Source: Oscillospiraceae bacterium (GTDB lineage: Bacteria; Bacillota; Clostridia; Oscillospirales; Ruminococcaceae). Taken from it: a stretch of DNA of 64,000 nt. Positions 1 through 64,000 of the stretch are shown here, piece after piece; the stretch's first letter is position 1, and every line of letters begins with the position of its first letter. Where the stretch lies: assembly GCA_902790675.1 (NCBI GenBank), contig CADASU010000002.1, forward strand, positions 186,001-250,000, in the 5' to 3' direction. The notes under the pieces are model-generated. The model made no database searches and was not told the origin of the DNA. It saw only the letters and a list, made by a program, of their open reading frames with translations. A program made the position numbers and the translations under genes.

Positions 1-210
1 ATTTTTCACTTTTACTTTAACATCATTCAAATATTTAGGCGCTTCTACTCCAAATTTATTCAACGCATATTCAGTTTCCGCATTAATTGTTCCTAAAACC
101 CTAGGTTCTGCATTAATCCCCTGCATACGCTTAAAGCACGCCAAACTTATAGCACTAGTTACAGAATCTGTATCTGGATTTTTATGTCCAAAAATATAAA
201 CTTTGTCCAT
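1..210 (-). CDS. Manganese-dependent (family II) inorganic pyrophosphatase, N-terminal 70 residues
   Basis: Partial gene running off the left edge; only the first 70 codons are present. Near the N-terminus the motif GHKNPDTDSV is the DHH-superfamily signature of family II (PpaC-type) soluble pyrophosphatases, where His and Asp side chains bind two Mn2+/Co2+ ions and hydrolyse PPi in the cytoplasm, pulling biosynthetic reactions forward. The ATG at 208-210 is preceded by a GAGAAGG ribosome site about 6 nt away. Many clostridial versions carry a CBS-DRTGG regulatory insert after roughly residue 65; the visible part ends too early to tell. Other DHH phosphoesterases are less likely because the PDTDS pattern is typical of family II. 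Confidence 0.85.
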   Translation of the reverse strand, partial: MDKVYIFGHKNPDTDSVTSAISLACFKRMQGINAEPRVLGTINAETEYALNKFGVEAPKYLNDVKVKVKN

Positions 211-275
211 TTTTAACCTTCTCACAAATTAAAATATACTTATCTAGCTTTAAAATAATTATCGTTGTAAGCAAA

Positions 276-845
276 TCACAACGTTCCAAAACTATTAAAG
301 GGCAATATTCTCAAAATAGCCTTACCTACTATATTATTTTTACTAACACAGCCAACATCTCTACTGTCAGATGATCCCATTCTATTATCTCCCATCACAA
401 AAACATGCCCCTTTGGAACTTTAAGAGGATATGAATTATAGTTTTTCTTCACAGTTTTGTCATGAATATAATCTTCTTTAAGTTTAATATCATCTACATA
501 TACATCCCCATCGTTTGTTATATTAACAGTTTGGCCTTCATCAGCAATTATACGCTTTATTATGGGAATAGAAAAGCGATCCGGAAGATTTAAAACAACA
601 ATGTCTCCAACCGTTGGCTTATAGCAAAAATTACTAATTATTAGTCTGTCTCTGTCTTGCAACGTGTGGGTCATTGAATGACCATCCACACCAACTGTCC
701 TAAACAAAAAAGCAACAGTTATTGTAACAATTATAATAGCGCCAACAAATATTTCAAATAAATCAAAAATTTCCTTTAAAACCTTATTGGAGTTGTTAGA
801 ACCATTTCCATCAGAATTAATTGTTTTTACATCTTCATTATTCAT
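276..845 (-). CDS. lepB: Type I signal peptidase
   Basis: Membrane-anchored serine protease that removes signal peptides from exported proteins. From the chosen ATG the protein has 189 residues: a hydrophilic N-terminus, one membrane segment at about 31-48, then the catalytic region outside the cell. The nucleophile is Ser57 in GHSM, the general-base Lys97 lies in IIKRII, and the conserved box GDNRMGSSDSR is at about 152-162. The ATG at 845 is preferred to an in-frame GTG at 854 because GGTGA, complementary to the 16S tail, lies 5 nt before it. It follows rplS on the same strand, but a terminator separates them. Length fits the small Gram-positive Sip-type enzymes. Confidence 0.95.
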   Translation of the reverse strand: MNNEDVKTINSDGNGSNNSNKVLKEIFDLFEIFVGAIIIVTITVAFLFRTVGVDGHSMTHTLQDRDRLIISNFCYKPTVGDIVVLNLPDRFSIPIIKRIIADEGQTVNITNDGDVYVDDIKLKEDYIHDKTVKKNYNSYPLKVPKGHVFVMGDNRMGSSDSRDVGCVSKNNIVGKAILRILPFNSFGTL

Positions 846-938
846 TTTAATCACCAGCTTTTCCGTAATAATAATTTAAAATACACTTCACATATATAGT
901 ATCATGAATATAGAATTTTGTAAACAGCATTTAAGCAC

Positions 939-965
939 AAAAAACCTGAACTTAAAAAGTTCAGG
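939..965 (-). terminator. Intrinsic terminator after rplS
   Basis: The 9-bp perfect stem CCTGAACTT/AAGTTCAGG has a 3-nt loop and is followed on the minus strand by a run of U. It sits 12 bases past the rplS stop codon. Confidence 0.9.
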
Positions 966-977
966 AAACTTAAAACT

Positions 978-1319
978 CTATATCCTTTGTTTAACTCTCG
1001 CAGCTTTTCCTACTCTATCTCTTAGATAATATAACTTAGCACGTCTGACTTTACCTCTCCTTACAACGTGTACAGCTGCAACATGAGGTGAATGTATTGG
1101 GAAAACTCTTTCAACACCAACTCCGTAAGAAACTCTTCTAACCGTAAATGTTTCTGAAACTCCGCCATTTTTCTTAGCTATAACAGTTCCTTCAAAAGCC
1201 TGTATTCTTTCTTTGTCTCCTTCTTTTATTAAAACATCCACTCTAACAACATCTCCAACATTAACTACTGGTGGATTTTCTTTGATACTTGACTTATTAA
1301 TAATATCAATTGCATTCAT
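978..1319 (-). CDS. rplS: 50S ribosomal protein L19
   Basis: 113 residues, the usual length of bacterial L19, which sits at the 30S-50S interface. Recognisable family segments are [39 protein letters not shown] and [10 protein letters not shown]. The ATG is preceded by a strong AGGAGG site. In this window it is monocistronic: a consensus promoter lies about 140 bp upstream, a stable leader hairpin lies between, and a terminator follows at once. The usual partner genes rimM and trmD are not adjacent. Confidence 0.98.
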
Positions 1320-1407
1320 TAACTTGTCCTCCTAAAAATTTATAGATATTCTTAAATTAAAAACTTAGAGGAATATCCAAATGTTAGTATATATTATACA
1401 AATACCA

Positions 1408-1438
1408 ATCCTCGTCCCAGTAAAAAACTAAGACGGAT
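1408..1438 (-). promoter_or_regulatory. Leader hairpin upstream of rplS, candidate L19 autoregulatory leader
   Basis: Read on the minus strand, ATCC-GTC-TTAGT pairs with ACTGG-GAC-(GA bulge)-GGAT around a U5 loop, giving about 12 bp with a 2-nt bulge. It begins within a few nucleotides of the expected transcription start of rplS and about 90 nt before the start codon. Firmicutes are known to have an L19 leader RNA; whether this one matches that family needs a covariance-model search. Confidence 0.5.
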
Positions 1439-1452
1439 GAAATACTTGAAAT

Positions 1453-1481
1453 ATTATATCATACAAAAAAAATAATTTCAA
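1453..1481 (-). promoter_or_regulatory. Sigma-A promoter of rplS
   Basis: On the minus strand TTGAAA (1476-1481) is followed after exactly 17 nt by TATAAT (1453-1458). Confidence 0.85.
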
Positions 1482-1523
1482 GTGGTTTTTTTAAACAAAA
1501 ATTTTAATATAAAAACCCAGCAC

Positions 1524-2810
1524 TCAATCTATGTCCAAAAATTTTGGTTTAAATATTCCTTTATCAATCATTTTCTGAAGCGCTAAAAGAACACAAATTT
1601 TTCCACTATTATATGTTAATCCGCCTTGCAAATAAACATTATATGGCTTTTTAAGTGGCGCATCTGCAGAAATTTCAATTGACGCTCCACTTGTAAATGT
1701 TCCAGCTGCCATTATAACTTTTTCTTTATACCCAGGCATATCCCACGCTTCTGGAACAACAAATGAGTCAACAGGCGAGCCACTTTGAATTCCCTCGCAA
1801 AAAGCTGTGAGTGCTTCCTCAGAATTTAACTGCAAAACGCTTATTATGTCACTCCTTGGCTCTCCTTTTTTAGGAAACACAACATATCCTAATTTATAAA
1901 ATAATGCACAGGAAAAAGCAGATATTTTTAAGGCGTTGGCTACAACAGAAGGCGCTAAAAACAACCCCATATACATATTTTTATTTTGTCCTAACGTACA
2001 TCCAACTTCTCTGCCTATTCCTGGAGCTGTCAATCTATATGAACAAAGTTCAACTAAGCCCTTTCTACCTGCTATATATCCTCCGGTATTTGCTATTCCA
2101 CCACCAGGATTTTTTATTAAAGATCCTGCTATAAGGTCTGCCCCAACACTAGTAGGTTCTTTTTCACATACAAATTCACCATAACAATTATCAACAAAAA
2201 TCACAGTTTGTTTGCTCTTACTATGAATAATATCGCAAATTTCTTCTATTTGTTCTAAACTAAGCGGAGCTCTACTAGAATATCCTCTAGATCTTTGAAT
2301 ATAAGCCATTCTGACTTCTTTCCAATTAGTGTTTTTAATATGATTAAAGTCAACTTGACCATTTTCTAGCAAATCTATCTCACTATATTTAACTCCATAA
2401 TCTATCAAAGATCCATTATTTTCAGATTGGCCCATGCCTATAACTTTTTGAATAGTATCATACGGTTTTCCAGTAATAGAAACTAACCTATCTCCGGGCC
2501 TTAAAACACCAAATAAAGCTACCGATAAAGCATGTGTTCCTGAAACAAAGTTGTGTCTCACCATAGCATCTTCGGCATCAAAAACCTGAGCATATATTTT
2601 ATCTAAAACATCGCGGCCTAAATCATTATAGCCATATCCAGTCGTTCCATTAAAGTGAATTTCACTAACCCTATTGTCCAAAAATGCACGCAAAACTTTG
2701 CTTTCATTATATAAAGATATTTCGTCTATTTTACTAAAATCATTTATTAAATCAGCCTCAACTCTTTTAGCAAGTTCTTTAATATCATTGTTGATGTTAA
2801 AAAAATTCAT
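1524..2810 (-). CDS. Methionine gamma-lyase family / aluminium-resistance PLP protein (YnbB-like)
   Basis: Pyridoxal-phosphate enzyme of the Cys/Met-metabolism fold that databases call 'aluminium resistance protein' or 'methionine gamma-lyase family protein' (YnbB in Bacillus); its true substrate is not established. From the ATG at 2810 it has 428 residues. SGTHALS (about 90-96) is the phosphate-binding turn, and the Schiff-base lysine is probably K233 in GSLIKNPGGG. A GTG at 2858 overlapping the upstream stop is possible but has no ribosome site, whereas AGGAG lies 13 nt before the ATG. It follows two M42 aminopeptidases on the same strand, suggesting a peptide and amino-acid salvage group, although this is inference. 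Confidence 0.85.
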   Translation of the reverse strand: MNFFNINNDIKELAKRVEADLINDFSKIDEISLYNESKVLRAFLDNRVSEIHFNGTTGYGYNDLGRDVLDKIYAQVFDAEDAMVRHNFVSGTHALSVALFGVLRPGDRLVSITGKPYDTIQKVIGMGQSENNGSLIDYGVKYSEIDLLENGQVDFNHIKNTNWKEVRMAYIQRSRGYSSRAPLSLEQIEEICDIIHSKSKQTVIFVDNCYGEFVCEKEPTSVGADLIAGSLIKNPGGGIANTGGYIAGRKGLVELCSYRLTAPGIGREVGCTLGQNKNMYMGLFLAPSVVANALKISAFSCALFYKLGYVVFPKKGEPRSDIISVLQLNSEEALTAFCEGIQSGSPVDSFVVPEAWDMPGYKEKVIMAAGTFTSGASIEISADAPLKKPYNVYLQGGLTYNSGKICVLLALQKMIDKGIFKPKFLDID

Positions 2811-2854
2811 TATAATTATTTTTCTCCTAATTAATAAAAAATAAATGCCATAAA

Positions 2855-3868
2855 TCACAATTCAAATAATTTAGGTAATAATTTTCTAGCCAAATCTAAA
2901 ATAAAGTCCATATCTTTTTCATCCGCAACACAACAAGCAGAATGAAGATATCTACAAGGCAACGAAATAGAAATTGTTTTCACCCCAGACCTCGATTGAG
3001 AAATTGCTCCCGCGTCATTTCCTCCAGCAATAGAGGTTTTAGTTTGGCACAATATATTATTTTCTTTTGCTGTTAAAAAAGCTAATTGATATAGCTTGGC
3101 GTCATATATTGTAGCATTGTCCATAAACGAAACAACAGCACCACTGCCCAGCATACAAACTTTGTCTTTTCCCGAAGAAAGTGGCGTATCTGCTGCAGTT
3201 GTTGTTTCAAAAATAACTGCAATATCCGGATTAACTGAATATGCTGCTGGCCTTGCCCCTCTAAGGCCAACCTCCTCCTGAACTAAAAAAGCACACGTAA
3301 AGCCATATTCCAAATCATCTCTTAAAAGCTTTAATAAAACAGCGCATCCAAATCTATCATCAATAGCTTTGGATTTTATTTTTCCATCTCCAAACTGTAA
3401 AAAATCACTATCAAAAGCCACAACATCTCCTAAATTAACCATCTCTTCAGCCTGTTCTTTAGAAGATGCTCCAATGTCAATAAACAAATCATCAACCGAA
3501 ATCGACTTTGACCTTTCTTGTGAGCTTTTAAGATGAATAGGTTTACCTCCAATAACACCATGTATATTATTAACACGAACACAACTTCCAATAATAACAT
3601 CAGGATCTATTCCACCCACTGTAGAAAATCTCAGTGACCCATCCTGTTCAATAAAAGTAATAATCATGCCAACTTCATCCATATGAGCAGACAGCATTAT
3701 TTTATTTTTGCAAGGCTTTTTGCCATTTTTAGTAACTATCAAATTTCCTAAAGCATCTATATGATATTCACAATCTGAGGGCAAAAGAGATATTATATGT
3801 TCTCTAGCTAAATTTTCACGGCCCGAAACCCCATCAATCATACACAACTGTTTCAATATATTTTTCAA
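2855..3868 (-). CDS. M42 family metallo-aminopeptidase, second copy
   Basis: Cytoplasmic di-zinc aminopeptidase of the PepA/FrvX/TET family, 337 residues. Expected ligands are visible: H62 and D64 in AHMDEVG, D170 in AIDDRFG, the catalytic pair E198-E199 in QEEVGLRGA, E221 in FETT and H309 in YLHS. The start is a TTG whose bases overlap the stop of the preceding M42 gene, with GGATG about 9 nt upstream, so the two are translationally coupled. The ligand at 221 is Glu where its neighbour has Asp, a normal variation. The two copies have diverged strongly and may form separate or mixed tetrahedral complexes with different peptide preferences. Confidence 0.9.
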   Translation of the reverse strand: MKNILKQLCMIDGVSGRENLAREHIISLLPSDCEYHIDALGNLIVTKNGKKPCKNKIMLSAHMDEVGMIITFIEQDGSLRFSTVGGIDPDVIIGSCVRVNNIHGVIGGKPIHLKSSQERSKSISVDDLFIDIGASSKEQAEEMVNLGDVVAFDSDFLQFGDGKIKSKAIDDRFGCAVLLKLLRDDLEYGFTCAFLVQEEVGLRGARPAAYSVNPDIAVIFETTTAADTPLSSGKDKVCMLGSGAVVSFMDNATIYDAKLYQLAFLTAKENNILCQTKTSIAGGNDAGAISQSRSGVKTISISLPCRYLHSACCVADEKDMDFILDLARKLLPKLFEL

Positions 3869-4896
3869 ATCACATCATCCTTACATAACATCACAAAATT
3901 TGCTAATAAGTTTGCTGTATTTTCTATATCATCTATATCCACAACTTCAACTGGAGAATGCATATATTTTAATGGAATAGAACAAAGCCCTGTAATAACA
4001 CCATCTCTAGAGACACAAATCTTGTCGGCATCAGTCGAAGTGGCTCCACCCATAACCTCCAATTGATAAGGTATATTTCTTTTTTTAGCTATGCTTTGCA
4101 GTTTTGAACTCAAGTTAAAGTCTAAAGTAGGAGAAATTCCAATCATTGGCCCTTTTCCCATATCACCACACTTATTTTTAGGACAGTCAATAGTTTGTGC
4201 AAAACTAACATCAACGCAAATTGCCAAATCAGGATTCACAAAATATCCACTAGTGGCCGCACCTTTTCCAGAAGTCTCCTCCATCGAACTAAATGCAACA
4301 GTTAAGCCACATTTATAATCAACTTCCTTAAGTTGTTCCAATGCAAGCAACACAGCCATAACTCCAGCTCTATTGTCCAAAGACTTTACAGAAATCTTAT
4401 TTCCAATCAAACAAACGGGACTATAATTATAGGTCACTACACTTCCAATATTTATAATTTTTTCAGCTTCGCTCTTAGCCATACCAATATCAATGTATAT
4501 GTCATTTATGGTTAGCGGGGCTTTACTTTTTTGTTTTTTCAAATGCGGCGGAATAGAACAAATAATTCCCTTTATATTTTTATGTCCACAAACAATAACT
4601 TCTTGGGCAATAAGTAAATTTATATCAATTCCTCCACAATTTGCAACCGTCAAGAAGCCATCGTCTGTTATCGAAGTAACAACCAATCCCACCTGGTCAA
4701 TATGCGCTTCAAGCAAAACTTCTGGATGGTTATCATAAGCTTCAGAAATTTTAGCAATAACACTACCTAAAGGACTCAAAAATATTCTATCTGAGTAAGG
4801 CGCAAGCATTGTTTTTAAAAGCGCTGCAATTTCATTTTCGCGGCCAGAAACTCCATGAGCCTCACAAAGTTTTAATAATGTACTTTTTATATTCAA
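3865..4896 (-). CDS. M42 family metallo-aminopeptidase, first copy
   Basis: Di-zinc aminopeptidase paralogous to the next gene, 343 residues. Metal and catalytic residues seen: H65 and D67 (AHIDQVG), D174 (SLDNRAG), E206-E207 (SMEETSG), D229 (CVDV) and H313 (YMHSP). It starts at a TTG with GGAGG 10 nt upstream and ends in a 4-base overlap with its paralogue. Such tandem M42 pairs are common in Clostridia. The substrate (short peptides, possibly acidic N-termini) cannot be read from sequence. Confidence 0.9.
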   Translation of the reverse strand: MNIKSTLLKLCEAHGVSGRENEIAALLKTMLAPYSDRIFLSPLGSVIAKISEAYDNHPEVLLEAHIDQVGLVVTSITDDGFLTVANCGGIDINLLIAQEVIVCGHKNIKGIICSIPPHLKKQKSKAPLTINDIYIDIGMAKSEAEKIINIGSVVTYNYSPVCLIGNKISVKSLDNRAGVMAVLLALEQLKEVDYKCGLTVAFSSMEETSGKGAATSGYFVNPDLAICVDVSFAQTIDCPKNKCGDMGKGPMIGISPTLDFNLSSKLQSIAKKRNIPYQLEVMGGATSTDADKICVSRDGVITGLCSIPLKYMHSPVEVVDIDDIENTANLLANFVMLCKDDVI

Positions 4897-4940
4897 ACCG
4901 CATCATCCTCCAAACCAACTTAATTTTTTAATATATATTT

Positions 4941-6335
4941 TTATAAACCATTAACAACAGACCTAAAATGATCTCCTCTTTGTTCAAAGTTTTTATATAA
5001 GTCAAAGCTAGCAGAGGCCGGAGAAAAAAACACTATATCTCCATCAGCAGCAACATTTTGGGCCATATCAACAGCTTCTTCCATATTGCTAACATTAAAA
5101 ATTTTTATATTATTTTCATTATAGCCATCATCGTTTTTTACCGCTAGTTCTATTTTCTTGGCAGTATTTCCCATCAAAATTAAATTTTTAACTTTTTTTA
5201 ACAATTCAGGAGCTAAACAACCATAATCAAAGTTTTTATCATATCCGCCAGCAATTAATATAATATTATTATTAAAGCATTTAAGTCCAGCAATAGTTCT
5301 GGTTGGACTAGTTGCAATAGAATCGTTATACCACTTGACGCCATCTCTTTCTCTAATAAGCTCTATTCTATGTTTAACTCCCTTAAACATTCTGGCAACT
5401 TTCTTTACAGAATCTACAGAAACCAATTCAAAAATAGCACTTATAGCTGCTAAATAATTTTCTATATTATGAACACCTGGTATTATTATATCGGAAGCTT
5501 TTAATACTTCAGTCAACTCATCATTTTTTGAAAAATAAATTTTCTGAGTTTTTTCATCAAAAAAAGCTCCATTTTTTACTTTTTCTTTTCTACTAAACTT
5601 TTTAACAAATCCCCTAGCGAAAATTTCCTGCGAATTAGAAAGATTGTTGTCTAAATTTAATATTAAATTTCCAAATCCATTTTGATGCAAAATAATATTT
5701 CTCTTGGCTCCAATATATTCATCCATATTCTTATGAATATCTAAATGATTTGGCGAGATATTTGTTATTACCGCTATATCGGGAGATTTTCTCATAGATA
5801 TTAACTGAAAACTAGACAACTCAACAACAATAATATCATCACTATTTATTTTTTCAATTTCAGGCAACAACGCTTTACCTATATTTCCACCAATATAGAC
5901 ATTATATCCTTCGCATTTTAACATTTCTGCAATTATAGTTGTTGTTGTTGTCTTGCCATCCGATCCTGTTACAGCAATAATTTTACATGGACAAAGATCA
6001 AAAAACAGTTCCATTTCAGATGTTACAACAACGCCATTTTTTATAGCATTTTGCAATTCAGCTTTGTTAAAATAAACGCCAGGAGACCTAACCACAATAT
6101 CAAAATTAGACAAACAACTCAAATAGCCATCTCCACAAACAAACTTTGCTCCCTTATTCTTCAAATCACTTGCCTTTTCGTCCAAATTATTTTCACTAGT
6201 TCTATCTAAAACAGTAACATCCAGTCCTTTTCTTAAAAACAAACAAATACTATCAAAATTAGAAACACCAAATCCAATAAAAGCAATTTTTTTATCTTTA
6301 AATTTTTCAAAAAACAAATCAGATTTAACAGACAC
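4941..6335 (-). CDS. murD: UDP-N-acetylmuramoyl-L-alanine--D-glutamate ligase
   Basis: Cytoplasmic Mur ligase adding D-glutamate to UDP-MurNAc-L-Ala in peptidoglycan precursor synthesis. The 464 residues show the three Mur domains: an N-terminal Rossmann domain starting IAFIGFGVSN, the central ATPase with P-loop GSDGKTTTTT at about 124-133, and a C-terminal domain beginning near YNDSIATSPTR. The GTG at 6335 is chosen over an upstream TTG at 6341 because GGAGG is 7 nt before the GTG but only 1 nt before the TTG. It stands outside the usual dcw cluster; neighbours are malic enzyme upstream and the M42 pair downstream. Confidence 0.96.
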   Translation of the reverse strand: MSVKSDLFFEKFKDKKIAFIGFGVSNFDSICLFLRKGLDVTVLDRTSENNLDEKASDLKNKGAKFVCGDGYLSCLSNFDIVVRSPGVYFNKAELQNAIKNGVVVTSEMELFFDLCPCKIIAVTGSDGKTTTTTIIAEMLKCEGYNVYIGGNIGKALLPEIEKINSDDIIVVELSSFQLISMRKSPDIAVITNISPNHLDIHKNMDEYIGAKRNIILHQNGFGNLILNLDNNLSNSQEIFARGFVKKFSRKEKVKNGAFFDEKTQKIYFSKNDELTEVLKASDIIIPGVHNIENYLAAISAIFELVSVDSVKKVARMFKGVKHRIELIRERDGVKWYNDSIATSPTRTIAGLKCFNNNIILIAGGYDKNFDYGCLAPELLKKVKNLILMGNTAKKIELAVKNDDGYNENNIKIFNVSNMEEAVDMAQNVAADGDIVFFSPASASFDLYKNFEQRGDHFRSVVNGL

Positions 6336-6389
6336 AACCAAACCTCCAGCATACAGCAGTAAACATTTAATTAAACAAAATCATATTTT

Positions 6390-7562
6390 TTATATTCTAG
6401 CAACATTTGTTTTTATTGCTGCATCGGCAACAGCTTTAGAAACACGCTCCCTAACACGAGGATCAAATGGAGCGGGAATTATATAATCTTTAGTTAATTC
6501 ATCATCAGAAACAATGTCCGCAATAGCATATGCAGCAGCAATTTTCATTTCATCATTTATATCACTAGCTCTAACATCCAACGCACCTCTAAATATACCT
6601 GGAAATGCCAAAACATTATTAATTTGATTATTAAAATCACTTCTACCTGTTCCAACAATAGCAGCTCCGGCTTCAACAGCAAGATCTGGCATAATTTCAG
6701 GAACAGGGTTTGCCATTGGAAATAATATAGGATCTTTCGCCATAGAGCGAACCATGTCTTGAGTAACAGCACCTGGAGCAGATACGCCTATGAAAACATC
6801 TGCGCCTTTTATTACTTCTTCTAAAGTTCCACTAATTCTATCATGATTCGAAATTTCAGCTATTTTAATTTTTTCTGCATTTAAATTTTCTCTTCCCGAA
6901 TATATAGCACCTTTTCTATCACACATAATAACATTTTTAAGTCCAACTGCAATAAGCAATTTTATTATTGCTATTCCCGCAGCGCCTGCTCCACTAGTTA
7001 CAACTTTTATATCTTCCAACTTTTTACCGGTTAATTTCAAAGCATTAAGCATAGCAGCCAAAGTAACAACAGCCGTACCATGTTGATCATCATGAAAAAC
7101 TGGTATATCACTAATTTCTCTTAACCTGCGTTCAATCTCAAAACATCTAGGGGCTGAAATATCTTCAAGATTTATTCCACCAAAACTACCACTTATTAAG
7201 GAAACTGTTTTAACGATATCATCTACATCTTTTGACCTCACACAAATCGGAACAGCGTCTACATCACCAAATTCCTTAAATAAAACACATTTCCCTTCCA
7301 TAACAGGCATACCTGCTTCAGGACCAATATCTCCCAAACCCAAAACAGCACTTCCATCGGTGACAACTGCAACTGTATTCCAACGGCCGGTTAAATCGTA
7401 GCTCTTATTCACATCTTTCTGTATTTCCAAACAAGGCTGAGCCACTCCAGGTGTATAGGCCAATGAAAGGTCATGAACACTATTAACTTTCATTTTAGGA
7501 ACAATATTTAGTTTTCCTCTCCATTCAAGATGTTTTTCCAAAGATAGTTTATTATAATCCAT
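6390..7562 (-). CDS. NAD(P)-dependent malic enzyme
   Basis: Oxidatively decarboxylates malate to pyruvate. 390 residues, the short bacterial form without a C-terminal phosphotransacetylase domain. Family blocks seen: YTPGVAQPC near the N-terminus, VTDGSAVLGLGDIGP, MEGKCVLFK, the metal-binding FHDDQHGTA and the nucleotide-binding SGAGAAGIAI. The ATG at 7562 is used because GGAGG lies 10 nt upstream; an upstream in-frame ATG at 7598 has no ribosome site. NAD preference is typical of the family in Clostridia but is not readable here. It would feed pyruvate to fermentation together with AdhE. Confidence 0.93.
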   Translation of the reverse strand: MDYNKLSLEKHLEWRGKLNIVPKMKVNSVHDLSLAYTPGVAQPCLEIQKDVNKSYDLTGRWNTVAVVTDGSAVLGLGDIGPEAGMPVMEGKCVLFKEFGDVDAVPICVRSKDVDDIVKTVSLISGSFGGINLEDISAPRCFEIERRLREISDIPVFHDDQHGTAVVTLAAMLNALKLTGKKLEDIKVVTSGAGAAGIAIIKLLIAVGLKNVIMCDRKGAIYSGRENLNAEKIKIAEISNHDRISGTLEEVIKGADVFIGVSAPGAVTQDMVRSMAKDPILFPMANPVPEIMPDLAVEAGAAIVGTGRSDFNNQINNVLAFPGIFRGALDVRASDINDEMKIAAAYAIADIVSDDELTKDYIIPAPFDPRVRERVSKAVADAAIKTNVARI

Positions 7563-7655
7563 TTTCAATTTGCCTCCAAAAAAATAATAGCACATCAAAT
7601 ATTATAACATTCAACCCCGCATATTGTAAAGAATAAAATATACCTTAAATAAAAA

Positions 7656-7695
7656 TAACGCAAGAGAAAATAAGCCAGTTAACTTCCCTTACGTC
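7656..7695 (-). terminator. Possible terminator after tRNA-Arg
   Basis: An imperfect stem (ACGTAAGGGAA against AACGCAAGAGAA with two mismatches) followed by a T-rich tract on the minus strand, just past the tRNA. Confidence 0.4.
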
Positions 7696-7703
7696 AACAT
7701 TTT

Positions 7704-7780
7704 TGGTGCGCCCGACAGAATTCGAATCTGCGACCTTTGGAGTCGGAGTCCAATGCTCTATCCAACTGAGCTACGGACGC
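7704..7780 (-). tRNA. tRNA-Arg (anticodon CCG)
   Basis: 77 nt on the minus strand with encoded CCA end. The acceptor GCGTCCG pairs with CGGGCGC (one G-T pair); the D-arm contains TAGCTCAG; the anticodon stem TTGGA/TCCAA encloses the loop CTCCGAC, giving anticodon CCG (reads CGG); the T-arm contains TTCGAAT. Confidence 0.97.
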
Positions 7781-8003
7781 ATAATTTAACCAAGCCCCCT
7801 ATTACAACAAAAACAAAATTTTTAAATAATAAATCCACGCCTTCCTTTTCATAATATTTTTTCTGTTTCTAAATTGCAATAACAGCCTTTTTTAAGAAAT
7901 GTCACTCAATAAAAATATAGATGAAAACTCTAATAAATGATAGCACATATTTTCATTTACATCAATAATTATTTTTAAAATTTTTTAATAAAAGAATTTG
8001 CAA

Positions 8004-9215
8004 TCACATCTTTTTCGAAAATATAATTACAAAATCAATAAAATTTTCCTCGCCAAATGCTAATATTTGCGCATCATGAGCATCAACAATTTTCTTTACA
8101 ACAGCTAAGCCCATTCCAAAGTTGCATCCACTATTGGAATATTTACATGATCTCCTGTAAAATGGCTGAAATAATAAGTCTAAATTATCCAAATCATTTA
8201 AATTACAACTATTTTTTATTGAAAATCGTATTTCATTACAAATATTTTGCAGAGAGATTACTATATGTCCACAATCATCAGAATATTTTATTGCATTATC
8301 CATCATAAGCTCTACACACTTTTTCAAATATTCTCTGTTCCCTTCAACCAATATATTTCTTTGAATGTTAATTTCTATTTGTTTTTGTTTAACCTCTTCA
8401 ATTGTTTGAAAGGAAAGAACCGTTTCTAAAATAGTATCACTAAAATTAAACTGTTCAAATGGTTTTAGCCAATTTTGCACATTTAAATTTGAAAGAAGAA
8501 GTAGCTGTCCAACAATTTTATTCATTCCATTTTTATCAAATATAGAAGTTTCATTATAATGGCTCTCATTTGCTTTAATATGCACTTCATTTATGCTGCT
8601 TAATTCATCAGAGGAGCCTTTCAAAATATTTAACGAATTTTCATTAATAGTTATATTAGAAACATTATTCATATTTTTTTTATGTGCAAAAATAAAAAAC
8701 ACAGAAAACAACATAAGCAATAAAATGGACACAAATAATGACAACAAAATTGAATATAAATTTATACTTTGATCTAAATAAATCAGCAAAGTTCCAGAAT
8801 CATTAACTAAGCTTTTATATTTATAAGCTCCATTATATCCGCTCAAAGAAATTTTCGAATCAAAATTTGAAATCAAATTTTCTGCCAAAGAATAGTTCAT
8901 ATTCGGAAATTTATCTATATCTAAATTAATTAATTTGCCCCACTCATTATAATATGCATAAAAATATCTAACGGGATATGAGGCATTACAAAAAGCTGGT
9001 GTTTTAGAGAAAAGACCTACAATTGGCAATGAATCTATGTTTGCATCATCAATTTGTGCACTACTATCTAAAATATAATCCAGAATATCATTAGACCTTT
9101 TATCCATATCTAAAAACATCAATAAATGTATAAAAATCAAAAACAAAAATGAGCAAATAATAGCACAAAGCATACGCTTTTTTAAAAAACACTTTATAGC
9201 AACATTAATAAACAT
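8004..9215 (-). CDS. Membrane histidine-kinase-like protein lacking the phosphoacceptor helix
   Basis: 403 residues from the ATG with GGGGG 9 nt upstream. There are two membrane segments at about 15-35 and 153-178 enclosing an extracytoplasmic domain of roughly 115 residues, then a cytoplasmic part. The C-terminal half is a HATPase domain: N-box ELMMDNAIKYSD (302-313), PFYRRS and the G-box GCNFGMGLAVVK (364-374). Residues 230-300 resemble the second DHp helix and the linker of ordinary kinases, but the first helix with its HELKTP-type motif is absent, and no response regulator is adjacent. It may be a degenerate kinase, an ATP-binding signalling protein without autophosphorylation, or a decaying gene; the reading frame is intact. 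It is divergent from the zinc transporter operon. Confidence 0.75.
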   Translation of the reverse strand: MFINVAIKCFLKKRMLCAIICSFLFLIFIHLLMFLDMDKRSNDILDYILDSSAQIDDANIDSLPIVGLFSKTPAFCNASYPVRYFYAYYNEWGKLINLDIDKFPNMNYSLAENLISNFDSKISLSGYNGAYKYKSLVNDSGTLLIYLDQSINLYSILLSLFVSILLLMLFSVFFIFAHKKNMNNVSNITINENSLNILKGSSDELSSINEVHIKANESHYNETSIFDKNGMNKIVGQLLLLSNLNVQNWLKPFEQFNFSDTILETVLSFQTIEEVKQKQIEINIQRNILVEGNREYLKKCVELMMDNAIKYSDDCGHIVISLQNICNEIRFSIKNSCNLNDLDNLDLLFQPFYRRSCKYSNSGCNFGMGLAVVKKIVDAHDAQILAFGEENFIDFVIIFSKKM

Positions 9216-9334
9216 AATTACATGCCCCCAGCATACAAAACGATGCCCAAACAAATATAAATTATTACAAAATCATCGACATTAATTAACTTTATAAAGT
9301 AATTTTTTGTTTAGTGTCTAAAGTGATTATCATA

Positions 9335-9363
9335 TTGACACAAATATATTGATATGTTAAAAT
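9335..9363 (+). promoter_or_regulatory. Sigma-A promoter of the metal ABC transporter operon
   Basis: TTGACA (9335-9340), a 17-nt spacer, then TAAAAT (9358-9363). The start would give a leader of about 115 nt. Confidence 0.8.
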
Positions 9364-9485
9364 TAATTATATTTTGTTAATATATAATATGAGTAAAGTT
9401 AGTTAATTAGACAGATTTTTAAAATAATATTTTGGAATTTTGTTTTAAATCACTTTATTTAAATTGGTAAACACAGGGAGTTTTT

Positions 9486-10427
9486 ATGAAAAGATTCGGC
9501 TTGGTTTTTCTAATTGTTGCTATTTTTTTGTTGTCAGGATGTAATATTAAATCATCTAACAACGAAGATAATAAAAAAATAAATGTTGTAACTACAATCT
9601 TTCCTCAATATGATTTCACACGCCAAATAGCAAAAGATAAAGTAAATCTCAAAATGCTCATCCCTCCCGGTGCTGAATCTCATTCATATGAGCCTACTCC
9701 TCAAGATATTATAAATATACAAAAAAGTGATTTATTTATATACGTCGGCGGAGAAAATGATGAATGGATAAAAAATATATTAAGTTCTATTGATACTAGT
9801 CAGAAAACAATAATTTCATTAATCGACTGTGTAGATACTTTAGATGAAAATTTTGATACAATAGCTCCCGATCAAGAAAGCCATAAGAATGAAGAAAAAG
9901 AAACTGATGAGCATGTTTGGACTTCTCCGGTAAATGCAATAAAAATAACAAAAAAAATTTCAGAAACTTTATGTAAATTAGATTCTAAAAATTCTGACTT
10001 TTATAACAAAAATGCCAACGAATATATAAAAAAATTAAATAATTTAAATGACAGCTTTAAAAATATAGTTTCCCATAGCAAGAGAAATACTCTTGTTTTT
10101 GGTGATAGATTTCCTTTTAGATATTTTACTGAAGAATATGGTTTAAATTATTATGCCGCTTTTCCAGGGTGTGCTTCTCAAACGGACACAAATGCTACTA
10201 AACTGTCGTTTTTAATAGACAAAATTAAGAAAAACGATATTCCAGTAGTCTTAAAAATTGAGCTAAGCAATGATAATATTGCAAGGTCACTTGCCGAAGC
10301 AACAAATACAAAGATTCGAACGATATATTCTTGTCATAATGCTTCAAAAGATGATTTTGAAAATGGAATAACATATTTAGATTATATGAACAAAAATTTA
10401 AATGTTTTAGAAGAGGCGCTAAATTAA
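9486..10427 (+). CDS. Zinc/manganese ABC transporter substrate-binding lipoprotein (ZnuA/TroA family)
   Basis: Extracellular metal-capturing lipoprotein, 313 residues. The signal peptide ends in the lipobox LSGC, so Cys19 is the lipidated residue. Likely metal ligands include the His in GAESHSYEP, the His in DEHVWTSP, and, in the C-lobe, the Glu in KIELSN and the His in YSCHN. A short acidic/His loop precedes DEHVW. The segment FGDRFPFRYFTEEYGL is typical of clostridial members that use a different third ligand from E. coli ZnuA. It is the first gene of an operon with the ATPase (1-nt gap) and permease. Zinc is the more probable ion; manganese remains possible. Confidence 0.92.
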   Translation: MKRFGLVFLIVAIFLLSGCNIKSSNNEDNKKINVVTTIFPQYDFTRQIAKDKVNLKMLIPPGAESHSYEPTPQDIINIQKSDLFIYVGGENDEWIKNILSSIDTSQKTIISLIDCVDTLDENFDTIAPDQESHKNEEKETDEHVWTSPVNAIKITKKISETLCKLDSKNSDFYNKNANEYIKKLNNLNDSFKNIVSHSKRNTLVFGDRFPFRYFTEEYGLNYYAAFPGCASQTDTNATKLSFLIDKIKKNDIPVVLKIELSNDNIARSLAEATNTKIRTIYSCHNASKDDFENGITYLDYMNKNLNVLEEALN

Positions 10428-10428
10428 C

Positions 10429-11127
10429 ATGACTCTAATTGAATGTGAAAATCTAACACTAAGTTATGGCAATAATGTTGTAGTAAAAGACTTTTCGCTA
10501 AAATTGTGTTCCGGAGATTATTTATGTATCTTGGGAGAGAACGGCTCTGGAAAAAGCACATTATTACAAGGCTTACTTGGCCTAAAAAAACCCGCAAGAG
10601 GCAATATTTCCTTTGTTGGTTTAAAACAAAATGAAATAGGATATCTTCCACAAAAAACTAGCATTCAAAAAGATTTTCCAGCAAGCGTATATGAAATCGT
10701 TTTGTCTGGATGCTTAGGTTCTATGGGTGTGTTATCTTTTTATGGTAAAAAGCAGAAAAACATAGCGCTGAACAATATGGACTTATTAGGTATTGGAGAC
10801 TTGAAAAAAAAATCATTCAAAGAACTTTCTGGTGGTCAACAACAGAGAGTTTTGTTAGCGAGAGCTTTATGTGCAACTAAAAAAATGCTAATTTTAGACG
10901 AACCTTGTGCGGGATTAGACCCAATTGTGGCCAAGAATCTATATCAAATTATTAAAAAAATAAATAATGACAAAAACATCACTATAGTTATGGTATCTCA
11001 CGACATAGGATCAGCTATATCACATGCCAATATGATTTTACATATGCAAAATAAGCCGATATTTTTTAAAACGCCTAAAGAATACTGTGAAAGTTTAATT
11101 GGTAAGCGCTTTTTGGGAGGAGTTTAA
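10429..11127 (+). CDS. Metal ABC transporter ATP-binding protein (ZnuC-like)
   Basis: 232-residue ABC ATPase that powers the transporter at the inner face of the membrane. Walker A GENGSGKST is near residue 40, the signature LSGGQQQRVLLARAL near 137, Walker B LILDEP near 158 and the switch His in MVSHD. The ATG is one nucleotide past the substrate-binding gene stop, implying translational coupling. Confidence 0.95.
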   Translation: MTLIECENLTLSYGNNVVVKDFSLKLCSGDYLCILGENGSGKSTLLQGLLGLKKPARGNISFVGLKQNEIGYLPQKTSIQKDFPASVYEIVLSGCLGSMGVLSFYGKKQKNIALNNMDLLGIGDLKKKSFKELSGGQQQRVLLARALCATKKMLILDEPCAGLDPIVAKNLYQIIKKINNDKNITIVMVSHDIGSAISHANMILHMQNKPIFFKTPKEYCESLIGKRFLGGV

Positions 11128-11129
11128 AA

Positions 11130-11951
11130 TTGTCTGATATTATAAGCAATATATTGCAATATCCTTTTATAATACGAGCTCTCATTGTTGGCATTTTTGT
11201 TTCCTTTTGCGCAGCACTTTTAGGAGTTAGTTTGGTTTTAAAACGATATTCTATGATTGGAGACGGCCTTTCACATGTAGGTTTTTCTGCTTTGTCTATT
11301 GCTGTTGCTATGAATTGGGCTCCCGTTGTTATATCAATACCAGTTATAATTTTAACTGCTGTTTTGCTGCTACATTTTAGTGAAAAAAACAAAATTAGTG
11401 GAGATGCTGCTATAGCATTAATTTCTACTAGTTCTTTAGCATTAGGAGTAATTGCTGTTTCCATCACATCAGGTATAAATATCGATGTATTCAACTATAT
11501 GTTTGGTAGCATACTCGCTATTAATCAGTCAGACTTAACTTTAAGTATAGTTATTTCAACTGTTGTTTTGATTTTATTTATTATATCCTATAACAAAATT
11601 TTCGCAATTACATTTGATGAAAATTTTGCACATGCTATTGGAATAAACGTTAAATTTTATAAAATGCTGTTGGCTATTTTGACCGGAATAATGATTGTTG
11701 TTGGAATGAAAATAATGGGTGCATTGCTGATGTCTAGTTTGATAATATTTCCTACACTTTCATCTACAAGAATTTGCAAACAATTTAAATCAGTTGCAAT
11801 AAATTCGGCCATTATTTCTATTGTATCATTTATAATTGGCTTAGTCTTTTCTTACTTTTTCTCAACGCCAACCGGTGCTACTATAGTAGTGGTAGATCTA
11901 CTGATATTTATTTTTTACAGTTTAGTAGGGATCTTAAAACAAAGAATTTAA
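11130..11951 (+). CDS. Metal ABC transporter permease (ZnuB-like, ABC-3 family)
   Basis: 273-residue polytopic membrane protein of the ABC-3 family. Characteristic blocks are LIVGIFVSFCAALLGV near the N-terminus, IGDGLSHVGFSALS and the C-terminal MKIMGALLMSSLIIFP. It begins at a TTG with GGAGG about 9 nt upstream, 2 nt after the ATPase gene. It completes a three-gene uptake operon ended by a strong terminator. Confidence 0.94.
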   Translation: MSDIISNILQYPFIIRALIVGIFVSFCAALLGVSLVLKRYSMIGDGLSHVGFSALSIAVAMNWAPVVISIPVIILTAVLLLHFSEKNKISGDAAIALISTSSLALGVIAVSITSGINIDVFNYMFGSILAINQSDLTLSIVISTVVLILFIISYNKIFAITFDENFAHAIGINVKFYKMLLAILTGIMIVVGMKIMGALLMSSLIIFPTLSSTRICKQFKSVAINSAIISIVSFIIGLVFSYFFSTPTGATIVVVDLLIFIFYSLVGILKQRI

Positions 11952-11983
11952 CAAACATAATATACTATAGTTCGCATTTTGTT

Positions 11984-12034
11984 AATCTATTTAGATTGCA
12001 TATTTTCAGCAATTTAAATAGATTTTTTATTTTT
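11984..12034 (+). terminator. Intrinsic terminator of the metal transporter operon
   Basis: A 16-bp stem (11984-11999 with 12009-12024, one G-T pair) followed by a T-rich tract. Confidence 0.88.
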
Positions 12035-12062
12035 AACATATATTTTTATTGAAGAATATATT
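12033..12062 (+). promoter_or_regulatory. Possible promoter of the DUF4474 gene
   Basis: TTAACA (12033-12038), an 18-nt spacer and TATATT (12057-12062), immediately after the preceding terminator. Confidence 0.45.
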
Positions 12063-12087
12063 AAAAGTAAAAAAAGAAGGTTTTTGG

Positions 12088-13152
12088 ATGATAAAAATAA
12101 TATTAATTTCTTCATTAATTTTTATTTTGGCACTAACTGTATCAATATTTATTTTTAAGTACAAAACAAATACTTTTAAGCCAAATCGCAATAAAAAACA
12201 ACAATTAAAGAATATAAATTCTGATCTTAAATATGCAGGATTTGCATATAGTGAAAAAGGAGATTATTTTTATTCTTTAAAAAATTGTTGGCAATACAAT
12301 GTAGGCTACTGCAAATTTTTTGATGACAATTGCATTTTTTTAAATATGGCAATACATTGTGAGCCTATTACTTTTTCATATGGTGGAAAAAGATGGTTAA
12401 TTGAATTTTGGAAAGGACAATATGGCATTACAACTGGAGCAGAAATTGGCGTATATAACACTATAAAAAAGGACATAAAAACCAAAATATTTTCTGGAAC
12501 ATACTATGAAAAAATTAATCCGAACGAATTCTTACCAATGTCGTTTATATTAAAAAAAGGCAAAAAAACAATATTAAAAAGAAAATCAAAGCATTGGTGG
12601 CTAACAGGTTTTAAGTTAGGAGAATATTCAAAAAAATCTCAACTATCTATGAAAATAAAAATTAAATTTCCAAATGTTATGATGCGAGATGCATTTATCG
12701 CCGGTTTAATAAAAGTAGGGTATAGTAAATCTGAATATTCAGTATTTAAGAATACTGTTAAAGTAAAGTATTCTAATCCTCACACCAATCAACCACTTTC
12801 ACAAAAAAGTATTCAATCTGTAATCGCTCAACAAACAAATAACAATAATTGCACAATCTTTAATATGGCAACAAAAAAATATAAAAATACACTAGATAAA
12901 CTTGAATATATTAAATATAGCATGCCAATTGTATATGATATGTTTATCGATTCAATATACGGTAAAAAATTTTATGAACAAACCAAAAAATTAAAAATAA
13001 ATCAAAATGTTGAATTTGATGGTTTACCAACAAAACAAAAAAATATTAGTAAAAATAACTGCCTTACTAACTGCATAGATCTCGATTACCTAGCATATTG
13101 TGATAATATATCTGACTATAACGATTGTCAGCAAAACAACACTAAACAATAA
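12088..13152 (+). CDS. Membrane-anchored DUF4474 domain protein
   Basis: 354 residues from the ATG preceded by AGAAGG; an upstream in-frame start lacks a ribosome site. One N-terminal membrane segment (about residues 3-25) is followed by a DUF4474 domain, recognised from the run of family blocks GFAYSEKGDYFYS, CWQYNVGYCKFFD, EPITFSYGGKRWLIEFWKGQ and YGITTGAEIGVY. The function of this domain is unknown. The C-terminal third is lysine/asparagine-rich and low in complexity. It sits 17 bp upstream of a metallophosphoesterase gene, probably in one transcript. Confidence 0.8.
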   Translation: MIKIILISSLIFILALTVSIFIFKYKTNTFKPNRNKKQQLKNINSDLKYAGFAYSEKGDYFYSLKNCWQYNVGYCKFFDDNCIFLNMAIHCEPITFSYGGKRWLIEFWKGQYGITTGAEIGVYNTIKKDIKTKIFSGTYYEKINPNEFLPMSFILKKGKKTILKRKSKHWWLTGFKLGEYSKKSQLSMKIKIKFPNVMMRDAFIAGLIKVGYSKSEYSVFKNTVKVKYSNPHTNQPLSQKSIQSVIAQQTNNNNCTIFNMATKKYKNTLDKLEYIKYSMPIVYDMFIDSIYGKKFYEQTKKLKINQNVEFDGLPTKQKNISKNNCLTNCIDLDYLAYCDNISDYNDCQQNNTKQ

Positions 13153-13169
13153 AAGGGAATGAAATCATT

Positions 13170-14069
13170 TTGATATCTTTAGGCTATAAAAGAATTGAAA
13201 AGACATACAAAAATGCTCACTATATTAATTTTGACAATAATTCTAAATTTATTATAATGAGCGACTGTCATAGAGGCAGAGGAAATGTTGGAGATAATTT
13301 TTTGTCAAATCAAAATCTATTTTATGGTGCATTAAAATATTATTACAAACAAGGTTTTAGCTATATCGAATTAGGTGATGGCGATGAACTTTGGGAAAAC
13401 AAAAAGCTAAGCGAAATAATGGAGGTTCATGCCGACACTTTTAACATACTATCAACATTTCATAAAGATAAAAAACTGCACATGCTATATGGAAACCACG
13501 ATATTGTTAAAAGTAAAAAAAAGTATATAAAAAAACACTGCGAAAAACATAAAATGAATCAAAAAAAATGTAGCGAATCCATATTTAAAACATTAAAAAC
13601 ACATGAAAGCATAATTTTAGAAAACAAACAAATAAATTCCAAAATATTTTTAATTCACGGTCATCAAGGAGACTTGCTAAATGATACATTTTGGCCAATT
13701 GCGAGATTTTTAGTAAGATATCTATGGAGCCCGTTAGAATTAATTGGATTTAAAGCTCCTATATCTGCAGGAGTATCTCACCAAAAACGAGATAAAATAG
13801 AAAAAAAATTGGCCAAATTTGCAGAGAAAAAAAATCACATACTAATTTCTGGTCATACACACAGGCCAATATTTGCAAATCCAGGCTCAAGTCTATATTT
13901 TAACGATGGAAGTTGCATACATCCAGGATGTTTAACGGGAATTGAAATAGAAAATAATCAAATATCCTTAATAAAATGGTCGGTCTGCACAGGGAAAAAT
14001 CAAAATTTATATGTTTGCAGAAATGTTCTCGAAGGGCCACAAAATCTTGAGAAATATGTAAATCCATAA
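13170..14069 (+). CDS. Metallophosphoesterase of the calcineurin-like superfamily
   Basis: 299 residues with the full dimetal phosphoesterase motif set: SDCHRGRGN (D-x-H, near residue 31), ELGDGDELW (GDxxE/D), YGNHD, IHGHQGD and SGHTHRP. There is no signal peptide, so it is cytoplasmic or peripheral. The C-x-H RG pattern and size resemble clostridial proteins annotated as serine/threonine phosphatases, but the substrate cannot be inferred. The start is a TTG; GGGAA lies upstream at a slightly long distance. It is co-oriented with, and 17 bp after, the DUF4474 gene, and ends at a bidirectional terminator facing corA. Confidence 0.85.
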   Translation: MISLGYKRIEKTYKNAHYINFDNNSKFIIMSDCHRGRGNVGDNFLSNQNLFYGALKYYYKQGFSYIELGDGDELWENKKLSEIMEVHADTFNILSTFHKDKKLHMLYGNHDIVKSKKKYIKKHCEKHKMNQKKCSESIFKTLKTHESIILENKQINSKIFLIHGHQGDLLNDTFWPIARFLVRYLWSPLELIGFKAPISAGVSHQKRDKIEKKLAKFAEKKNHILISGHTHRPIFANPGSSLYFNDGSCIHPGCLTGIEIENNQISLIKWSVCTGKNQNLYVCRNVLEGPQNLEKYVNP

Positions 14070-14106
14070 AAAAGAGTCCTTAACGTTAAACATGGGACTC
14101 TTTTTT
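14069..14106. terminator. Bidirectional terminator between convergent genes
   Basis: The stem AAAGAGTCC/GGACTCTTT has a 15-nt loop, flanked by A and T tracts, so it can stop the metallophosphoesterase transcript (plus) and corA (minus). Confidence 0.9.
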
Positions 14107-14117
14107 GCTAAAAAATT

Positions 14118-15029
14118 TCAAAGCCACTTTTTTCGCTTAAAAAACAACAAGCTTGAAATAATTATGGCAACGCAAACTATAAAAACAACGGGATAAGCAA
14201 AAGGCAACTCCAATTCGGGCATATATTTAAAGTTCATTCCAAACCAACCTGTTATTAATGTTAATGGCATAAAAATTGAAGTAATTATAGTTAATATAGT
14301 AATTATTCTGTTTTGTTTTATGTCTAAATGTGACTTATAAAGGTCTCTAACCTGCATTGTATAGTCTCTAATGGATGATGACATATCACGTAACCGCTCC
14401 ACTCTATTTAAAAACAAATGAAAATAACGTATGTTTTCGTCTTCAAAAAAGCTATTTTCATTTTCTTCAAAAATTTGTCCCAAATCTAAAAGCTGTTCAT
14501 AATGTATTCTTAAGTCCCTAATGTCTCCTCGCATATCATTAACTCTATTGGGCAAAGTATCTACATTTTCTGTTATTTCACGTTCTATTGTTCCTAATTC
14601 CCTTTCATAGTTAGCCATAAGTCTAAAATCATCTTTTATTATTTGTTCTAAGAAGTCATATAAAAAGCGTTCTAAACTAGGAAATCTCCAGCGCCTACTC
14701 ATTTTTATTTTTTTTACCATATCTTTAACTATTCCGCTATCATCTATAAAAACAATTCCTTTTTCATCTAGCGCAAAAGCAAATTTATGTTCTTCGAAAA
14801 AATTTAATCTATTTGGTATGCAAAACGTTCCAGTTAAAGAATCGTAGTTTACATCTGCTGTAGTGTTTAAAATATCTGCTATCTCAAGTTCAATATCAAT
14901 TCCCATGTCAAAACTATCTCTTTGAGATCTCCATTCTTTGAAGTTTAAAACAGCAACATATTTTTCATCACATACTTTAATATAATCTCTGTTGCATTCT
15001 TCCAAAACTTCTTTAATTACAAAATACAT
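14118..15029 (-). CDS. corA: CorA-type magnesium transporter
   Basis: 303-residue member of the CorA (2-TM-GxN) family. A long cytoplasmic helical domain is followed by two C-terminal membrane helices; the selectivity signature GMN is seen in WFGMNFKYMP between them. The protein ends in the usual basic tail (FFKRKKWL). The ATG at 15029 has GGTGAT just upstream; an earlier GTG at 15041 is part of that ribosome-site region. An M-box riboswitch and terminator in its leader show that expression is shut off at high Mg2+, which supports Mg2+ as the substrate. Confidence 0.95.
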   Translation of the reverse strand: MYFVIKEVLEECNRDYIKVCDEKYVAVLNFKEWRSQRDSFDMGIDIELEIADILNTTADVNYDSLTGTFCIPNRLNFFEEHKFAFALDEKGIVFIDDSGIVKDMVKKIKMSRRWRFPSLERFLYDFLEQIIKDDFRLMANYERELGTIEREITENVDTLPNRVNDMRGDIRDLRIHYEQLLDLGQIFEENENSFFEDENIRYFHLFLNRVERLRDMSSSIRDYTMQVRDLYKSHLDIKQNRIITILTIITSIFMPLTLITGWFGMNFKYMPELELPFAYPVVFIVCVAIIISSLLFFKRKKWL

Positions 15030-15074
15030 AAAAATCACCACTATAAATATATTGATTTGCTTTTATAATTTTAA

Positions 15075-15107
15075 TAAAAAACTCTCATCGCTAAACAACG
15101 ACAAGAG
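15075..15107 (-). terminator. Riboswitch-controlled terminator upstream of corA
   Basis: The stem CTCTTGTCG/CGATGAGAG (with G-U pairs) is followed by six U on the minus strand. It lies between the M-box and corA and is the expected expression platform. Confidence 0.85.
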
Positions 15108-15297
15108 AACAAGCCAAAAATTGGCTAAAAATCACATTATGTCATCGTTCAAGCTTTAACTCCTCTAGGGCAATGTTATTGCATTATTCCATGCCTTAAA
15201 AACGACATGGACTGTTCCTACCTTCTAACTTGTGTCTCCACAAAATCGCGGCAGCAATCCGTATCCCTAGGGTAGCCTCACCTACCGAATATTATTA
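15108..15297 (-). ncRNA. M-box (ykoK) magnesium riboswitch
   Basis: On the minus strand the region begins with GGTAGGTGAGGCTACC, contains GGATACGGATTGCTGCCGCG, and continues with conserved M-box strings such as GGAATAATGCAATAACATTG in the same order as the Bacillus ykoK leader. M-boxes fold around several Mg2+ ions and then let the downstream terminator form. Ends are approximate. The gene behind it is corA, a typical target. Confidence 0.93.
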
Positions 15298-15306
15298 ACC
15301 TTATCT

Positions 15307-15335
15307 ATTATATGCCTTAAAAATAAATATGTCAA
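15307..15335 (-). promoter_or_regulatory. Consensus sigma-A promoter of the M-box/corA transcript
   Basis: TTGACA (15330-15335), 17-nt spacer, TATAAT (15307-15312) on the minus strand: a perfect consensus, as expected when control is exerted after initiation. Confidence 0.9.
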
Positions 15336-15363
15336 CTGAATTCACACAATTTAACAAATATAT

Positions 15364-15397
15364 AAAAAAGCAATTGCATAAATCATTTGCAATTGCC
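15364..15397 (-). terminator. Intrinsic terminator of adhE
   Basis: Stem GCAATTGC/GCAATTGC with an 11-nt loop followed by six U on the minus strand, 12 bases past the adhE stop. Confidence 0.9.
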
Positions 15398-15408
15398 CAA
15401 TAAATTAT

Positions 15409-18012
15409 TTATTTTTTACCATAATAAGCTTCTTTAAACATATCTTTAATTTCACTTATTAATGGATATCTAGGATTAGCTCCCGTACACTGATCATCAA
15501 AAGCACGTTCAGACATTTCATCTAATGTCTTCAAGAAATCTTCTTCTGAAATTCCATAATCCTTAATTGTAGATTTAATTCCAACTTTTTCTTTTAATTT
15601 TTCGATTTCATCTATAAATTTGTTTAAAGTATCCCAGTCATCGTTACCTTTTATTCCTAAAAACTCCGCACATTCACAATAACGTCTTAACGTAATAGGA
15701 TATTTATATTGAGGAAATGTTCCCATTTTTGTTGGATTTTCTGAAGCATTGTATCTCATAACAATGGTTAAAAGCAGCGCATTAGCAATTCCATGTGGCA
15801 AATGGTGATATGCTCCTAATTTATGTGCCATTGAATGACAAACGCCTAAGAACGCATTCGCAAAAGCCATACCAGCTTCGGTTGCTGCTTCTGCCATTTT
15901 TTCTCTTGCCTCAACATCTTCAGAACCATTATCGTAAGCTCTAGGCAAATATTTAAAAATTGTCTTTATTGCACTTAACGCCAATCCATCAGTATATCCA
16001 GTCGCCATAATTGAAGCATATGCCTCTAAGGCATGAACCAAAGCATCAATTCCAGATGCACTTGTTAAGCCCTTAGGCGCATCCATCATTAAATCAGCAT
16101 CAATAATAGCCATATTTGGCATAAGTTCATAATCTGCCAAAGGATATTTTACTCCATTATTTTGATCTGTGATAACTGCAAAAGGAGTAACCTCAGAACC
16201 AGTTCCCGCCGAAGTGGGACACGCTACAAAATAAGCCTTGCTTCCCATTTTAGGAAATTGATATACTCTCTTTCTTATGTCCATAAATCGCATAGCAAGA
16301 TCTTGGAAATCAACATCGGGATGCTCATACATAACCCACATTATCTTAGCAGCATCCATTGCAGATCCTCCGCCCACAGCAATTATAACGTCTGGCTCAA
16401 AAGACTCCATAGCTTTTGCTCCCTCTTGAGCACATGCAAGAGTTGGATCTGGCTCTACGTTATAAAATGTATGATGAGTTATATCCATTTCCTCTAAATA
16501 TTTAGTTAAATTTTTAGTATATCCATTCTTATATAGGAAAGAATCTGTTACTATAAAAGCACGCTTCTTATTCAAATATTCTTTCAATTCGCGTATTGCA
16601 ACACCCATGCAACCTTTTTTAAAATAAACCTTTTGAGGTGCTCTAAACCAAAGCATATTTTCTCTCCTCTCAGCAACCTGTTTAATATTAAGTAGATTCA
16701 AAACACCTACATTATCGGAAACTGAATTTCCTCCCCAAGATCCGCATCCTAGCGTTAAAGAAGGAGTTAGCGCAAAATTATAAATATCCCCTATTCCACC
16801 TTGTGAAGATGGCATGTTTAATAAAACACGACATGTTTTCATTGCAGACTCAAATTTACTGATTTTATCCTTCTCAGTCAAAGAATTAATATAAATAGAT
16901 GATGTATGGCCCAATCCACCATCTTCAACCAAAGCCTGTGCTTTGGAAATAGCATCGTCAAAATCTTCCGCTTTATACATAGCTAAAATTGGCGATAATT
17001 TTTCATGAGCAAAAGCCTCTTCAAGTCCAACAGATTCAACTTCACCAATTAAAATTTTAGTATCCTCATCTACTTCAAAGCCAGCCAATTTAGCTATGGT
17101 AGACGGTTTTTGTCCAACAATCTTGGCGTTAAGGACCCCATCAATCAAAATTGTATCACGAACTTTTTGCAATTCCTCTGAATTTAAAAAGTAACAACCT
17201 CTTAATTTAAATTCGTTTTTAACTCTATCGTATATGTTTTTATTAACTATGCAAGATTGCTCAGATGCACATATCATTCCATTATCAAATGTTTTAGAAT
17301 GAATAATAGACATAACTGCCATTTTAATATCAGCAGATTCATCTATAACAGCAGGCGTATTTCCTGCACCAACACCAATAGCAGGTTTTCCTGAAGAATA
17401 TGCCGCTTTAACCATTCCTGGCCCACCAGTAGCAAGAATTATATCAGATTCTCTCATAGCCATATTAGTAAGCTCAAGCGAAGGCTCATCAATCCAAGAT
17501 ATAATATCTTTAGGCGCGCCAGCCTTAACTGCTGCATCTAAAACAACTTTAGCAGCATAAATAGTAGATTTTTTAGCTCTAGGATGTGGAGAAATAATTA
17601 TAGCATTTCTCGTTTTTAAAGCAATTAACGCTTTAAAAATCGCAGTAGAAGTCGGATTAGTCGTTGGAATAACAGCAGCAACTAACCCAATAGGCTCTGC
17701 TATTTTTTTTATTCCAAATTCCTTATCTTCCTCTATTATTCCACAAGTCTTTGTATATTTATACTTGTTATAAATATATTCAGATGCATAGTGATTTTTT
17801 ATAACCTTGTCTTCAACAATTCCCATTTTTGTTTCATCGACAGCCATTTTAGCCAACGAAATTCTTTGTTGATTTGCTGCAATTGCTGCTTTAAAAAATA
17901 TTTCGTCTACTTGCTCTTGTGTAAATTTTGCATATGCATTCTGAGCATCTCTCATTTTCTTAAGTTTAATTTCAAGTGCTTCAACACTATCAATCACACA
18001 TTCATTGTTCAT
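15409..18012 (-). CDS. adhE: Bifunctional acetaldehyde-CoA/alcohol dehydrogenase
   Basis: 867-residue two-domain enzyme converting acetyl-CoA to ethanol with two NADH; it normally assembles into spirosomes in the cytoplasm. Residues 1 to about 440 are the CoA-acylating aldehyde dehydrogenase, with catalytic Cys248 in GMICASEQS and the block [15 protein letters not shown]. Residues from about 455 are the iron-dependent alcohol dehydrogenase, with [10 protein letters not shown] for NADH and metal ligands in [20 protein letters not shown] and HHLPHG. The ATG has AGGAAGAG upstream. It has its own promoter and terminator, so it is a single-gene unit. It is the main reductive fermentation step visible in the window. 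Confidence 0.97.
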
Positions 18013-18064
18013 AAAAAACTCTTCCTCTCAATCATATTTGCTTACTCACAACACATTACTATTA

Positions 18065-18093
18065 ATTTTATCACAGATTAATGTAAATTTCAA
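18065..18093 (-). promoter_or_regulatory. Sigma-A promoter of adhE
   Basis: TTGAAA (18088-18093), 17-nt spacer, TAAAAT (18065-18070) on the minus strand. I could not recognise a clear Rex operator around it. Confidence 0.7.
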
Positions 18094-18114
18094 ATAGAAC
18101 AAAACGTAAAAATT

Positions 18115-20061
18115 CTATTCAACTACAGCATATCCAACAAATTTAGCTGTTCTTATAAAATTTTGAATCTCTTCCTTGCTAATTTCAGAAATATTTTTCT
18201 TAGTTTCTGGCTTACTTGAAGAATATGGTTTATCTACAATTTCTTTCTTAATAACTTCTTCAGCTCCATAGTACTCAGGTGGACAAACCGCATCCAATTT
18301 ACATTTTTTATTAATAATATTATTTTTAACTAAATTAAATAATTCATCACTAACTACAAAATTTTTAACTTGCTCATTAAAATTATTTTTGAAAAAATGA
18401 GTTATATTGTCAAAAGCCACACTTTGATCTGAATAAAAGCAACAGCACCTTTCATCATTTGCTTCACTTCTTGTATACAAATTTTTATAAACAAAGCCTT
18501 TTTTTTGAAGCTCTTTGCTAACAAGCCCTCTATTTAAAATTCTCATAGCGAGTCGCGTCATTTCTTTATCATTATCAGCAAATGATACCTGATATCTACA
18601 ACCAACATTTTTAGATATATTTTTTTTGCATTTCAGAAAAGCTATTTTTTCAGGTTTTAAATCTTGTAATAAGCTTTCATCAATTCCTGAATTATCCTCA
18701 CAATCAATGATCTCATTGTTTTCTATTGTAAAAAATCTATCGCCAAATATGTCTCCAGAAAAAGCATACGCCCTCATTAAGTGTTCACAACTAACATTTG
18801 TAATTCCATATTTAGTAGTAGGAGAACAAAGCATATTAGCAATAGCCAATATATGATTAAAATTTTTAACTAAAACGCTTCTATCAAACTTTTTAGGGTC
18901 ATTGCTAGCTATAGCAATTTTTAAATATGGGCAGTCAACAGATTGACATAATTCTGCTTTGCAATCATCATATTTCTCCGTAACGTCAAATGCCTCATCT
19001 TCAAATATGTCATATTCAAATAATGGATCATTAATTGTGCTACATAAATTATCAAATGTTTTTATTTTATCATTTTTAACTCCCATTAAAGGATAAACCG
19101 CTACAGCACAATAATCATAATTTTCTGAAAAAATACCATTGGTTCTATCGACATCGTATTCTGAAAAAGACTCAAAATTACTCTTGTTCGGTAATCTATA
19201 ATCAACATCTATGTTCTTTCTATCATAGCCATTTAAAAAATCCTTATCCAACTTTGCCATAATCTTCTTAAAATGTTTACTTCTTATAACGGTTAAAGAA
19301 TTGGATGGATGGATATATTTATTATATGCATCACAAACATCACTATAACTACAATTAGCAATGTTTTCAGGCATGCCTCCAGGTTGAAATTTTAGTTTGT
19401 TATCACGATTAATTATTTCATGATTATAAATCTTATCTACATATGCAGACATAACGGACAATGACCCTACACCGCTAGCCATCTCAATAAACATTCGACC
19501 TCTTTTTAATATTGAGCCATCACTATTCTTAGTTTGATTAAAAACTTGCTTCTTGAAAATATTTTCATTATTCAAAAATTTTTTACTTTTCAATGAATTA
19601 ATCAAAAAATCTATATTTTCAAAACGGTCATTCTCATAACGAGCTGTAATCAAAAAACCCCATTCATGTGTATATGCTTCAAAATCACCAACTACATTAT
19701 CTTCAGGCTGCGAAACAATATCATCACATACACAATGTTCTAAGGCATGGGTAACACCGTTATCATTTTCGCTAGGAACTCTGTAAGCAATTTGAAGATT
19801 ATCATTATCAAGATTAATAAAACAAACAAATTGAGCTCCTGTTTTTTTATGCTCATAGTGCAGCACATAATTATCCTTTTCCGTAGCACTTACCTTTTGA
19901 CTTTTTAAAACTCGTTTTAATTCATAATTTTCAACTTGATTAGCCACACTTACAGCGTTAATTTCATTCTCGTCTATTGCTTGCACTAAAAAAATATTAG
20001 CACTCCACATAAAGTTGCAGAGCGCCAATGCAAGCAATATTACATGCTTTAATAGTTTCAT
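18115..20061 (-). CDS. Exported M16-family (PreP-like) peptidase homologue
   Basis: 648 residues starting with an N-terminal signal or anchor segment (about 5-27), so it acts outside the membrane. HALEH at 105-109 is the inverted zinc motif HxxEH of M16 peptidases, and the surrounding GVTHALEHCV matches the PreP/insulinase type. In the family a distal Glu within an N-E pair about 70-95 residues later completes the zinc site; the aligned position here reads VFNQTKN, i.e. Gln176. The protein is also about 300 residues shorter than typical M16C enzymes. It may therefore be weakly active or non-catalytic. Its ATG overlaps the rubrerythrin stop by 4 bases, and GAGGAG precedes it, so it is co-translated with rubrerythrin. 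Confidence 0.75.
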   Translation of the reverse strand: MKLLKHVILLALALCNFMWSANIFLVQAIDENEINAVSVANQVENYELKRVLKSQKVSATEKDNYVLHYEHKKTGAQFVCFINLDNDNLQIAYRVPSENDNGVTHALEHCVCDDIVSQPEDNVVGDFEAYTHEWGFLITARYENDRFENIDFLINSLKSKKFLNNENIFKKQVFNQTKNSDGSILKRGRMFIEMASGVGSLSVMSAYVDKIYNHEIINRDNKLKFQPGGMPENIANCSYSDVCDAYNKYIHPSNSLTVIRSKHFKKIMAKLDKDFLNGYDRKNIDVDYRLPNKSNFESFSEYDVDRTNGIFSENYDYCAVAVYPLMGVKNDKIKTFDNLCSTINDPLFEYDIFEDEAFDVTEKYDDCKAELCQSVDCPYLKIAIASNDPKKFDRSVLVKNFNHILAIANMLCSPTTKYGITNVSCEHLMRAYAFSGDIFGDRFFTIENNEIIDCEDNSGIDESLLQDLKPEKIAFLKCKKNISKNVGCRYQVSFADNDKEMTRLAMRILNRGLVSKELQKKGFVYKNLYTRSEANDERCCCFYSDQSVAFDNITHFFKNNFNEQVKNFVVSDELFNLVKNNIINKKCKLDAVCPPEYYGAEEVIKKEIVDKPYSSSKPETKKNISEISKEEIQNFIRTAKFVGYAVVE

Positions 20062-20588
20062 TTGCCTCTCCTCTCAAAAAACGCCTTAGGATGCGAACAT
20101 ATTGGACAACTATCTGGTGCTTCCTTTCCAAAATGTATATGTCCACAATTTCGACAAATCCATGCGCACTCATCATCTGCTTTAAAAACTTTATCATTAT
20201 TCAAACATTCAATAATATCGTTGTATCTTGCTTCATGATTTTTTTCAATGCTAGCGACACCGTCAAATAAATCTGCTATTTCATTAAAGCCTTCTTCTCT
20301 TGCTTCCTTTGCAAAATTAACATACATATCTGTCCACTCAAAGTTCTCTCCAGCAGCAGCATCTTTTAAATTTTCCAATGTAGATGGCATTCCATTATTA
20401 AGAAGTTTAAACCAAATCTTTGCATGTTCATGTTCATTATGAGAAGCTTCCAAAAAAGCATCTGCTATTTTCTCATAGCCTTCTTTTTTAGCTTTAGATG
20501 CATAGTATGAATATTTCATTGAAGCCTGAGATTCACCAGCAAAAGCAGCTTTTAAATTTTGTTCTGTCTTAGTTCCTTTTAAGTTCAT
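20058..20588 (-). CDS. rbr: Rubrerythrin
   Basis: 176-residue non-haem iron peroxidase of anaerobes that reduces hydrogen peroxide. The ferritin-like four-helix domain carries the di-iron motifs, with EASHNEHEHAK and IEKNHEARY visible; the C-terminal rubredoxin-like domain has CRNCGHIHFG and CPICSHPKAFF for one Fe(SCys)4 centre. The ATG at 20588 follows GGAGG by 9 nt; the adjacent GTG at 20591 is also possible. It has a perfect promoter and leads into the M16-like gene. Confidence 0.97.
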   Translation of the reverse strand: MNLKGTKTEQNLKAAFAGESQASMKYSYYASKAKKEGYEKIADAFLEASHNEHEHAKIWFKLLNNGMPSTLENLKDAAAGENFEWTDMYVNFAKEAREEGFNEIADLFDGVASIEKNHEARYNDIIECLNNDKVFKADDECAWICRNCGHIHFGKEAPDSCPICSHPKAFFERRGK

Positions 20589-20650
20589 CACATTTTACCT
20601 CCAAAATATATATTTTAACTAATTATATCTATAGCGTTTGCAGCAAATAG

Positions 20651-20679
20651 ATTATATAAAATATTACATAATTTGTCAA
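20651..20679 (-). promoter_or_regulatory. Sigma-A promoter of rubrerythrin
   Basis: TTGACA (20674-20679), 17-nt spacer, TATAAT (20651-20656) on the minus strand. TTATAAT directly before the -35 resembles half of a PerR box, but the other half is poor. Confidence 0.85.
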
Positions 20680-20709
20680 CAATTATAACGATAAACGAAT
20701 ACATTTCAT

Positions 20710-20738
20710 TTGACATTATTTTCTTATTTTGATAAAAT
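20710..20738 (+). promoter_or_regulatory. Sigma-A promoter of RNase P RNA
   Basis: TTGACA (20710-20715), 17-nt spacer, TAAAAT (20733-20738), ending 8 nt before the RNA. It is divergent from the rubrerythrin promoter. Confidence 0.88.
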
Positions 20739-20745
20739 TACATTT

Positions 20746-21087
20746 GTGTGAGTGAGCTGTGTGGCAGCGCTCTAAATTAATATGAGTGAGGAAAGTCCGA
20801 GCACCATAGGACAGAATACCTGTTAACGGCAGGCGGAGGCGACTCTAGGGATAGTGCAACAGAAATAAACCGCCCAATATATATTTTATTGAGCAAGGAT
20901 GGAAAGGTGAGGTAAGAGCTCACCGGAACATGGGAAACCATGTTGCCGTGTAAACCCTATTCGGTGCAACATCAGCTGAGAATATCGTTTGTCCGACGCT
21001 CTCGAAAGATGGCTTTAATATTACGGCAACGTAATATACAGATAGATTGTCACGTAAACAGAACTCGGCTTATAGGTTCAGTCACAC
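20746..21087 (+). ncRNA. rnpB: RNase P RNA component
   Basis: Catalytic RNA that trims tRNA 5' leaders. Universal segments are in order: GAGGAAAGTCCGAGC, ACAGAATACC, AACGGCAGGCGGAGG, GGGATAGTGCAACAGAAATA, GAGGTAAGAGCTCACCGG, AACCCTATTCGGTGCAA and, near the 3' end, ACAGAACTCGGCTTATAG. The ends GTGTGA and TCACAC pair as helix P1, which sets the limits. The layout looks like the ancestral A type usual in Clostridia. Confidence 0.97.
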
Positions 21088-21118
21088 TATATATTTGTAT
21101 TTATTTAAGTTTAATAAT

Positions 21119-21163
21119 AAAAAGGGTTAACAGTCTACTAATATAGGCTGTTGGCCCTTTTTC
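21119..21163 (+). terminator. Intrinsic terminator of rnpB
   Basis: A 13-bp stem (AAAGGGTTAACAG with CTGTTGGCCCTTT, two G-T pairs) followed by T5. Confidence 0.9.
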
Positions 21164-21179
21164 ACACTAAAAACTAAAA

Positions 21180-21839
21180 TTACAAAATACAATAATTTTT
21201 GATGTAATTATCCATTTGCTTAATATACTTTTCATATCCACCTTGTATTTCTAAATACTCACGAATATCCTTAACACTAACTATAGAATGGACATTTATT
21301 CCAAATTCTTCTCCTATCTCGTCTATCGCCGTTTTGTTAAAATTATTACCAACTTCACATCTATTAACAGATATAAACATATCTTCGCAAGATATATCTC
21401 CACATGATTTTAAAATCGGAAAAACTTCCCTAACAGCAGTTCCCGCTGTTATAACATCTTCTATTATTATAATCCTATCCCCATCTTTTGTGTTATATCC
21501 AACTACACTTCCTCCTTCTCCATGGTCTTTCACTTCTTTACGATTAAAAAAAATAGGCTTATCTTCACCATACTCACAATATAAAGCATTTGCACAGCAT
21601 GTAACTAAAGGTATTCCTTTATATGCTGGCCCAAACAGCGCATCATATTCACATCCACACTCTTTTATCATCTGTGCATAAAAATTGCCTAAAATATTAA
21701 ATTGTCTGCCAGTTTTATAATTACCTGTATTTATAAAATATGGAGTTTTTCTACCACTTTTAGTAATAAATTCTCCAAACTTTAAAACATCTGACTGTAT
21801 CATAAATGAAATAAAATCTTTCTTCTTTTGAGTTAACAT
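21180..21839 (-). CDS. pyrE: Orotate phosphoribosyltransferase
   Basis: Transfers orotate to PRPP, giving OMP in pyrimidine synthesis. 219 residues; the PRPP-binding motif RIIIIEDVITAGTAVRE and the upstream block ALFGPAYKGIPL are clear. The ATG at 21839 has AGGTGG about 8 nt before it; the GTG at 21851 lies inside that ribosome site. It is isolated from other pyr genes in this window. Confidence 0.95.
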   Translation of the reverse strand: MLTQKKKDFISFMIQSDVLKFGEFITKSGRKTPYFINTGNYKTGRQFNILGNFYAQMIKECGCEYDALFGPAYKGIPLVTCCANALYCEYGEDKPIFFNRKEVKDHGEGGSVVGYNTKDGDRIIIIEDVITAGTAVREVFPILKSCGDISCEDMFISVNRCEVGNNFNKTAIDEIGEEFGINVHSIVSVKDIREYLEIQGGYEKYIKQMDNYIKNYCIL

Positions 21840-21925
21840 AATTAACACCACCTATTTAAAATTTTATAAACATAAAAACCAAACAACTAAATGGTACATC
21901 TTTTGGAGAATATTGTCAAACGACA

Positions 21926-21964
21926 AAAACTATCTTCATTCATAGCACATTGAAGATAGTTTTT
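21926..21964 (-). terminator. Intrinsic terminator of spoIVA
   Basis: Stem AACTATCTTCA/TGAAGATAGTT with a 12-nt loop and T tracts on both strands; it lies directly past the spoIVA stop and before pyrE. Confidence 0.88.
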
Positions 21965-21969
21965 TCATT

Positions 21970-23445
21970 TTATATTATTATACAAATCAAACCATTACAT
22001 CCCTCATTAATTATTTTCTCAACTGTTTCTTGAAGTTTTATTCTTGCATCAGAAGGCATTCTATAAAGCTTATTATGTAAACCCTCATTAACCAATTCGT
22101 GTAAAGATTTTCCAAATATGTTAGATTCCCAAATTTTTTGCGGATTTTCTTCAAAGTCATTAAGAAGATACATTACAAGTTCCTCTGATTGCTTTTCAGA
22201 CCCCACAATTGGACTAACTTCAGTTGTTATTCCCGCTTTCATCATGTGTATTGACGGAGCTTCAGCTTTTAATCTTACTCCATATCTGCCACCTTGTTTA
22301 ACAATTTGAGGCTCCTCAAGTTTTAATTCTTCCATAGTTGGCATAACAATTCCATATCCTGTTGCCTCAACCTCTTCTAATGCACTAGCAACTCTTTCAT
22401 ATTTTTTCTTTATTTCAGCTAATTCAATCATACACGGCATTAATCCCGCTTCGCCATCAATTTCAATTCCCGTTGTTTCTCCCAAGATTTTATAAAACAA
22501 ATCTTCTTCTAGCTTAATAATAATCTTTGCAATTCCTGTTCCTAAATCAACTCCTTCAAAAATTGTCTTAACTATATTTTCAGAAGTTTCTATTTCAGTA
22601 ATTAAATTAGGGACATCATTAACAAAAATTTCTTTATTAAAAGTTGTTTTTATATGGTTATATATGTCATTTTTCAACCAATGCGTAGTATCTAACAAAG
22701 TAACCCATTTAGGCATATCAATTTCAATTTGACGAATAGGAAATCTATAAAGTATTTTTTCTAATACACATTCAATATCTCCTTCTTCTATATCTAAACA
22801 ATTTAATGCAATAGCATCAACACCATGCTTTTCTTTTATTGCATTAACCGCTTCACGCGCAGATTGAGACTCAGGATTATTACAATTTAATAAAACAACA
22901 AACGGCTTTTGAATGTCTTTCAGTTCACTAATGACTCTACTTTCAGCTTCTTCATATTCTTCTCTAGGTATATCACTTATTGAACCATCACTAGTAATAA
23001 CTAATCCTATAGTAGAATGTTCATTAATTACCTTTTGTGTTCCAACTTCGGCAGCCATATTAAAAGGAATCTCATCTTCAAACCATGGAGTTCTAACCAT
23101 TCGTGGTGCTTCATTTTCAATATATCCCAATGAGCTAGGCACAATATATCCAACACAATCTATCAATCTAACTCTTAATTTTATATTTTCTCCTACTTCC
23201 AATTCAGCAGCTTCTTCTGGAATAAATTTTGGCTCTGTTGTCATTATTGTCTTTCCTGCTGCAGACTGCGGTAGTTCATCCTTCGCTCTTTCCCTACGAT
23301 ACTCACTTTGTATATTTGGAATTACCATTTTTTCCATAAATTTTTTAATGAACGTAGATTTACCAGTACGTACAGGGCCAACTATTCCAATATATATGTC
23401 TCCGCCTGTTCGCATAGCAATATCACGGTAAATACTTTGTTCCAT
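21970..23445 (-). CDS. spoIVA: Stage IV sporulation protein A
   Basis: ATPase that polymerises on the forespore surface and forms the basement layer of the spore coat. 491 residues, essentially the family length. The P-loop GPVRTGKST is near residue 24, with the following TRAFAC-type segment RLIDCVGYIVPS; the C-terminus is the membrane-binding end. The ATG at 23445 is preceded by GAGGAGG at 6 nt; upstream in-frame starts lack ribosome sites. A mother-cell sigma-E promoter is expected from the family, but I could not fix one. Upstream and co-oriented is a DUF3794/LysM spore-envelope protein, so this is a spore-envelope pair. Confidence 0.98.
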   Translation of the reverse strand: MEQSIYRDIAMRTGGDIYIGIVGPVRTGKSTFIKKFMEKMVIPNIQSEYRRERAKDELPQSAAGKTIMTTEPKFIPEEAAELEVGENIKLRVRLIDCVGYIVPSSLGYIENEAPRMVRTPWFEDEIPFNMAAEVGTQKVINEHSTIGLVITSDGSISDIPREEYEEAESRVISELKDIQKPFVVLLNCNNPESQSAREAVNAIKEKHGVDAIALNCLDIEEGDIECVLEKILYRFPIRQIEIDMPKWVTLLDTTHWLKNDIYNHIKTTFNKEIFVNDVPNLITEIETSENIVKTIFEGVDLGTGIAKIIIKLEEDLFYKILGETTGIEIDGEAGLMPCMIELAEIKKKYERVASALEEVEATGYGIVMPTMEELKLEEPQIVKQGGRYGVRLKAEAPSIHMMKAGITTEVSPIVGSEKQSEELVMYLLNDFEENPQKIWESNIFGKSLHELVNEGLHNKLYRMPSDARIKLQETVEKIINEGCNGLICIII

Positions 23446-23556
23446 GTTTTTCCTCCTCATTAATGCAGCTAAAAATATGCAATATTTTGTTTTTTCTATG
23501 TTATTAAACTCTATGCAATAGATGTCCGCGATATGCAATATTTAACATATTTATAG

Positions 23557-25062
23557 TTATACAATTGGAATTATTAGCATCACTTTATTATTAACAACAT
23601 CATCTTCTAAATCATTTGCTTCCATTATGGCTTTTGTAGAGGTACAAAATTTCTTAGCTATATTCCAAACACTGTCCCCATGTTCAGGATAATATAACAT
23701 TAAAGCAGAACTAGCTTTTTCTTTAGGCTTACTATCATCTAAAATCAAATCTGAAACAGCTGCAAATTTTTCATTACAAAATACAAATCCTCCAATATGA
23801 GCATATATTTTTATTTGTAAATTGCCATTCACAATTTCATAATTAATATTAGTAACAGTTAAGTTGACATCTACATTTGCATTTTCACTATTTATATCTT
23901 TCTTTAATTTAAATTCAATAGGTATAGTTTTTTCATACACTTCAGCAACATCGTCGTTACTGTTAACTAATGCCATAATATGTAATTTTGCATTGAAAGA
24001 AAAACCATCGCTTACTTGTTTTGGAGATAAATCAGTTATATTAACACACATATCATATATTTCATTAAATCTTATTTTTTCTATAGTCTCATTTAAAACT
24101 ACCGTATCATTTATAAGTGACAATACACTAGAAAAATTAATTTCCTTAGTTGTTGTTTTTATTTCGCATTCAGTTGAATATGCATCCGTAACCAAGTCAA
24201 TATTTTTTGAAAGCATTGCGCAACTATTCACTGTTACATCCGCATCTAAATCCAATATATTGCCATTTTCATTAATATTACTATCAACAGATGTTATATC
24301 GTATCTAACATCACAAGTAAAATTTTCATCAATTCGTGGCATATCAACTATTTGACTAATTTCTGTTGTAAAATTCTTTAAAATAGGAAAATTACTATTT
24401 TCTGTGCAATATAAAACATTTATGTAAGCTTCTCCTTTGGTAATTGCTTTGTTGGATATTATTTTGCATTCATTAGCAACAGCACTGATTCTAACATCCA
24501 ATATTTCTTGAGCAGGAGGATCGAGTTCAACTTGCTCTGATATTCCAAACTGGCGAGTTGTCCAAATTTGATCTGAAATTATTGATACAGAATTTCGATT
24601 TAATTCAATTCCTTCTTTGCTAGCATCATTTAAAATCATTTCATCATTTTGAACCTGAATTTTTAATGAAATTGTCAGTGAACCTTTAATATCTATTTTT
24701 CTAGGACTAACTATTCTGCAATTAGCATAATTTGTTTTTATATCATAAAATATCGCCGTATCTTCTGATTCATTTTTTAATTTCATTGTTTTAGAAAATG
24801 GTATATTTTGATTTATAGTTCTAATAAGCCCATTTTCTTCATCAACATACATCAACTTCATTGTAGAATCTCCATCAATTATAATTTGATCTCCAGATGT
24901 CCTACAAGAACAAACATGTGGCTCTAGTCTGAACTGCAACATTTTAAATATTCCAGGATAATAGTCTGGTAATTGATATTCTAATTCCACCGATTGTTCT
25001 AAGGTGCCCCTATAGATTTCTTGATTAATTTTTATTGTCTCATGAGAAAGGTTTGACTCCAT
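23557..25062 (-). CDS. DUF3794 (SPOCS) and LysM domain spore-envelope protein
   Basis: 501 residues with N-terminal DUF3794/SPOCS-type repeats and a C-terminal LysM domain of about 45 residues (YYPEHGDSVWNIAKKF ... IIPIV). This architecture recalls SpoVID/SafA-type morphogenetic proteins, which help coat layers encase the spore; the LysM part should bind peptidoglycan or cortex. The ATG has GGAGTG upstream. It lies upstream of spoIVA on the same strand with about 110 bp between, consistent with joint mother-cell expression. No signal peptide is visible. Exact orthology to SpoVID is uncertain. Confidence 0.88.
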   Translation of the reverse strand: MESNLSHETIKINQEIYRGTLEQSVELEYQLPDYYPGIFKMLQFRLEPHVCSCRTSGDQIIIDGDSTMKLMYVDEENGLIRTINQNIPFSKTMKLKNESEDTAIFYDIKTNYANCRIVSPRKIDIKGSLTISLKIQVQNDEMILNDASKEGIELNRNSVSIISDQIWTTRQFGISEQVELDPPAQEILDVRISAVANECKIISNKAITKGEAYINVLYCTENSNFPILKNFTTEISQIVDMPRIDENFTCDVRYDITSVDSNINENGNILDLDADVTVNSCAMLSKNIDLVTDAYSTECEIKTTTKEINFSSVLSLINDTVVLNETIEKIRFNEIYDMCVNITDLSPKQVSDGFSFNAKLHIMALVNSNDDVAEVYEKTIPIEFKLKKDINSENANVDVNLTVTNINYEIVNGNLQIKIYAHIGGFVFCNEKFAAVSDLILDDSKPKEKASSALMLYYPEHGDSVWNIAKKFCTSTKAIMEANDLEDDVVNNKVMLIIPIV

Positions 25063-25370
25063 ATTTTCACTCCTTCATAATTATAAAAAATAATTATTCT
25101 TACTTTAATATATAATCTATGCATGTAGAAAAACTAATATGTTTCTTTATGTGAAATCTATATTGTCAAAAATTGAAAATATTAACTATCAATTTAAAAA
25201 TACTACAAATTTTGTCATATATCACACAATATGCATTGACAATATTCAAGAAAAAATGATAAAATCATACCCGTTGTTACATGAAAAGATTAAATAAAAT
25301 AAATAGCCATTGAAAATAATGGCTATTTAAAACTAAATCATTTTTAATAGTTAAGTGAGATGGTGTAAAT
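25063..25370 (+). promoter_or_regulatory. Intergenic leader with promoter and hairpin before the Lys/Asn-rich protein gene
   Basis: This 308-bp gap holds a promoter, TTGACA (25236-25241), 18-nt spacer, TAAAAT (25260-25265), and a perfect 11-bp hairpin at 25301-25328 (AAATAGCCATT/AATGGCTATTT, loop GAAAAT) in the transcribed leader. No U tract follows the hairpin on the plus strand. I see no gene here. Confidence 0.65.
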
Positions 25371-26648
25371 ATGAATAATAATTCAAAAATAAAATTAAAA
25401 AATGAAGATTCCAACAAAAATATCACAAATACCCTTGAAAAAATATCGACCGGAAATATTGCAAAAATGAATCACAACAATTTTAAATCATTAAGCAACT
25501 TTTTAATATGTGCAATATGCGTTTTAGTTGGAATCTGCATAACTCCAACATTACTTCAAAAACAAGATAAAAATGTTTTTGTAAAACATAATAGCTCAAA
25601 TTCACAAAGCACAAGTGGTAAAGAAAAGCCTGTCAAACATAACTCAACAAGCCACAGCAAAAGTGCAAAGAAGTTGAATCACAAAAAACCGAAACCTAAA
25701 AATTTTAAAAGCAAAATCAAATTAAATAATAAAAAATTAAACAATACTAAATTAAATAATACTAAATTAAATAATACTAAATTAAATAATAATATTGGTA
25801 AAATAAAAGGAAAGGCCAATATTAGCAAACAATGTGAAGATGTGCATGAGATAAATAATGATTTATCACATCAAAATAGCGTTTATGGAAATTCAATATT
25901 TAATACTTTAAACGGTAACTTTTTTGCTGAAAATGCTGATTCATTTTTCTACATAAATCGTAATGATTCTAATTATGTTTATGGAACTAACATTTTTAAT
26001 GGAGAAACAGAATTAATTTTAGATATTTCCTGTAAAGAGATTTTTCTTTTAAATAATAAGTTATATGTAATACCTTTAGATTTTGGCTGTGAACTTATTA
26101 TCTACGATATTCAGAAAAACGAATATGAAAGAACTGCTGTCGGTGAGAAATGTTTAAGTTTAAACGATAATTATATTATATCTTGTGATAACAGTGGAAT
26201 TTATAAAAGTTATATGTCTGATGCAAGCAGAATGGCAAGAATGATATATACTGGTAATATAGACAAATGTGTGCTATGCAATCAAACCGTATATTTTATA
26301 GAATCCAATAAGCTTTATTCTATAGATTTATATGGTAGTAATAAAATTTTAATTAAAGAAAATGTGCAAAATTTTGCAATAAATAACTCTGAGCTATATT
26401 ATGTTTCAAACAATCGCCTATATTCTACAAATTCCGATGAACCACTATATGATGTATTGCTAAGTGCTATCAACATATATGACAACACTATATACTTTAG
26501 TAATGAAAACGATAATGGAAAATTATACTCAATTAATATGATAACATCCGAAACACAAAAATTATCTGATAATGTAGCAAAGCAAATCTGTGTAACTAAA
26601 CATAACGTTGCAATAATGACTCCAGAAGGCAAAATGGTTATTATTTAA
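25371..26648 (+). CDS. Membrane-anchored protein with Lys/Asn repeat linker and beta-propeller-like (DUF5050-type) domain
   Basis: 425 residues. A basic N-terminus precedes one membrane helix at about 43-62, then an extracytoplasmic lysine/asparagine/serine-rich linker (about 70-165) containing four tandem KLNNT-type pentapeptides. From about 180 the sequence shows repeated short strands with the pattern 'FFYINRNDSNYVYGTN', 'NKLYVIPLD', 'NELYYVSNNRLYS', typical of DUF5050/WD-like propeller folds. The function is unknown; the linker could contact wall polymers. The last stop base abuts the end of the convergent ClpC-type gene with no intergenic base. Confidence 0.7.
   Translation: MNNNSKIKLKNEDSNKNITNTLEKISTGNIAKMNHNNFKSLSNFLICAICVLVGICITPTLLQKQDKNVFVKHNSSNSQSTSGKEKPVKHNSTSHSKSAKKLNHKKPKPKNFKSKIKLNNKKLNNTKLNNTKLNNTKLNNNIGKIKGKANISKQCEDVHEINNDLSHQNSVYGNSIFNTLNGNFFAENADSFFYINRNDSNYVYGTNIFNGETELILDISCKEIFLLNNKLYVIPLDFGCELIIYDIQKNEYERTAVGEKCLSLNDNYIISCDNSGIYKSYMSDASRMARMIYTGNIDKCVLCNQTVYFIESNKLYSIDLYGSNKILIKENVQNFAINNSELYYVSNNRLYSTNSDEPLYDVLLSAINIYDNTIYFSNENDNGKLYSINMITSETQKLSDNVAKQICVTKHNVAIMTPEGKMVII
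25734..25793 (+). repeat. Tandem 15-bp coding repeat, four copies
   Basis: Four units of AAATTAAATAATACT (the first and last with one or two changes) encode KLNNT x4. The unit is a multiple of three, so copy-number slippage would keep the frame. Confidence 0.9.
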
Positions 26649-28979
26649 TCATACCGTATTACTAAAAACAACTTTGCTTAATACTCTAAGTTCGTTATTT
26701 TTAGACGTTAAGATAATTTTGTCTCCTTTAACAATTTCTCCCGATAAAATCTTATCCGAAATAACACTTTCAATTTTCTTGGCAACTATAGTTTTTATAG
26801 CCCTTGCTCCTTTCGATTTGTCTATGTCAAAACCCAATATATATTGCACAACAGATTCATCATAATTTAATTCATATCCTAAATTTTCCACTCTATTCGC
26901 AATTTGCTTAAGCTGTTTTAAAACTATAAGCCTTAATATATCGTATGATAACTTGTCAAATACAATTATTTCATCTAATCTTCCTAAAAACTCAGATCTA
27001 AATGTTTTTTTCAATTCACTTTCCACTAAATTTTTACATTGATTGTTATTGAAGTTGCCTACAGAAAAACCTATGTTTTTTCTTTCTTCTAAAATATCAG
27101 CAGCAACATTTGACGTTAAGATTATTATACAATTTTTAAAATTAATCTTTTTTGAGTGTGAATCTGTTAAAACCCCTTCATCCATAATTTGCAATAATAT
27201 ATTAAGCACATCTTTATGTGCTTTTTCTATTTCATCAAAAACCACAACAGAATATGGCTTCCTTCTTACCTGGTCTGCCAAACTAATTGAAGTGTCAAAC
27301 CCAACATATCCAGGAGGCGCACCTATCATTTTAGAAATAGAATGTGGCTCCATATATTCAGACATATCTAATTTTATAAGATTTTTTTCATTTCCAAATA
27401 TCGATATAGAAAGAGCCCTACACAAAGCAGTCTTTCCAACGCCAGTTGATCCAACAAACATAAAATTACCGATTGGCCTGTTTTCACAACTAACGCCAGT
27501 TCTATTTCTCTTGATAGCTTGTGTTAACACTTTTATTGCCCTTTTTTGTCCAAATATGCAGTTTTGAAGTTCTAGTTCTAAAAACATAAGCCTATCTCTC
27601 TCACTCTTTGTAATTTCAAAAACAGGTATACCTGTCCAGCAAGAAACAACTTCTGCAACATCATTAAATGTTACAATATTTCTTGATGCTAAATTATCTT
27701 TATTAATTTTGTTAGATGTGATTTTTTTATTAACACCTTCTATAATGTCATTATTTTCACAATAATATTTTTTTCTAGATGCCGCTTCGTCTATTACATC
27801 AATTGCCTTATCTGGCAAAAACCTGTCATTTATATATCTTTTAGACAACTTTATTGCTGCAACAATAGCATCATCAGATATTTTTAATTTATGAAAGTTT
27901 TCATATTTTTCTTTAACTCCAAACAAAATATTTTTTGATTGTTCCTCATCAGGCTCTTCAACCAAAATAGGCTGAAACCTCCTTTCAAGCGCAGAATCTT
28001 TTTCTATTTTTCTAGAATATTCTTCTAGTGTTGTTGCGCCAATTAACTGAATATCTCCTCTGGCCATTTTAGGTTTTAATATATTTGCAGCATCCATCGC
28101 TCCTTCTGCCGATCCTGCACCAACTATATTGTGAATTTCATCCAAAAACAAAATTATATCTTCATTTTTTTCTACTTCATCTAAAATCAATTTTATTCTT
28201 TCTTCAAAGTCTCCTCTATATTTAGCGCCCGACAAAATTGCTGAAAAATCTAAGGATATTATTTTTTTCATTTTCAAATTGCTGGGAACACTTCCTGCAA
28301 CAATTCTTTGTGCTAAGCCTTCAATAACAGCTGTTTTGCCAACACCAGGTTCCCCAACTAAACACGGATTATTCTTTTTTCTTCTGGTTAAAACTTGAAT
28401 TATTCGCTCAAGTTCAGTGTCTCTTCCAACTAAAGGATCTAGATGTTCTTCTCTAGCTAGAAGCGTTAGGTCTTTTCCATATTTTTCTAATACATTAGAT
28501 TTTTGGCTGTGTTTTTTCTTTTTTCTAAATTGTCTATAAATATCAAAATCATAAGATATACACTCATTATATATTTCTTGAGATAATCCGCCTATTTCCT
28601 GCAAAATTAGCATCCCATAGCTTTCTTTTTCTTGCAAAAAACTAATTAATAAATGTTCTGTCCCAGCCAATTCAACATTCATGTTTTTTGCTTCTTCAAG
28701 TGATTTTTTCATTATTGTCCTTACGCGAGGTGTAAAATCCTTTGTGGTTAACTTTTCAGGCAAGCATATCCCTACAACTGATATAAGTTTATTTTCAATT
28801 CGATTAGGCGTTACACAATTTTTATTTAAAATAAACGCCGAAACACTATCTTTGGCAGCAGCTAATCCATATAATAGATGTTCTGTTCCAATACAACTAT
28901 AGCCTAATTTTTCAGCTTCAAGCAAAGCCAAACTTAATGCCTCACATGCAAGGTTGGTAAATCCTGAAAATTTATACAT
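26649..28979 (-). CDS. ClpC/ClpA-type AAA+ unfoldase without the middle domain
   Basis: 776 residues. Clp_N repeat domain at about 1-145, first AAA+ module with Walker A GEPGVGKTA near 209-217 and Walker B FLDEIHN, second AAA+ module with GSTGVGKTA and VFDEIEKAH. An IGF tripeptide in the second module (KNIGFSVG) fits the ClpP-docking loop. Between the modules there is only a short linker, so the coiled-coil M/UVR domain to which MecA or McsB adaptors bind in true ClpC is missing. It is probably a ClpP partner with other adaptors, or a specialised ClpC paralogue. GGAGGG precedes the ATG. Confidence 0.85.
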   Translation of the reverse strand: MYKFSGFTNLACEALSLALLEAEKLGYSCIGTEHLLYGLAAAKDSVSAFILNKNCVTPNRIENKLISVVGICLPEKLTTKDFTPRVRTIMKKSLEEAKNMNVELAGTEHLLISFLQEKESYGMLILQEIGGLSQEIYNECISYDFDIYRQFRKKKKHSQKSNVLEKYGKDLTLLAREEHLDPLVGRDTELERIIQVLTRRKKNNPCLVGEPGVGKTAVIEGLAQRIVAGSVPSNLKMKKIISLDFSAILSGAKYRGDFEERIKLILDEVEKNEDIILFLDEIHNIVGAGSAEGAMDAANILKPKMARGDIQLIGATTLEEYSRKIEKDSALERRFQPILVEEPDEEQSKNILFGVKEKYENFHKLKISDDAIVAAIKLSKRYINDRFLPDKAIDVIDEAASRKKYYCENNDIIEGVNKKITSNKINKDNLASRNIVTFNDVAEVVSCWTGIPVFEITKSERDRLMFLELELQNCIFGQKRAIKVLTQAIKRNRTGVSCENRPIGNFMFVGSTGVGKTALCRALSISIFGNEKNLIKLDMSEYMEPHSISKMIGAPPGYVGFDTSISLADQVRRKPYSVVVFDEIEKAHKDVLNILLQIMDEGVLTDSHSKKINFKNCIIILTSNVAADILEERKNIGFSVGNFNNNQCKNLVESELKKTFRSEFLGRLDEIIVFDKLSYDILRLIVLKQLKQIANRVENLGYELNYDESVVQYILGFDIDKSKGARAIKTIVAKKIESVISDKILSGEIVKGDKIILTSKNNELRVLSKVVFSNTV

Positions 28980-29132
28980 TTTATCCCTCCTTTAAACAAC
29001 TAAATTATATATCATTTATTATGAAAAATTAGGACGAATTATATCAATCATTTAAAAAATTTTTAATTATCACAAAAATTTAGTTCTATACATAATATGC
29101 AATATAACTTAACTAAAGGAGGAAATCATACA

Positions 29133-29258
29133 ATGTGTTGTAATAACGGACCATTCGGTGGCAACAATTGTTGCTGCATAATCATAATCCTTATTTTAAT
29201 TTGTTGCTGTTGTGGTGGCGGATCTGGATTTAACAACGGATGCGGATGCTGCGATTAA
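29133..29258 (+). CDS. 41-residue cysteine-rich membrane microprotein
   Basis: Short gene with a textbook ribosome site (AAAGGAGG about 10 nt before ATG). The product has 12 cysteines in 41 residues, arranged as MCC, CCC, a hydrophobic core IIIILILI (16-23), CCCC, then GGGSGFNNGCGCCD. A membrane-spanning or membrane-inserting centre flanked by cysteine clusters and glycine/asparagine-rich ends recalls YjcZ-like small sporulation peptides and cysteine-rich coat peptides, but I do not recognise the family. The upstream CATAATAT resembles a sporulation-sigma -10 element only loosely. Neighbours are a divergent ClpC-type gene and a convergent symporter gene. Metal binding or disulfide cross-linking is a guess. 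Confidence 0.7.
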   Translation: MCCNNGPFGGNNCCCIIIILILICCCCGGGSGFNNGCGCCD

Positions 29259-29267
29259 TAACAAAAA

Positions 29268-29292
29268 AACAGGGAATCACTTTTTCCCTGTT
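29268..29292 (-). terminator. Intrinsic terminator of the AGCS symporter gene
   Basis: Stem AACAGGGAA/TTCCCTGTT with a 7-nt loop followed by seven T on the minus strand. It may also end the short plus-strand gene, though without a plus-strand T tract. Confidence 0.85.
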
Positions 29293-29343
29293 ATACATAA
29301 ATTTTTATAATGTTAACATTAAATCAAAAAATCAAATTCTAAC

Positions 29344-30690
29344 CTAATTCTTTCTTTTAGACTTTTTATATTCTTTAGTCATTTTCACAACCTGAGGACT
29401 AAGCAATACTAAGGTTATTAAATTGGGCAACGCCATCATAACATTAAATATATCTGCCAATTTCCAAACTAAGGACATAGCACAAACGCCACCTAATCCA
29501 ACCGAAATAATATATACTATACGATATGGCAATATCATTTTTTCTCCAAGAACATATCTTATAGATAGTTCTCCATAATAAGCCCAACTCATAACTGTAG
29601 TAAAAGCAAATAAAGCGGTGCAAACAGCTATTACAATATTAGCAATTGATCCTATCTGAGATGAAAATGCGGTTAATGTCATTGTGCCTACATCAGCACC
29701 AGTATTTAGTGCACCCGTAATTATAATAACTAACGCCGTCATTGTACACATAATAATAGTGTTAAAGAAAACTTCAAATATTCCCCACTGTCCTTGCTTA
29801 ACTGGCGATTCAGCATTCGATGCAGCATGCGCCATAGGGGAAGATCCTATACCAGCCTCACTAGCAAAAACGCTTCTAGCAACACCATATCTCATTGCAA
29901 CAATCATAGCATAACCTACCCCTCCAGACACAGTTGCTCTCAAATTAAACGCACACTCAAATATAGTCTTAAAAGCTGCTGGTATCTCAGAAGCATTTTT
30001 TAATAAAACGAACAAAGAAAAAAATATGTATATAATTGACATAAACGGAACTATTTTTTCAGCAGTGCTCCCAAGACGCTTAATTCCTCCAATTATTATT
30101 ATGGTAAATAAAGCAGTCATTACAATAGAACTAATCACCTTTGAAACACCAAAACCACCATATAATGCACTAGCAGCGGAGTTTGATTGCACTGTACTTC
30201 CCATTCCAAAAGAAGCCAAAACACATAATAATGCAAAAATTTTGCCTAAAGGTTTACATTTTAGCCCTTTTTCCATTACATACATGGGTCCTCCATAGAA
30301 GCCATGTTCATCTACATTACGATACTTAACCGACAAAAGCACCTCGGAATATTTAATCATCATTCCAAAAAAGGCACTAACCCACATCCAAAATACAGCA
30401 CCTGGCCCACCAGCAGAAATAGCAGTAGCAACTCCAACAATATTTCCTGTTCCTAAACTACCAGCTAATGCTGTAGAAACGGCCTGAAACGGAGATATTC
30501 CTTTAGAATCTTTTTTATTTTTTTTAGTAATACTACCAATAGTATTCTTAAATATATCCTTACAGTTGAATATTTGAAAAAAACCAGTAATAACAGTTAA
30601 ATAAATTCCTATTCCTATAATCAAAATCAACGTGAACGGTCCCCACATAAATGAAGCTATTCTATCACAATATTCAGTAATTAAACTCAT
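29344..30690 (-). CDS. Alanine/glycine:cation symporter (AGCS family)
   Basis: 448-residue polytopic membrane transporter importing alanine or glycine with Na+. Family blocks: FQAVSTALAGSLGTGNIVGVATA, FWMWVSAFFGM near the N-terminal third, and SEAGIGSSPMAHAAS in the middle, followed by WGIFEVFFNT. The ATG at 30690 has GAGGTG upstream; the ATG at 30702 falls inside that site. It lies behind a long leader that contains an intrinsic terminator, suggesting regulation by early termination. Substrate choice (Ala, Gly or both) cannot be read. Confidence 0.93.
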   Translation of the reverse strand: MSLITEYCDRIASFMWGPFTLILIIGIGIYLTVITGFFQIFNCKDIFKNTIGSITKKNKKDSKGISPFQAVSTALAGSLGTGNIVGVATAISAGGPGAVFWMWVSAFFGMMIKYSEVLLSVKYRNVDEHGFYGGPMYVMEKGLKCKPLGKIFALLCVLASFGMGSTVQSNSAASALYGGFGVSKVISSIVMTALFTIIIIGGIKRLGSTAEKIVPFMSIIYIFFSLFVLLKNASEIPAAFKTIFECAFNLRATVSGGVGYAMIVAMRYGVARSVFASEAGIGSSPMAHAASNAESPVKQGQWGIFEVFFNTIIMCTMTALVIIITGALNTGADVGTMTLTAFSSQIGSIANIVIAVCTALFAFTTVMSWAYYGELSIRYVLGEKMILPYRIVYIISVGLGGVCAMSLVWKLADIFNVMMALPNLITLVLLSPQVVKMTKEYKKSKRKN

Positions 30691-30707
30691 ACTACACCTC
30701 ATAATTT

Positions 30708-30742
30708 TAATAAAAATCTCTTTAACTACATATTAAAGAGAT
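30708..30742 (-). terminator. Terminator inside the AGCS leader (candidate attenuator)
   Basis: Perfect 10-bp stem ATCTCTTTAA/TTAAAGAGAT with a 7-nt loop followed by five T on the minus strand, ending only 18 bp before the AGCS start codon. Confidence 0.8.
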
Positions 30743-31062
30743 ATCTATTAGTATAATTTGTATTCAAAAAACAAAATCTCAATACGCTATATATTTAAAA
30801 ATATTTGTTAAATTTTTCATAATTAGTAAATCAAATTAATTATATATATGACAAAAACAATAAATATACTTATTTTTATCAACATACCTTTTCCAAATCA
30901 CAAAAGCATCTTCGATGTTCACCATCAATATTTAATCAAAATCATATTTTAATACACCTGTATCAGAGTTCCATGAATTTTACCCTCCAAAATTAAATAA
31001 AACATTTCAAGTGATAAAACACTCAACACGCTAATTTTACCACATATTTCACATAAACTCAA
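30743..31062 (-). promoter_or_regulatory. Long AGCS leader with its own promoter; unidentified cis-regulatory RNA or small RNA
   Basis: The 455-bp gap between the symporter and tRNA-Leu has no convincing gene. On the minus strand TTGAGT (31057-31062), 17 nt, TAAAAT (31034-31039) form a promoter; from there about 320 nt lead to the terminator before AGCS. The transcript includes GGAGGG followed by a 3-codon ORF (ATG GAA CTC TGA near 30974) and local hairpins such as CATCGAAGATG near 30910. I could not match glycine, lysine, SAM or T-box consensus. Confidence 0.5.
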
Positions 31063-31087
31063 ATTTAAAATATTTTTTAAATATTTC

Positions 31088-31116
31088 TTGACAAAATTCC
31101 TTTTTAATAATATAAT
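31088..31116 (+). promoter_or_regulatory. Consensus promoter of tRNA-Leu
   Basis: TTGACA (31088-31093), 17-nt spacer, TATAAT (31111-31116): perfect consensus, about 30 nt before the tRNA. Confidence 0.92.
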
Positions 31117-31145
31117 ACTTGTTGTGTGAGTAAGTGTTAGTATTC

Positions 31146-31232
31146 GCCGATGTGTCGGAATTGGCAGACGAGACGGACTCAAAATCCGTTGCTCGCAAGG
31201 GCGTGTGGGTTCAAGTCCCACCATCGGCACCA
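31146..31232 (+). tRNA. tRNA-Leu (anticodon CAA)
   Basis: 87-nt class II tRNA with encoded CCA. Acceptor GCCGATG pairs with CATCGGC; the anticodon stem ACGGA/TCCGT encloses CTCAAAA, giving CAA (reads UUG); the long variable arm TGCTCGCAAGGGCGT is typical of leucine; the T-arm is GTGGGTTCAAGTCCCAC. Confidence 0.97.
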
Positions 31233-31257
31233 TTTTTGATTTTTGTTTTATACTAGG

Positions 31258-31296
31258 ATAGCTGGTCGGTTGGGTGTTGACTAGCTATTTGTTTTT
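31258..31296 (+). terminator. Intrinsic terminator after tRNA-Leu
   Basis: 10-bp stem ATAGCTGGTC/GACTAGCTAT (one G-T pair), 11-nt loop, then a T-rich tract. Confidence 0.85.
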
Positions 31297-31337
31297 AGTA
31301 ATTTTAGAATGTTTATGCGCTATAAGGATGTGTAATT

Positions 31338-32267
31338 TTGGATTTGATTTCTATAGTAGTTCCTTGCTTTAATGAGCAAGAATCTATGCCAATTTTTTAT
31401 AATGAAATTAATAAAATTGAGAAAAAAATGAAAGATAATGCCAACTTTGAAATAATATTTGTAGATGATGGATCCACAGACAACACTTTGCAAGTTGCCA
31501 GAAACCTTAATAAAGCAGATAAAAAAGTTAAATATATTTCATTCTCAAGAAATTTTGGTAAAGAGGCTGCAATGCTGGCTGGTTTGGAAAAATCAAAAGG
31601 CGATTATGTGGCCATAGTGGATGTGGATTTACAAGACCCTCCTAGCCTTTTAGTTGATATGTATAAAGGAATCGTCAATGACGGATATGATTGTGTTGCC
31701 ACTAGGAGATCAACCAGAAAAGGTGAGTCAAAAATACGATCTTTCTTTGCCAAAAAGTTTTATTCTATAATAAATAAGCTTTCTAAAACTGAAATTGTGG
31801 ACGGTGCTAGAGACTATCGTCTTATGACTAGGCAGATGGTTAATTCTATATTATCTCTTAAAGAATATAATAGATTTTCGAAAGGTATTTTTAGTTGGGT
31901 TGGCTTCAGAACCAAGTGGATAGAGTACGAAAATGTAGAAAGAGTCGCAGGAAATACTTCGTGGTCTTTTTGGTCATTATTTTTGTATGCTTTGGAAGGA
32001 ATTATCGCATTTTCAACTGTTCCTCTCGCTATCGCTTCTATTCTAGGCTTTGCTTTGTTTATTTTAGCTTTAATATGGGTTGGTTTTATTATAGTTAAAA
32101 CTTTGCTTTGGGGTGATCCTGTTGGTGGATATCCTTCAATGGCTTGTTTAATTACATTTGTAGGAGGTATTCAACTTTTTTGTACAGGAATTTTGGGCCA
32201 ATATTTATCAAAAGTTTACCTTGAAACCAAAAAACGCCCAATATATTTAGTAAAAGAGGAGATCTAG
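31338..32267 (+). CDS. Family 2 glycosyltransferase, DPM1/GtrB type
   Basis: 309 residues. The N-terminal GT-A domain shows IVVPCFNEQESM, FVDDGSTDNT and the metal-binding DVDLQDPP; two C-terminal membrane helices (about 230-255 and 265-290) follow, as in GtrB/YkoT enzymes that move a sugar from a nucleotide donor to undecaprenyl phosphate at the inner face of the membrane. It starts at a TTG with AAGGA upstream. The next gene, 5 bp on, is a large membrane protein, making a two-gene surface-glycosylation unit. Confidence 0.9.
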   Translation: MDLISIVVPCFNEQESMPIFYNEINKIEKKMKDNANFEIIFVDDGSTDNTLQVARNLNKADKKVKYISFSRNFGKEAAMLAGLEKSKGDYVAIVDVDLQDPPSLLVDMYKGIVNDGYDCVATRRSTRKGESKIRSFFAKKFYSIINKLSKTEIVDGARDYRLMTRQMVNSILSLKEYNRFSKGIFSWVGFRTKWIEYENVERVAGNTSWSFWSLFLYALEGIIAFSTVPLAIASILGFALFILALIWVGFIIVKTLLWGDPVGGYPSMACLITFVGGIQLFCTGILGQYLSKVYLETKKRPIYLVKEEI

Positions 32268-32272
32268 ATTTC

Positions 32273-33592
32273 ATGAATAAAATAAAACAACAGTTACTTA
32301 TTTTGGTAAAAAATTCATACTTTCCTTTTGTGGTTTTGACATTTTTGTTACTATTTTTTCACGCATGCATACAAGTTGGTAAAGGCGATGATGCCTTTTT
32401 TCAAACTATATTAAGAGAAAATAACATGTTCGAATGGCTTGCTGGTCGTTATAATACCTGGTCTTCTAGGTTAATAATAGAATTTTTTTTAGTTATATTA
32501 TCTGGTCATCATTTTCTATGGAAACTATTGAATATAGCAATAACGGTATTAGGTGCATTTAGTATCATCAAAATATTTTCTAGCAGAAAATCATCAGCTA
32601 TAAACTGGCTGATTTGCGCTTTAATTTTATGCTTACCTGAACATTTATATCATTCAGCTGGGTGGATAGCTACAACTTTAAATTACTCCTGGGTTGTTTA
32701 TTTAGGTATATTTACGATGATTCCAATAAAAAAAATTATGACTAACGAAAAAATAGCTTGGTATGAATATATATTGTATTTTTGTGCTATGATATATGCA
32801 GTGAATCAGGAACAAATGTGCCTCATATTATTAATAGTATTTTTTTCTTTTATGTGTTATAGGTTTTATTCAATTAAAAAATTAAATTGGTTTTTGTTAG
32901 CTGGCTTCTTAATAAGTTTGTCGAGTCTAGTTTTTATTCTCACTTGTCCTGGAAATGCTAATCGTAACATTTCAGAAACAAAGACATGGTTTCCAGACTA
33001 TGTAAATATTAGTTTGTTTAGAAAATTAGAGATGGGATATTCTAGCACATTATTTGAATTTATTATGAATCCAAATTTAATTTTTTTAATTTTTTCAGTA
33101 CTATTGTTTACATGTGTTGTTTTAAAGCAAAAAAATAATATTGTATATAAATTTATAGCATTTGTACCTTTGTCATGTAATTTGATTTTTGGATTTTTGG
33201 ATAAATATTTCCCAGTTTCAGCAATAAAAAATTCATTAACTCAATATGGCACTGGCGTAACGCTTCATCCTATAACTTGGCTACCTGACATAGTTATATC
33301 TGTCGTATGCATTTGTGTGGTAATATCATTGTTTGCAATATTTGAGCGAAATATGTTTATTCTAACAACATTTATAATGTCGCTAGGATTTATTTCCAGA
33401 ATTATTATTGGTTTTTCACCCACGATTTGGGCCTCTTTATCGAGAACCTTTATGCTTATGTACATATCAATTATAGTTTGTTCTCTTATTTTATATCAAG
33501 AAATAAGAAAATGCAAAGTCAAATTCCCTATTCAATTTTCCGACTATATTGTTTTCTTTTCAGTCATTATCAATATGTTTTGCAAAAAGTAA
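32273..33592 (+). CDS. Polytopic membrane protein, probable GT-C-type glycosyltransferase (DUF6056-like)
   Basis: 439 residues with about ten to eleven predicted hydrophobic segments. An early extracytoplasmic loop contains GKGDDAFF and RYNTWSSRLIIE, the D-D/N and S-R pattern of DUF6056 and GtrC-like enzymes, and a WIATTLNYSW block follows. Such proteins transfer the lipid-linked sugar made by the preceding GT2 enzyme onto a surface polymer outside the membrane. This role is inferred mainly from gene order. A ribosome site GAGGAG lies inside the upstream gene end, so translation is coupled. Confidence 0.7.
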   Translation: MNKIKQQLLILVKNSYFPFVVLTFLLLFFHACIQVGKGDDAFFQTILRENNMFEWLAGRYNTWSSRLIIEFFLVILSGHHFLWKLLNIAITVLGAFSIIKIFSSRKSSAINWLICALILCLPEHLYHSAGWIATTLNYSWVVYLGIFTMIPIKKIMTNEKIAWYEYILYFCAMIYAVNQEQMCLILLIVFFSFMCYRFYSIKKLNWFLLAGFLISLSSLVFILTCPGNANRNISETKTWFPDYVNISLFRKLEMGYSSTLFEFIMNPNLIFLIFSVLLFTCVVLKQKNNIVYKFIAFVPLSCNLIFGFLDKYFPVSAIKNSLTQYGTGVTLHPITWLPDIVISVVCICVVISLFAIFERNMFILTTFIMSLGFISRIIIGFSPTIWASLSRTFMLMYISIIVCSLILYQEIRKCKVKFPIQFSDYIVFFSVIINMFCKK

Positions 33593-33637
33593 TAAATAAC
33601 TATGAGTAATCGATCTGAATACATTAGAAAACATAAT

Positions 33638-33681
33638 AAAACACCGGAGAACATTTATTACCTATTGCTCTCTGGTGTTTT
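33638..33681. terminator. Bidirectional terminator between glycosylation genes and NUDIX gene
   Basis: 13-bp stem AAAACACCGGAGA/TCTCTGGTGTTTT (one G-T pair) with an 18-nt loop and A/T tracts on both sides. Confidence 0.9.
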
Positions 33682-33716
33682 ATTATATATACACTCTTTT
33701 TTAGTTTATTCTAAAA

Positions 33717-34226
33717 TTATTTTTGTAAATCTATGTTTATAGTCTTTTGGGGAAATTTTCCATTTAAAATATCAGGTAAATATTCAGGCAACACCGTTGG
33801 ATAAATAATATCTGAACTTTGTATTATTTCATCTAAAGAAAACCACTTAAACGATTTTATAGTAGTTTGCTCTTCATAAGTTAAATTTTTTAAAACAATT
33901 TTACTATTTTTAGTTTTAGCAACTAAAAATTTTTGATTTATATCATTTAATTTACCACATATATTTAATTTAAAGTTACCTTGCCACACGATATTGGGAT
34001 AAAATTCAACGTCAATTTCTTTTAATCCAGTTTCTTCAAATAGCTCACGCTTAGCCGCTTGCAATATAGTTTCATTTTCTTCTATTTTACCACCTACTAA
34101 TTGCCAAAATCTCCCATTATAGCTACCATCAGAATTTCTTATCTTTTTATCATCAGTAGATAAAAGTAATAATTCATTTTTATCATTTATTAATATTATT
34201 TTTATACTGTTTCTTTTTTTGCTCAT
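33717..34226 (-). CDS. NUDIX hydrolase
   Basis: 169 residues with a complete Nudix box at 45-67, seen as GGKIEENE then AAKRELFEETGL, which binds Mg2+ and cleaves a nucleoside diphosphate linked to another moiety. Substrate unknown; MutT-like 8-oxo-dGTPase or a nucleotide-sugar pyrophosphatase are both possible. It sits downstream of the nucleotide transporter gene on the same strand, although a terminator separates them, so any functional link through imported nucleotides is speculative. Confidence 0.9.
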   Translation of the reverse strand: MSKKRNSIKIILINDKNELLLLSTDDKKIRNSDGSYNGRFWQLVGGKIEENETILQAAKRELFEETGLKEIDVEFYPNIVWQGNFKLNICGKLNDINQKFLVAKTKNSKIVLKNLTYEEQTTIKSFKWFSLDEIIQSSDIIYPTVLPEYLPDILNGKFPQKTINIDLQK

Positions 34227-34262
34227 TTATTTAACCTCTTTGACATTTATAGTTTTAAACTA

Positions 34263-34306
34263 AAAAAGTTTTAGCAACAACACAAACCAAGTCACTAAAA
34301 CTTTTT
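34263..34306 (-). terminator. Intrinsic terminator after the nucleotide transporter gene
   Basis: 12-bp stem CTAAAACTTTTT/AAAAAGTTTTAG formed by 34263-34274 and 34295-34306, followed by T on the minus strand. Confidence 0.75.
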
Positions 34307-34343
34307 ATTACTAAATCTCAACTCAGATATAAGTCGTTCTAAA

Positions 34344-35690
34344 TTAACACACTATGGTATTTGAATCAACAGCTTTCTTGTATGTTCTTCCGAGATAAAT
34401 AGCAATAAGGAACCATGCAACAACAAACACAAATCCTAAGCCACTAGTAAGAAGACGATATGTTGCTGTTCCCAATGTTGAATACAACATATTTACACCA
34501 GCACCGCCCTCTTTGGAAAATCTGGATCCAAAAGTTTCAATCCAAGCTTGTGCTTTAGACTTCGCATCTTTACTCGTAGGTATATACAATTGTTTAAGTG
34601 CTGGTCCACTTAAAGCATAGTTAATAGCTTTAGACGCAATCATCAAGCAGAATAAGAAAGTTAAACTATTAATAGTTAAAAATCCAAATATTGCCAAACC
34701 GAATAAAACAGGAACCATTGACAAAGCAATACCAATACCAAGCTTTTTAGTAATATTACTAATTCCAAGAAGCAAGAACACCAAAGAAACTGTATTTACA
34801 CACGAACTATAAAGACCCAAATACTTTGAAAGTTCTACTCCGCTATACACCTGACTAGCTGACAATTTAAAGTTAAAATCAAAAACAGTAACTATAAATT
34901 CAAAAAAGAAATTAACAGCAAACATTCCAAGCAAATATTTATGAGTAAAAAGTAATTTCAGCCCTTCTGTAAAACCTGTCTTCTCTTTTTTCTTTGAATC
35001 ATCACTACCTTCTTTAACAACTGACTCTAATAAATCATCTGGCGTACTTCTTAAAAAGTATCTTACTAGAAGTGTAACTAGCAAAGTTAAAACTGCAAGA
35101 ACAGCTATAGATATCGCATCTGATTTTACTCCTATACTTATGGGCAATGTAATCAATAACAAAGGAAGGAGAATTCCGCCCAACTGACCAAATGTATATA
35201 TCAAAGGGAACCCATGCTTAGCCGACTCAGACTTAGTAATATCTGTTGCAAACGACCAAAACAACGCAATTATGATTGAACCAAAACTCTCAACAAAAAA
35301 ATACCAAAAATAGCCAAGAACAACAGTTACAATACTAGGCTGGATACTTCCGCTTTGAAAAGCCCAAATAAACAATGAATAGAGCAACATAACAGAACCA
35401 AAATAAATTGGCGGCATTAACGAAAGCAACTTAGACTTCGCCACAAAATCCAAAATTTTGGTATAAATAGCCACAAAAAATATCATACAAATAAGCGAAA
35501 CTGTTTTAGCATAAGGTTGATAAACCGCACCAACCAATGAATTAAACAAAGAATCTTTAAGTGGCCTCATTGACCAATATATTCCAATTAGCATAAAAAA
35601 TATTGAGCCCATACGCACAAATTTTCTAAATTCTCTTTCTTCGAATTTACCAAAATTAAACTTGCATATAGCCATTAAAAACTTTATCAT
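34344..35690 (-). CDS. ATP/ADP translocase-type nucleotide transporter (NTT/TLC family)
   Basis: 448-residue membrane protein with about 11-12 hydrophobic helices. Family marks: YWSMRPLKDSLF near 38-49 (position of the conserved K-D pair in helix 1), ALFWSFATDITKSESAKHGF in the middle third, followed by PLIYTFGQLGGILLP, and the C-terminal segment KQLYIPTSKDAKSKAQAWIE. NTT carriers exchange host ATP for ADP or import nucleotides in Chlamydiae, Rickettsiales and plastids. Some bacterial homologues carry other nucleotides, so ATP/ADP exchange is not proven here. The ATG has GGAGGG about 9 nt upstream. It has its own consensus promoter and a 240-nt leader. Confidence 0.85.
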   Translation of the reverse strand: MIKFLMAICKFNFGKFEEREFRKFVRMGSIFFMLIGIYWSMRPLKDSLFNSLVGAVYQPYAKTVSLICMIFFVAIYTKILDFVAKSKLLSLMPPIYFGSVMLLYSLFIWAFQSGSIQPSIVTVVLGYFWYFFVESFGSIIIALFWSFATDITKSESAKHGFPLIYTFGQLGGILLPLLLITLPISIGVKSDAISIAVLAVLTLLVTLLVRYFLRSTPDDLLESVVKEGSDDSKKKEKTGFTEGLKLLFTHKYLLGMFAVNFFFEFIVTVFDFNFKLSASQVYSGVELSKYLGLYSSCVNTVSLVFLLLGISNITKKLGIGIALSMVPVLFGLAIFGFLTINSLTFLFCLMIASKAINYALSGPALKQLYIPTSKDAKSKAQAWIETFGSRFSKEGGAGVNMLYSTLGTATYRLLTSGLGFVFVVAWFLIAIYLGRTYKKAVDSNTIVC

Positions 35691-36079
35691 TTAATTAACC
35701 CTCCAAAATTATATATTTAATTAAAATATCAACAACACCCAAAATATAAAAACTAACCCCTCCAATCTATTTACATTAAATCAATTTTTAAAGTATTGTT
35801 TCTAATAATAATTATAATATACAAAAAACAATAACGCATTTAAAAAGCACACAAAAATCCGTATGTCTAAATATTAAATACACTCAAAGACAAACAGCAT
35901 TAGCTTAACAAATCTCCTACGTAATTATATCTAATTTACCATAACATGTCAAGATTAAAAGTAAAATTTAAATAAATTATCGCAATTTTTCGCCATATTT
36001 TTCAAACTAACATATACAAAATGTAATAAATTCATAAAATATATTTTATTAAAACTTTATTGAAAAATTTCACCAAAAG
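35691..36079 (-). promoter_or_regulatory. 389-bp gap: promoter and long leader of the nucleotide transporter
   Basis: On the minus strand TTGACA (35947-35952), a 17-nt spacer and TATAAT (35924-35929) form a consensus promoter, giving an untranslated leader of about 230 nt. Within the leader AGGAG precedes an 8-codon ORF (near 35903) and GGAGGGG occurs near 35758; neither has a clear role. The stretch 35953-36079 is plain A+T-rich spacer after the DUF3006 gene. Confidence 0.6.
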
Positions 36080-36295
36080 CTATTTATTAAATAAATTCTC
36101 TTGCATTCGATAATTTTCTTTCTTCTTATTCAAAGTCATATCTATATCAATAAAGCAACCATTATCGTCTATATTTAAAACATCACCTTCATGCACACTA
36201 GAAGGAAGTTTGCTTCTCAATATTTTTACTACTTTGAGATCTTCACTCTCACAAATCGCAAAATTCCCCTCAAATCTATCAATTGAAACATACAT
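36080..36295 (-). CDS. DUF3006 family protein
   Basis: 71-residue protein starting MYVSIDRFEGNFAI and containing LPSSVHEGDVLNID, the DUF3006 pattern of a small beta-barrel-like domain of unknown function. It lies 3 bp after a ComEC-like hydrolase, the neighbour with which DUF3006 is often fused or paired, so the two very likely work together. Confidence 0.85.
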   Translation of the reverse strand: MYVSIDRFEGNFAICESEDLKVVKILRSKLPSSVHEGDVLNIDDNGCFIDIDMTLNKKKENYRMQENLFNK

Positions 36296-36298
36296 GTT

Positions 36299-37201
36299 CT
36301 ATTTCCTTCCTTTCTGAGATTTTATATCAATTTTTTTGCCATCAGTTGAAATCACAATTGTTCCATCACAATCAGTTCTATATATTTTAGCATCCTTTAG
36401 TCTTTTCATAACTTCAGCACTAGGATGATTATATGTATTGTCCTTTCCAACTTCTATAACAAAAATTTTTGCTGCAACAGCATCCAAAAACTTTTTCGTA
36501 TTCGAAGTTTTGCTGCCATGATGGTTTAATTTAAATACATCTGATTTTATCAATTGATTACTATTTAATAAATCTTTTTCAGATTCTTTTTCCATATCTC
36601 CACAAAATAAAAACGACGTATCTTGATATACATATCTGGCTGCAACAGACCAGTCATTAAGTTCAGTATAATTCTTTCCAACAGGTCCTAATATAGTAAG
36701 AGAGCCCTCACCAACTTTATAATGTTTTCCCATTTCTGCTCTATCGACAGATATTTTTTTGTCCTTTATCAATTTCAAAAAATTTTTATAAGTTGATGTT
36801 GTAGGAATCATGTTTTCTGGAATTTCTGGAATTATTATACGATCGATATCAAAATTTTTAGCTACAGTCAAAAATCCCCCAATATGATCTGTATGTGGAT
36901 GTGTTCCAATAAATAAGTCTATTTTTTTTATACCTAATGATTTTAAATATCTAGTAACAACATTGCCCCTGTCTACTTCTCCCGCATCAATTAATACTGA
37001 TTTCCCATGGTCTAATATTAATTCACAATCACCTTGTCCAACATCAATATAATGAATTGAAACATCATCGTTAATCAATAAATTGTTATTGTTAAATTTA
37101 TCTCCAAAATCACCATTAAAATAGTGCCACCCCAAAGACATTCCAGCCGAAAGTAATAAAATAATTATAATATATCTAAACTTAAAGCGGTTTTTTCTCA
37201 A
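36299..37201 (-). CDS. Exported ComEC-like metallo-beta-lactamase-fold hydrolase
   Basis: 300 residues: an N-terminal membrane anchor (about 9-26), then a metallo-beta-lactamase domain with YIDVGQGDCEL, the metal site THPHTDHIGG and a later LNHHGSKTSN. It resembles the C-terminal domain of the competence protein ComEC, without its channel part, and the many stand-alone 'ComEC/Rec2-like' hydrolases of Clostridia, perhaps an extracellular nuclease or phosphodiesterase. Start TTG at 37201 with GGAGG 9 nt upstream. It is flanked by ftsK/spoIIIE upstream and DUF3006 downstream. Confidence 0.85.
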   Translation of the reverse strand: MRKNRFKFRYIIIILLLSAGMSLGWHYFNGDFGDKFNNNNLLINDDVSIHYIDVGQGDCELILDHGKSVLIDAGEVDRGNVVTRYLKSLGIKKIDLFIGTHPHTDHIGGFLTVAKNFDIDRIIIPEIPENMIPTTSTYKNFLKLIKDKKISVDRAEMGKHYKVGEGSLTILGPVGKNYTELNDWSVAARYVYQDTSFLFCGDMEKESEKDLLNSNQLIKSDVFKLNHHGSKTSNTKKFLDAVAAKIFVIEVGKDNTYNHPSAEVMKRLKDAKIYRTDCDGTIVISTDGKKIDIKSQKGRK

Positions 37202-37224
37202 TCCCAGATTCCTCCAAATAAATA

Positions 37225-39594
37225 TTAATTGTTATTACTGCCAAGCTGCATTTCTAAAAATTGCTGTTTAGATATCAAAATTTGCCTCGACTTACTTCCA
37301 CACTGCGGCCCAACTATTCCTCTTTCTTCTAATTCATCCATAATTCTAGCGGCACGCGCATATCCAAGTTTCAATCTGCGCTGTAAAAACGAAGTAGATG
37401 CCTGCTCATTCTCTACAACAACTTCAATAGCAGCAGAAATCATAGGATCCTGATCGTCAAAACCTCCGCCATTACTAGATTGATTTTTAGAGTCAGTTGC
37501 TAAAGACTGCCTATCAATTTCCTCTATAATTTCATTGCTATACTCTACTTGATCATTAGATTTTATAAATTCAACAACCTTTTCAACTTCCTCATCGCTA
37601 ACAAAGCAACCTTGAACCCTAACAGGCTTTTGCTGGTCCATCGGACAATATAACATATCGCCTTTGCCAAGCAATTTTTCAGCTCCAGAAGAATCTATTA
37701 TTGTTCTAGAATCCACTTGAGAAGAAACTGTAAAAGCAATTCTACTTGGAATATTTGCCTTTATAACACCAGTAATTACATCAACTGATGGCCTTTGAGT
37801 TGCAATAACAAGGTGCATGCCCGCAGCACGCGCCATTTGAGCCAATCTGCAAATATAATCTTCAACTTCTCTAGAGGCAGCCATCATAAGATCAGCAAGC
37901 TCGTCTATTATAATAACTATTTGCGGCATATTTAAATATGGCTCACCTTCCGAATTAACTTTTCCCGATTTTACTAATCTATTATAATTTTTTAAATCTC
38001 TAACACCTGTTTCTGCAAATATTTTATATCGATTTAGCATTTCAGTAACTGCCCATCCTAAAGCACCAGCAGCTTTTTTGGGATCAGTAACTACAGGCAC
38101 CAGCAAATGAGGAATGCCATTATATACTCCTAATTCAACTACTTTAGGATCTATCATTAATAATTTAATTTGTTCTGGTGAACTCTTATATAACAAAGAC
38201 ACTATCATGGAATTGATACAAACAGATTTTCCTGAACCAGTCGCTCCTGCAATTAAAATATGTGGCATCTTAGAAATATCAGCTATTTTTACATTACCTG
38301 CAATATCTTTTCCCAAAGCAAAAGAAAGAAAACTTTTTGATTTAGAAAATTCTTCACTAGAAACAATTTCTCTTAAAGAAACCATATCCTTTTTTTTGTT
38401 CGGAACTTCTATTCCAACAGCAGCTTTATTAGGTATGGGAGCTTCTATTCTCACCCCACCTGCTGCCAAATTTAAAGAGATGTCATCAGTAAGATTGGTT
38501 ATTTTACTAATCTTAACTCCAGCAGAAGGCTGCAATTCATATCTTGTAACAGAAGGACCTCTACATATATCGACAATTCTGGTTTCAACGCCAAAACTTT
38601 TTAAAGTATCAACAAGACAGTCTGCATTTGCCCGTAATTCTCCAGAAACATCCACATTATTAGCTGATTTTGATTGATTTAAAAAGTCTAACGAAGGAAA
38701 AACATAATCACTGGTATTTGAAGGTTCACTTAAATTATTACAACGAACAATATTTTTATCTTTAATTTCCATAGATGCTTTTTGAACCAAATTGTCTAAC
38801 TGTACATCAACATTCTTTAACGGCTGTTCTGCATTATTTATAACAACATCATCAGAATTATTTAAAATTTTTTCTGATTTTTTAGTTTTTTTGTGATCAG
38901 TCAAACTTGGCACTCTAAATTTTCTAGATTTTGGCGAAAATTTCGACGAATCTTCAATAGGAATGTCTATATTGAACTTGTTGTTTTTCTTTCTAACTTG
39001 TACTTTTTCTTCAATTTTTCTAACAGGTGTATATACAGTTTTAAAAAAGCCTATTAACGTTGAACCAGTAAATATTAAAAAGAATACAAATATCAATATC
39101 CAGTCTAAAGCAATAGCTGCACTTCTTCCCACAGCATATTCTAATGGAAGTCCAATAGCTCCTCCAATAATTCCTCCCCCACTGCTCAAAACGCCATCAT
39201 TCCATATTTTTACTACACAATCTATTAAAGACATTCCAACATAACTCGGATGAAAGCACACTTGAACTTGAGTACAAATTAATAAAAATAATATAATAAT
39301 TTGCCACAGTTTACCTTTGAAAGATTTAAATGAAAACAAAATCGCTGCAGCCATAATCAATATTCCAACAAAATAAGCTAAAACCCCAAACAATCCTAAA
39401 AAAACATCATGAATTGCTTTCCATAAATTTTGTCCTTGTATAAAGACCAAAAAAAACAGAAACAAACCACTGGCGAAAAGTAACAATATATTTAACTGAC
39501 TAAGTTCTTTGTTCTTAGTCTTTTTAACTGATCTTCTTTTTTTCCTTGTAGCATTTGCTTTTGAAACTAAAGAACTGCTTTTTTTCCTAGCCAT
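37225..39594 (-). CDS. FtsK/SpoIIIE family DNA translocase
   Basis: 789 residues. Four N-terminal membrane helices (about 30-185), a charged linker to about 310, then the RecA-like motor with Walker A GATGSGKS, Walker B VIIIDELADLMM and the ERF-like segment RMAFT-type block 'PSRIAFTVSSQVDSRTI'. A C-terminal gamma winged-helix domain (SFLQRRLKLGYARAARI) recognises KOPS/SRS sequences. In spore formers this protein pumps the chromosome into the forespore and clears DNA from division septa. The ATG at 39594 has GGGAG upstream. Downstream of tepA on the same strand, as in Bacillus. Whether it is SpoIIIE or SftA/FtsK in role cannot be settled. Confidence 0.95.
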   Translation of the reverse strand: MARKKSSSLVSKANATRKKRRSVKKTKNKELSQLNILLLFASGLFLFFLVFIQGQNLWKAIHDVFLGLFGVLAYFVGILIMAAAILFSFKSFKGKLWQIIILFLLICTQVQVCFHPSYVGMSLIDCVVKIWNDGVLSSGGGIIGGAIGLPLEYAVGRSAAIALDWILIFVFFLIFTGSTLIGFFKTVYTPVRKIEEKVQVRKKNNKFNIDIPIEDSSKFSPKSRKFRVPSLTDHKKTKKSEKILNNSDDVVINNAEQPLKNVDVQLDNLVQKASMEIKDKNIVRCNNLSEPSNTSDYVFPSLDFLNQSKSANNVDVSGELRANADCLVDTLKSFGVETRIVDICRGPSVTRYELQPSAGVKISKITNLTDDISLNLAAGGVRIEAPIPNKAAVGIEVPNKKKDMVSLREIVSSEEFSKSKSFLSFALGKDIAGNVKIADISKMPHILIAGATGSGKSVCINSMIVSLLYKSSPEQIKLLMIDPKVVELGVYNGIPHLLVPVVTDPKKAAGALGWAVTEMLNRYKIFAETGVRDLKNYNRLVKSGKVNSEGEPYLNMPQIVIIIDELADLMMAASREVEDYICRLAQMARAAGMHLVIATQRPSVDVITGVIKANIPSRIAFTVSSQVDSRTIIDSSGAEKLLGKGDMLYCPMDQQKPVRVQGCFVSDEEVEKVVEFIKSNDQVEYSNEIIEEIDRQSLATDSKNQSSNGGGFDDQDPMISAAIEVVVENEQASTSFLQRRLKLGYARAARIMDELEERGIVGPQCGSKSRQILISKQQFLEMQLGSNNN

Positions 39595-39646
39595 TTTATC
39601 TCCCACAAATTAAACATTTTTTAAAAACTTATGATATCTAGGAGTA

Positions 39647-39675
39647 ATTATACAATACTTTAATATTAGTTGCAA
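39647..39675 (-). promoter_or_regulatory. Promoter of ftsK/spoIIIE
   Basis: TTGCAA (39670-39675), 17-nt spacer, TATAAT (39647-39652) on the minus strand. Confidence 0.75.
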
Positions 39676-39766
39676 ACGCAAATTAACATTTAATTAAACT
39701 TATCTTATTTAATTAGAATAAAAACAAAAAAATTGGCATAAAATATAGAATTCATTGATTTTTAAA

Positions 39767-40507
39767 TTAAGTTTTAGATTCAATCATACCATATAAAGTA
39801 TTTATAGCGTCTGATATACTACCCACACTGTCTATTAAGCCAATTTTTACAGCCTCACTCCCATCCACAATGCTCCCAATATCTGTAGCAAGCTCATCGG
39901 TATTCATCATTAATTTCAAAAACAAATCTTCTTTTATATTAGAATTTTTAACCACAAATTTAACTATCCTGTTTTGCATCTTTTGAAAATATAAAAAAGA
40001 TTGAGACACTCCTAAAATTGTTCCCGAACTCCTAACAGGATGTATAGTCATACTAGCTGAGGGAACTATGAATGAATGATTAGCGGAAACTGCAAGAGGA
40101 ACCCCAATAGAATGCCCTCCTCCCAAAACAACCGAAACAGTTGGCTTACTTATTCCAGAAACAAGTTCGGCTATTGCCAGCCCCGCTTCAATGTCTCCTC
40201 CAACCGTATTTAATACCAATAAAACGCCCTCTATTTCTTTAGACTGCTCTATTGCAATCAGCGCCGGTATTATTTGCTCGTATTTAGTAGTTTTGGTCTC
40301 GTCTGGCAAAACATAATGACCTTCAATCTGCCCAATTATATTGATACAATATATAGTATGCTTACCATTAGTTGTTACAGCTCCCATATCTACAATTTGT
40401 TTCATCTTATCGTCTGTTATTTCCTGAAACATATTCATTTCATTATAATGGTCTTGCTTGCTCTCTTCATTATCATGAGAAACTTTCCGATTTTTTCTTT
40501 TACCCAT
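39767..40507 (-). CDS. tepA: ClpP-like serine peptidase TepA (YmfB type)
   Basis: 246 residues with the crotonase/ClpP fold. The nucleophile is probably the Ser in GGGHSIGVP, and the His in MTIHPVR completes the dyad; LNTVGGDIEAGLAIAE is the conserved substrate-strand block. There is no signal peptide, though the family is called translocation-enhancing protein. It sits directly upstream of the FtsK/SpoIIIE gene, the same order as in Bacillus, which supports the assignment. AGGAGG precedes the ATG and lies in a hairpin. Confidence 0.9.
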   Translation of the reverse strand: MGKRKNRKVSHDNEESKQDHYNEMNMFQEITDDKMKQIVDMGAVTTNGKHTIYCINIIGQIEGHYVLPDETKTTKYEQIIPALIAIEQSKEIEGVLLVLNTVGGDIEAGLAIAELVSGISKPTVSVVLGGGHSIGVPLAVSANHSFIVPSASMTIHPVRSSGTILGVSQSFLYFQKMQNRIVKFVVKNSNIKEDLFLKLMMNTDELATDIGSIVDGSEAVKIGLIDSVGSISDAINTLYGMIESKT

Positions 40508-40512
40508 AAAAA

Positions 40513-40555
40513 TTACCCTCCTATCATGATTTATTTTATCAAAATAAGGAGGTAA
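40513..40555 (-). promoter_or_regulatory. Hairpin covering the tepA ribosome-binding site
   Basis: On the minus strand TTACCTCCT pairs with AGGAGGGTAA (one bulged G), so the Shine-Dalgarno sequence is in the 3' arm. A T-run follows, so the same structure might instead act as a weak terminator for the upstream LCP gene. Confidence 0.55.
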
Positions 40556-40566
40556 TTATTCAAAAA

Positions 40567-41658
40567 TTAATTATTGTAAATAAATTTATGCAGCTTTTTG
40601 GCATAGTCAGACAGACTATAGCTCCAATACCACGTTCCGTCAATAATTCCGCCCTTAACATTAGGATCATTCGGATCAGGTATTTTATATGTTTCCATAG
40701 TGGGTTTACCAGACATCATAAACGGAATGAATCCTAAAATGTCATTATAGCTCAAAGATGTTTGAACTAAAGGCAAAATTTGCTTAACAAAATTAGGATA
40801 TTCCACAACACTCATACCTTTAACTTTCTCAAGTAATGCACTCATAACTTTTTGCTGTCTTTCAGCGCGCTTAGCTTCACTATCAATCTTTCTTATTCTA
40901 GCATATGCAACTGCTTGAGCCCCATTAAGATGCATAACTTTTGTTCTTCCCTTAAAATAAGGAATTCCCTCAGAGTGTGCTAACTCCTTCGTACTGGCAA
41001 TCAAACCATTAGCAGCCTTAACTTCCTCATTAGCAAGCTCAATATCAACCCCGCCAACAGCATTTATAACACTAACCATTTGAGAAAAATCAACAGTAAC
41101 ATAGTTCATTATATCCATGTTATAGTTCTTATTCAAAGTTCTTACAGCCATCTTAGGGCCTCCGTAGGCATAAGCATGGCATAATTTATCTTTCCCATGG
41201 CCATCTATATTAACTCTGCTGTCCCTTAAAATTGATGTTAGTTTAATTTTTTTGTGAACACCATCCAAAGACAAAATCATAACAGTATCAGATCTTCCAA
41301 CATTCTCATTTGCTCTTTTGTCTAAGCCAAACAAAGCTATGTTAATTACATTATCATTTATTCTATCTGCTGAATCTAGCCCTAAGTCTTGCGGCACTTT
41401 TGCAAAATCATTATCAGTATTCAAGCCACCAAAATAGTAAAAAAATGCTGAAATAGCTCCTACAATAATCAAAGTTAAAATAACTGATATTGTAACAACA
41501 ATTTTGGCTAACTTACGCCTTTTACGCCTAACTGGCCTTCCTCCTTTAGAATATTTTAATTTATGAGCTTTACTTGCCCTCATATATATATCGCTGAATT
41601 TCTCAGAAGTCTGCTCCTGTGACTTTTTATAATGAATATTCCTTTTTTTCTTATTCAT
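40567..41658 (-). CDS. LytR-CpsA-Psr (LCP) family cell-wall glycopolymer ligase
   Basis: 363 residues: basic cytoplasmic N-terminus, one membrane helix (about 52-74) and an extracytoplasmic LCP domain. Conserved pieces: NIALFGLDKR, GRSDTVMILSLD, LTSILRDSRV and the Asp/Arg-rich GGVDIEL and ARIRKIDSEAKRAERQQ segments. LCP enzymes move undecaprenyl-linked polymers such as teichoic acid or capsule onto peptidoglycan. The ATG at 41658 with AAAGGAAA upstream is preferred to upstream starts without ribosome sites. Perhaps attaches the glycan made elsewhere, for example via the GT2 pair; that link is inference. Confidence 0.93.
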   Translation of the reverse strand: MNKKKRNIHYKKSQEQTSEKFSDIYMRASKAHKLKYSKGGRPVRRKRRKLAKIVVTISVILTLIIVGAISAFFYYFGGLNTDNDFAKVPQDLGLDSADRINDNVINIALFGLDKRANENVGRSDTVMILSLDGVHKKIKLTSILRDSRVNIDGHGKDKLCHAYAYGGPKMAVRTLNKNYNMDIMNYVTVDFSQMVSVINAVGGVDIELANEEVKAANGLIASTKELAHSEGIPYFKGRTKVMHLNGAQAVAYARIRKIDSEAKRAERQQKVMSALLEKVKGMSVVEYPNFVKQILPLVQTSLSYNDILGFIPFMMSGKPTMETYKIPDPNDPNVKGGIIDGTWYWSYSLSDYAKKLHKFIYNN

Positions 41659-41725
41659 AAGCAAATAATTTCCTTTCGCTAAACGAACATACATTAAGTC
41701 ATAATTTTTAAATAAAACCTGTATA

Positions 41726-41754
41726 ATTATACTATTTTCTATTATTTTTGTCAA
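41726..41754 (-). promoter_or_regulatory. Consensus promoter of the LCP gene
   Basis: TTGACA (41749-41754), 17-nt spacer, TATAAT (41726-41731) on the minus strand. Confidence 0.88.
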
Positions 41755-41788
41755 TTTATTGTGAATTTGAAATATTTATTTTGAAAAG

Positions 41789-41817
41789 TTGCAAAAATAT
41801 AAAATTAAATATATAAT
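41789..41817 (+). promoter_or_regulatory. Promoter of the aminotransferase gene
   Basis: TTGCAA (41789-41794), 17-nt spacer, TATAAT (41812-41817); a second TATAAT overlaps at 41817-41822. It is divergent from the LCP promoter. Confidence 0.75.
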
Positions 41818-41902
41818 ATAATGGTGAAACTTATAAGGTTTAAATTTTCGTTAAAATTTCATGTAATAATTATACAGTCTGAAAAGGAGAATATATTATA
41901 AA

Positions 41903-43201
41903 ATGTGTTTATACAAAAAAATGAACCAAGCCGAACTTGAAGCAGAACTATCAAAACTAAATAAAGAATATATTAAATTTCAAAATATGCAATTAAATTT
42001 AAACATGTCTAGAGGAAAACCTTGTCCAGATCAGTTAGAACTTTCATCAGATATGATCGAAAAAATAAATTATTCCCAATTGGCTAAAACTGATAGTGGT
42101 ATCGATACAAGAAATTATGGGGAACTAACCGGAATTCCTGAAGCGAAAAAATTGTTTGCTTCAATTTTAAATGTTCCTGACGATATGATAATTGTTGGAG
42201 GCAACTCTAGCTTGAATTTAATGTATAATTACGTTGATATGGCAATGCAATTTGGCCTTTTAGGAAACACTCCATGGAACAAATTAGATAATGTTAAATT
42301 TTTATGCCCTGTCCCTGGATATGACCGACATTTTGCAATATGCGAATTATTTAATATTGAAATGATAAATATAGAAATGACAGAAGACGGGCCAAATATG
42401 AACCAAGTTAAGCAGTTAGCAGAATCCGATCCTAGCGTTAAAGGCATTTGGTGTGTTCCTAAATATTCAAATCCTAGCGGAGTAACATATTCTAGCGACG
42501 TCGTCAAGCAATTTGCAAAATTAAAACCTGCAGCTCATGACTTTAGGATCTTATGGGATAATGCTTACGTTATACATCATCTTTCAGAAGATCATGATTC
42601 ACTATTGAACATTTTTGACGAGTGCAAAAAATTTAATAGTGAAAATATGGTTATTGAATTTTGCTCAACATCTAAAGTAACATTCCCAGGCGCCGGAATT
42701 TCAGCATTAGCTGCATCAAAATCAAATATAAAAGACATAATAAAAATAATGTCAAAACAAACTATAGGCCATGATAAAATCAATCAGCTTAGACACTGTA
42801 TTTTCTTTGATTCCGCTGAAAAATTAAAAAAACATATGGAATCTCACGCAAAAATTTTAAAGCCAAAGTTCGATCTAGTAGTTAACAAGTTAAATGATCA
42901 AATTGCTCCTTTAAATATTGGTAAATGGACTAATCCAAAAGGCGGATATTTTATATCCTTTAACTCACTTGAAGGATGCGGTAAAAGAATATATGAACTA
43001 TGTAAGCAAGCAGGCGTTGTGTTAACAAACATAGGAGCTACTTTTCCATATAGCCAAGATCCTGAAAATAGCAATATTCGCATTGCTCCAACATTTCCCA
43101 GCATTAATGAACTGTCAAAAGCAATGGACGTTTTTTGCTTGTGTGTTAAAATAGCAAGCGTAGAAAAATTTCTATCAAAAACTTCCGGTAAAACCAATTA
43201 A
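41903..43201 (+). CDS. Class Ic aspartate-type aminotransferase (PF12897 family)
   Basis: 432-residue PLP enzyme. LNMSRGKPCPDQLELS near 32-47, NYGELTGIPEAK, VPKYSNPSGV and the cofactor lysine in STSKVTFPGAG are the hallmarks of this branch, once called MocR-like aminotransferase but now grouped as subclass Ic aspartate aminotransferases. It probably interconverts aspartate/2-oxoglutarate and oxaloacetate/glutamate, which would feed the lysC-hom pathway in this window. AAGGAG lies 13 nt before the ATG; the ATG at residue 7 is an alternative start. Single-gene unit. Confidence 0.88.
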   Translation: MCLYKKMNQAELEAELSKLNKEYIKFQNMQLNLNMSRGKPCPDQLELSSDMIEKINYSQLAKTDSGIDTRNYGELTGIPEAKKLFASILNVPDDMIIVGGNSSLNLMYNYVDMAMQFGLLGNTPWNKLDNVKFLCPVPGYDRHFAICELFNIEMINIEMTEDGPNMNQVKQLAESDPSVKGIWCVPKYSNPSGVTYSSDVVKQFAKLKPAAHDFRILWDNAYVIHHLSEDHDSLLNIFDECKKFNSENMVIEFCSTSKVTFPGAGISALAASKSNIKDIIKIMSKQTIGHDKINQLRHCIFFDSAEKLKKHMESHAKILKPKFDLVVNKLNDQIAPLNIGKWTNPKGGYFISFNSLEGCGKRIYELCKQAGVVLTNIGATFPYSQDPENSNIRIAPTFPSINELSKAMDVFCLCVKIASVEKFLSKTSGKTN

Positions 43202-43287
43202 AACAATATGTCTTGTACCGTTTATAAAATAAAATTAATAATACAATTTTATTTTATATTCTAGTGATATGCTTTTTTTGTGTATGT

Positions 43288-43316
43288 TTAACATAACATG
43301 TTATTACATATATAAT
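43288..43316 (+). promoter_or_regulatory. trpS promoter with a perfect 12-bp palindrome in the spacer
   Basis: TTAACA (43288-43293), 17-nt spacer, TATAAT (43311-43316). The spacer starts with ATAACATGTTAT (43293-43304), a perfect inverted repeat placed like a repressor operator. Confidence 0.7.
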
Positions 43317-43344
43317 TTAATTTATTATAAGGGTGTGAAAATGT

Positions 43345-44352
43345 ATGAAATCAATTTTTAACGAGCCAGAAAAACAAATTATGCTAAGCGGAATTCAACC
43401 AACAGGTATATTTACACTTGGCAACTACATCGGAGCTATTAAAAACTGGCGTAAGGTGCAGGACAAATATAATTGTTTATATTTCATTGCAAATCTACAC
43501 TCACTAACTGTTAGAAATGATCCTCAAAAATTAAAACAACTAACTTTAGATTGTGTTGCGCTACTTTTAGCTTGCGGAATAGATGTTGAAAAAAGCATAT
43601 TATTTATACAAAGTCATGTTCCAGAACACGCTGAACTTTCTTGGGTTCTGCAGTGCTACACTCAGTTTGGCGAACTAAGCCGAATGACACAGTTTAAAGA
43701 TAAAAGTTTAAAAAATGCTGATAATGTTAATGCAGGTTTATTTGGATATCCTGTTTTAATGGCTGCTGATATTTTACTATATCAATCTGACTTTGTTCCA
43801 ATTGGCGCTGACCAAAAACAACATCTTGAAATAACGAGAGATATTGCAAACAGATTCAACCAATTATATGGGCCAACCTTTAAATTACCAAATCCATATA
43901 TTCCTAAATCAGGCGGTAGAGTTATGAGCTTGGCAGACCCTACTTCCAAAATGTCAAAATCTGATAAAAATTCAAACGGATTTATATCTGTCCTGGACCC
44001 TACTGATGTGATAATAAATAAGTTTAAAAAGGCTGTAACCGACTCTGAGTCCAAAATATACTTCAGCGATAAAAAACCAGGAATTTCTAATTTAATTACA
44101 ATATATTCTACTCTGGCAGAAATAGAGATAAAGGAAGTTGAGGAAAAATTTAGAGATAAAGGTTATGGTGAATTTAAATTGGCTGTTGGTGAACTAGTGG
44201 CTGAAACATTAAAACCAATTCAGAGCAAGTATAGCCAACTATCTAAAAACAAAAATTACTTGAAGGACATTTGTGAAAAAGGATCTCAAAAAGCATCTGT
44301 TATTGCCAAAAAAACTTTAAAATCGGTATATGAAAAAATAGGAATTTTATAG
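43345..44352 (+). CDS. trpS: Tryptophanyl-tRNA synthetase
   Basis: Class I aminoacyl-tRNA synthetase charging tRNA-Trp, 335 residues. The HIGH-like motif is in TLGNYIGAIKNW and the KMSKS loop is intact in SKMSKSDKNSNG; IGADQKQHLEITRDIA is the family block between. The ATG has AAGGGTG upstream. Unlike many Firmicute trpS genes there is no T-box leader in the 143 bp upstream; instead the promoter holds a palindrome. Confidence 0.97.
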   Translation: MKSIFNEPEKQIMLSGIQPTGIFTLGNYIGAIKNWRKVQDKYNCLYFIANLHSLTVRNDPQKLKQLTLDCVALLLACGIDVEKSILFIQSHVPEHAELSWVLQCYTQFGELSRMTQFKDKSLKNADNVNAGLFGYPVLMAADILLYQSDFVPIGADQKQHLEITRDIANRFNQLYGPTFKLPNPYIPKSGGRVMSLADPTSKMSKSDKNSNGFISVLDPTDVIINKFKKAVTDSESKIYFSDKKPGISNLITIYSTLAEIEIKEVEEKFRDKGYGEFKLAVGELVAETLKPIQSKYSQLSKNKNYLKDICEKGSQKASVIAKKTLKSVYEKIGIL

Positions 44353-44421
44353 TTTTAACTGCAATTTTTAACTATAATTTCAAAATGTGTTATTATAAAT
44401 TTTTGCAAACTTAAAAACAAA

Positions 44422-44457
44422 AAAACATCTTAAATAATTTAATATTTAAGATGTTTT
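44422..44457. terminator. Bidirectional terminator between trpS and the lipoprotein gene
   Basis: 15-bp perfect stem AAAACATCTTAAATA/TATTTAAGATGTTTT with a 6-nt loop and T tracts on both strands. Confidence 0.92.
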
Positions 44458-44478
44458 TTCAGTTAATAAATTTCAAAT

Positions 44479-44967
44479 TTATTCAAGTTTAAATATACAT
44501 TTGAATTTATAATTAGGTAATGTTAAAGATTTTAATAATCCACTAGTTCTGTCAATAATTACGTTGTAGTTTCCATATTCAGTTAAACCTTCAATATTAT
44601 CTCCAGGTTTTGCTAAACTATCTGATATTGCGGTTGCAATTATTGCCGGTATTGTTGCTGTCAATAATTGCTCATTTTCCTCATTTATATCTAACCCCAT
44701 ATAAGAAATTTTGTCCTTTTCGGAATCAAAAACAAAGGATAATCCTTTTATTGTTTCTGGCGAAATATATTCAAATTTAATTTGATCTCTATTTTTTTTA
44801 ACACTCATAGTATATTGTAATCCATTTTGCTCACATGTGGCTAGCATATTAAAATCTTGCTTTTTATCAAAATAATCATTATTATTTTCTTCAGAAGATT
44901 TACACCCACTTAAAAACAAAATTAAAATAAAACAAACAAAGCATAGTAATAATTTTTTCAATGTCAT
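44479..44967 (-). CDS. Putative lipoprotein of unknown function
   Basis: 162 residues with a lipoprotein signal: basic start, hydrophobic core and lipobox LSGC (Cys about 22). The mature part is small, polar and starts with an acidic linker (SSEENNNDYFDKKQDFN). No family recognised. GGGAGG lies just before the ATG at 44967, so close that the TTG two codons on may be the true start. It follows spoIVB by 59 bp on the same strand, so a role in the developing spore is possible but unproven. Confidence 0.75.
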   Translation of the reverse strand: MTLKKLLLCFVCFILILFLSGCKSSEENNNDYFDKKQDFNMLATCEQNGLQYTMSVKKNRDQIKFEYISPETIKGLSFVFDSEKDKISYMGLDINEENEQLLTATIPAIIATAISDSLAKPGDNIEGLTEYGNYNVIIDRTSGLLKSLTLPNYKFKCIFKLE

Positions 44968-45025
44968 TATCCTCCCAAGATAACGATACGTAAAAAAATT
45001 CAAAATTATTACAATAATATTATTA

Positions 45026-46222
45026 TTAATTTAAAATTTGATTTGATTTTTCAACCATAGTTTCAGCAAACACACCATATCCTCTGGTTGGATCATTAAC
45101 AAAAACATGTGTTATTGCTCCAACCAGCTTTCCATTTTGTAATATGGGGCTACCACTCATTCCTTGAACAATCCCGCCTGTTTTTTTCAAAAGCTTTTGG
45201 TCTGTAATTCTGACTACATAATTTCTATTATTTTGCTTAAAATCTATTGATTCAATCTCAATATCATAGCTTTGAGGAACATCCCCAAATATTGTGCTAT
45301 ATATAGTTGCTTTGCCTATTTTAACTTCTTGCTTAAGCCCAATTAAAACAGGTTCATGTATTTTAATAGGCTTAATCAATCTGCCAAATAAACCACAGTC
45401 ATCATTAATTTTTACATTTCCTATAGATTCATTATTAGAAAATATTCCACATAATTCCCCTGGTGATCCAGCCGTACCGTGCTTAATATCATTTATATAT
45501 GCACCAACAATTTCACCTCGTCCAAGCGGAAGAATATTTCCGGTATCTACATCGCATATTGGATGACCCAGTCCTCCAAAAACTCCATCTTCTGTGCAAA
45601 AAGTTATTGTGCCTATTCCTGCTGAACTATCTCTAACCCAAAGTCCCGCTATCCACTTGTCATCTTTAAAGGAATATGCAGGCTTTAATTTTGTTTCATA
45701 TTCCTCAAAATTTCTTTTATATTTTAATCGTAGTAACTTACCTTCTGAAGATGACACAACCTCTTTTAATTCGCTATTACTACTTATCTTATTGCCATCA
45801 ACAGACGTTATAACATCGCCAATTTTTAAGCCAGCTTCCTTAGCAGGAGACTTAATTTCATTCTCACAAAGCACATCCTTAATGTCTATAACCATGACCC
45901 CATCAGTCAAAAGTTTTACTCCAAACGGCGTTCCGCATGGCATAACTTTTATTTTATCTATCTCCCTAACATAAATTTTCTTAATTGGTATAATTCCAAG
46001 CAACGTGACATCATATTCTTTATTATATTTTTCATCAGAATCATATAAACCATCATTTTCTAATTCTTTAAATTTAACTCCCAACCAACTTGATTTTATA
46101 CTTTGATCACTATAAACCATATACGTGTCATGTATAACATAGGAATAATAACTAACTATCCCCATAACTCCGCTTATTAACACAATTATAAATATAATAA
46201 TTGATCTTAAAAGTCTATTCAA
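45026..46222 (-). CDS. spoIVB: Stage IV sporulation protein B, S55 signalling protease
   Basis: 398 residues. N-terminal membrane segment, a PDZ domain (about 95-185, with EAGLKIGDVITSVDG), then the S55 peptidase: the likely catalytic His in GGLGHPICDVDTG and Ser in VQGMSGSPIL. The forespore secretes SpoIVB across the inner membrane, where it cuts SpoIVFA and triggers pro-sigma-K processing. The TTG at 46222 is taken as start because AGAAGGTG lies 9 nt before it; a GTG at 46234 overlaps that site. Its usual neighbours recN and spo0A are not here. Confidence 0.95.
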   Translation of the reverse strand: MNRLLRSIIIFIIVLISGVMGIVSYYSYVIHDTYMVYSDQSIKSSWLGVKFKELENDGLYDSDEKYNKEYDVTLLGIIPIKKIYVREIDKIKVMPCGTPFGVKLLTDGVMVIDIKDVLCENEIKSPAKEAGLKIGDVITSVDGNKISSNSELKEVVSSSEGKLLRLKYKRNFEEYETKLKPAYSFKDDKWIAGLWVRDSSAGIGTITFCTEDGVFGGLGHPICDVDTGNILPLGRGEIVGAYINDIKHGTAGSPGELCGIFSNNESIGNVKINDDCGLFGRLIKPIKIHEPVLIGLKQEVKIGKATIYSTIFGDVPQSYDIEIESIDFKQNNRNYVVRITDQKLLKKTGGIVQGMSGSPILQNGKLVGAITHVFVNDPTRGYGVFAETMVEKSNQILN

Positions 46223-46308
46223 AGCAAATAACACCTTCTATTATTTTAAAATTTATTATATTTATAATATGTCAAATATCTAAAAATACATACCCTACAT
46301 TTTCACAA

Positions 46309-46331
46309 CAAAAAAACTCTCAATAGAGAGC
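46309..46331 (-). terminator. Intrinsic terminator after the 84-aa gene
   Basis: Stem CTCTC/GAGAG with loop TATT followed by seven T on the minus strand. Confidence 0.75.
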
Positions 46332-46353
46332 TAAATAAAAAAATTATATAAAA

Positions 46354-46608
46354 CTAATATTTCAAACTATCACGTTCACTACTAATCCAAGCTAGCGCAT
46401 CATTAAATCCTTCATATGACAAAGGAAATATTTTTTCAAATAAAACTTCGCTAACGTCTAAACAATTTTTGCCTTCCCAAATTACTACTTTCATTTTACA
46501 ATCATTCGTATCAGGAAATATTTTAAAATTAAAATTACCCAAACTACTCGAAAAAATATTACCAAATTTCAAATATTCTAGGGTAGGAAAATGCAAATTG
46601 TTATTCAT
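46354..46608 (-). CDS. Conserved small clostridial protein of unknown function
   Basis: 84 residues. The pattern FGNIFSSSLGNFNFKIFPD, KVVIWEGKNCLDVSEV and FPLSYEGFNDALAWI resembles a small uncharacterised protein family common in Clostridia. No membrane segment or known motif. GGTGG precedes the ATG. It lies 49 bp after bioY on the same strand. Confidence 0.75.
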   Translation of the reverse strand: MNNNLHFPTLEYLKFGNIFSSSLGNFNFKIFPDTNDCKMKVVIWEGKNCLDVSEVLFEKIFPLSYEGFNDALAWISSERDSLKY

Positions 46609-46657
46609 AAATTAACCACCAGTAAAAATTTTGTTTTACTAAAACAACGCTCATATT

Positions 46658-47209
46658 TCAGCTAATTTTAAGAAATTTTTCAAGTTTGGGAACAGAAACC
46701 ACTACGAGCACTATTTTTGCAATATCACCAATCAAAAAAGGAACTACACAAACCATAAATGCGCTATATATGTTAGTAGAACTATAAATCATATACCATA
46801 TTAATCCACATAAATAGCAAACAAATGTTCCAGCAACCATTGCCAAAACTAGTCCCAATTTTTGCATAGGACTGTTATTGAATTTTTTCTTAAAAAAATA
46901 ATATACTAGTCCAATCACCAACGCCATAGGCACATATCCTAATAAAAAGCCAGCCGTTGGCCCAGTAAAAGCAGATACTCCCCCAACAAGTTTAGAAGTA
47001 CACGGTAATCCAGCTAAAACCACAATTAAATATACCACCTGACTAGCTGTCCCATATTTAGGCCCTAAAATAACACCAGAAAAATAAACAGCCACAGTTG
47101 CCATGGTAATAGGTATTGGCTGAATTTGAATTGAAACTATGGAGAAAACACAAGTTAAAGCACAGAAAAAAGCGCATAATACTATTGATTTTATATCAAT
47201 TTTAGACAT
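46658..47209 (-). CDS. bioY: Biotin ECF transporter S component BioY
   Basis: 183 residues with about six membrane helices; the family block FTGPTAGFLLGYVPMAL and the N-terminal IQIQPIPITMATVAVYFSG are visible. BioY binds biotin and works with the shared EcfAAT module encoded elsewhere. A very strong AAGGAGGGGG site precedes the ATG. Biotin synthesis genes are not in the window, so uptake may be the source of the vitamin. Confidence 0.94.
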   Translation of the reverse strand: MSKIDIKSIVLCAFFCALTCVFSIVSIQIQPIPITMATVAVYFSGVILGPKYGTASQVVYLIVVLAGLPCTSKLVGGVSAFTGPTAGFLLGYVPMALVIGLVYYFFKKKFNNSPMQKLGLVLAMVAGTFVCYLCGLIWYMIYSSTNIYSAFMVCVVPFLIGDIAKIVLVVVSVPKLEKFLKIS

Positions 47210-47514
47210 ATATAAACCCCCTCCTTTTTAACTTAAACACTCGCAATTCAAAACCTCAAAGTATTTTATCATATAAATGGTGAAAAAGTCAATAAAAAAT
47301 ATACTAATATGTTTAAGTTAAGAATATATTTTAAGAATATATTTTAAAAAAATATATTGAACCAAACTAAATATTAAATTTTTGGGTTTTATATCCATAG
47401 CTAGTATTTTTTAATAAAAATGCAGAATTTCTTGATTTATACGCACATTTAATGTATAATTGTTAAAAAATGTTTGATTTGTTAAGACTTTTTGATCTAT
47501 AAGGAGTATTCACT
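47210..47514. promoter_or_regulatory. Divergent promoter region of bioY and the activase genes
   Basis: The 305-bp gap carries, on the minus strand, TTGACT (47287-47292), 18 nt, TAAAAT (47263-47268) for bioY, and on the plus strand TTGATT (47432-47437), 17 nt, TATAAT (47455-47460) for the activase. A 13-bp direct repeat (AAGAATATATTTT twice, about 47320-47346) lies between them. No gene seen. Confidence 0.65.
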
Positions 47515-50463
47515 TTGCTAAAAGACACAAATTTTAAAATTGGGCTAGATGTTGGATCAACCACCATAAAATGTGTGGTCTTTAAAGAACAAAATATAAT
47601 TTTTAAATCTTATGAGCGACACAAAGCCATGATAAAAGAAAAAGCAATAGAACTATTATCATATATCAATAAAAATATATTAAAAAATGCTCCGGCTTAT
47701 ATTTCTGTAACGGGATCATCTGGGCTAGGCCTTTCACAAGATGCTAATATCAAATTTGTTCAAGAAGTTTATGCAACTAAAATTGCAGCAAGAAAATATT
47801 ATCCCAATGTTGATGTTATTATTGAACTGGGTGGAGAAGACGCTAAAATTCTTTTTTTATCTGGAGCACCTGAAGTAAGAATGAATGGCTCATGTGCCGG
47901 AGGAACAGGTGCATTTATAGACCAAATGGCTGTTTTACTCGGAATTGGCCTAGAAGAATTTGACGAGCTTTCTCTAAATTACGATAAATTATATACAATT
48001 GCTTCTAGATGTGGCGTCTTCGCAAAATCAGATATTCAGCCTCTGATAAATCAATGTGCTAGAAAAAATGATTTAACAGCTAGTATATTTCAAGCTGTTG
48101 TTAATCAAACTATAAGCGGATTAGCTCAAGGCCGCGAAATAAAAGGTAGGGTCATGTTTTTGGGAGGTCCTTTAACTTTTTTTAAAGGTTTGCGTGAAAG
48201 ATTTATGGCCTCTCTGAAATTATCTGAAAAAGATGCAATATTTCCTGAAAACAGTCAATATTTTGTTGCATTGGGAGCAGCGGAGTATGCATTTGAAACA
48301 GAAATTCCTACAAGTTTGTCTTCAATTATTAAATCACTTAAAACTCAAAAAAAATCTGATGGCAAATTAACTTTGCCTCCTTTGTTTAATAGCGAAAGTG
48401 AATATGAAGAATTTTTATCGAGGCAAAACAAAATAATTGTTAATTTTGCTGATATATCTGATTATAGTGGAAATGCATATTTGGGAATTGATGCAGGGTC
48501 AACAACTATAAAAATTGTTTTAATATCTGAAAAAAATGAAATACTTTATTCCAAATATCTTTCCAATGGAGGAGAAGTTCTTAATATTGTCATAGAATCT
48601 TTAAAAGAAATATATGAAAAAATATCTTCTAATGGAAATAAAATTAAAATTGCAGGAAGCGCTGTTACTGGATATGGAGAAGATTTAATTAAGAGCGCTT
48701 TTTCGTTGGATTATGGAATTGTTGAAACAGTTGCTCACTTTACTTCAGCAAGATATTTTCTCCCAAATGTTGATTTTATAATAGATATTGGCGGTCAGGA
48801 TATTAAATGCTTTAAACTAAAAATGGGAGCCATAGATTCTATAATGCTAAATGAAGCATGTTCCTCCGGTTGTGGCTCATTTTTAGAGACTTTTGCAACA
48901 GCACTTGGATATACTGCTCCAGAATTCGCAAAAAAAGGTCTTTTCGCTAAGTCTCCAGTTGATTTAGGATCACGTTGTACTGTATTTATGAATTCTTCGG
49001 TTAAACAAGCTCAAAAAGAAGGTGCAACTATTGAAGATATATCTGCAGGCCTTTCAATATCAATAGTTAAGAATGCTATATATAAAGTTATAAGGGCACA
49101 AAGTCCAGACGACTTAGGAACAAATGTAGTTGTTCAGGGCGGAACATTTTTAAATGATGCTGTTTTGAGAGCTTTTGAAAGAGAAATAGGAGTTAATGTC
49201 ATTAGAACACCTATTTCTGGTTTAATGGGAGCTTATGGATGCGCTCTATATGCTAAAGATAACATTTCTAAGCCTTCTTCCACTATAACATCTGAAGTTT
49301 TAGAACAGTTTTCACACTCTGTAAAATCCACCACATGTAAAAATTGTCCTAATAATTGTAGATTAACTATAAATAATTTTGGCAACAAAAACATTTTTAT
49401 ATCAGGCAACAAATGTAACAAATATAACAATGTTTCTAATTCAATTAAATACAATATGATTGAATATACTTATAATAAACTAGTTAATCTGCCTAGCAAC
49501 AAAGGTAGCCGTGGCAAAATCGGTATTCCTATGGTTTTAAATATGTTCGAAAATTTGCCGTTTTGGGTAGCCTTTTTTGAATCTTTAAATTTTGAAGTTG
49601 TTATTTCTCCAAGATCTAGCAGAAAATTATATATAAATGGTCAACATACAATTCCTTCAGACACCGTATGCTACCCTGCTAAATTAGTTCATGGTCATAT
49701 TAATGCATTAATGAACAAAAATGTTGATTTAATATTTTATCCATGTATGACATATAACTTTGATGAACATTTTGGAGATAATAACTATAATTGTCCCGTT
49801 GTTGCATATTATCCAGAAATAATAAAGTCGAACATGACATTCAATAAAAATCAAACATTTATAATGGATTACATAGGAATTGACAAGCCTAAGTATTTCG
49901 AAAAATTTGCATTTAAAATATTTTCTAAGTATTTTGATGTTGAAAAAAAAGAAATCAAATTTGCCACAAACAAGGCATATTCAGCATATAAAAAATACAA
50001 GCAAGATCTTAAAAACTATACATCTGAAGCAATTAATTATGCAAATCAAAACAACAAACAAATAATTGTTCTGGCATGTAGGCCATATCACATAGATCCT
50101 GAAATTAATCACGGAATAGACCGCTTACTTTCTAGTTATGACACAGTGGTTTTAACTTCAGATGCTATATCCTATCAAGCTAACTATAAAGTAAAAACAA
50201 ATGTACTAAATCAATGGACATATCACGCAAGACTATATATTGCTGCCAAAGAAATAACAAAACATAAAAATATGAATTTAATTCAACTAGTCTCTTTTGG
50301 GTGTGGGGTAGATGCTATAACAACAGATGAAGTTAGAGATATTTTGGAGCAAAATAATAAACTATATACTCAAATTAAGATTGATGAAATTAACAATTTG
50401 GGTGCAACAAAAATACGAATTAGAAGTTTACTAGCGGCTATTGAAGAACGCAATAATTACTAA
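47515..50463 (+). CDS. 2-hydroxyacyl-CoA dehydratase activase-like ATPase with tandem BcrA/BadF domains and DUF2229
   Basis: 982 residues. Two ASKHA ATPase units in tandem start with GLDVGSTTIK (about 10-19) and GIDAGSTTIK (about 323-332); their iron-sulfur regions read GSCAGGTGAF and EACSSGCGSF. From about 660 a DUF2229 domain follows (KIGIPMVLNMFENLPFW, CYPAKLVHGH). Activases of this type use ATP to push an electron into dehydratases of (R)-2-hydroxyacyl-CoA. The tandem giant forms are widespread in Clostridia and their substrate is unknown. Commonly a further HgdB-like part is fused at the C-terminus; here it is the next gene. Start TTG with AAGGAG 8 nt upstream. Confidence 0.88.
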   Translation: MLKDTNFKIGLDVGSTTIKCVVFKEQNIIFKSYERHKAMIKEKAIELLSYINKNILKNAPAYISVTGSSGLGLSQDANIKFVQEVYATKIAARKYYPNVDVIIELGGEDAKILFLSGAPEVRMNGSCAGGTGAFIDQMAVLLGIGLEEFDELSLNYDKLYTIASRCGVFAKSDIQPLINQCARKNDLTASIFQAVVNQTISGLAQGREIKGRVMFLGGPLTFFKGLRERFMASLKLSEKDAIFPENSQYFVALGAAEYAFETEIPTSLSSIIKSLKTQKKSDGKLTLPPLFNSESEYEEFLSRQNKIIVNFADISDYSGNAYLGIDAGSTTIKIVLISEKNEILYSKYLSNGGEVLNIVIESLKEIYEKISSNGNKIKIAGSAVTGYGEDLIKSAFSLDYGIVETVAHFTSARYFLPNVDFIIDIGGQDIKCFKLKMGAIDSIMLNEACSSGCGSFLETFATALGYTAPEFAKKGLFAKSPVDLGSRCTVFMNSSVKQAQKEGATIEDISAGLSISIVKNAIYKVIRAQSPDDLGTNVVVQGGTFLNDAVLRAFEREIGVNVIRTPISGLMGAYGCALYAKDNISKPSSTITSEVLEQFSHSVKSTTCKNCPNNCRLTINNFGNKNIFISGNKCNKYNNVSNSIKYNMIEYTYNKLVNLPSNKGSRGKIGIPMVLNMFENLPFWVAFFESLNFEVVISPRSSRKLYINGQHTIPSDTVCYPAKLVHGHINALMNKNVDLIFYPCMTYNFDEHFGDNNYNCPVVAYYPEIIKSNMTFNKNQTFIMDYIGIDKPKYFEKFAFKIFSKYFDVEKKEIKFATNKAYSAYKKYKQDLKNYTSEAINYANQNNKQIIVLACRPYHIDPEINHGIDRLLSSYDTVVLTSDAISYQANYKVKTNVLNQWTYHARLYIAAKEITKHKNMNLIQLVSFGCGVDAITTDEVRDILEQNNKLYTQIKIDEINNLGATKIRIRSLLAAIEERNNY

Positions 50464-50484
50464 CAACAAAGGGAGTTTTAATTT

Positions 50485-51765
50485 ATGAGTGTAAATTATG
50501 ATAAATCAGGACGTGTAATATTTACCAGGCAAATGAAAAAAACATATAAGTTGCTCATACCAAATATGCTCCCAATACATTTTGAATTAATAAAAAATAT
50601 TCTGCAGCAAAGAGGCTACAATTGTGACTTATTACAGTCCAGCAATGAAAATATTGTAAAGATGGGTTTGCAAAATGTTCATAACGATACGTGCTATCCT
50701 TGTCTGCTAGTTGTTGGTCAGTTCATTGACGCACTAAAAAGCGGCAAATATGATCCTAATAAAACTGCTCTTTTCATTACACAAACAGGAGGAGGTTGTA
50801 GAGCATCTAATTATATTCATCTACTAAGAAAAGCTCTGAAAAAAGCTGGATATCCTCATGTTCCTGTTGTTTCTGTAAATCTTGCCGGGCTTGAAAAAAA
50901 TCCAGGATTTAAAATGAGTTTATCTTTAATAAAAAAATTTATTTCGGCATTGATATACGGTGATATATTAATGCTATTGGAAAATCAAACCAAACCTTAT
51001 GAAATAACTAAGGGAACAGCAGAAAAAACTACTAATCAATGGGTAAAAAAACTATCTTACCAATACAAAAATTCAAATAGTTTTGGTAAGAGAATAATGA
51101 CTCAAAATTTCAAAAATATCGTAGATGATTACGCAAAAATTCAAATAAATAAAACACCTAAAATTAAAGTTGGAATTGTTGGAGAAATATATGTAAAATA
51201 TTCTCCCTTAGCTAATAATAATTTAAGTGCCTTTTTGCAAAGTGAAAATGCAGAAGTGTTTATACCGGGTATAATGGACTTTATAATATTTAAAGTAGAC
51301 AATCGCATTGTAGATATAGATATTTATGGTGGTAGTAAAATAAAAAGATTAATATGCTGTAAATTTAAACAATATCTAGAAAGTATACAAAACATATTTA
51401 TTGATGCTATAAAAAAATCAAACAAGTTTTCACCACCAAAACCCTTTGAAACAATCAAAAAAAACGTAAAACCATATATAGGATATGGTGCTAAAATGGG
51501 AGAAGGTTGGCTACTCACTGCCGAAATGATTGAGCTTATTAATGATGGAGTAGAAAATATAGTGTGTACGCAACCATTTGGATGCTTGCCAAATCACATC
51601 GTTGGCAAAGGAATGATAAGACAAATAACTAACAAAAATCCTATGGCAAATATAGTATGCGTAGATTATGATCCGGGTGCAACAAAAGTAAATCAGGAAA
51701 ACAGAATAAAGCTGATGTTGGCTACTGCTAAGGAACGTCTAGACAAAAACAATAATATTCATTAG
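50485..51765 (+). CDS. HgdB-like 2-hydroxyacyl-CoA dehydratase-related protein
   Basis: 426 residues, related to the C-terminal part of the large activase fusion proteins. Cysteine-containing blocks such as HNDTCYPCLLVVGQF, QTGGGCRASNY and CTQPFGCLPNHI could bind an iron-sulfur cluster. It starts 21 bp after the activase gene with its own GGGAG ribosome site, so the two are a natural operon acting as one enzyme system. Fusion elsewhere suggests a physical complex. Confidence 0.85.
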   Translation: MSVNYDKSGRVIFTRQMKKTYKLLIPNMLPIHFELIKNILQQRGYNCDLLQSSNENIVKMGLQNVHNDTCYPCLLVVGQFIDALKSGKYDPNKTALFITQTGGGCRASNYIHLLRKALKKAGYPHVPVVSVNLAGLEKNPGFKMSLSLIKKFISALIYGDILMLLENQTKPYEITKGTAEKTTNQWVKKLSYQYKNSNSFGKRIMTQNFKNIVDDYAKIQINKTPKIKVGIVGEIYVKYSPLANNNLSAFLQSENAEVFIPGIMDFIIFKVDNRIVDIDIYGGSKIKRLICCKFKQYLESIQNIFIDAIKKSNKFSPPKPFETIKKNVKPYIGYGAKMGEGWLLTAEMIELINDGVENIVCTQPFGCLPNHIVGKGMIRQITNKNPMANIVCVDYDPGATKVNQENRIKLMLATAKERLDKNNNIH

Positions 51766-51785
51766 TTTTTATATTTAATTATAAT

Positions 51786-51833
51786 AAAATAAGGCCAAGC
51801 AACCTCATATTGAGCGCTATTGGTCTTATTTTT
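51786..51833. terminator. Bidirectional terminator between the activase operon and the acyl-CoA synthetase
   Basis: Stem AAAATAAGGCCA/TGGTCTTATTTT (one G-T pair), 23-nt loop, with T-rich tracts on both strands. Confidence 0.8.
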
Positions 51834-51846
51834 ATGCCATATTATT

Positions 51847-53496
51847 TTAAACTTTTTTATGTATTTTTCTTAAAATGTTTCTTCTTATTTTTCCTGATAT
51901 TGTTTTCGGCAAACTATCCATAAACTCAATTACTCTAGGATATTTATATGGCGCCGTTTTTTCCTTTACAAAATTTTGAAGTTCTTTAGCAAGCTCTGGA
52001 GAAGGCTTATATGAACTTGTTAAAACAACATCAGCTTTAACCAATTGCCCTCTAATATCATCCGGAATTCCTATTACTCCACATTCTAAAACTGCAGGAT
52101 GTTCCATAAGAACACTTTCTATTTCAAATGGGCCTATTCTATATCCACTAGATTTTATCACATCATCTATACGACCAACATACCAAAAATAGCCATCTTT
52201 GTCACGAACAGCAGTATCCCCTGTGTGATATAAACCGCCTCGTCTTACAAAATCATCTAGTTCTGGATTATTATAATATTTTTTAAAAATTCCAACTTGA
52301 TGTTTGTCCGATTCAAGCTTAACACATATCTCTCCAACCTTATTAACACCAACATCATGACCATCTTCATCCACTAAAACAACATCATACATAGGAGAAG
52401 GACTACCTAATGAACCACTATGCTTGGAACCAGCTTGAGTTATAAGTATGGCTGTAGTTTCTGTTTGGCCAAATCCTTCCATAATTTGAAGGCCTGTTTT
52501 TTCCTTAAATTGCTTTATTATTTCATAATTCAAAGCTTCCCCAGCCGTAGTTGCATATTCTAAACAAGAAAGATCGTGATTTCCAAGCCCTTCTTTCATG
52601 AAAAACCTATATATTGTTGGCGGAGCACAAAAAGTATTTACTTTGTACTTTTCAATAACATTCAATAAATCATTAGCAATAAATTTATCAAAATCATAAA
52701 CCAAAACAGTCGTCCCAACTAACCACTGCCCATACAATTTACCCCATGCAGCCTTTCCCCAGCCTGTATCAGAGACCGTTAAATGCAAACCGCCTGGTTT
52801 AACATTTTGCCAATATTTTGCTGTAACAATATGCCCCAAAGGATATGAATAACAATGCTCAACAAGCTTAGGATGTCCTGTTGTTCCAGAAGTAAAATAT
52901 GCAAGCATTGTATCTTCAACACTGGTTGGCACTCGCTCTAATTTATCAGAATAATTTTCTAATTCTTTAGATATGTTTAAACAACCTTCTATATCTTTAC
53001 GAACAGAGAATAAATTACATAGCTCAGGACATAATTTATGAACATCTAAAATTTTACTCGGAATGTCTCCCTGAGGTGTAAAAACAACAGACTTTATTTT
53101 AGCTAAATTTACCCTATATTTTAAATCATCAAACGTCAACATATGCGTTCCTGGCACTGCAATAGCTCCTATTTTATGAAGTGCATTAATAATATACCAG
53201 TATTCATAATTGCGTTTCAATATCAGCATAACAAAATCGCCACGTTTAATTCCGTTAGCCATAAACAAATTAGCAGCTCTATTTGAAAGCCTACTCATTT
53301 CTTCAAAAGTAATTCTACGCTCATTTCCATCAACGTCACACCACAAAAGAGCTAAATCAGACGGAGATTCTTGAGCAATTTTATCTAAAATATCATAGCC
53401 AAAATTAAAATTACTTGGAACGTTAATTTTTATATCTGCTAGTGCTCCTTTCTCGTCGAAAAATTCATCACAATATTGTTTATAAATTTCCTGCAT
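51847..53496 (-). CDS. Acyl-CoA synthetase (AMP-forming, acetyl/medium-chain type)
   Basis: 549-residue ANL-superfamily ligase making acyl-CoA from a carboxylate, ATP and CoA. Motifs: YFTSGTTGHPKLVEH (P-loop), GFGQTET, YHTGDTAVRDKDGYFWYVGR and the C-terminal catalytic Lys in KTISGKIRRNILR. It is closest in pattern to medium-chain/acetyl ligases of Clostridia; the exact acid is unknown. GGAGG precedes the ATG. It faces the activase operon, and both deal with CoA thioesters. Confidence 0.9.
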   Translation of the reverse strand: MQEIYKQYCDEFFDEKGALADIKINVPSNFNFGYDILDKIAQESPSDLALLWCDVDGNERRITFEEMSRLSNRAANLFMANGIKRGDFVMLILKRNYEYWYIINALHKIGAIAVPGTHMLTFDDLKYRVNLAKIKSVVFTPQGDIPSKILDVHKLCPELCNLFSVRKDIEGCLNISKELENYSDKLERVPTSVEDTMLAYFTSGTTGHPKLVEHCYSYPLGHIVTAKYWQNVKPGGLHLTVSDTGWGKAAWGKLYGQWLVGTTVLVYDFDKFIANDLLNVIEKYKVNTFCAPPTIYRFFMKEGLGNHDLSCLEYATTAGEALNYEIIKQFKEKTGLQIMEGFGQTETTAILITQAGSKHSGSLGSPSPMYDVVLVDEDGHDVGVNKVGEICVKLESDKHQVGIFKKYYNNPELDDFVRRGGLYHTGDTAVRDKDGYFWYVGRIDDVIKSSGYRIGPFEIESVLMEHPAVLECGVIGIPDDIRGQLVKADVVLTSSYKPSPELAKELQNFVKEKTAPYKYPRVIEFMDSLPKTISGKIRRNILRKIHKKV

Positions 53497-53600
53497 CTTA
53501 AAAAAACCTCCAGAATTTTCTGATAAATCAATTCATAAAGAACAATTTTACAGAAAATTTTTAACTACAATATACACTCAAAACCCATAAAATTTTTCAT

Positions 53601-54806
53601 TTATTCAAAAAAAGCCTCATGAATTACATTTACCGCACGTCCACTATCTTTTTTATTTACTAAAACAGATATTTTTATTTCACTGGTCGATATCATATTT
53701 ATATTTATTCCTGCATCATATAAAGCTTCAAACATTTTTGCTGCAACACCCGGATTAGTTTGCATTCCCGCTCCAACTATAGACACTTTAGAAATAGAGT
53801 CAGTTACTTTAATATCACCTATTCCAATAGATTCCCTTTTTTCATTAAGAATTTGTTGTGCTAATTCCATATGTTTCATTGGAACAGTAAAACTTATATC
53901 TTTCATATTATTACGCCCAATAGATTGAACTATTATATCAACATTTATATCATATTTGCTCATGAGTGCAAATATTTTATATGCGATTCCAGGCTCATCT
54001 GGCACATTTACAAGCGCGATCCTAGAAGTATCATCATCTCTTGTAACCCCTCTAATAAGCATTTTCTCCATATCAACTTTCTCCTTTACTTTTGTTCCTG
54101 AAGTATTGTTAAGACTAGATAAAACTTCTAAGTTAATATTGTATTTTTTAGCCATTTCAACCGATCTATTGTGTAAAACCTGCGCACCTAATGTTGCCAA
54201 TTCTAGCATTTCATCAAAACTAATATCTTCTAATTTAATAGAGTTTTTAACTAATCTTGGATCTGCTGTATATACCCCATCAACATCAGTATATATTTGG
54301 CACAAATCAGCTTTTAAAGCAGCAGCTATCGCAACAGCACTTGTATCGGAACCTCCTCTGCCAAGTGTTGTTATATCATCATATTTATCTGCTCCTTGAA
54401 ACCCAGCAACAATCACGATCTTATTTGAATTTAATTCATGCTCTAGCCTTGAAGTGTCAATCTTTTTAATCCTAGCATTACAGTGATCCGACCTTGTTTT
54501 AAAACCGGCCTGCCAACCAGTCAATGAAATAACCGGAAACCCAAGATTTTCAATTGCCATAGCAAGCAAAGCCATAGAAATCTGCTCTCCACTCGAAAGC
54601 AAAACATCCATTTCCCTCTTAGATGGATTTTCATTAAGTTCCCTAGCTTTAGCTTCAAAATCATCTGTTGTATCTCCTTGAGCGGACACAATAACTACAA
54701 CTTGATTTCCTTTTTGCTTTGTATCTGTAACAATCTTTGCAACATTCTTTAACCGTTCTGTGTTTGCGACAGAAGTTCCACCAAATTTCTGAACAATTAA
54801 GCTCAT
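53601..54806 (-). CDS. lysC: Aspartate kinase
   Basis: 401 residues; phosphorylates aspartate, the first step to lysine, threonine and methionine. The kinase domain starts VQKFGGTSVAN and includes TLGRGGSDTSAVAIA; two ACT domains (about 265-400) form the feedback site. It is the last gene of hom-thrB-lysC. GGGGGA precedes the ATG. Being in the threonine operon suggests threonine-type regulation, but the effector cannot be read. Confidence 0.96.
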   Translation of the reverse strand: MSLIVQKFGGTSVANTERLKNVAKIVTDTKQKGNQVVVIVSAQGDTTDDFEAKARELNENPSKREMDVLLSSGEQISMALLAMAIENLGFPVISLTGWQAGFKTRSDHCNARIKKIDTSRLEHELNSNKIVIVAGFQGADKYDDITTLGRGGSDTSAVAIAAALKADLCQIYTDVDGVYTADPRLVKNSIKLEDISFDEMLELATLGAQVLHNRSVEMAKKYNINLEVLSSLNNTSGTKVKEKVDMEKMLIRGVTRDDDTSRIALVNVPDEPGIAYKIFALMSKYDINVDIIVQSIGRNNMKDISFTVPMKHMELAQQILNEKRESIGIGDIKVTDSISKVSIVGAGMQTNPGVAAKMFEALYDAGININMISTSEIKISVLVNKKDSGRAVNVIHEAFFE

Positions 54807-54845
54807 ACAGCTTTTCCCCCAAAATTCTTATTTCATAAACAATAA

Positions 54846-55745
54846 TTAAATAATATCCACGCTGGCCCCCTCATTATCCACATCAAGACTTAAAACTTTC
54901 CATTTACCAAGATGCATTCTATTTAGTTCCGTTCTAATTTTTCTAAAAAATGACATATTACGCTTATCACAAATGGCAATAATTGACGGACCAGAACCAC
55001 TTAAACAAACTCCATATGCTCCAAATTCATAAGCTAAATTAAATATCTCATCAGCCTTATCTATTGATTTTAATCTATATGGCTGATGCAATCTATCATC
55101 AACTGCAACACTCAAATTTTCAAATTTTTCAGTGATGATAGATGAAACAAACAACGCAGACCTAGAAACATTAAAAACAGCGTCTCTATGAGAAACAACA
55201 CTAGGCAAACTTAACCGCGACTGATTAGTAGACAATTTAAAATTTGGAACAATAACAATAAATTTCAAATTTAAACTTACATCATGTTTAACGTAATACA
55301 CTTCGCCGTCATTATAAACAGAATCAACCATACCTCCAAAAAGAGCCGGCGCAACATTATCTGGATGTCCTTCTATTTCAGTGGCTAATTTTAAAATATC
55401 TGCATCATTTAACGGCAAGCCTAATAACCTATTAGCTCCCATTAACCCAGCAATAATGCACGCTGAACTACTTCCCAAGCCTCTAGTAACTGGTATTTTA
55501 CAGGTTTGATAAATTTTTAAATCAAACGGCAACCGTTCACCGCACACTTCAAACAGCCTAGCAGCCGATCTATATATAAGATTGTTATTATCCCTAAGCA
55601 TTCTAGTATGTTTAAGTGTGTCTGATTGCAAATTATCTGACCCACTAAAATAAACAAAATTATGTAAAGAGAGCGCTATCCCTAAAGTATCAAATCCTGA
55701 ACCCAAATTTGCAGTAGTTGCGGGCACTTTTACTTCTATAATCAT
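54846..55745 (-). CDS. thrB: Homoserine kinase
   Basis: 299-residue GHMP kinase that phosphorylates homoserine. It opens with KVPATTANLGSGFDTLG, has the ATP loop PVTRGLGSSSACI near 90, and the third GHMP motif GVCLSGSGPSIIA. AGGGAG is 5 nt before the ATG; it begins 13 bp after hom. thrC is not in the window. Confidence 0.96.
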   Translation of the reverse strand: MIIEVKVPATTANLGSGFDTLGIALSLHNFVYFSGSDNLQSDTLKHTRMLRDNNNLIYRSAARLFEVCGERLPFDLKIYQTCKIPVTRGLGSSSACIIAGLMGANRLLGLPLNDADILKLATEIEGHPDNVAPALFGGMVDSVYNDGEVYYVKHDVSLNLKFIVIVPNFKLSTNQSRLSLPSVVSHRDAVFNVSRSALFVSSIITEKFENLSVAVDDRLHQPYRLKSIDKADEIFNLAYEFGAYGVCLSGSGPSIIAICDKRNMSFFRKIRTELNRMHLGKWKVLSLDVDNEGASVDII

Positions 55746-55758
55746 ATACGCTCCCTGT

Positions 55759-57000
55759 CTAGTCTATAATACGCAATTTAGATAATTGCTTGAATCCATT
55801 ATTTTCCAATTCTTCAGTTAATTTTTTAACCTTATCTTCCAGCATAAAGCCTGTTTTAAAAGCAATTTCATCATCTGGCTGATTTATTCTTGAAAGTATT
55901 ACTGGCGATTCATATTTTTCAAAAATAAATTCCTTTGCTTTTTCAATATCATCAACCTTCAGTCTTAAATAAAATCGCATAATATCTTCTCTATAATTAG
56001 AAACGACCATACCATCCGATGAATCCCAAGACTGCGATATGCTCGTATTTTCAGCCTTAACCGCATAAATAACATCTGCCATAATTGCACTAGCAGTTGG
56101 CATCTTTCCAGCTCCAGCACCAACAAACAAAACTTCACCAACAGCATTACCCTTAACAACTACAGCATTATATACATCGTCTATTTTTGCCAGTTTGCTA
56201 GAAACAGGCAAAAACACAGGGCAAACCATTATAGACACCTTTCCATTTTCCAATTGTGTTGCCCTTCCAATTAATTTTATAACACATCCCATAGATTTAG
56301 CAAATTCCACATCTGCCAACGTTATGTCATTTATTCCATATTGATGAACCTCATGTGGATATATATGCTTGCCGTAAGCTAAACTTGCAAGAATACATAT
56401 TTTTCTATTTGCATCTGCTCCACCTATATCGGCTGTTGGATCTTTCTCAGCATATCCTTTCTTTTGAGCTAATTCCAAAGCCTGATCAAATGAAAAATTA
56501 TCTTTAACCATTTTGGTCATTATAAAATTTGTTGTTCCATTTAAAATTCCTTGTATATATTCTATTTTATTTGCAGCGAGGCAAAAATGTAATGGCCTAA
56601 TTATTGGCATGCCTCCTCCAACGCTAGCTTCAAATAAATAATTAACATTATTTTCTTTAGCAATAGCTAGAAGTTTATCGCCTTTTTGAGCAACCAATTC
56701 TTTATTAGACGTCACAACACTCTTTCCAGCTTGCAATAAAGCCTTGGTAAATTCATAACTAGGGTTCAACCCCCCCATAGCTTCAACAACAATGGATATA
56801 CTATCATCATTTAATATATCATTAAAATCCTTAGTAAACAAATCAGAATAAGGCAAATCATTAAATTCACGCAAATCTAAAATTCTAGTAATTCTAATTT
56901 GCTGTCCTGCCCTCGAGCATATATTGTCTGCGTTTATATTTAAAACCTCTACAACTCCCGAGCCCACAGTGCCATGTCCCATTATGGCAATATTAACCAT
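55759..57000 (-). CDS. hom: Homoserine dehydrogenase
   Basis: 413 residues; reduces aspartate semialdehyde to homoserine. Dinucleotide motif IMGHGTVGSGVVEVL at the N-terminus, catalytic-domain block GILNGTTNFIMTKM and KKGYAEKDPTADIGG, then a C-terminal ACT domain (about 335-413) for feedback. GAGGAGG precedes the ATG. First main gene of the operon. Confidence 0.96.
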   Translation of the reverse strand: MVNIAIMGHGTVGSGVVEVLNINADNICSRAGQQIRITRILDLREFNDLPYSDLFTKDFNDILNDDSISIVVEAMGGLNPSYEFTKALLQAGKSVVTSNKELVAQKGDKLLAIAKENNVNYLFEASVGGGMPIIRPLHFCLAANKIEYIQGILNGTTNFIMTKMVKDNFSFDQALELAQKKGYAEKDPTADIGGADANRKICILASLAYGKHIYPHEVHQYGINDITLADVEFAKSMGCVIKLIGRATQLENGKVSIMVCPVFLPVSSKLAKIDDVYNAVVVKGNAVGEVLFVGAGAGKMPTASAIMADVIYAVKAENTSISQSWDSSDGMVVSNYREDIMRFYLRLKVDDIEKAKEFIFEKYESPVILSRINQPDDEIAFKTGFMLEDKVKKLTEELENNGFKQLSKLRIID

Positions 57001-57086
57001 TAAATTTCCTCCTCTAAATTTATATATTAAACAAGAAAAAGTTTAAACCAAATTCATTTTTTATTAAATATGTTAAGTTAGTAAAT

Positions 57087-57218
57087 TTACAGGTCACTGT
57101 CTGTAGACATGTATTGTGGAAAAAATTCACTCATAATATATTTAACTAATTTTAAAGCATAAAAAGATGTTGCTAAAGATAAAACTATAAAACACAAAAT
57201 TTTTAAAAACATTTTCAT
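57087..57218 (-). CDS. 43-residue single-helix membrane protein upstream of hom
   Basis: Small ORF with a GAAGGAG ribosome site about 10 nt before ATG (a second ATG follows two codons on). The product has one hydrophobic stretch (about 4-22, FLKILCFIVLSLATSFYA) and a short acidic tail ending STDSDL. It lies between the operon promoter and hom, so it is transcribed with hom-thrB-lysC. No threonine or methionine run is present, so it is not a classic attenuator peptide. Function unknown. Confidence 0.6.
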   Translation of the reverse strand: MKMFLKILCFIVLSLATSFYALKLVKYIMSEFFPQYMSTDSDL

Positions 57219-57276
57219 ATTTTCAGCGCTCCTTCAAACAAGAAATCACAATTCAACACACGCGAATTTATAGAAC

Positions 57277-57305
57277 ATTATAACACAATATAAATCTCAA
57301 TTCAA
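57277..57305 (-). promoter_or_regulatory. Promoter of the hom-thrB-lysC operon
   Basis: TTGAAT (57300-57305), 17-nt spacer, TATAAT (57277-57282) on the minus strand, upstream of the 43-residue ORF. Confidence 0.78.
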
Positions 57306-57391
57306 TAACATTAATAGCAAAAATTATTGAATTACTATTGCAATCAAAAAATAATAATTATAGTTAATTTAGGTTCATAAATTTAATATCC

Positions 57392-57421
57392 TTGACTAAA
57401 ATACATTTAAAGAAGTATAAT
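57392..57421 (+). promoter_or_regulatory. Promoter of the flavodiiron protein gene
   Basis: TTGACT (57392-57397), 18-nt spacer, TATAAT (57416-57421). Confidence 0.75.
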
Positions 57422-57474
57422 TATTTTGAATAAAAAAGCAATTGTGCTTAATAATCCTTGGAGGTATTTATTTT

Positions 57475-58680
57475 ATGAAAAACAAAATTTCAGATAGCGT
57501 ATTTAATGTTGGAATTTTAAATCCAAATATTAGAATTGCAGATGTTGTAATAAAAACTAATAATGGAACTAGCTATAATTCATATATAGTAAAAGGCTCT
57601 GATAAAACCGCTTTAATCGAAACAGCTCACAAAGATTTCTTTCAAAATTATTTACAAAATATAGAGGAAGTAATAAGCATAGACGAAATTGACTACATAG
57701 TTATGAATCACAATGAGCCGGATCATTCTGGATCTATTTCAAAACTTATTGAATTGAATCCTAATCTAACAATAGTAACTAGTCCTGCTGGTGCAATATA
57801 TTTGAAAAACATTATAAACAAACCAGAACTAAAAATAAAAGTTGTAAAAGATGGAGACTGTTTGAGCCTTGGAAACAAAAATTTACAATTTATATCAGCT
57901 CCATTTCTGCATTGGCCTGATTCTATGTTCACTTGGCTTGTTGAAGACAAAGTCTTGTTTTCGTGTGATTTCTTAGGCTGTCATTACTGCGAACCATATA
58001 CAATGGATATTAATATTACTAATAAAGAAGCCTATTTAGCAAGTTTGCAAGTCTATTATAGCGCAATATTTTCACCTTTTAAAAAATATGTTCTAAATGG
58101 ATTGTCTAAAATTAGCAATTTAGAATTATCTTTTGTCTGTCCTAGTCATGGTCCAGTTTTAACAAAAGACGGCATATTATTTGAAATTATTGAGCAATAT
58201 AAAGCATGGAGCGATTTGCAAAAAAGCTCAACCCCCAGCATACCAATTTTTTACTGTTCTGCATATGGTAACACTGAGCTCATAGCTAAAGCAATATCTA
58301 AAGGCATAAAAAATCAAATATCCAATGTTAGAATACCTTTATATAATATAGTTGAACATAACACAGCTGATTTAGCCAATGAGTTAAACTCGTCCGATGC
58401 CTTCTTAATTGGCTCACCAACCATAAACAAAAATTCAGTAACTCCCATATGGAACCTCCTATCAACAATAGATGCTATAAACAATGCAAAAAAGCCTACT
58501 GCAACTTTCGGATCTTTTGGCTGGAGCGGAGAAGCAACTGAACAAATTTCAAGTTATATGTCTTCAATGAAGCTGGCTGTATTCGAAGAAAAATTTAAAG
58601 TATGTTTTGTTCCAACAGAACAAGATTTAAAAAATGCTACTTCATTTGGAGAAAAATTTGCCCAATCACTTAATATTTAA
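57475..58680 (+). CDS. fprA: Flavodiiron protein (FprA-type oxygen/NO reductase)
   Basis: 401 residues. The N-terminal metallo-beta-lactamase-like di-iron domain has ligands in HNEPDHSG, a later HWPDSM, CDFLGCH and CPSHGPV; the C-terminal flavodoxin domain (from about 255) binds FMN with CSAYGNTELIAKAI. It reduces O2 to water, or NO to N2O, protecting anaerobes. The ATG at 57475 has GGAGG 10 nt upstream; the earlier in-frame ATG has none. Rubrerythrin elsewhere in the window complements it. Confidence 0.95.
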   Translation: MKNKISDSVFNVGILNPNIRIADVVIKTNNGTSYNSYIVKGSDKTALIETAHKDFFQNYLQNIEEVISIDEIDYIVMNHNEPDHSGSISKLIELNPNLTIVTSPAGAIYLKNIINKPELKIKVVKDGDCLSLGNKNLQFISAPFLHWPDSMFTWLVEDKVLFSCDFLGCHYCEPYTMDINITNKEAYLASLQVYYSAIFSPFKKYVLNGLSKISNLELSFVCPSHGPVLTKDGILFEIIEQYKAWSDLQKSSTPSIPIFYCSAYGNTELIAKAISKGIKNQISNVRIPLYNIVEHNTADLANELNSSDAFLIGSPTINKNSVTPIWNLLSTIDAINNAKKPTATFGSFGWSGEATEQISSYMSSMKLAVFEEKFKVCFVPTEQDLKNATSFGEKFAQSLNI

Positions 58681-58749
58681 TTAAAGATATTGTGGTTGAA
58701 TATTTTTAATTCTATTTCAAATAATAGAATTAAAGGAGCGTGATTTAAA

Positions 58750-58908
58750 GTGAATATTAGCAACAATAATAAAAACACAAAAAAATCAAATGCACCTACA
58801 ACCATATATTCAACCAATAACAAAAATAAAAATTCAATTAAAAAGTCTTGCCTAAACGCACCTACTAAAATATATACGCCTAATAATAAAAACTTAAATA
58901 ATGACTAA
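58750..58908 (+). CDS. 52-residue Asn/Lys-rich protein with duplicated NAPTxIYxxNNKN motif
   Basis: Short ORF starting at GTG; AAAGGAG lies about 13 nt upstream, slightly far. The product is hydrophilic and basic, with two near copies of a 13-residue motif: NAPTTIYSTNNKN and NAPTKIYTPNNKN. It has one cysteine and no hydrophobic segment. A terminator follows at once. It lies 69 bp after fprA and may share its transcript. I do not recognise a family. The preserved protein-level repeat speaks for real coding. Confidence 0.55.
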   Translation: MNISNNNKNTKKSNAPTTIYSTNNKNKNSIKKSCLNAPTKIYTPNNKNLNND

Positions 58909-58929
58909 TATTTACAATTCCTTGTAGTA

Positions 58930-58978
58930 AAAAATAACCAAGAAACGATAAAAGCGTCGCTTCCTGGTTGTTTTTTTA
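58930..58978. terminator. Bidirectional terminator between the microprotein and ClpE-like gene
   Basis: Stem AACCAAGAAACG/CGCTTCCTGGTT with two mismatches, flanked by A6 on the left and T7 on the right. Confidence 0.85.
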
Positions 58979-59000
58979 TTTAACTAAAACTTTAGCCAAA

Positions 59001-61241
59001 TTAATTTAATGAAAATATAACTTCACCATCTTGCTCAGAAAGTGATATTTTTTCTAAGCCATCTTCAGAATCAATAATTAAATTTGCAATTAAATCTTCT
59101 ACTTTTTTTCTAATTTCTTTTCTCAAATCACGAGCCCCATATTTTCCATCTCTCAAAGGCTCTATTAAATAATTAACTAGTTTATCATCATATTCAAAAT
59201 CAATTCCTCTTTCCGATAGAACCTCTTTTGTTTCATTTAACATCAAGCAAGCAATAGATTTCAAATTGCTATCGGTTAATTTGTTAAACACAACTATTTC
59301 ATCAACACGAGCAATAAATTCAGGCCTCAAAAAGCCTTCTAAAGCCTTTCTAGCTTTCTCGCTACTCATTTGATTATATGTTTTATCAAATCCAACAACG
59401 CCAGTTTTGTCAGCGCTTCCAGCATTTGAGGTCATAATTATAATAGTATTTTCAAAATTAACAGATCTGCCATGAGAGTCTTTTACCTTTCCTTCATCTA
59501 AAATCTGTAAAAGTAAATTCATAACATCTGGATGTGCTTTTTCAATCTCATCAAATAGTATTACAGAATATGGCCGCCTTCTAACTTGCTCAGTTAACTG
59601 CCCCGCATCATCATACCCAACATATCCTGGAGGAGAGCCAGTCAGTTTAGAAACCGCATGCTTTTCCATATATTCAGACATATCTAAACGTATTAACGTA
59701 TCTACTCCATCAAACAGCGTATTAGATAATACTTTAACCAATTCCGTCTTACCAACTCCAGTAGGGCCAACAAATATAAAGGATGCTGGCCTACGACGCT
59801 TGGAAATCTGAACCCTATGGCGCCGAACTGCCATAGAAACCAAATCAACAGCAACATCTTGACCCACTATTTTGGTTTTTAATTCCATATTTAAATTTTT
59901 CAATTTAGAATTTTCACTTTGTTCTATTTTAGATGCAGGTATACCTGTCCACAACTCAATAACCCTAGCCAAATCTTTATGCTCAACAAATATTGAAGAA
60001 ACGTCTTCACTTGCACTCTTAATTTCTTGATCTACCTTACTAAGTTCAGCCTTTATTTCAGCAATTTTTTGATAATTAGGTTCACTCGTTTCAGTTTCCA
60101 ATTCCTCTTCTTGCTTTTTCAACTTTTTTTGATTATCTAACAAGCGTTCATAGTGAGTTATTTCCTTGCTACGCAAAGACCTGCAAGCACATGCCTCATC
60201 TAAAAGATCAATTGCTTTATCCGGCAAATATCTATCATTTATATATCTTTCCGACAAAACAACACAATCAAATAATGTCTGAGGTTTTACTTTTACATTA
60301 TGGTGTTTCTCGTAATATGCCTTTATTCCTTTTAGTATATTTATACTATCTTCTACGTTTGGTTCTTCAACAGTTACTGGCTGAAAGCGCCTCTCTAATG
60401 CAGAATCTTCTTCAATATACTTACGATATTCATTAAATGTTGTAGCACCAATAATCTGAATTTCTCCTCTAGATAGCGCTGGCTTCATTATATTAGCCGC
60501 ACTCATCGAACCACCTTCTGAATCACCAGTTCCAATAAGTGTGTGTATTTCATCAATAAATAATATAATGTTTCCGGCTTTTTTCACTTCTGATATTAGC
60601 CCTTTAACTCTGCTCTCAAACTGCCCTCTAAATTGAGTTCCTGCAACCAAAGCCGTCATATCAATTAAATATATTTCTTTGTTCATCAGCTTATATGGAA
60701 CATCTCCCATGGCCACTTTTTGAGCTATTCCCTCAACTATAGCCGTTTTACCAACTCCAGGCTCTCCTATAAGACATGGATTGTTCTTAGTTCTTCTAGA
60801 TAAAATTTGAATCATTCTATATATTTCTTTATCTCGCCCAATAACTCTATCTAACTTATTAAACTTAGCTTGTTTGGTTAAATTAACTCCAAAATTATTT
60901 AAATATTTATATTTAGATTTTTCTTTTTTCTTTTTAGTATCTGTTGCATTATCATTGGAAGCACCGTGATCTGTCATTTCTTTGTTAGTAAAACTCGATA
61001 TGAAAGGATTTAACAGGCCTGCTCCACCATGTTCAAAGTCCTCTCCTCCAAACATACCCATTATTTGATTACTAACATTTTCCAAATCTTCTATTCCAAT
61101 TTTATCCGCTATTTCATTAATTTGCGGTATATTTAGTTCTTTGGCACATTTAAAGCAAAGACCCTCAGAAACAGGCTTTCCATCAATTTCTTTGCTAACA
61201 AATATAACTGCCATTCTTTTTTTACATCTACTACAGAGCAT
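59001..61241 (-). CDS. clpE: ClpE-like AAA+ unfoldase with N-terminal zinc finger
   Basis: 746 residues. Instead of a Clp_N domain it begins with a four-cysteine zinc finger, C3-x2-C6-x22-C29-x2-C32, the arrangement of ClpE and McsA. Two AAA+ modules follow: GEPGVGKTA with FIDEIHT, and GPTGVGKTE with FDEIEKAHPDV. A coiled-coil middle domain (about 395-455) separates them. A VGF tripeptide (GVVGFDKTY) fits the ClpP-docking loop. In Bacillus ClpE is a heat-induced ClpP partner; a CtsR operator is not obvious here. AAAGGAG precedes the ATG. Confidence 0.9.
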   Translation of the reverse strand: MLCSRCKKRMAVIFVSKEIDGKPVSEGLCFKCAKELNIPQINEIADKIGIEDLENVSNQIMGMFGGEDFEHGGAGLLNPFISSFTNKEMTDHGASNDNATDTKKKKEKSKYKYLNNFGVNLTKQAKFNKLDRVIGRDKEIYRMIQILSRRTKNNPCLIGEPGVGKTAIVEGIAQKVAMGDVPYKLMNKEIYLIDMTALVAGTQFRGQFESRVKGLISEVKKAGNIILFIDEIHTLIGTGDSEGGSMSAANIMKPALSRGEIQIIGATTFNEYRKYIEEDSALERRFQPVTVEEPNVEDSINILKGIKAYYEKHHNVKVKPQTLFDCVVLSERYINDRYLPDKAIDLLDEACACRSLRSKEITHYERLLDNQKKLKKQEEELETETSEPNYQKIAEIKAELSKVDQEIKSASEDVSSIFVEHKDLARVIELWTGIPASKIEQSENSKLKNLNMELKTKIVGQDVAVDLVSMAVRRHRVQISKRRRPASFIFVGPTGVGKTELVKVLSNTLFDGVDTLIRLDMSEYMEKHAVSKLTGSPPGYVGYDDAGQLTEQVRRRPYSVILFDEIEKAHPDVMNLLLQILDEGKVKDSHGRSVNFENTIIIMTSNAGSADKTGVVGFDKTYNQMSSEKARKALEGFLRPEFIARVDEIVVFNKLTDSNLKSIACLMLNETKEVLSERGIDFEYDDKLVNYLIEPLRDGKYGARDLRKEIRKKVEDLIANLIIDSEDGLEKISLSEQDGEVIFSLN

Positions 61242-61279
61242 ATATGTTCTCCTTTGATAAGTTTAAATTCTATTTAATT

Positions 61280-61307
61280 ATTATAACATAATATAAAAAA
61301 CTCCCAA
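61280..61307 (-). promoter_or_regulatory. Possible promoter of clpE
   Basis: TTGGGA (61302-61307), 16-nt spacer, TATAAT (61280-61285) on the minus strand. Confidence 0.45.
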
Positions 61308-61400
61308 TATAATTATGCAACATTATTAAAAATTTTTCAAGACCATAATATAAACAAATTGACAACAAAGCTCAAACAATATTTTAAATTAATATAAAAT

Positions 61401-62111
61401 TTACTTAATAAAAGGGATAAATTTGTAAAACATAAAAAATAAATGTGTTTCATTTATTATGCCCGTATTTATCCAACTCATTTCATTTTTAGTAATTAAT
61501 ATTACAACAAAAGCAATTATTGCAATGATAAACAGCAAAATGCCCGCTTTAACCACTCCACATAGGCCTCCCAAAAGTCCATTCAGAGCTCCAATTACAG
61601 GCATTCTTTCCAAAACACTAGTCAGCATATATATATATCTAAATAAAAGTTTAACAGCCGCAAATAAAACAAAAAATGCTACTATTGATATAATCATTAT
61701 TACATATGGCCTAAAAATTTGATTTGTTATTGCGCTAGAGGCAGAGCTTAAATCATTTTTAGCAATAAAACCCCCAGCCACATCATCTATTGTTTTATTA
61801 CCTATCAAATGTGACGTTAACCAGTCTGGTATTATACTAGATATTTTATTAGCACTATTCATAACATTTCCTGAACTTAAAGAATTATTTAATGTGTTAA
61901 ATATATCGTGTTCAACATTTGCTTTTATAAAATTATCAAAAACAATTTGAGAAACAAATCTTCCCAAAAAATTTGCAATAAAAAAACTAACACAATAGCT
62001 AATCAAAGATAATATACTACGCAAAAATCCTTTTTTATATGAAAAGATAACACTAGATATTATCACAAAAATAACAACTGCATCATAAACAATAGGCATA
62101 AATAAATACAT
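61401..62111 (-). CDS. CvpA family membrane protein
   Basis: 236 residues with four main membrane segments: two near the N-terminus (about 8-55) with the CvpA pattern YKKGFLRSILSLISY, and two in the C-terminal half with VIGALNGLLGGLCGVVKAGI. A soluble extracytoplasmic stretch lies between. CvpA proteins affect envelope integrity and colicin V export in other bacteria; here the role is unknown. ATG at 62111 with AAAGGAG upstream, 13 bp after a DUF5711 gene, so they are an operon. Confidence 0.85.
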   Translation of the reverse strand: MYLFMPIVYDAVVIFVIISSVIFSYKKGFLRSILSLISYCVSFFIANFLGRFVSQIVFDNFIKANVEHDIFNTLNNSLSSGNVMNSANKISSIIPDWLTSHLIGNKTIDDVAGGFIAKNDLSSASSAITNQIFRPYVIMIISIVAFFVLFAAVKLLFRYIYMLTSVLERMPVIGALNGLLGGLCGVVKAGILLFIIAIIAFVVILITKNEMSWINTGIINETHLFFMFYKFIPFIK

Positions 62112-62124
62112 ACAATTTCTCCTT

Positions 62125-63252
62125 TTACCGTAGCGCAAATTTATATATTCGATTCATAGATATATCATACGCAAATGAATCTATACAAATAATTCTATCA
62201 ACATTTTGTTTATTATTGACAGTATTTAAAATTTTTAATTGCATATCACAGCAAATAACCGAATTATCCGTTAAAACTATAACGTTTCTGCCATCACTAT
62301 CAATATTTCTTATCTTTTCCTTAAACTGATTTTGCGCAATTTCTTCACCAAAATCATCATAAACAACTAAATTTCCCATAGCCTTAGAGTCTTCACTAAA
62401 TAAAATAACTATGTAATTATTTCGTGTTAAAACATATTTAGATAATTTGTCTACATATGTTTTTTCTTTCAAAATACTCCCATTACTGTCTAAAAAAACA
62501 AGCTTATTTTCACAAATAATTCGTATATTTCCCCTATCGCAGCTTATAGCAATCGGCATACAATTTCCAATATTAGTTTTAAACAATTCTTGTTTATTAG
62601 CAAAATTTAAACCATAAACAGTTCCTTTTGTTATTCCATCATTAGCTCCCATGGTTGTAACAACACAGCCATTACCATTATCGGTAAAGCAAAAATCAAT
62701 AATTATATTTTCAGCTGAATTCCACTTAAAAATTTGATTAGACGATCTATCATATATAACTAAACTACATGCATATTTTTCATCTTCAGTTACTAATGCG
62801 ACGTTACCATTTTCAGCAACTTTTCCCAATATTATTTTATTTTCCACTATGTTTTTAGCTAATGTTTCGTTGCTTTTTTCTACACTATAACCTGTTCCAC
62901 CTTGTTCATATAAAAGAGTTTTATCGTTGCAACTATTAATTACCGGTTGTATAGCGGTATTATTTACAGTTCGTAATTTTATTCCACTTAATGAATAAAA
63001 ATCAAGTTGCTTATTTGTTAAAACAGAAAAGCCAGTTTCGTTTCTCTGAAAATCTATAGCCGAGTCTCCTGAAAGTAAAACAGGATAATTAGAAGTATCT
63101 TGACTACATATTCTCTGATTAATAAATAAATTCCAAATCAAAATAAAAAAAGCCAAAACAAAAAAAACAACCATAAAATATTTTAAATATTTGTAAAAAA
63201 TTTTTTTGCGTCTTTTTTGTCTATATACATTTATATTTAACCTTTCATTCAT
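62125..63252 (-). CDS. DUF5711-type membrane-anchored beta-propeller-like protein
   Basis: 375 residues from the ATG with GGAGG upstream. A basic N-terminus, one membrane helix (about 23-45), then an extracytoplasmic domain of repeated short strands (SVLTNKQLDFYS, NGNVALVTEDEK, NNYIVILFSED) as in WD/PQQ-like propellers, matching the DUF5711 pattern. Function unknown. It lies between truA and cvpA on the same strand, a common arrangement in Clostridia suggesting an envelope role. Confidence 0.8.
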   Translation of the reverse strand: MNERLNINVYRQKRRKKIFYKYLKYFMVVFFVLAFFILIWNLFINQRICSQDTSNYPVLLSGDSAIDFQRNETGFSVLTNKQLDFYSLSGIKLRTVNNTAIQPVINSCNDKTLLYEQGGTGYSVEKSNETLAKNIVENKIILGKVAENGNVALVTEDEKYACSLVIYDRSSNQIFKWNSAENIIIDFCFTDNGNGCVVTTMGANDGITKGTVYGLNFANKQELFKTNIGNCMPIAISCDRGNIRIICENKLVFLDSNGSILKEKTYVDKLSKYVLTRNNYIVILFSEDSKAMGNLVVYDDFGEEIAQNQFKEKIRNIDSDGRNVIVLTDNSVICCDMQLKILNTVNNKQNVDRIICIDSFAYDISMNRIYKFALR

Positions 63253-63363
63253 ATTAATTTTCCTCCATATTAAAAACACAAAATAATTAGATTTTACAAA
63301 CAAAAAAATGATATTAAAATATTTTATAAAATAAACCACAAAATTAAATACAACTATTGTAAA

Positions 63364-64000
63364 TTAATAAGTAACATTATTCAAATACAATCCATAAGGA
63401 GGGGCAGTTTTTCCAGCTGCTTTCCTATCTTTCTTATTAATTATATCGCGCACAGACATCGGATCAATTAAACCTTCTGAAACATTTACCAAAGTTCCAA
63501 CAATTATTCTAACCATATTATGCAAAAAGCCATTACCAACTAACTTAAAATTTACCATGCTATCATCTTTCAATACTTCAATATTATGTAAAGTCCTTAC
63601 TTTATTTTTAACATCGGACTTAACAGAACAAAACGAAGTAAAATCATGTTCTCCAATTAATTCTTTAGCCGCCAATTTAACTCTGTCTAAATTTAAACAT
63701 CTACCATAATTCCAAACAAGATTATTTAAAAAAGGATTACGTATTTTAGAATTCCAAATTTTATATATATATTCTTTTGATTTAGCAGAATAACGAGCAT
63801 GAAACGATGAATCCACCTCAATCACAGACTTTATTTCAATATCTAAAGGTAAATAGCCACTAACTGCCCTTCGCATATTGTATGGTGTTATTTTTAAATC
63901 ACTATCCATATGAAAGAAAAAATTATTAGCATGCACACCCGCATCTGTTCTTGAGCAAGCAACAACATCATTTCTAAATCCTGTAACTTTCTCAATAGCG
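63364..64000 (-). CDS. truA: tRNA pseudouridine(38-40) synthase, 5'-truncated by the window edge
   Basis: The last 211 or so codons of TruA, which modifies U38-U40 in tRNA anticodon stems. The catalytic Asp lies in SRTDAGVHA, encoded at about 63931-63957, and RYSAKSKEYIYKIWN and FKLVGNGFLHNMVRIIVGT are family blocks. The first ~30 residues lie outside the window; a GTG at 63936 is an internal valine, not a start. Confidence 0.96.
   Translation of the reverse strand, partial: AIEKVTGFRNDVVACSRTDAGVHANNFFFHMDSDLKITPYNMRRAVSGYLPLDIEIKSVIEVDSSFHARYSAKSKEYIYKIWNSKIRNPFLNNLVWNYGRCLNLDRVKLAAKELIGEHDFTSFCSVKSDVKNKVRTLHNIEVLKDDSMVNFKLVGNGFLHNMVRIIVGTLVNVSEGLIDPMSVRDIINKKDRKAAGKTAPPYGLYLNNVTY

Follow-up and report, generated by a model that had tools for sequence, protein, structure and literature searches.

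The window (the whole 64-kb stretch of DNA analysed here) carries on its reverse strand an open reading frame with an ATG start that encodes a carrier of 448 residues, lying exactly where an earlier reading made from the letters alone (the sequence-only reading) had placed it (Table 1). A conserved block of three genes, ftsK, a metallo-beta-lactamase-fold gene (MBL) and a DUF3006 gene, stands upstream of it and a NUDIX hydrolase gene follows downstream. Elsewhere the window holds the fermentation gene adhE, enzymes of the threonine branch and the sporulation genes spoIVA and spoIVB, as expected of the spore-forming clostridial genome that had been proposed. We also record a 648-residue protein, beside a rubrerythrin gene, that matched nothing in Pfam or NCBIfam at our thresholds, and two different Clp/ClpB-like ATPases, both scoring under the ClpA and ClpB cut-offs.

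Table 1. Coordinates of the carrier gene, its signals and critical codons, and other genes of the window
Feature	Position	Strand	Basis and remarks
Short-subfamily NTT/TLC carrier, 448 aa, 12 transmembrane helices	34344..35690	-	ORF, Pfam, PDB search, AlphaFold2, Foldseek
K62 codon (AtNTT1 K155)	35505..35507	-	Alignment; K in 52/53 subfamily members
E134 codon (AtNTT1 E245)	35289..35291	-	Alignment; E in 52/53 subfamily members
D271 codon (AtNTT1 E385)	34878..34880	-	Alignment; D in 53/53 subfamily members, E in classical NTTs
K393 codon (AtNTT1 K527)	34512..34514	-	Alignment; K in 53/53 subfamily members
C-terminal Cys codon	34347..34349	-	
Ribosome-binding site GGAGGG, 8 nt upstream of ATG	35699..35704	-	Alignment
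Perfect sigma-A-type promoter TTGACA-N17-TATAAT	35924..35952	-	Kept in 5/5 species of the genus with the carrier
NUDIX hydrolase, next gene downstream of the carrier	33717..34226	-	Pfam; here only in the source genome and its nearest relative G005
DUF3006 protein, closing the conserved block upstream of the insertion point	36080..36295	-	Pfam, locus comparison
Metallo-beta-lactamase-fold protein resembling the ComEC C-terminal domain, empty-site anchor	36299..37201	-	Pfam, NCBIfam, locus comparison
FtsK/SpoIIIE, anchor of the conserved block ftsK-MBL-DUF3006	37225..39606	-	Pfam, locus comparison
adhE	15409..18012		NCBIfam
648-aa protein	18115..20061	-	
spoIVA	21970..23538		
Clp/ClpB-like ATPase	26649..28979	-	
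spoIVB	45026..46234		
Clp/ClpB-like ATPase	59001..61241	-	

The Pfam TLC profile PF03219 aligned residues 17-435 of the carrier with model positions 19-489 of 491 (E 1.2e-23), and the score of 84 bits against a cut-off of 21 bits places the protein in the family over nearly its full length, whilst MFS_1 matched only below its cut-off in the same Pfam search. Sequence searches of the PDB retrieved only the plastid AtNTT1 (E 1e-15) and the ADP,ATP carrier 9j3n (E 8e-10), which is named in the structure library as a Chlamydia pneumoniae translocator. The AlphaFold2 model, for which 53 natural relatives served as input, has 12 long helices (pLDDT 87.7, pTM 0.87), and the top five Foldseek matches to it in the PDB were all NTT structures, the best of them AtNTT1 with a query-normalised TM of 0.81, whereas other MFS folds reached at most 0.67 among the 50 best matches listed; the predicted fold is closer to solved NTTs than to other members of the MFS. 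The sequence-only reading had proposed a TLC-family carrier with about 12 helices, an RPLKDS block in helix 1 and a LFWSFATDITKSESAK segment, and all of this is borne out, the two motifs occupying residues 42-47 and 143-158, respectively. Placement among ordinary MFS drug-efflux pumps, which it had named as one outcome that would overturn it, fails both on profile (MFS_1 below cut-off) and on fold (NTT structures rank first). Against its nearest relative the gene exhibits a dN of 0.045 and a dS of 0.715 (dN/dS ~0.06), and since dS far exceeds dN it is a maintained gene under purifying selection. On these sequence and model comparisons we regard the carrier as a real member of the NTT family belonging to a divergent subfamily.

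The divergence is evident in TIGR00769, the NCBIfam model of NTP/NDP exchangers, which gave the carrier 85.8 bits against a curated cut-off of 387.2 bits, and in the tree, where the classical NTT clade excludes the carrier, which falls in a separate clade with a support of 100. Its assignment to the TLC family stands, but a position inside the classical NTTs of Chlamydia, Rickettsia and plastids does not. The carrier shares with the classical proteins (Rickettsia Tlc1, Chlamydia Npt1, plastid AtNTT1) the 12-helix NTT fold, the four critical charges, the RxxKD motif in helix 1 and the LFW motif in helix 4, yet it is some 60-100 residues shorter, carries substitutions at positions fixed in them and ends in an invariant Cys (53/53 subfamily members, from several phyla). 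Searching genome contigs for relatives gave 80 loci, all of which form one clade far from the classical NTTs: clostridial copies, many from rumen or goat gut, are 55-93% identical to the carrier, and copies in Holosporales and other Alphaproteobacteria, Chlamydiae, Dependentiae and a few others are about 43-56% identical and show the same conserved motifs. All 53 subfamily members examined match PF03219. The expectation of a family centred on intracellular bacteria was right.

In AtNTT1 the charged residues K155, E245, E385 and K527 are reported to be crucial for transport (PMC10654386). The carrier keeps the charge at all four positions, to which the sequence-only reading had drawn attention, as K, E, D and K; the single E to D change, at E385, is likewise given as conservative in EhNTT2 (PMC10654386). 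Other columns are fixed in both groups but differ between them, including AtNTT1 K491 to N, D496 to G, K499 to L and G414 to N in the short subfamily, and because these fixed classical positions are substituted, the substrate may differ. The main rival to nucleotide exchange follows from this, namely that the short subfamily re-uses the NTT fold for another solute, such as NAD, another cofactor nucleotide or a phosphorylated metabolite exchanged against phosphate. Several genomes encode both NTT types (e.g. G302, G311, G313, G315 and G316), which suggests non-redundant roles, and a LysR-type regulator is encoded divergently right next to the gene, on its upstream side, in 30 of the 73 short-NTT loci with at least 1 kb of upstream sequence, mostly in Chlamydiae and Alphaproteobacteria (examples are L022:4826-5869(-), L037:4988-5866(-) and L019:5089-5925(-)), which suggests metabolite-responsive control; among these 73 loci it occurs at no clostridial or termite-Holosporales locus, a difference between the clostridial copies and many of their relatives. 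There is also a precedent in the wider family, in the NAD/ADP exchange of PamNTT4 (PMC6995639). Set against this are the four retained charges themselves, critical for nucleotide transport, and the three termite Holosporales examined (0.5-0.8 Mb), in which the short type is the sole PF03219 protein and the PurH and PyrB markers are absent, so that nucleotides must come from somewhere. The probable PamNTT4 group (the copies of G332, G333 and G335, identified indirectly) moreover falls on the classical side of the tree, and only two of 19 Parachlamydiaceae have the short type; an identity of the short type with PamNTT4 is unsupported. Transport of another solute is in our view distinctly less probable than nucleotide exchange, though a serious contender.

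Two further kinds of copy were encountered in the survey. A third TLC-like type of ~415 aa, very divergent, is present in Chlamydiae genomes (L140, L126, L142), and two small genomes of the same family as the source genome, G093 and G180 (0.8-0.9 Mb), have second NTT-type copies on very long branches (L095, L096) which are possibly the published clostridial translocase II.

Five genomes of the genus have ftsK-MBL-DUF3006 followed by the NTT gene (the G004 contig ends short of ftsK, and G005 has an intervening response-regulator gene), whilst G001 and G006, both without the carrier, show a clean empty site, with smpB, recR and dnaX immediately after DUF3006, and G007, also without it, has an unrelated gene there. 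These three congeners form a single rpoB clade, and the pattern is what a single insertion in the common ancestor of the five carrier genomes would leave, although ancestral gain with later loss would be formally compatible with it. That the gene came from an intracellular bacterium contaminating the assembly is out, as the same locus and flanks recur in five genomes, and a 93% identical copy on an 825-kb contig also counts against it. The codon composition is neighbour-like, with a GC3 of 0.26 for the carrier and 0.16-0.28 for its neighbours, and the search for phage or plasmid carriage gave no match.

All clostridial copies form one clade (100/100), whose sister in the carrier trees is a group of termite-gut Holosporales, with a support of 99. 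The copies of the genus are nearest to that of G316, with 77% identity in the NTT but only 71.6% in rpoB, whereas the congener G002 shares 77% of its carrier and 86% of its rpoB with the source genome. A vertical topology, in which the other clostridial copies group together without the genus, was rejected (p 0.019); taken with the G316 identities, this makes a transfer between clostridial lineages likely, although the topology test is not a strong one, and vertical inheritance inside Clostridia is disfavoured. The carrier is likely to have entered the genus horizontally, out of a lineage of bacteria that dwell in protists. Its ultimate origin was probably a Holosporales-like bacterium, and the immediate donor was probably related to G316 and the reduced-genome Clostridia near it.

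The source genome is 1,192,693 bases (1.19 Mb) long with an estimated completeness of 100% and a GC content of about 31% in the window, and its nearest relatives are MAGs from rumen and goat gut. Small size, low GC and the termite-gut sister clade of the gene make the host-associated life that had been suggested plausible. The genus comprises eight small genomes (0.8-1.6 Mb), with and without the carrier, and is placed by rpoB as sister to G019, a 3.0-Mb genome of another genus; the rpoB data reject a grouping of every small genome into one clade (p 1e-5). Two other reduced groups, g68 + g87 (0.7-0.9 Mb) and G311-G316, have classical NTTs (G314 excepted) and are not united by rpoB, and one or both are probably the published Acutalibacteraceae 'small genome clade' (PMC10579323). 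In that clade ATP/ADP translocases I and II were described from Ca. Improbicoccus and Ca. Paraimprobicoccus, which are protist-associated, and endospores were seen in the clade (Takahashi 2023, PMC10579323). The likeness to our genus lies in reduced-genome Clostridia, probably of the same family, with carriers of horizontal origin from intracellular bacteria. The source genome differs in having the short type only, without classical copies, in its independent position by rpoB (which does not support a place inside the published endosymbiont clade), in keeping purine and pyrimidine markers, V-type ATPases and fermentation genes and in lacking small-GTPase effectors of the kind known from that clade; clear eukaryotic-type small-GTPase genes were present only in G315 and G316. 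By rpoB the genus is an independent reduced lineage, separate from the published clade of 'energy parasites'.

The source genome does not show the loss of nucleotide synthesis and enolase that marks the Takahashi clade. A PurH-type AICAR transformylase is present in all eight genomes of the genus, whilst searches of Holosporales and of the other reduced Clostridia found none, and PyrB is kept in the source genome, whereas many reduced relatives with classical NTTs are without it; each pathway was judged here by a single marker family, from which its completeness is extrapolated. There are also two V-type ATPase A/B gene pairs and a divergent enolase under the family cut-off (L190:2706-3893(+), contig 6 of the source genome, G000). 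The enolases of the source genome and G005 score 274-300 bits, against 651 in a related large-genome species, and no enolase was detectable in the six other genomes of the genus. These markers would describe a reduced yet partly self-sufficient spore former.

Upstream of the carrier, TTGACA-17-TATAAT is the only conserved promoter, the region being otherwise diverged across the five species, and an Rfam search of the leader found no riboswitch, its one match being a microRNA family far under threshold and outside the leader. The conserved sigma-A-type promoter predicts that the carrier is made in vegetative growth, which argues against a forespore-specific role. The sequence-only reading, which had noted the sporulation genes, had suggested a repurposed carrier that fills the forespore with nucleotides, and a supply of energy to the forespore may be considered alongside. 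With this promoter kept in five species (sporulation-sigma elements were not scanned systematically), with a patchily inserted gene that is missing from three congeners and with a subfamily found mostly in non-sporulating phyla, we consider this the least probable of the readings, and a very improbable one.

Fold, charges and descent together support a nucleotide carrier, and our preferred reading, at a probability of roughly one half, is a vegetative nucleotide exchanger, with ATP/ADP as the first candidate substrates, that supplements energy in a protist-associated life. The protein would sit in the cell membrane and counter-exchange nucleotides by alternating access, using the pore charges K62, E134, D271 and K393, most likely taking host ATP (or another NTP) in return for ADP with or without phosphate. 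As the bacterium keeps its own nucleotide-synthesis and energy-metabolism markers, it would not strictly depend on the carrier, which would top up its energy or nucleotides during a host-associated phase. The persistence of nucleotide synthesis makes import of nucleotides less compelling, and the missing small-GTPase effectors also count against this reading. No nucleotide transport was seen when certain members of the wider family, S. negevensis NTT4 among them, were assayed (PMC5381601).

The same markers bear on the suggestion of a free-living cell scavenging nucleotides released in gut or rumen. Scavenging out of need finds no support in a genome that keeps both the purine and the pyrimidine marker, intracellular lineages dominate the subfamily, and free nucleotides are presumably short-lived in the rumen; the gut and rumen origin of the nearest relatives, the presence of small genomes with and without the carrier in one genus and the occurrence of NTTs in free-living organisms (PMC5381601) speak for it, and on balance we hold it to be improbable. 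A carrier working outwards, by which the bacterium would feed ATP to its protist host, is more doubtful still. TlcA of Ca. Azoamicus ciliaticola is an NTT of an anaerobic ciliate symbiont, thought to derive from Holosporales-like bacteria, and differs from our carrier in its proposed role, an ATP/ADP exchange with the ciliate that the symbiont powers (PMC7969357); NTT antiport is in principle reversible and the source genome keeps V-type ATPases and fermentation genes, but the common use of the family is import by the symbiont.

NTTs in Clostridia were already published, from another lineage of probably the same family (PMC10579323), and what is new here is the short subfamily, the independent lineage and the retained biosynthesis. 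The case also points to a widely transferred transporter subfamily, with no experimentally characterised member, or other experimental work on it, found in the literature searched. Tentatively, and with more doubt than for the exchanger itself, the short NTT branch may be a distinct transporter type with its own substrate, a transferable 'host-dependence' gene passed among unrelated protist-dwelling bacteria, in which case the genus would represent the stage just after acquisition and before the loss of biosynthesis.

ATP/ADP translocases are regarded as a hallmark, and sometimes as the trigger, of intracellular life. Within this one genus there are species with and without the carrier, an unoccupied insertion site, indications that the gene was inserted once, and carrier genomes in which nucleotide-synthesis markers persist. 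Whether the carrier came before the gene losses or after them can therefore be tested directly, and the gain of such a carrier may be one of the first moves towards an existence within protists.
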